A stretch of 11,603 bases of DNA, from NCBI GenBank assembly GCA_012719115.1, contig JAAYAZ010000053.1:1-11603 (forward strand), written 5' to 3'. The stretch comes from Dehalococcoidales bacterium. Its GTDB lineage: Bacteria > Chloroflexota > Dehalococcoidia > Dehalococcoidales > UBA5627. The position numbers and the translations under genes are program-made. Positions 1 through 11,603 of this stretch are shown here, piece by piece (the stretch's first letter is position 1; every line of letters starts with the position of its first letter). The notes under the pieces are model-generated. The model made no database searches, was not told the origin of the DNA, and worked only from the letters and a program-made list of their open reading frames with translations.

Positions 1-272
1 CTGCAATCAGAATTGACCCCAGAATGTCTGACGAATTACCCAGCACTAAGGGGCAGCTTTAAGTAGGTATTTGTGCTAAGTGATAATAACAAATTACTTA
101 ACTGGCATTGCAAGCTCATTCCCAATAGGGAAGTCGAACCAATAACTACGATGTCCTTTATTTATCCCGCCCTGTATATGTAATTATTAAAGCATAGCCC
201 TGATAATATTGAACGGTACGGATTGCCGCGTCGTTTTGAATAAATCGCGACTCATCGCAAAGACGATTTCTA

Positions 273-410
273 TTGTCATACTGAGTTCGCACATTAGCTA
301 CGCTAAGTATAAATGGTGGTCGGACGAAGTATCCAGGGTGGGGTTAATCCGGCGTTTCCCGCCTGATACCGTAGATACCTTTGTAATGCTGAGTTCTTAA
401 AGGACGAAGT
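273..410. repeat. Two degenerate direct repeat units
   Basis: Unit 1 has a 16-base head at 273-288 (TTGTCATACTGAGTTC) and the 9-mer GGACGAAGT at 322-330. Unit 2 has a related head at 381-396 (TTGTAATGCTGAGTTC, 14 of 16 identical) and the identical 9-mer at 402-410. The two parts are 33 bases apart in unit 1 and only 5 apart in unit 2, so unit 2 looks like an internally deleted copy. The GTCATnCTGAG head with a downstream GAAG word resembles widespread dispersed intergenic repeats of unknown function. The match is seen directly; the family assignment is inference. Confidence 0.5.
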
Positions 411-425
411 CCCGATTTATCGGGA
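410..425. repeat. Hairpin TCCCGA-TTTA-TCGGGA
   Basis: This is a perfect 6-bp stem with a TTTA loop, or 7 bp with a 2-base loop. It is followed on the plus strand only by TTTCTCC and on the minus strand by no T-run, so it is a poor intrinsic terminator. It lies immediately after the second direct repeat unit and is probably part of the repeat element. Confidence 0.45.
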
Positions 426-451
426 TTTCTCCCCGCCCCCCCGGATTCATC

Positions 452-468
452 AGTCACCCCTTGTGACT
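452..468. repeat. Hairpin AGTCAC-CCCTT-GTGACT
   Basis: This is a perfect 6-bp stem with a 5-base loop, located about 60 bases beyond the purC stop on the minus strand. It is not followed by a T-run on either strand. It could protect the 3' end of the purine transcript or simply belong to the repeat material. Confidence 0.35.
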
Positions 469-528
469 TCTGAATGACAATTTAATCGTTAACCCCCTGG
501 GAACAGGCAATGCTCGTCCCCATATTAG

Positions 529-1449
529 CTAATAAACAAACTTCCTGTCGGTCAGTTTTTCGTAGGCATCAATATACCGATGCGCTGTTTTCTGTATTAC
601 ATCATCGGGTAAAACCGGACCCGGAGGTTCTTTGTTCCAACCGGACTTGCTGAGCCAGTCTCTTACAATTTGCTTATCGTAACTATCTTGGGCTTGTCCT
701 GCTTTATATTTATCCGCTTCCCAGAAACGACTCGAGTCGGGAGTCAACATTTCATCAATGATAATAAGTTTCCCTTCATCGATACCGAATTCGAACTTGG
801 TATCGGCGATAATAAAACCACGTGTTTTTGCATATTCCACAGCGTTATTATAGATATTAATACTGGCATCTTTTATCTCATTTGCCAGCGTTTTTCCTAC
901 CAGGTCTTCCATTTCAGACATAGTCATCGGTAAATCATGCCCCTGTTCTGCCTTGGTAGTAGGAGTAAAAATGGGGCTTTCCAGTTTTTGGCTTTCCGTT
1001 AATCCTGACGGCATTTCAATTCCGGAAACAGTGCCGCTTTTACTGTATTCACTCCAAGCGGAGCCCGATATATATCCGCGCACAACACATTCCACCGGCA
1101 GGCGCTCGGCTTTTTTTACCAGCATCGAACGTCCGTTAAGATATGCAGGGAACCTGTTGCGCATATCTTTCGGCAAATAGTCGTTTAGAATATCAGCATC
1201 ATCGATAACAGCAACGACATGATTCTGTATTAATTCTTTTGTTTTATCAAACCAAAAGGCAGAAATTTGATTAAGCACATTCCCTTTATGCGGGATTCCG
1301 CAGGGGAGTATCACATCGAAGGCAGAAATTCTGTCGGTTACTACAATCAAAATGTAATTACCTAAATCATAGGTATCCCGTACTTTACCGCGGATAAACA
1401 ACGGCAGTGGGAGTTCTGTTGTAAGCAAGACTTCGGATTCTTCGTTCAT
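529..1449 (-). CDS. purC: Phosphoribosylaminoimidazole-succinocarboxamide synthase
   Basis: SAICAR synthetase is a cytoplasmic enzyme that joins CAIR and L-aspartate with ATP, giving SAICAR in de novo IMP synthesis. The 306-residue protein has the length of the yeast Ade1-like long form rather than the short form of about 240 residues. Visible motifs are the nucleotide-binding GKVRD at residues 21-25, the SAICAR synthetase signature around PVECVVRGYISGSAWSEY at 118-135, ADTKFEFG at 215-222, and the second signature DEMLTPDSSRFW at 232-243. The ATG start overlaps the purB stop by 4 bases (ATGA) and is preceded by a GAGGG Shine-Dalgarno, so translation is probably coupled to purB. It is the last gene of the purine operon and its TAG stop is at 529-531. 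Complete, with no missing motif. Confidence 0.97.
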   Translation of the reverse strand: MNEESEVLLTTELPLPLFIRGKVRDTYDLGNYILIVVTDRISAFDVILPCGIPHKGNVLNQISAFWFDKTKELIQNHVVAVIDDADILNDYLPKDMRNRFPAYLNGRSMLVKKAERLPVECVVRGYISGSAWSEYSKSGTVSGIEMPSGLTESQKLESPIFTPTTKAEQGHDLPMTMSEMEDLVGKTLANEIKDASINIYNNAVEYAKTRGFIIADTKFEFGIDEGKLIIIDEMLTPDSSRFWEADKYKAGQAQDSYDKQIVRDWLSKSGWNKEPPGPVLPDDVIQKTAHRYIDAYEKLTDRKFVY

Positions 1450-2801
1450 AAAGCCCTCGGCCCTAATTGTTTCGGTTCAAGCGCCATATATTTCTTTTTC
1501 CATTGAGTTTCGGTCAAACCCAGTCTTTTAAATATTTCATCAACATACCGCAGATAATATTTATAATCAAAAATAGATTCCAGTTCCTCGCTCGTCATAA
1601 CTGCCAGTACATCTTTATCAGCTTTTAGCAGTTTAAGAAAATCCTTGCTTCCTTTCCAGGATTTCATAGCATTTTTCTGTACCATTTTATAGGCCTGCTG
1701 CCTGCTTAGCCCCTTATCAATTAAAGCAGGCATCACTCTTTGAGAATATATTAAACCCTTGGTTTTATTCATATTAGCTTCCATTGCATCCGGATAAACC
1801 ATCAAGCCATCCATAATATTTGTAAATATAGAAAGCATATAGTCCAGGGTAAGACAGGCATCCGGCATGATTACTCTTTCAGTTGAGGAGTGGCTGATAT
1901 CCCTTTCGTGCCAAAGGGCAATATTTTCCATTGCGGTAACCGAATAACCTCTTATCAATCTGGACAATCCACAAATACGTTCGCAGAGCTCCGGATTTCT
2001 CTTGTGAGGCATAGCAGATGAACCGGTCTGTCCTTCGCTGAATGGTTCTTCCACTTCGCGTGTGTCGGTTTTCTGCAATCCTCGTATTTCTGTAGCAAAT
2101 TTTTCCAGGGAACCCCCGATAATAGCCAGAGTAGTAAGAAATTGTGCATGCCTGTCGCGCTGCAATACTTGATTTGATATTGATGCAGGACTCAACATAA
2201 GTTTGGCACAGGCTTTTTCCTCGACTTCCGGTGTAAGAGTTGCATAAGTACCGACAGCGCCCGATATTTTACCGACGGCAATCATCTTCGTAGCCTCTAC
2301 GAGCCTCTGCCGGTTACGCTGCATCTCTTCAATCCACAACGCCAGTTTAAGACCAAAGGATGTAGGTTCAGCATGAATACCGTGGGTTCTTCCTATCATA
2401 ACCGTATATTTATATTTAATTGCCTTTTCTACCAGTACAGAGAGCAGTGCTTTTATATCCTCATTGAGAATATTGGAGGCTTCGACTAATTGAAGACTGA
2501 GCGCAGTATCCATTACGTCGGATGACGTCATTCCCAGATGAATAAATCTTGATTCAGGCCCAAGGCTTTCCGATACAGAACCAATAAATGCAGTCATATC
2601 GTGATGCGTTTCCTGGAGAATTTCTTCCATTCGCTTCATATTCAAACGTGCCATTTTTATTTTAGGAACGGCATTTCTTGGAATTTTTCCCAGTTCTGCC
2701 CATGATTCGCAAACTGCGATTTCAACATCTAGCCATTTGGTAAACTTATTTTCGTCCGACCACACTTTTTTCATCTGTGGACGGCTATAACGTTCTATCA
2801 T
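1446..2801 (-). CDS. purB: Adenylosuccinate lyase
   Basis: A fumarase/aspartase-superfamily lyase that releases fumarate twice in purine synthesis: SAICAR to AICAR, and adenylosuccinate to AMP. The enzyme acts as a cytoplasmic homotetramer. The 451 residues are a usual length. Visible motifs are HHDMTAF at about 66-72, TSSDVMDTAL at 92-101, GRTHGIHAEPTSFG at 137-150 with the catalytic histidine in RTHG (H140), and the superfamily signature GSSAMPHKRNP at 260-270 carrying the catalytic serine on the flexible loop. The ATG overlaps the purE stop by 4 bases (ATGA) and follows AAAGGAGA. The stop in turn overlaps the purC ATG. It sits between purE and purC, whose product is its substrate, so three enzymes of consecutive steps are translated together. 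Confidence 0.97.
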   Translation of the reverse strand: MIERYSRPQMKKVWSDENKFTKWLDVEIAVCESWAELGKIPRNAVPKIKMARLNMKRMEEILQETHHDMTAFIGSVSESLGPESRFIHLGMTSSDVMDTALSLQLVEASNILNEDIKALLSVLVEKAIKYKYTVMIGRTHGIHAEPTSFGLKLALWIEEMQRNRQRLVEATKMIAVGKISGAVGTYATLTPEVEEKACAKLMLSPASISNQVLQRDRHAQFLTTLAIIGGSLEKFATEIRGLQKTDTREVEEPFSEGQTGSSAMPHKRNPELCERICGLSRLIRGYSVTAMENIALWHERDISHSSTERVIMPDACLTLDYMLSIFTNIMDGLMVYPDAMEANMNKTKGLIYSQRVMPALIDKGLSRQQAYKMVQKNAMKSWKGSKDFLKLLKADKDVLAVMTSEELESIFDYKYYLRYVDEIFKRLGLTETQWKKKYMALEPKQLGPRAL

Positions 2802-3274
2802 TTGCCGACTTCTCCTTTATCTTTCGCAAGTTCCTTACGGTAATTGTCATAGGCATTTCTTATATTTTCATATTTTAGTCCCAATATTTCTGCTGCAAGA
2901 AAGGCTGCATTTTTAGCGCCTGCGGTCCCGATAGCAACGGCAGCCACCGGAATTCCTCCCGGCATCTGAACTATGGAATAGAGAGCGTCTACACCTTTTA
3001 GCTCACTGCTGGCCACAGGAACCCCTATAACAGGGATAGAAGTCCAGCTGGCAATTACACCGGGTAAATGAGCGGCTCCGCCGGCGGCAGCAATAATAAC
3101 CTCAAATCCGTTTTCTCTGGCAGCTAAACCGAACTCCCTCACTTTTTCCGGTTTTCTGTGGGCAGACATAATTTTTACTTCATGTTCAATTCCCAGCATA
3201 TTCAATGCTTCGATAGCAGGTTTAACAGTTCCCATATCGGATTCTGATCCCATTATGACAGCAACTTTCGGCAT
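2798..3274 (-). CDS. purE: N5-carboxyaminoimidazole ribonucleotide mutase (class I PurE)
   Basis: PurE moves the carboxyl group of N5-CAIR to carbon 4, giving CAIR for PurC. The family forms octamers with the active site between subunits. The 158-residue protein shows GSESD at 9-13 (phosphate binding), SAHR at 37-40 with the catalytic histidine, GGAAHLPG at 65-72, and the block ALYSIVQMPGGIPV near 97-110 that closely follows the E. coli class I sequence. Class I enzymes normally depend on PurK to make N5-CAIR; no purK is present in this window. The ATG is preceded by AAAGGGGA about 8 bases upstream and lies 24 bases after the purD stop. The stop overlaps the purB start. Confidence 0.96.
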   Translation of the reverse strand: MPKVAVIMGSESDMGTVKPAIEALNMLGIEHEVKIMSAHRKPEKVREFGLAARENGFEVIIAAAGGAAHLPGVIASWTSIPVIGVPVASSELKGVDALYSIVQMPGGIPVAAVAIGTAGAKNAAFLAAEILGLKYENIRNAYDNYRKELAKDKGEVGK

Positions 3275-3298
3275 AATGATTCCCCTTTATATATTTTA

Positions 3299-4558
3299 TC
3301 AATCAAAGAGGGCAATATCACGTCTGTAATGGCATCCCTCAAAATGAATTCGTGAAATATTATTATAAACTTTTTGTCGGGCTTCTGCGAGATTTTTGCC
3401 CAAAGCCACAACCGAAAGTACTCGACCGCCATCGGTAACAATTTTCCCGGATGAATCAATCTTAGTCCCCGCGTGGAAGACCATTATATCATTATCAACA
3501 TCGTTTAATCCGCTTATAGGTAATTCCTTCTTAAAACTACCCGGATAACCACCGGACGCCATTACGACACCTACGCAGGCATCCTCGTGCCATTCCATTT
3601 CGATACTTTTTAGATTGTTATCGGTTACCGCCAACATTATCTCAAACAAGTCAGATTTTAAACGCGGCAGAATAACCTGAGTTTCCGGGTCTCCGAAACG
3701 GGCATTGAACTCCATTACTTTCGGTCCCTCATTTGTAATCATTAACCCACCATATAATACGCCGTGATAGGGTTTATCCTCTTTAATCATAGCCTGAATG
3801 GTAGGATTCATTATCTTATCGGCTACTTGCGCTGACAACTCCGTTGTAAGAAAGTAGGGCGGGCTGTAACACCCCATACCGCCGGTATTCGGACCCTTGT
3901 TACCATCATAGACAGCTTTATGGTCACAAGCAGAAACCATTGGCATAGAGGTAAAAGCATCAGCAATAGAAAAAGTGCTCATTTCCTTGCCAATCATTTT
4001 CTCTTCGATAACAACGCTACTACCTGCTTCCCCGTACAGTCGGGAATCCATAATATCCGAAAGCGCGTGCAAAGCCTGTTCCCTTGTTTCAGCAACAACC
4101 ACACCTTTGCCGGCTGCTAATCCATCGGCTTTAATTACCAGCGGCATTTGCTGATTATTTACATACTTCTTGGCTTCTTCATATGAGGAAATATTGACGC
4201 TATTTGCACAGGGTATGCCATATTTGTGCATTAGATTCTTGGAAAAAACCTTACTGGCTTCAATTTGGGCAGCTGTTTTATTCGGACCGAAAACTCTCAA
4301 ATCCTTAGCCTGAAAGGCATCGACGATCCCGGCTGCCAGAGGACCTTCCGGGCCAATTACAGTAAGGTCAATCTTGTTCTCTAAAGCAAAACGGACAAGG
4401 GTGTCAACATCATCGGCCTTTATCTCGAGGTTCTGCGACAGAAAAGAAGTTCCCGCATTACCGGGTGCAGTATATATATCCGTGACTTTGGGGCTTTGAG
4501 AAAGCTTCCATACAAGTGTATGCTCTCTGCCCCCACTACCCACGACAAGTACTTTCAG
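3299..4558 (-). CDS. purD: Phosphoribosylamine-glycine ligase (GAR synthetase), CTG start
   Basis: PurD is an ATP-grasp enzyme that joins phosphoribosylamine and glycine to form GAR, the second step of IMP synthesis. I place the start at a CTG (4558-4556), giving 419 residues that begin MKVLVVGSGGREH, the family's usual N-terminus. The first conventional in-frame start is a GTG five codons later, at 4543, which would delete the first beta strand of the N-domain. AAAGGAGG (4572-4565) lies 6 bases before the CTG, an ideal distance, and the CTG overlaps the stop of the preceding gene as CTGA. Further motifs: KADGLAAGKG at 143-152 (ATP-grasp), GPNTGGMG at about 222-229, and the PurD signature RFGDPETQ at 287-294. 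No PurM or PurN domain is fused. Confidence 0.93.
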   Translation of the reverse strand: MKVLVVGSGGREHTLVWKLSQSPKVTDIYTAPGNAGTSFLSQNLEIKADDVDTLVRFALENKIDLTVIGPEGPLAAGIVDAFQAKDLRVFGPNKTAAQIEASKVFSKNLMHKYGIPCANSVNISSYEEAKKYVNNQQMPLVIKADGLAAGKGVVVAETREQALHALSDIMDSRLYGEAGSSVVIEEKMIGKEMSTFSIADAFTSMPMVSACDHKAVYDGNKGPNTGGMGCYSPPYFLTTELSAQVADKIMNPTIQAMIKEDKPYHGVLYGGLMITNEGPKVMEFNARFGDPETQVILPRLKSDLFEIMLAVTDNNLKSIEMEWHEDACVGVVMASGGYPGSFKKELPISGLNDVDNDIMVFHAGTKIDSSGKIVTDGGRVLSVVALGKNLAEARQKVYNNISRIHFEGCHYRRDIALFD

Positions 4559-4968
4559 AGCAATCCTCCTTTATCAAAATCACGAATCATTTTTTCCATT
4601 TTTAATGATAGCGATTTTTTGAAACTAATGGCAAGGTTTGTCCAGAAAACAGCTGTTGAAAAGGTTAGCCTGCCCCATTTTTTTTCAAGTTTCATACGGT
4701 ATTTAGCAGACTTTATACAGGCATCAAGCGTAAGCCTGAAATCCTTTTGTAGTTTCTGGAGCTTACCGTATTTAGGCTTGGGCATCTTTTTAACCTTTGA
4801 TAAAATAGGCCGGAGTGCGTTTACAATATACGGCAAGCTTTCCAAATCTACAGGCAATCCGTCGGCATCGATTTGTTCAATTGAATAAGTTATTTCTTCA
4901 GCCTGTCTGTACAAAGGTACGACATCACAAAGCCAGTTCAGTATCTCCTCTTTTTCTGTATCTTTCAC
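4555..4968 (-). CDS. Small basic helical protein of unknown function
   Basis: I do not recognise this 137-residue protein. It has no signal peptide. It is predicted mostly helical: an acidic N-terminal part (residues 1-45), a lysine-rich centre with PKPKYGKLQKLQKDF near 64-78, a KLEKKWG segment at about 93-99, and a more hydrophobic stretch at 102-116 (LTFSTAVFWTNLAIS) that is short for a membrane helix and more likely packs in a bundle. The GTG start has only a weak Shine-Dalgarno (GTCGGT region), 17 bases after the upstream gene's stop. Its TGA stop overlaps the purD CTG, so it is probably translated together with purD. Codon choice and tight spacing argue that it is a real gene of the purine operon, but its role is unknown. 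Confidence 0.75.
   Translation of the reverse strand: MKDTEKEEILNWLCDVVPLYRQAEEITYSIEQIDADGLPVDLESLPYIVNALRPILSKVKKMPKPKYGKLQKLQKDFRLTLDACIKSAKYRMKLEKKWGRLTFSTAVFWTNLAISFKKSLSLKMEKMIRDFDKGGLL
4565..4572 (-). promoter_or_regulatory. Strong Shine-Dalgarno deciding the purD CTG start
   Basis: Read on the minus strand this is AAAGGAGG, a near-complete complement of the 16S rRNA tail, followed by a 6-base spacer (ATTGCT) and CTG. Relative to the GTG at 4543 the spacing would be 21 bases, far too long. This site is therefore the main argument for a non-ATG/GTG/TTG start of purD. Confidence 0.8.
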
Positions 4969-4985
4969 AACACCGACCGACTTAA

Positions 4986-5534
4986 TTAGTTATAGGAAGC
5001 AACATAGCTGTTTAATTGATTATAAAAATTTTCTCTTGCACCATCTACAGCTTCCATATGTGCAATAGCATTATCCAATAAATCACTGTTAGTTTGCTGA
5101 ATTGCCGATGAAATCCAGACAACAGCCTGATAGAGGTTACGGGTGACATTGTTGATATAGTAAGTCTGCAATTGAGCAGCGCCATCAGTAGGAACCTGCA
5201 TTTTAGTAGCCGAGTCGTGAAGCTGCATAATCTCACCGTGCACCAACGACATGCTGTCACACCAAGCCTGATCGGAAATCTGAGAGGTAGCCATTAAGTC
5301 GTTAAGGTCTTTTATTGCCTCAACCACTTCATCATCCAGTGCCGTTATATTCTCCACATAGGCAATCTCTTCTTCAGGCATGCCGCCCTGGGTAATGGTG
5401 CTGACCTCTGTGGTTGTGGTGTTTGTAATGCGCTCACCAAAGATATCATCGCGATAATAAATTAATGTGAAGCATAATCCGCCAATAATAAGTACACTGG
5501 CTATAATTAATACTATTTTAGTAGTTAAATCCAT
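4986..5534 (-). CDS. Membrane-anchored helical protein of unknown function
   Basis: I do not recognise this 182-residue protein. Residues 6-27 form a single hydrophobic segment (IVLIIASVLIIGGLCFTLIY region) that should anchor it in the membrane with the C-terminal part outside. C21 is preceded by GGL and does not make a lipobox. A threonine-rich linker (TNTTTTEVSTITQ, 37-49) joins the anchor to an acidic, helix-rich domain at about 55-180 that looks like a three- or four-helix bundle. The ATG has a good GGAAGGTGA ribosome site and lies 23 bases after guaA; the next gene starts 17 bases after its stop. It has no catalytic motif I can name. An extracytoplasmic structural or sensory role is possible but unsupported. 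Confidence 0.8.
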   Translation of the reverse strand: MDLTTKIVLIIASVLIIGGLCFTLIYYRDDIFGERITNTTTTEVSTITQGGMPEEEIAYVENITALDDEVVEAIKDLNDLMATSQISDQAWCDSMSLVHGEIMQLHDSATKMQVPTDGAAQLQTYYINNVTRNLYQAVVWISSAIQQTNSDLLDNAIAHMEAVDGARENFYNQLNSYVASYN

Positions 5535-5557
5535 ATAATATCACCTTCCTTTGCTCA

Positions 5558-7240
5558 TTATTCCCATTCAATAGTTGACGGCGGCTTGGAGGTTATATCA
5601 TAAACCACTCTGTTAACCAGAGCTACTTCGTTTACAATGCGATTGGATATGCGAGCAAGTAAATCATAAGGCAAGCGCGCCCAATCAGCTGTCATTGCAT
5701 CGTTACTGGTTACAGCTCTAAGCGCAATCAAATAACCGTAAGTGCGGTAATCACCCATAACTCCGACACTCTTTACATCTGTAAGTATAGCAAAACTCTG
5801 CCATAGCTGACGATATAACTTGGCTTTTTTGATTTCATCCATTACAATCCAATCGGCAGACCTTAATATATCAAGCTTTTCCTGCGTTACTTCTCCAATA
5901 ATCCGTATCGCCAGACCGGGTCCGGGGAAAGGCTGTCTCCATACCATTTCTTCCGGCAAACCAAGTTCCAAGCCAACCTGGCGCGCTTCGTCCTTAAAAA
6001 GATACCGAAGCGGTTCCAGCAGCTTAAATGTCATATCAGTAGGCAAACCGCCAACATTATGATGCGTCTTGATTTTGACGGAGGCATTGCTTGTAGAGGA
6101 AGTGCTTTCAATTACATCCGGATATAAAGTGCCCTGTCCTAAAAACCCTACCTCTCCCAGCTTCTTGGCTTCCTCTTCAAATACCTTTATAAACTCGTCG
6201 CCAATAATTTTACGTTTTTGCTCGGGGTCAGTTATGCCTTTTAATCTCTTCAGAAAACGTTCAGTAGCCTCAACATATATGACGTTCATTCCAAGATTTA
6301 AACGAAAGACCTCCAGTGTTCTTTCGGCTTCCTCCCGGCGTAATAACCCATTATTGACAAATATACAGGTAAGCTGCTTTCCGATAGCCTTATGTATCAG
6401 AGTAGCCACTACCGAAGAATCTACACCACCTGATATGGCATTGATTACATTTCCGTCTCCCACCTGTTGCCTGATTTTCTCTATACTATCAATGATGAAG
6501 TTGCCCATCGTCCAGTTGGCGCGACAACCACAGATTTTATAAACAAAATTCTCCAAAATTTGCTTACCCTGAGGCGTATGCACAACTTCCGGATGGAACT
6601 GAATACCATACATATTATTGTTACCCATTACAGCTATGGGTGTGTTCTCTGTATAAGCCAGTGATTCAAAGCCCGGAGGCATTGTTTCTATTTTATCGGA
6701 ATGGCTCATCCAAACCGTAATGGCGTCCGGCAGATTTGCCAGCAGAGGAGAGTCCATATGACTGATATGAAGGACAGCATGCCCGTATTCTCGTTTCAAG
6801 CCCTTTTCAACCTGTCCCCCAAGTTGATAAGTCATAGCCTGCATTCCATAACATATTCCAAGCACAGGCAATGATTTTTCAAAAACATAAGCAGGAATTT
6901 TCGGTGAGTCTGCTTCATAAACACTCGCAGGCCCTCCAGAAAGAACAATACCTCTGGGATTTAACTTGGCAATTTTTTCCCATGGGGTCTCGTGCGTAAC
7001 CAATTCGCAATAAACATTCAACTCCCTGATACGGCGGGCAATAAGCAAACTATACTGGGAGCCAAAATCTATAACAACAATGGATTCCTGTTCCACTCCG
7101 GAGATGGCTTCATTGCTGGCAACCGGTTTTTCACCGGCAATTTCCTTTGCTATCTCAAGATAAGTGGAAACTTCCACGTCGCCACTGGCAGCTACTCTAT
7201 AACTTTCGTCTATCGGCTGTTTTTCTTTTTCTGTATTCAT
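5558..7240 (-). CDS. guaA: GMP synthase (glutamine-hydrolysing)
   Basis: GuaA aminates XMP to GMP using ammonia from glutamine and ATP; the family acts as a cytoplasmic dimer. Domains in order: class I glutamine amidotransferase at about 53-237 with nucleophile C130 in GICYGMQ and H216/E218 in QFHPEV; ATP pyrophosphatase at about 243-440 with the P-loop SGGVDSS at 270-276; and the GMP synthase C-terminal dimerisation domain ending in the canonical KPPSTIEWE. Its 560 residues exceed the usual 510-525 because about 50 residues precede the [10 protein letters not shown] block. The ATG at 7240 has no visible Shine-Dalgarno; a GTG at residue 49 would give a family-length protein but also lacks a well-spaced one, so the start is uncertain. 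It is the first gene of the purine operon and is divergent from tsaC. Confidence 0.96.
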
Positions 7241-7277
7241 ATTTTATAGCACACAGATTAACATTCTGCTATAATAT
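7241..7277. promoter_or_regulatory. Inverted repeat with back-to-back -10 elements
   Basis: ATTTTATAGCA (7241-7251) and TGCTATAATAT (7267-7277) are inverted copies matching at 10 of 11 positions with a 15-base centre. The right arm contains TGCTATAAT, a perfect extended -10 for rightward transcription. The left arm, read on the minus strand, is TGCTATAAA, an extended -10 for leftward transcription. The rightward promoter's -35 zone (about 7247-7252) overlaps the leftward -10, so the two promoters would exclude each other. The dyad could equally be an operator for a dimeric regulator. Confidence 0.5.
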
Positions 7278-7283
7278 CGTCAA
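7255..7283 (-). promoter_or_regulatory. Alternative weak promoter for guaA operon
   Basis: On the minus strand TTGACG (7283-7278) is followed after 17 bases by TAATCT (7260-7255). The -35 is good and the -10 is weak (3 of 6). A start near 7248 would give a leader of only about 8 bases before the ATG at 7240, without a Shine-Dalgarno. It competes as an explanation with the TGCTATAAA element at 7251-7243. Confidence 0.25.
7267..7275 (+). promoter_or_regulatory. Extended -10 promoter of tsaC-rpiB
   Basis: The sequence TGC-TATAAT is a consensus extended -10 element. The -35 region at the normal distance is poor (TAGCAC or nearby), which is usual when the TGn extension is present. Transcription would start near 7282 and give an untranslated leader of about 24 bases before the tsaC ATG at 7306. 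Confidence 0.6.
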
Positions 7284-7305
7284 GTTAAGTATAGGACTTA
7301 AAGTA

Positions 7306-7935
7306 ATGTCTTTTCAAAATCCCACCAATATTAACGTTCAAATCGAGAAAGGGATAGGTATTCTAAAAAATGGAGGTGTTATAGCATTTCCAACGGATAC
7401 CGTCTATTGTCTTGCTGCCAGGTACGACAGCATGGAGGCTCTCAAACGTATTTACGAAATAAAACAAAGGCCGCATAGCTTAGCCCTGCCAGTAATGGTA
7501 GCTAACAAACAACAAATCAACCAAGTAGTAGATTATATATCAGATATGGCGTTATGTTTTATTAATGAATATATGCCGGGACCGATTACACTTATAATGC
7601 CAAGAAGAAAGTCGGTTAATGATATTATCACCAACGGAAAGGAAACTATCGCCGTTCGTATTCCAAAGCATCGAATGACTATCGATTTAATTAAAGGCAC
7701 AGGGGTGCCGTTAGCCGCAACCAGCGCCAACATCAGTGGTATGTCCAGCAATATTGACGCAGAAAATGTCATTACACAATTAGGTAATGAAGTCGACCTT
7801 GTTATCGATGATGGTAAATGTCCTATCGGCGTAGTATCCACTATCATCGATGTGACAGGACGGTATCCGATTATATTAAGAGAGGGTGCTATTACCCGCA
7901 GTGAACTGGAATTATTCTACGAGGGGATAAAATAA
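7306..7935 (+). CDS. tsaC: Threonylcarbamoyl-AMP synthase (Sua5/YrdC/YwlC family)
   Basis: This enzyme makes threonylcarbamoyl-AMP from threonine, bicarbonate and ATP for the t6A37 modification of ANN-decoding tRNAs. The 209 residues contain the YrdC domain only, without the C-terminal Sua5 domain. Motifs: FPTDTVYCL at 28-36, KQRPHSLALPVMV at 53-65, PGPITLIMP at 91-99, AVRIPKH at 116-122, ATSANISG at 138-145 and STIIDVTG at 178-185. The usual PTDTVYGL has Cys35 instead of Gly. The frame is open upstream to 7147, but that part runs antisense through guaA. ATG 7306 follows AGGA by 9 bases and matches the family N-terminus. It is divergent from guaA and overlaps rpiB by one base (TAATG). Confidence 0.93.
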   Translation: MSFQNPTNINVQIEKGIGILKNGGVIAFPTDTVYCLAARYDSMEALKRIYEIKQRPHSLALPVMVANKQQINQVVDYISDMALCFINEYMPGPITLIMPRRKSVNDIITNGKETIAVRIPKHRMTIDLIKGTGVPLAATSANISGMSSNIDAENVITQLGNEVDLVIDDGKCPIGVVSTIIDVTGRYPIILREGAITRSELELFYEGIK

Positions 7936-8396
7936 TGAGTACAAAGCAGATTGCTATAGGATGCGACCACAGGGGGCTGGATTTAAAGGAAAAGGTCAAA
8001 AATATTCTAACCACGAATAGTTATACCTGTAAAGACGTCGGTTGTTTTACAGAGGAATCCGTCGATTATCCCGATATTGCCGAGCTTGTCTGTGACAGTA
8101 TTATCAATGGGGAATCCGATAGAGGAATACTTATTTGTTCCACAGGTGCAGGAATGAGCATTGCCGCTAACAAGGTAAACGGAATAAGGGCGGTTTTGTG
8201 CTTCGACAGTTTTTTGGCATTGCGCGCACGGCAGCACAACGATGCCAACGTGCTATGCCTTGCTTCAAGTGTTAATCCTGATTCACTTCAGGATATTGTC
8301 ATTAGTTTCCTCACAGGCACCTTCGAAGGAGACAGGCATCTACGCCGCATCGACAAAATAAAAGCCATTGAGTCCCGTAACAGACAGTCTTGTTAA
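7935..8396 (+). CDS. rpiB: Ribose-5-phosphate isomerase B
   Basis: RpiB interconverts ribose 5-phosphate and ribulose 5-phosphate in the non-oxidative pentose phosphate pathway. It therefore supplies ribose for PRPP and hence for the purine genes nearby. The 153 residues are the usual length. Motifs: GCDHRG at 9-14, SVDYPD at 42-47, ICSTGAGMSIAANK at 67-80 with catalytic C68 and the anion-hole glycines, and ARQHNDANVL at 98-107 with H101 as the likely ring-opening base. FEGDRHLRRIDKI at 130-142 contacts phosphate. The ATG shares its A with the tsaC TAA, and GAGGGG lies 8 bases upstream inside tsaC, so the pair is co-translated. The related LacA/LacB isomerases are a less likely alternative given this context. 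Confidence 0.93.
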   Translation: MSTKQIAIGCDHRGLDLKEKVKNILTTNSYTCKDVGCFTEESVDYPDIAELVCDSIINGESDRGILICSTGAGMSIAANKVNGIRAVLCFDSFLALRARQHNDANVLCLASSVNPDSLQDIVISFLTGTFEGDRHLRRIDKIKAIESRNRQSC

Positions 8397-8417
8397 TATT
8401 GTTAGCTTTAAATATAT

Positions 8418-8447
8418 TTGACACTTTACACAGGACTATGATATTTT
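8418..8447 (+). promoter_or_regulatory. Probable ilv operon promoter
   Basis: A perfect -35 TTGACA (8418-8423) is followed by TATTTT after 18 bases (8442-8447) or GATATT after 16 bases (8440-8445). The start would be near 8454. It lies in the 149-base gap between rpiB and ilvD and upstream of the terminator hairpin, so transcripts from it carry the leader before reaching ilvD. Confidence 0.6.
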
Positions 8448-8465
8448 AGGTATAAAAATACGGAG

Positions 8466-8519
8466 ATGGGCTTATTTAACCTGTTGTTAGATCCGTCCCC
8501 AAAGGGATGGGTTTTTTAA
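8466..8519 (+). CDS. Possible ilv leader peptide with Leu-Leu-Leu
   Basis: A 17-codon frame reads MGLFNLLLDPSPKGWVF and then TAA. Leucine codons are TTA at 8472 and the run CTG-TTG-TTA at 8481-8489, which ends just before the 5' arm of the terminator at 8491. A ribosome stalled on the run for lack of charged leucine tRNA would cover that arm and block the hairpin, giving read-through into ilvD. The weak point is the ribosome site: GGAG (8462-8465) abuts the ATG with no spacer. The frame also continues through the hairpin to the T-run, unlike classical enteric leaders whose stop lies earlier. Confidence 0.4.
   Translation: MGLFNLLLDPSPKGWVF
8491..8517 (+). terminator. Intrinsic terminator, probable ilv attenuator
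   Basis: ATCCGTCCC (8491-8499) pairs with GGGATGGGT (8504-8512) in a 9-bp stem (two G-U pairs) with loop CAAA, followed by a T-run through 8517. It is the only intrinsic terminator I can see in the window. It is downstream of the TTGACA promoter and ends 28 bases before the ilvD ATG, leaving no room for another promoter. It may also end tsaC-rpiB transcripts, which have no other terminator. Confidence 0.8.
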
Positions 8520-8531
8520 TTTTATTAACTT

Positions 8532-8537
8532 GAGGAG
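8532..8537 (+). promoter_or_regulatory. ilvD ribosome binding site
   Basis: GAGGAG lies 8 bases before the ATG at 8546 and just after the terminator T-run, so it is outside the hairpin. Control is therefore likely at transcription termination rather than by sequestering this site. Confidence 0.8.
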
Positions 8538-8545
8538 AACACATA

Positions 8546-10213
8546 ATGAAAAGTAATGTAGTTAAACAAGGAATAGAAAGAGCACCGCACCGTTCCTTGA
8601 TTCATGCATTAGGTGTTTCCACTCCGGATATGAAAAAACCATTTATCGGCATTGTAAACAGCTTTACGGAAGTGGTTCCGGGGCATATCCACTTAAGAAG
8701 TGTTGCTGATGCAGTAAAAGATAGTGTTCGCCAAACCGGTGGCGTTCCTTTTGAGTTCAACACAATCGCGGTATGCGACGGTATTGCTATGAATCATGCC
8801 GGTATGAAATACAGCTTACCCAGCCGTGAACTGATTGCGGATTCTATAGAAATAATGGCTCAGGCACATGCTTTTGACGCACTGGTTTTTATCACCAATT
8901 GCGACAAGGTAGTGCCCGGAATGTTAATGGCTTCTCTGAGATTAAACATCCCGGCTATATTTATTAGCGGCGGTCCTATGATGGCAGGCAAGTACTGTAC
9001 AAGCGAGGGAGAACAAAAAGTAGACCTGAACTCAGTCTTTGAGGGCGTCGGAAAAGTTGTCAGAGGACAAATGACCGAGGATGAGCTGGAGGAACTGGTT
9101 GAGGTGGCATGCCCCGGCTGTGGCAGTTGTTCCGGAATGTTTACTGCCAATACAATGAATTGTATGACCGAAGTAATGGGAATGGGACTGCCCGGTAACG
9201 GAACTATTCCGGCTATTGACCCACGAAGAATTGAACTTGCAAAAAAAGCGGGCACTAAAATTATGGAACTTCTAGTCGATAATATTTGCCCCAGAGATAT
9301 TATAAATGCCGATTCATTGGAAAATGCCTTCTCGGTCGATATGGCGTTAGGCGGCAGCACGAATTCGGTTTTGCATCTTATAGCTATTGCGCATGAAGCG
9401 GGTGTAGAGTTTCCGCTGGACAGAATAAATTACATCAGCGAAAAAACACCCTGTCTTTGCAAATTAAGGCCTGCAGGAACATACCATATCGAAGACCTTG
9501 ATAGGGCGGGCGGAATTTCCGCAGTAATGAAGGAATTACAGTCTTTATTGAATTTGGAGCTGAAGACGGTTTCCGGCTTAACGATAGGACAAATTATAGA
9601 TAAAGCCTCCGTGATTGATAGTGATGTCATTCGCTCGAAAAGTACCGCTTATTCAGACAAGGGCGGATTAGCTATACTGTTTGGCAATTTGGCTCCTGAG
9701 GGCGGCGTTGTTAAAAGGTCGGCGGTTGCACCCGAAATGATGGTGCACCAGGGTCCGGCGCGCGTATTCGATTCCGAAGATGACGCCACCAAAGCAATAA
9801 TGCAAGGTAAAATAAAATCCGGTGACGTCGTGGTAATACGCTATGAAGGACCGAAAGGCGGTCCCGGTATGAGAGAAATGCTGACCCCGACTTCCCTGTT
9901 AGGTGGTATGGGTCTTGATAAAGAAGTAGCATTAATTACAGATGGGCGCTTTTCCGGTGCTACCAGAGGGGCAGCTATAGGACATGTATCACCGGAAGCT
10001 GCTGCCAGAGGTCCGATAGCTGCTGTTAAAGAAGGCGACATAATAAGTATAGATATACCAAATAACAAGCTTGAGGTTAAACTTACAAATGACGAAATAA
10101 CACAAAGAATTAACAGTCTGGATAAGTTTGAACCTAGATTCAAGACAGGTTATCTGGCACGATATGCTGAAAATGTTACATCGGCAAGCAGCGGGGCTGT
10201 TTTTAGTAAATAA
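8546..10213 (+). CDS. ilvD: Dihydroxy-acid dehydratase
   Basis: IlvD dehydrates 2,3-dihydroxy-isovalerate and 2,3-dihydroxy-3-methylvalerate to the 2-oxo acids in valine, leucine and isoleucine synthesis. It needs an Fe-S cluster and Mg2+. The 555 residues are full length. Motifs: VPGHIHL at 44-50, [19 protein letters not shown] at 77-95, [10 protein letters not shown] at 118-127, [18 protein letters not shown] at 189-206, PKGGPGM at 436-442, and [10 protein letters not shown] at 466-475 with the likely base S470. Cluster ligands C119 and C195 are present. The position that is Cys (PCN) in the [2Fe-2S] class is Gly46, as in the E. coli [4Fe-4S], oxygen-labile class. Sugar-acid dehydratase Edd is less likely, because the neighbour is ilvB. 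The stop is 12 bases before ilvB. Confidence 0.97.
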
Positions 10214-10225
10214 TGGGGGTATGCT

Positions 10226-11603
10226 ATGAAGAAAACCGGTTCACAAATACTGTGTGAAAGCCTGATTAATGAAGGAGTGGACACTATGTTCGGCATACTC
10301 GGAGGTGTTATCATTCCATTTTATGACACACTGCCTCAGTACCCTCAGCTCAAACATATTCTGGTTGCTCACGAGCAGGGAGGAGCACACGCCGCCGAGG
10401 GATATGCGCGTGCTACCGGCAAGGTAGGGGTATGCATAGCTACATCGGGACCGGGAGCAACAAATCTGGTTACCGGAATTGCAGATGCTTATATGGATTC
10501 TGTCCCATTGGTAGCTATTACCGGACAGGTTGCCCGTTCACTTATAGGTAAAGACGCTTTTCAGGAAATTGATATCATAGGTATTACATTGCCGATTACC
10601 AAGCATAATTACCTTGTAACAGATACTGCCTCACTGGCCGGTATAGTTAAGGAAGCCTTTTTTTTGGCAAGAACAGGCCGGCCCGGACCGGTGCTGATAG
10701 ATATACCTAAAGATGTTCTAACAGGACTGGCTGAGTTTAATTACCCTGAACAAGTTTCTTTGCCCGGATATAAACCTAAAGTTCAGGGGCATCCGGCCCA
10801 AATTAACAAGGCAGCTAAATTAATCAACGATTCTAAAAAGCCGCTTATAATTGCCGGGCGCGGAGCAATTATTTCGGAATCCTACAATGAATTAAAACAA
10901 CTGGCCGAAACCGCTCAGATACCGGTAATTACTACATTGCTTGGTATTAGTTCCTTCCCCGAGTCGCATATTTTATCTTACGGTTGGCTGGGTATGCATG
11001 GAATGGCTTATGCCAATCTGGCAGTTGAAGAATGCGATGTAATGATTGCAATCGGGATGAGATTCGATGACAGGGTTACCGGTAAAATCAGCGGCTTTGC
11101 TCCCAATGCCAAAATCATACATATTGACGTTGACCCGGCTGAAATCGGTAAAAATGTCCGCGTTGATATCCCTATAGTCGGAGATATAAAACCCATACTG
11201 CAAAATCTAAATAAAGCGATTGAACAACAGGACCACATTGATTGGATATCCAGAATGGACTATTTACGCAAGGAACATCCATCCATTAATATTAGAGATG
11301 CTGATTGCATAATACCTCAATATGTAATCAGGCAAATATATGAGAGTACTCAAGGCAATGCGATAGTTGTAACCGGAGTCGGACAACATCAAATGTGGGC
11401 AGCACAACATTTCTGGTTCGACAAACCCAACAGCTTGATTACATCGGGCGGATTGGGCACTATGGGCTACGGTCTGCCGGCTGCCATGGGTGCAAAAGTA
11501 GCCTGTCCTGATGAAAATGTGTGGTGTATAGACGGAGACGGCAGTTTCCAGATGAATATACAGGAGTTGGGTACGATAGCCAGGGAAAATATCGGAGTTA
11601 AAA
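10226..11603 (+). CDS. ilvB: Acetolactate synthase large subunit (partial, 3' end cut)
   Basis: This is a thiamine-diphosphate enzyme that condenses two pyruvates to acetolactate, or pyruvate with 2-oxobutyrate. About 459 codons are present; roughly 100 more are expected beyond the window. Visible: the N-terminal ThDP pyrimidine domain with catalytic Glu50 in AHEQGGAHAAEGYARA, TSGPGATNLVTGIADAYMDS at 73-92, QVARSLIGKDAFQE at 101-114, the central FAD/DHAP-like domain (about 190-330) with GMRFDDRVTG at 277-286, and the ThDP motif GDGSFQMN at 437-444. The ATG follows GGGGG by 6 bases; ATGs at 10213 and 10221 are out of frame. It lies 12 bases after ilvD, so the two are co-transcribed. ilvN would be expected downstream but cannot be seen. 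Residues 23-27 read GILGG where GxPGG is usual. Confidence 0.96.
   Translation, partial: MKKTGSQILCESLINEGVDTMFGILGGVIIPFYDTLPQYPQLKHILVAHEQGGAHAAEGYARATGKVGVCIATSGPGATNLVTGIADAYMDSVPLVAITGQVARSLIGKDAFQEIDIIGITLPITKHNYLVTDTASLAGIVKEAFFLARTGRPGPVLIDIPKDVLTGLAEFNYPEQVSLPGYKPKVQGHPAQINKAAKLINDSKKPLIIAGRGAIISESYNELKQLAETAQIPVITTLLGISSFPESHILSYGWLGMHGMAYANLAVEECDVMIAIGMRFDDRVTGKISGFAPNAKIIHIDVDPAEIGKNVRVDIPIVGDIKPILQNLNKAIEQQDHIDWISRMDYLRKEHPSINIRDADCIIPQYVIRQIYESTQGNAIVVTGVGQHQMWAAQHFWFDKPNSLITSGGLGTMGYGLPAAMGAKVACPDENVWCIDGDGSFQMNIQELGTIARENIGVK

Follow-up and report, generated by a model that had tools for sequence, protein, structure and literature searches.

A candidate compact, peptide-less transcription attenuator upstream of ilvD in a Dehalococcoidales bacterium

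Several phyla are known to control branched-chain operons by ribosome-mediated attenuation, as described in the available excerpts of three reports (PMC11857589, PMC5794164, PMC1262725). The ilvBNC attenuator of Corynebacterium glutamicum combines, in the excerpted account, an overlapping terminator and antiterminator with a leader peptide that is translated (MTIIRLVVVTARRLP) and in which experiments showed the codons to matter, a third, anti-antiterminator hairpin and a leader of 292 nt (PMC11857589). The excerpt on ilvB leaders of Actinobacteria reports candidate ORFs with runs of Ile, Val and Leu codons that overlap the terminator and are described as common to genera; codon changes in the Streptomyces coelicolor leader had no effect (PMC1262725). 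Before ilvD of Staphylococcus aureus, the excerpted text places an attenuator with a 26-residue peptide whose Ile and Leu codons are conserved in staphylococci and supported by mutants (PMC5794164). According to the available part of a 2010 survey, branched-chain leader peptides had been shown, before its own cases from Firmicutes, only in Proteobacteria and Actinobacteria, and changes of the sensing system at syntenic attenuators were already noted (PMC2965389). The excerpt of an Rfam survey of cis-regulatory RNAs names T-boxes of Chloroflexi and does not name such leaders (PMC3766115). Among the matches listed in the open-licence literature there was no paper on branched-chain leader peptides of Dehalococcoidales, and nothing relevant on Dehalococcoides start sites.

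The leader analysed here resembles that of S. aureus in its position before ilvD and that of C. glutamicum in the overlap of terminator and putative antiterminator before a branched-chain operon. It differs from both in the peptide, from the C. glutamicum leader also in the third hairpin and the length, and from the actinobacterial leaders in that its candidate frame is not shared even within its genus. It lies in a window of 11,603 nucleotides, which is the whole stretch of DNA analysed, from a genome that comprises 268 contigs and 1.25 Mb; the nearest named relatives of its ilvD are Dehalococcoidia/Dehalococcoidales MAGs. The features of the locus are as follows.

7935..8396, forward strand: rpiB, the upstream gene (TIGR01120 above cut-off; Pfam PF02502)
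8418..8447, forward strand: promoter, TTGACA at 8418-8423 and -10 box TATTTT at 8442-8447, with an 18-base spacer
about 8452-8456, forward strand: expected transcription start, inferred from the promoter
8462..8469, forward strand: putative antiterminator 5' strand GGAGATGG, predicted to pair G8462-G8463 with C8499-C8500 and G8465-G8469 with C8493-C8497
8466..8519, forward strand: 17-codon frame (coordinates include the stop codon) containing CTG-TTG-TTA at 8481-8489; lacks conservation and is judged to be no leader peptide
8489..8517, forward strand: intrinsic terminator, 11-pair hairpin at 8489-8514 and T run at 8512-8517
8531..8537, forward strand: ilvD ribosome binding site, containing GAGGAG (from the sequence)
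8546..10213, forward strand: ilvD, dihydroxy-acid dehydratase (TIGR00110 above cut-off)
10226..11602, forward strand: ilvB, acetolactate synthase large subunit, continuing beyond the window (TIGR00118 above cut-off)

The sequence-only reading of this region had proposed an attenuator-type leader, and its landmarks are all in place: the promoter, the ATG at 8466-8468 that opens the frame, the Leu codons, and the ilvD ATG 28 bases past the end of the T run at 8517. Comparison supports the promoter: across the order it recurs before ilvD as TTGACA and, in most cases 17-18 bases further on, a TAnnnT-like -10 box. The terminator, given as a 9-bp hairpin at 8491-8517, is real as regards the hairpin and its T run; its size was understated, the stem having 11 pairs (five of them G-C) around the loop CAAA at 8500-8503. 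Terminator-like sites number four in the 1.1 kb scanned versus 0.7 expected from shuffles, and the fold of 8446-8522 taken alone is ordinary (z -1.17). An intrinsic terminator between a promoter and the first gene is what an attenuator requires, and the claim that read-through must be allowed holds; the start-proximal terminator downstream of the ilvD promoter is kept in much of the order, which makes 'attenuator-type' an apt label.

Searches with the riboswitch and amino-acid leader models of Rfam 15 gave no match in the window at gathering score, none in 8300-8700 up to E=1, and none at gathering scores in 11 related loci drawn from different leader classes. The T-box model left the window without a match and, as a positive control, found an RF00230 T-box of 116 bits in the same genome (contig C88, L264:244-493), before a gene called ileS-like by eye from its first residues; the organism thus also uses tRNA-sensing leaders.

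Within the order, ilvD was located in 138 of 156 genomes, and 124 upstream regions were read. Real leader peptides rich in Leu, Val and Ile precede ilvD in 35 of them (for example MNEQNVTLVLIVMKQSP, MSTQYATLVLIVISRYR and MNRHMVIVLLVTYK); a script requiring an ATG frame with at least five Leu/Ile/Val in six codons flagged 36, from which L173 was dropped as false. A promoter and a hairpin were both found in 103 regions, which comprise 34 peptide leaders (class A), 45 compact leaders including the window (B1), 13 compact leaders of family f28 (B2) and 11 of family f10; in several relatives the scan found no hairpin. The distance from the -10 box to the hairpin is 73-89 nt in peptide leaders (34 of the 35, those with a hairpin found), usually 29-41 nt in compact leaders, with 41 in the window, and mostly 15-28 nt in f10. 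In genus g17 of f10 (L179, L183, L186, L188), 15-16 nt separate the -10 box from an 8-pair hairpin, which lies nearly at the mRNA 5' end and whose T tract, ATTTTAGTTAG, is poor. The f28 leaders (e.g. L151, L168, L176) carry ACGGGCU at the expected start, a sequence able to pair with the AGUCCGU or GGUCCGU found in their terminator arm. In these leaders the position at which transcription begins could thus by itself select the fold.

The compact leaders are akin to the peptide leaders. Class A leaders resemble the window in their site before ilvD, often behind rpiB, in the promoter, in the same gap before ilvD, and in the GTGGG strand and CCGTCC hairpin; they differ in the longer distance to the hairpin and in the peptide, which the window lacks. 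An rpiB match lies within 400 nt upstream in 20/35 class A regions and in 34/57 of the others outside f10 and f28. GTGGG and CCCAC or CCCGC (arm and loop) occur together in 26/34 A, 10/45 B1, 0/13 B2 and 0/11 f10 leaders (Fisher test, uncorrected for relatedness: 9e-7 for B1, 0.10 for A). In one pair, G010 (A) and G019 (B1), the ilvD proteins are 94.4% identical and each gene has rpiB upstream. The alignment of the two leaders contains several gaps; the principal gap, of about 50 nt, holds most of the peptide and is flanked on either side by the aligned promoter, GTGGGRTTTCG and hairpin. On a quick tree built from 69 ilvD rows, of which 60 were labelled (20 A, 40 not A), the two states require 11 changes, gain or loss alike, at least 4-5 of which are forced by well-supported branches. 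Compact and peptide leaders have evidently been interchanged repeatedly at ilvD.

A covariance model (R1) built from 25 B1 leaders matched 69 of the 156 genomes at E<=0.1; with more than 40 genomes the search applies stricter filters that can miss weak copies. At E<=1e-5, all 32 matches, training rows included, have either ilvD or a truncated ilvD downstream; one at E 2.4e-5 (G060) runs into 100 N and has an rpiB-like tail upstream. Fifteen further weaker matches were viewed and proved to be leuS, valS or ileS leaders, with L250 and L252 looking like chance. The leuS leaders of family f12 encode peptides with Leu codons (MNGQLLSFTLTITYSGR, MKAQIFSLVLSITYSG, MKRRYLILALSIHSP, MDSYNLLLALTVT) and a GTGGG/CCGTCC attenuator; the gene was identified with TIGR00396 at L242 (G053), L247 (G054), L249 (G059) and L255 (G055), and by eye at L241 and L246. 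Two valS leaders of the same family, L243 (G053) and L245 (G051; both genes TIGR00422 above cut-off), carry Val-rich peptides (MTINPVVVVM and MLNLVVIVTSLSR) and an attenuator-like hairpin; inspection by eye of the valS upstream region in the window's own genome (L262) showed no Val-rich peptide.

The earlier proposal had a ribosome cover the terminator directly, with no alternative fold. In its place we find a predicted antiterminator, in which a 5' segment pairs with the terminator 5' arm and the first loop base, so that the two folds are mutually exclusive, as judged from sequence alone on a chosen set of leaders. Growing transcripts of the window are predicted to adopt the antiterminator fold from about 8500 to 8508 (-11.4 kcal/mol) and the terminator fold from 8512 (-15.8 kcal/mol and lower). 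A family search gave six genomes including the window's, all of one genus, and the five congeners were aligned with the window: 42/42 cells of the antiterminator helix are paired, and 21/33 columns of the promoter, 14/21 of 8450-8470 and 22/29 of the hairpin and T run are invariant. In G003 a two-sided change turns a G-C pair of the antiterminator into A-U, the terminator having only a U-G wobble there; alone this is weak evidence, because 97/500 shuffles reach the same.

A wider set consists of the 25 leaders picked by eye from the 45 B1 for a GGTGGG-like segment, in which GUGGG...CGGA would pair with UCCG...CCCAC. They show nine two-sided cells versus 2.1 in shuffles, and 78.7% of cells paired versus 73.6%, values that 0/500 shuffles reach in either case; on weaker measures 21/500 shuffles reach the number of pairs with a two-sided change and 91/500 the number of pair types. 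Sliding the partners by +2 left five two-sided cells, four such pairs and 42% paired, and with one sequence per family P was 0.0008 and 0.0016 for two choices. A test of pairing energy with a leader's own arm versus foreign arms gave 45/5000 over all 45 B1 leaders and 174/5000 with one B1 per family, 11/22 families going in the right direction; it gave nothing in class A (2462/5000) or B2 (1141/5000). Compared with shuffled leaders, the pairing energy of leader and arm gives a weak signal (mean z -0.46 in B1). In B2 the different pairing of ACGGGCU with AGUCCGU is 96.1% paired, with no covariation. The terminator stem showed no covariation beyond shuffles, which is what one would expect of a 5' arm shared between two folds.

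The computation thus provides a terminator, an exclusive alternative fold that covaries in chosen relatives, no conserved frame, and kinship to peptide leaders. With moderate confidence, we read the window's leader as a compact, peptide-less transcription attenuator, its antiterminator/terminator switch being kin to the presumably ribosome-mediated attenuators of neighbouring lineages. We infer that this switch operates in the cell and controls ilvD. RNA polymerase would start near 8452-8456, and the early RNA, GGAGAUGG, would fold onto CCGUCCCC, the terminator 5' arm with the first base of its loop, as soon as this has been transcribed, forming the antiterminator. As the 3' arm emerges, the stronger terminator hairpin would compete, and the outcome would set how often polymerase gets to ilvD-ilvB. 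A related antiterminator/terminator pair occurs in sister lineages behind a peptide rich in Leu, Val and Ile that is presumably read by the ribosome; in the window's leader the peptide is absent and the putative antiterminator strand lies near the 5' end. Candidate triggers are folding kinetics together with polymerase speed, an RNA-binding factor, or a 30S subunit on the purine-rich strand; anti-Shine-Dalgarno pairing gives B1 only a small advantage over peptide leaders (mean z -0.98 vs -0.72). It seems rather doubtful, if conceivable, that the compact leaders of about 60 nt sense the branched-chain state without a ribosome, through an RNA-binding protein, a ligand or polymerase speed, and that sensing was swapped at this same locus several times within the order, in either direction.

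The strongest rival is that the compact leader is a relic or a fixed brake, the peptide having been lost or never gained, and that the folds set a constant read-through or protect the mRNA 5' end while nothing is sensed. No sensor is visible in these leaders, several relatives lack a hairpin by scan, and in f10 the hairpin follows the -10 box so closely in most rows, with a T tract that is partly poor, that no room is left for an antiterminator; it is mainly this last point that lends the rival its strength. In B1, however, the alternative fold covaries, and this suggests that a balance of two folds has been selected, which a plain relic would not need, and we regard a fixed brake as possible though somewhat unlikely.

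The mechanism first proposed for this leader, in which leucine shortage halts a ribosome at CTG-TTG-TTA, where it covers the terminator 5' arm and so permits read-through, now appears very unlikely. Its geometry fits and matches that of the actinobacterial ilvB leaders, genuine leader peptides occur in the order, and among the congeners the window's frame (MGLFNLLLDPSPKGWVF) has in-frame counterparts with LLL in G002 (MGIFYLLLDPSPKGWVF) and VLV in G005 (MGLSVLVNPSPKGWIF). Against it, the frame of G001 stops after the five codons of MGLFS, G003 has ATA in place of ATG, and the frame of G004 (MVFLTSRSVPKGTAF) is without a branched-chain run, so that the hairpin is kept in these three and the Leu-rich frame is gone, an outcome that the original proposal had itself named as refuting it. 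Its suggested check was whether Leu codons and hairpin are conserved while the rest drifts. In fact the Leu-codon stretch, where indels disrupt the frame, is the most variable part of the leader in the six congeners (2/19 columns invariant, five gapped). Three consecutive branched-chain codons occur in 3/6 congeners (window, G002, G005), and G001 and G002, which are sisters beside the window on the ilvD tree, differ in them; the run therefore does not look selected. Nor is there a usable ribosome binding site for the frame, since the GGAG abuts the ATG with zero spacing, a weak point admitted from the outset, and the ATG itself falls within the putative antiterminator helix. A frame with at least four Leu/Ile/Val per six codons arises in 14.7% of 300 base-shuffled leaders (P 0.147), and the leucine codons in the window's leader look like chance. 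The script counted ATG frames only; by eye, no frame common to the compact-leader families was seen with other starts or leaderless starts included. A leader peptide in the window was accordingly rejected.

That the hairpin is an insulator stopping transcripts that enter from rpiB, which lies directly upstream on the same strand, and is unrelated to ilvD control is hardly credible, as the hairpin lies downstream of the ilvD promoter and hence acts on ilvD transcripts too, 23 of 69 compact leaders with a hairpin have no rpiB match in the 400 nt upstream, and the alternative fold would be left unexplained.

Convincing branched-chain leader peptides are thus seen in Dehalococcoidales (Chloroflexota), and the ilvD locus of this order presents a natural peptide-deletion series, with attenuators that have and attenuators that lack the sensor peptide. 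With such a series one can test whether regulation by an antiterminator/terminator pair persists without ribosome sensing and, if so, what takes over.
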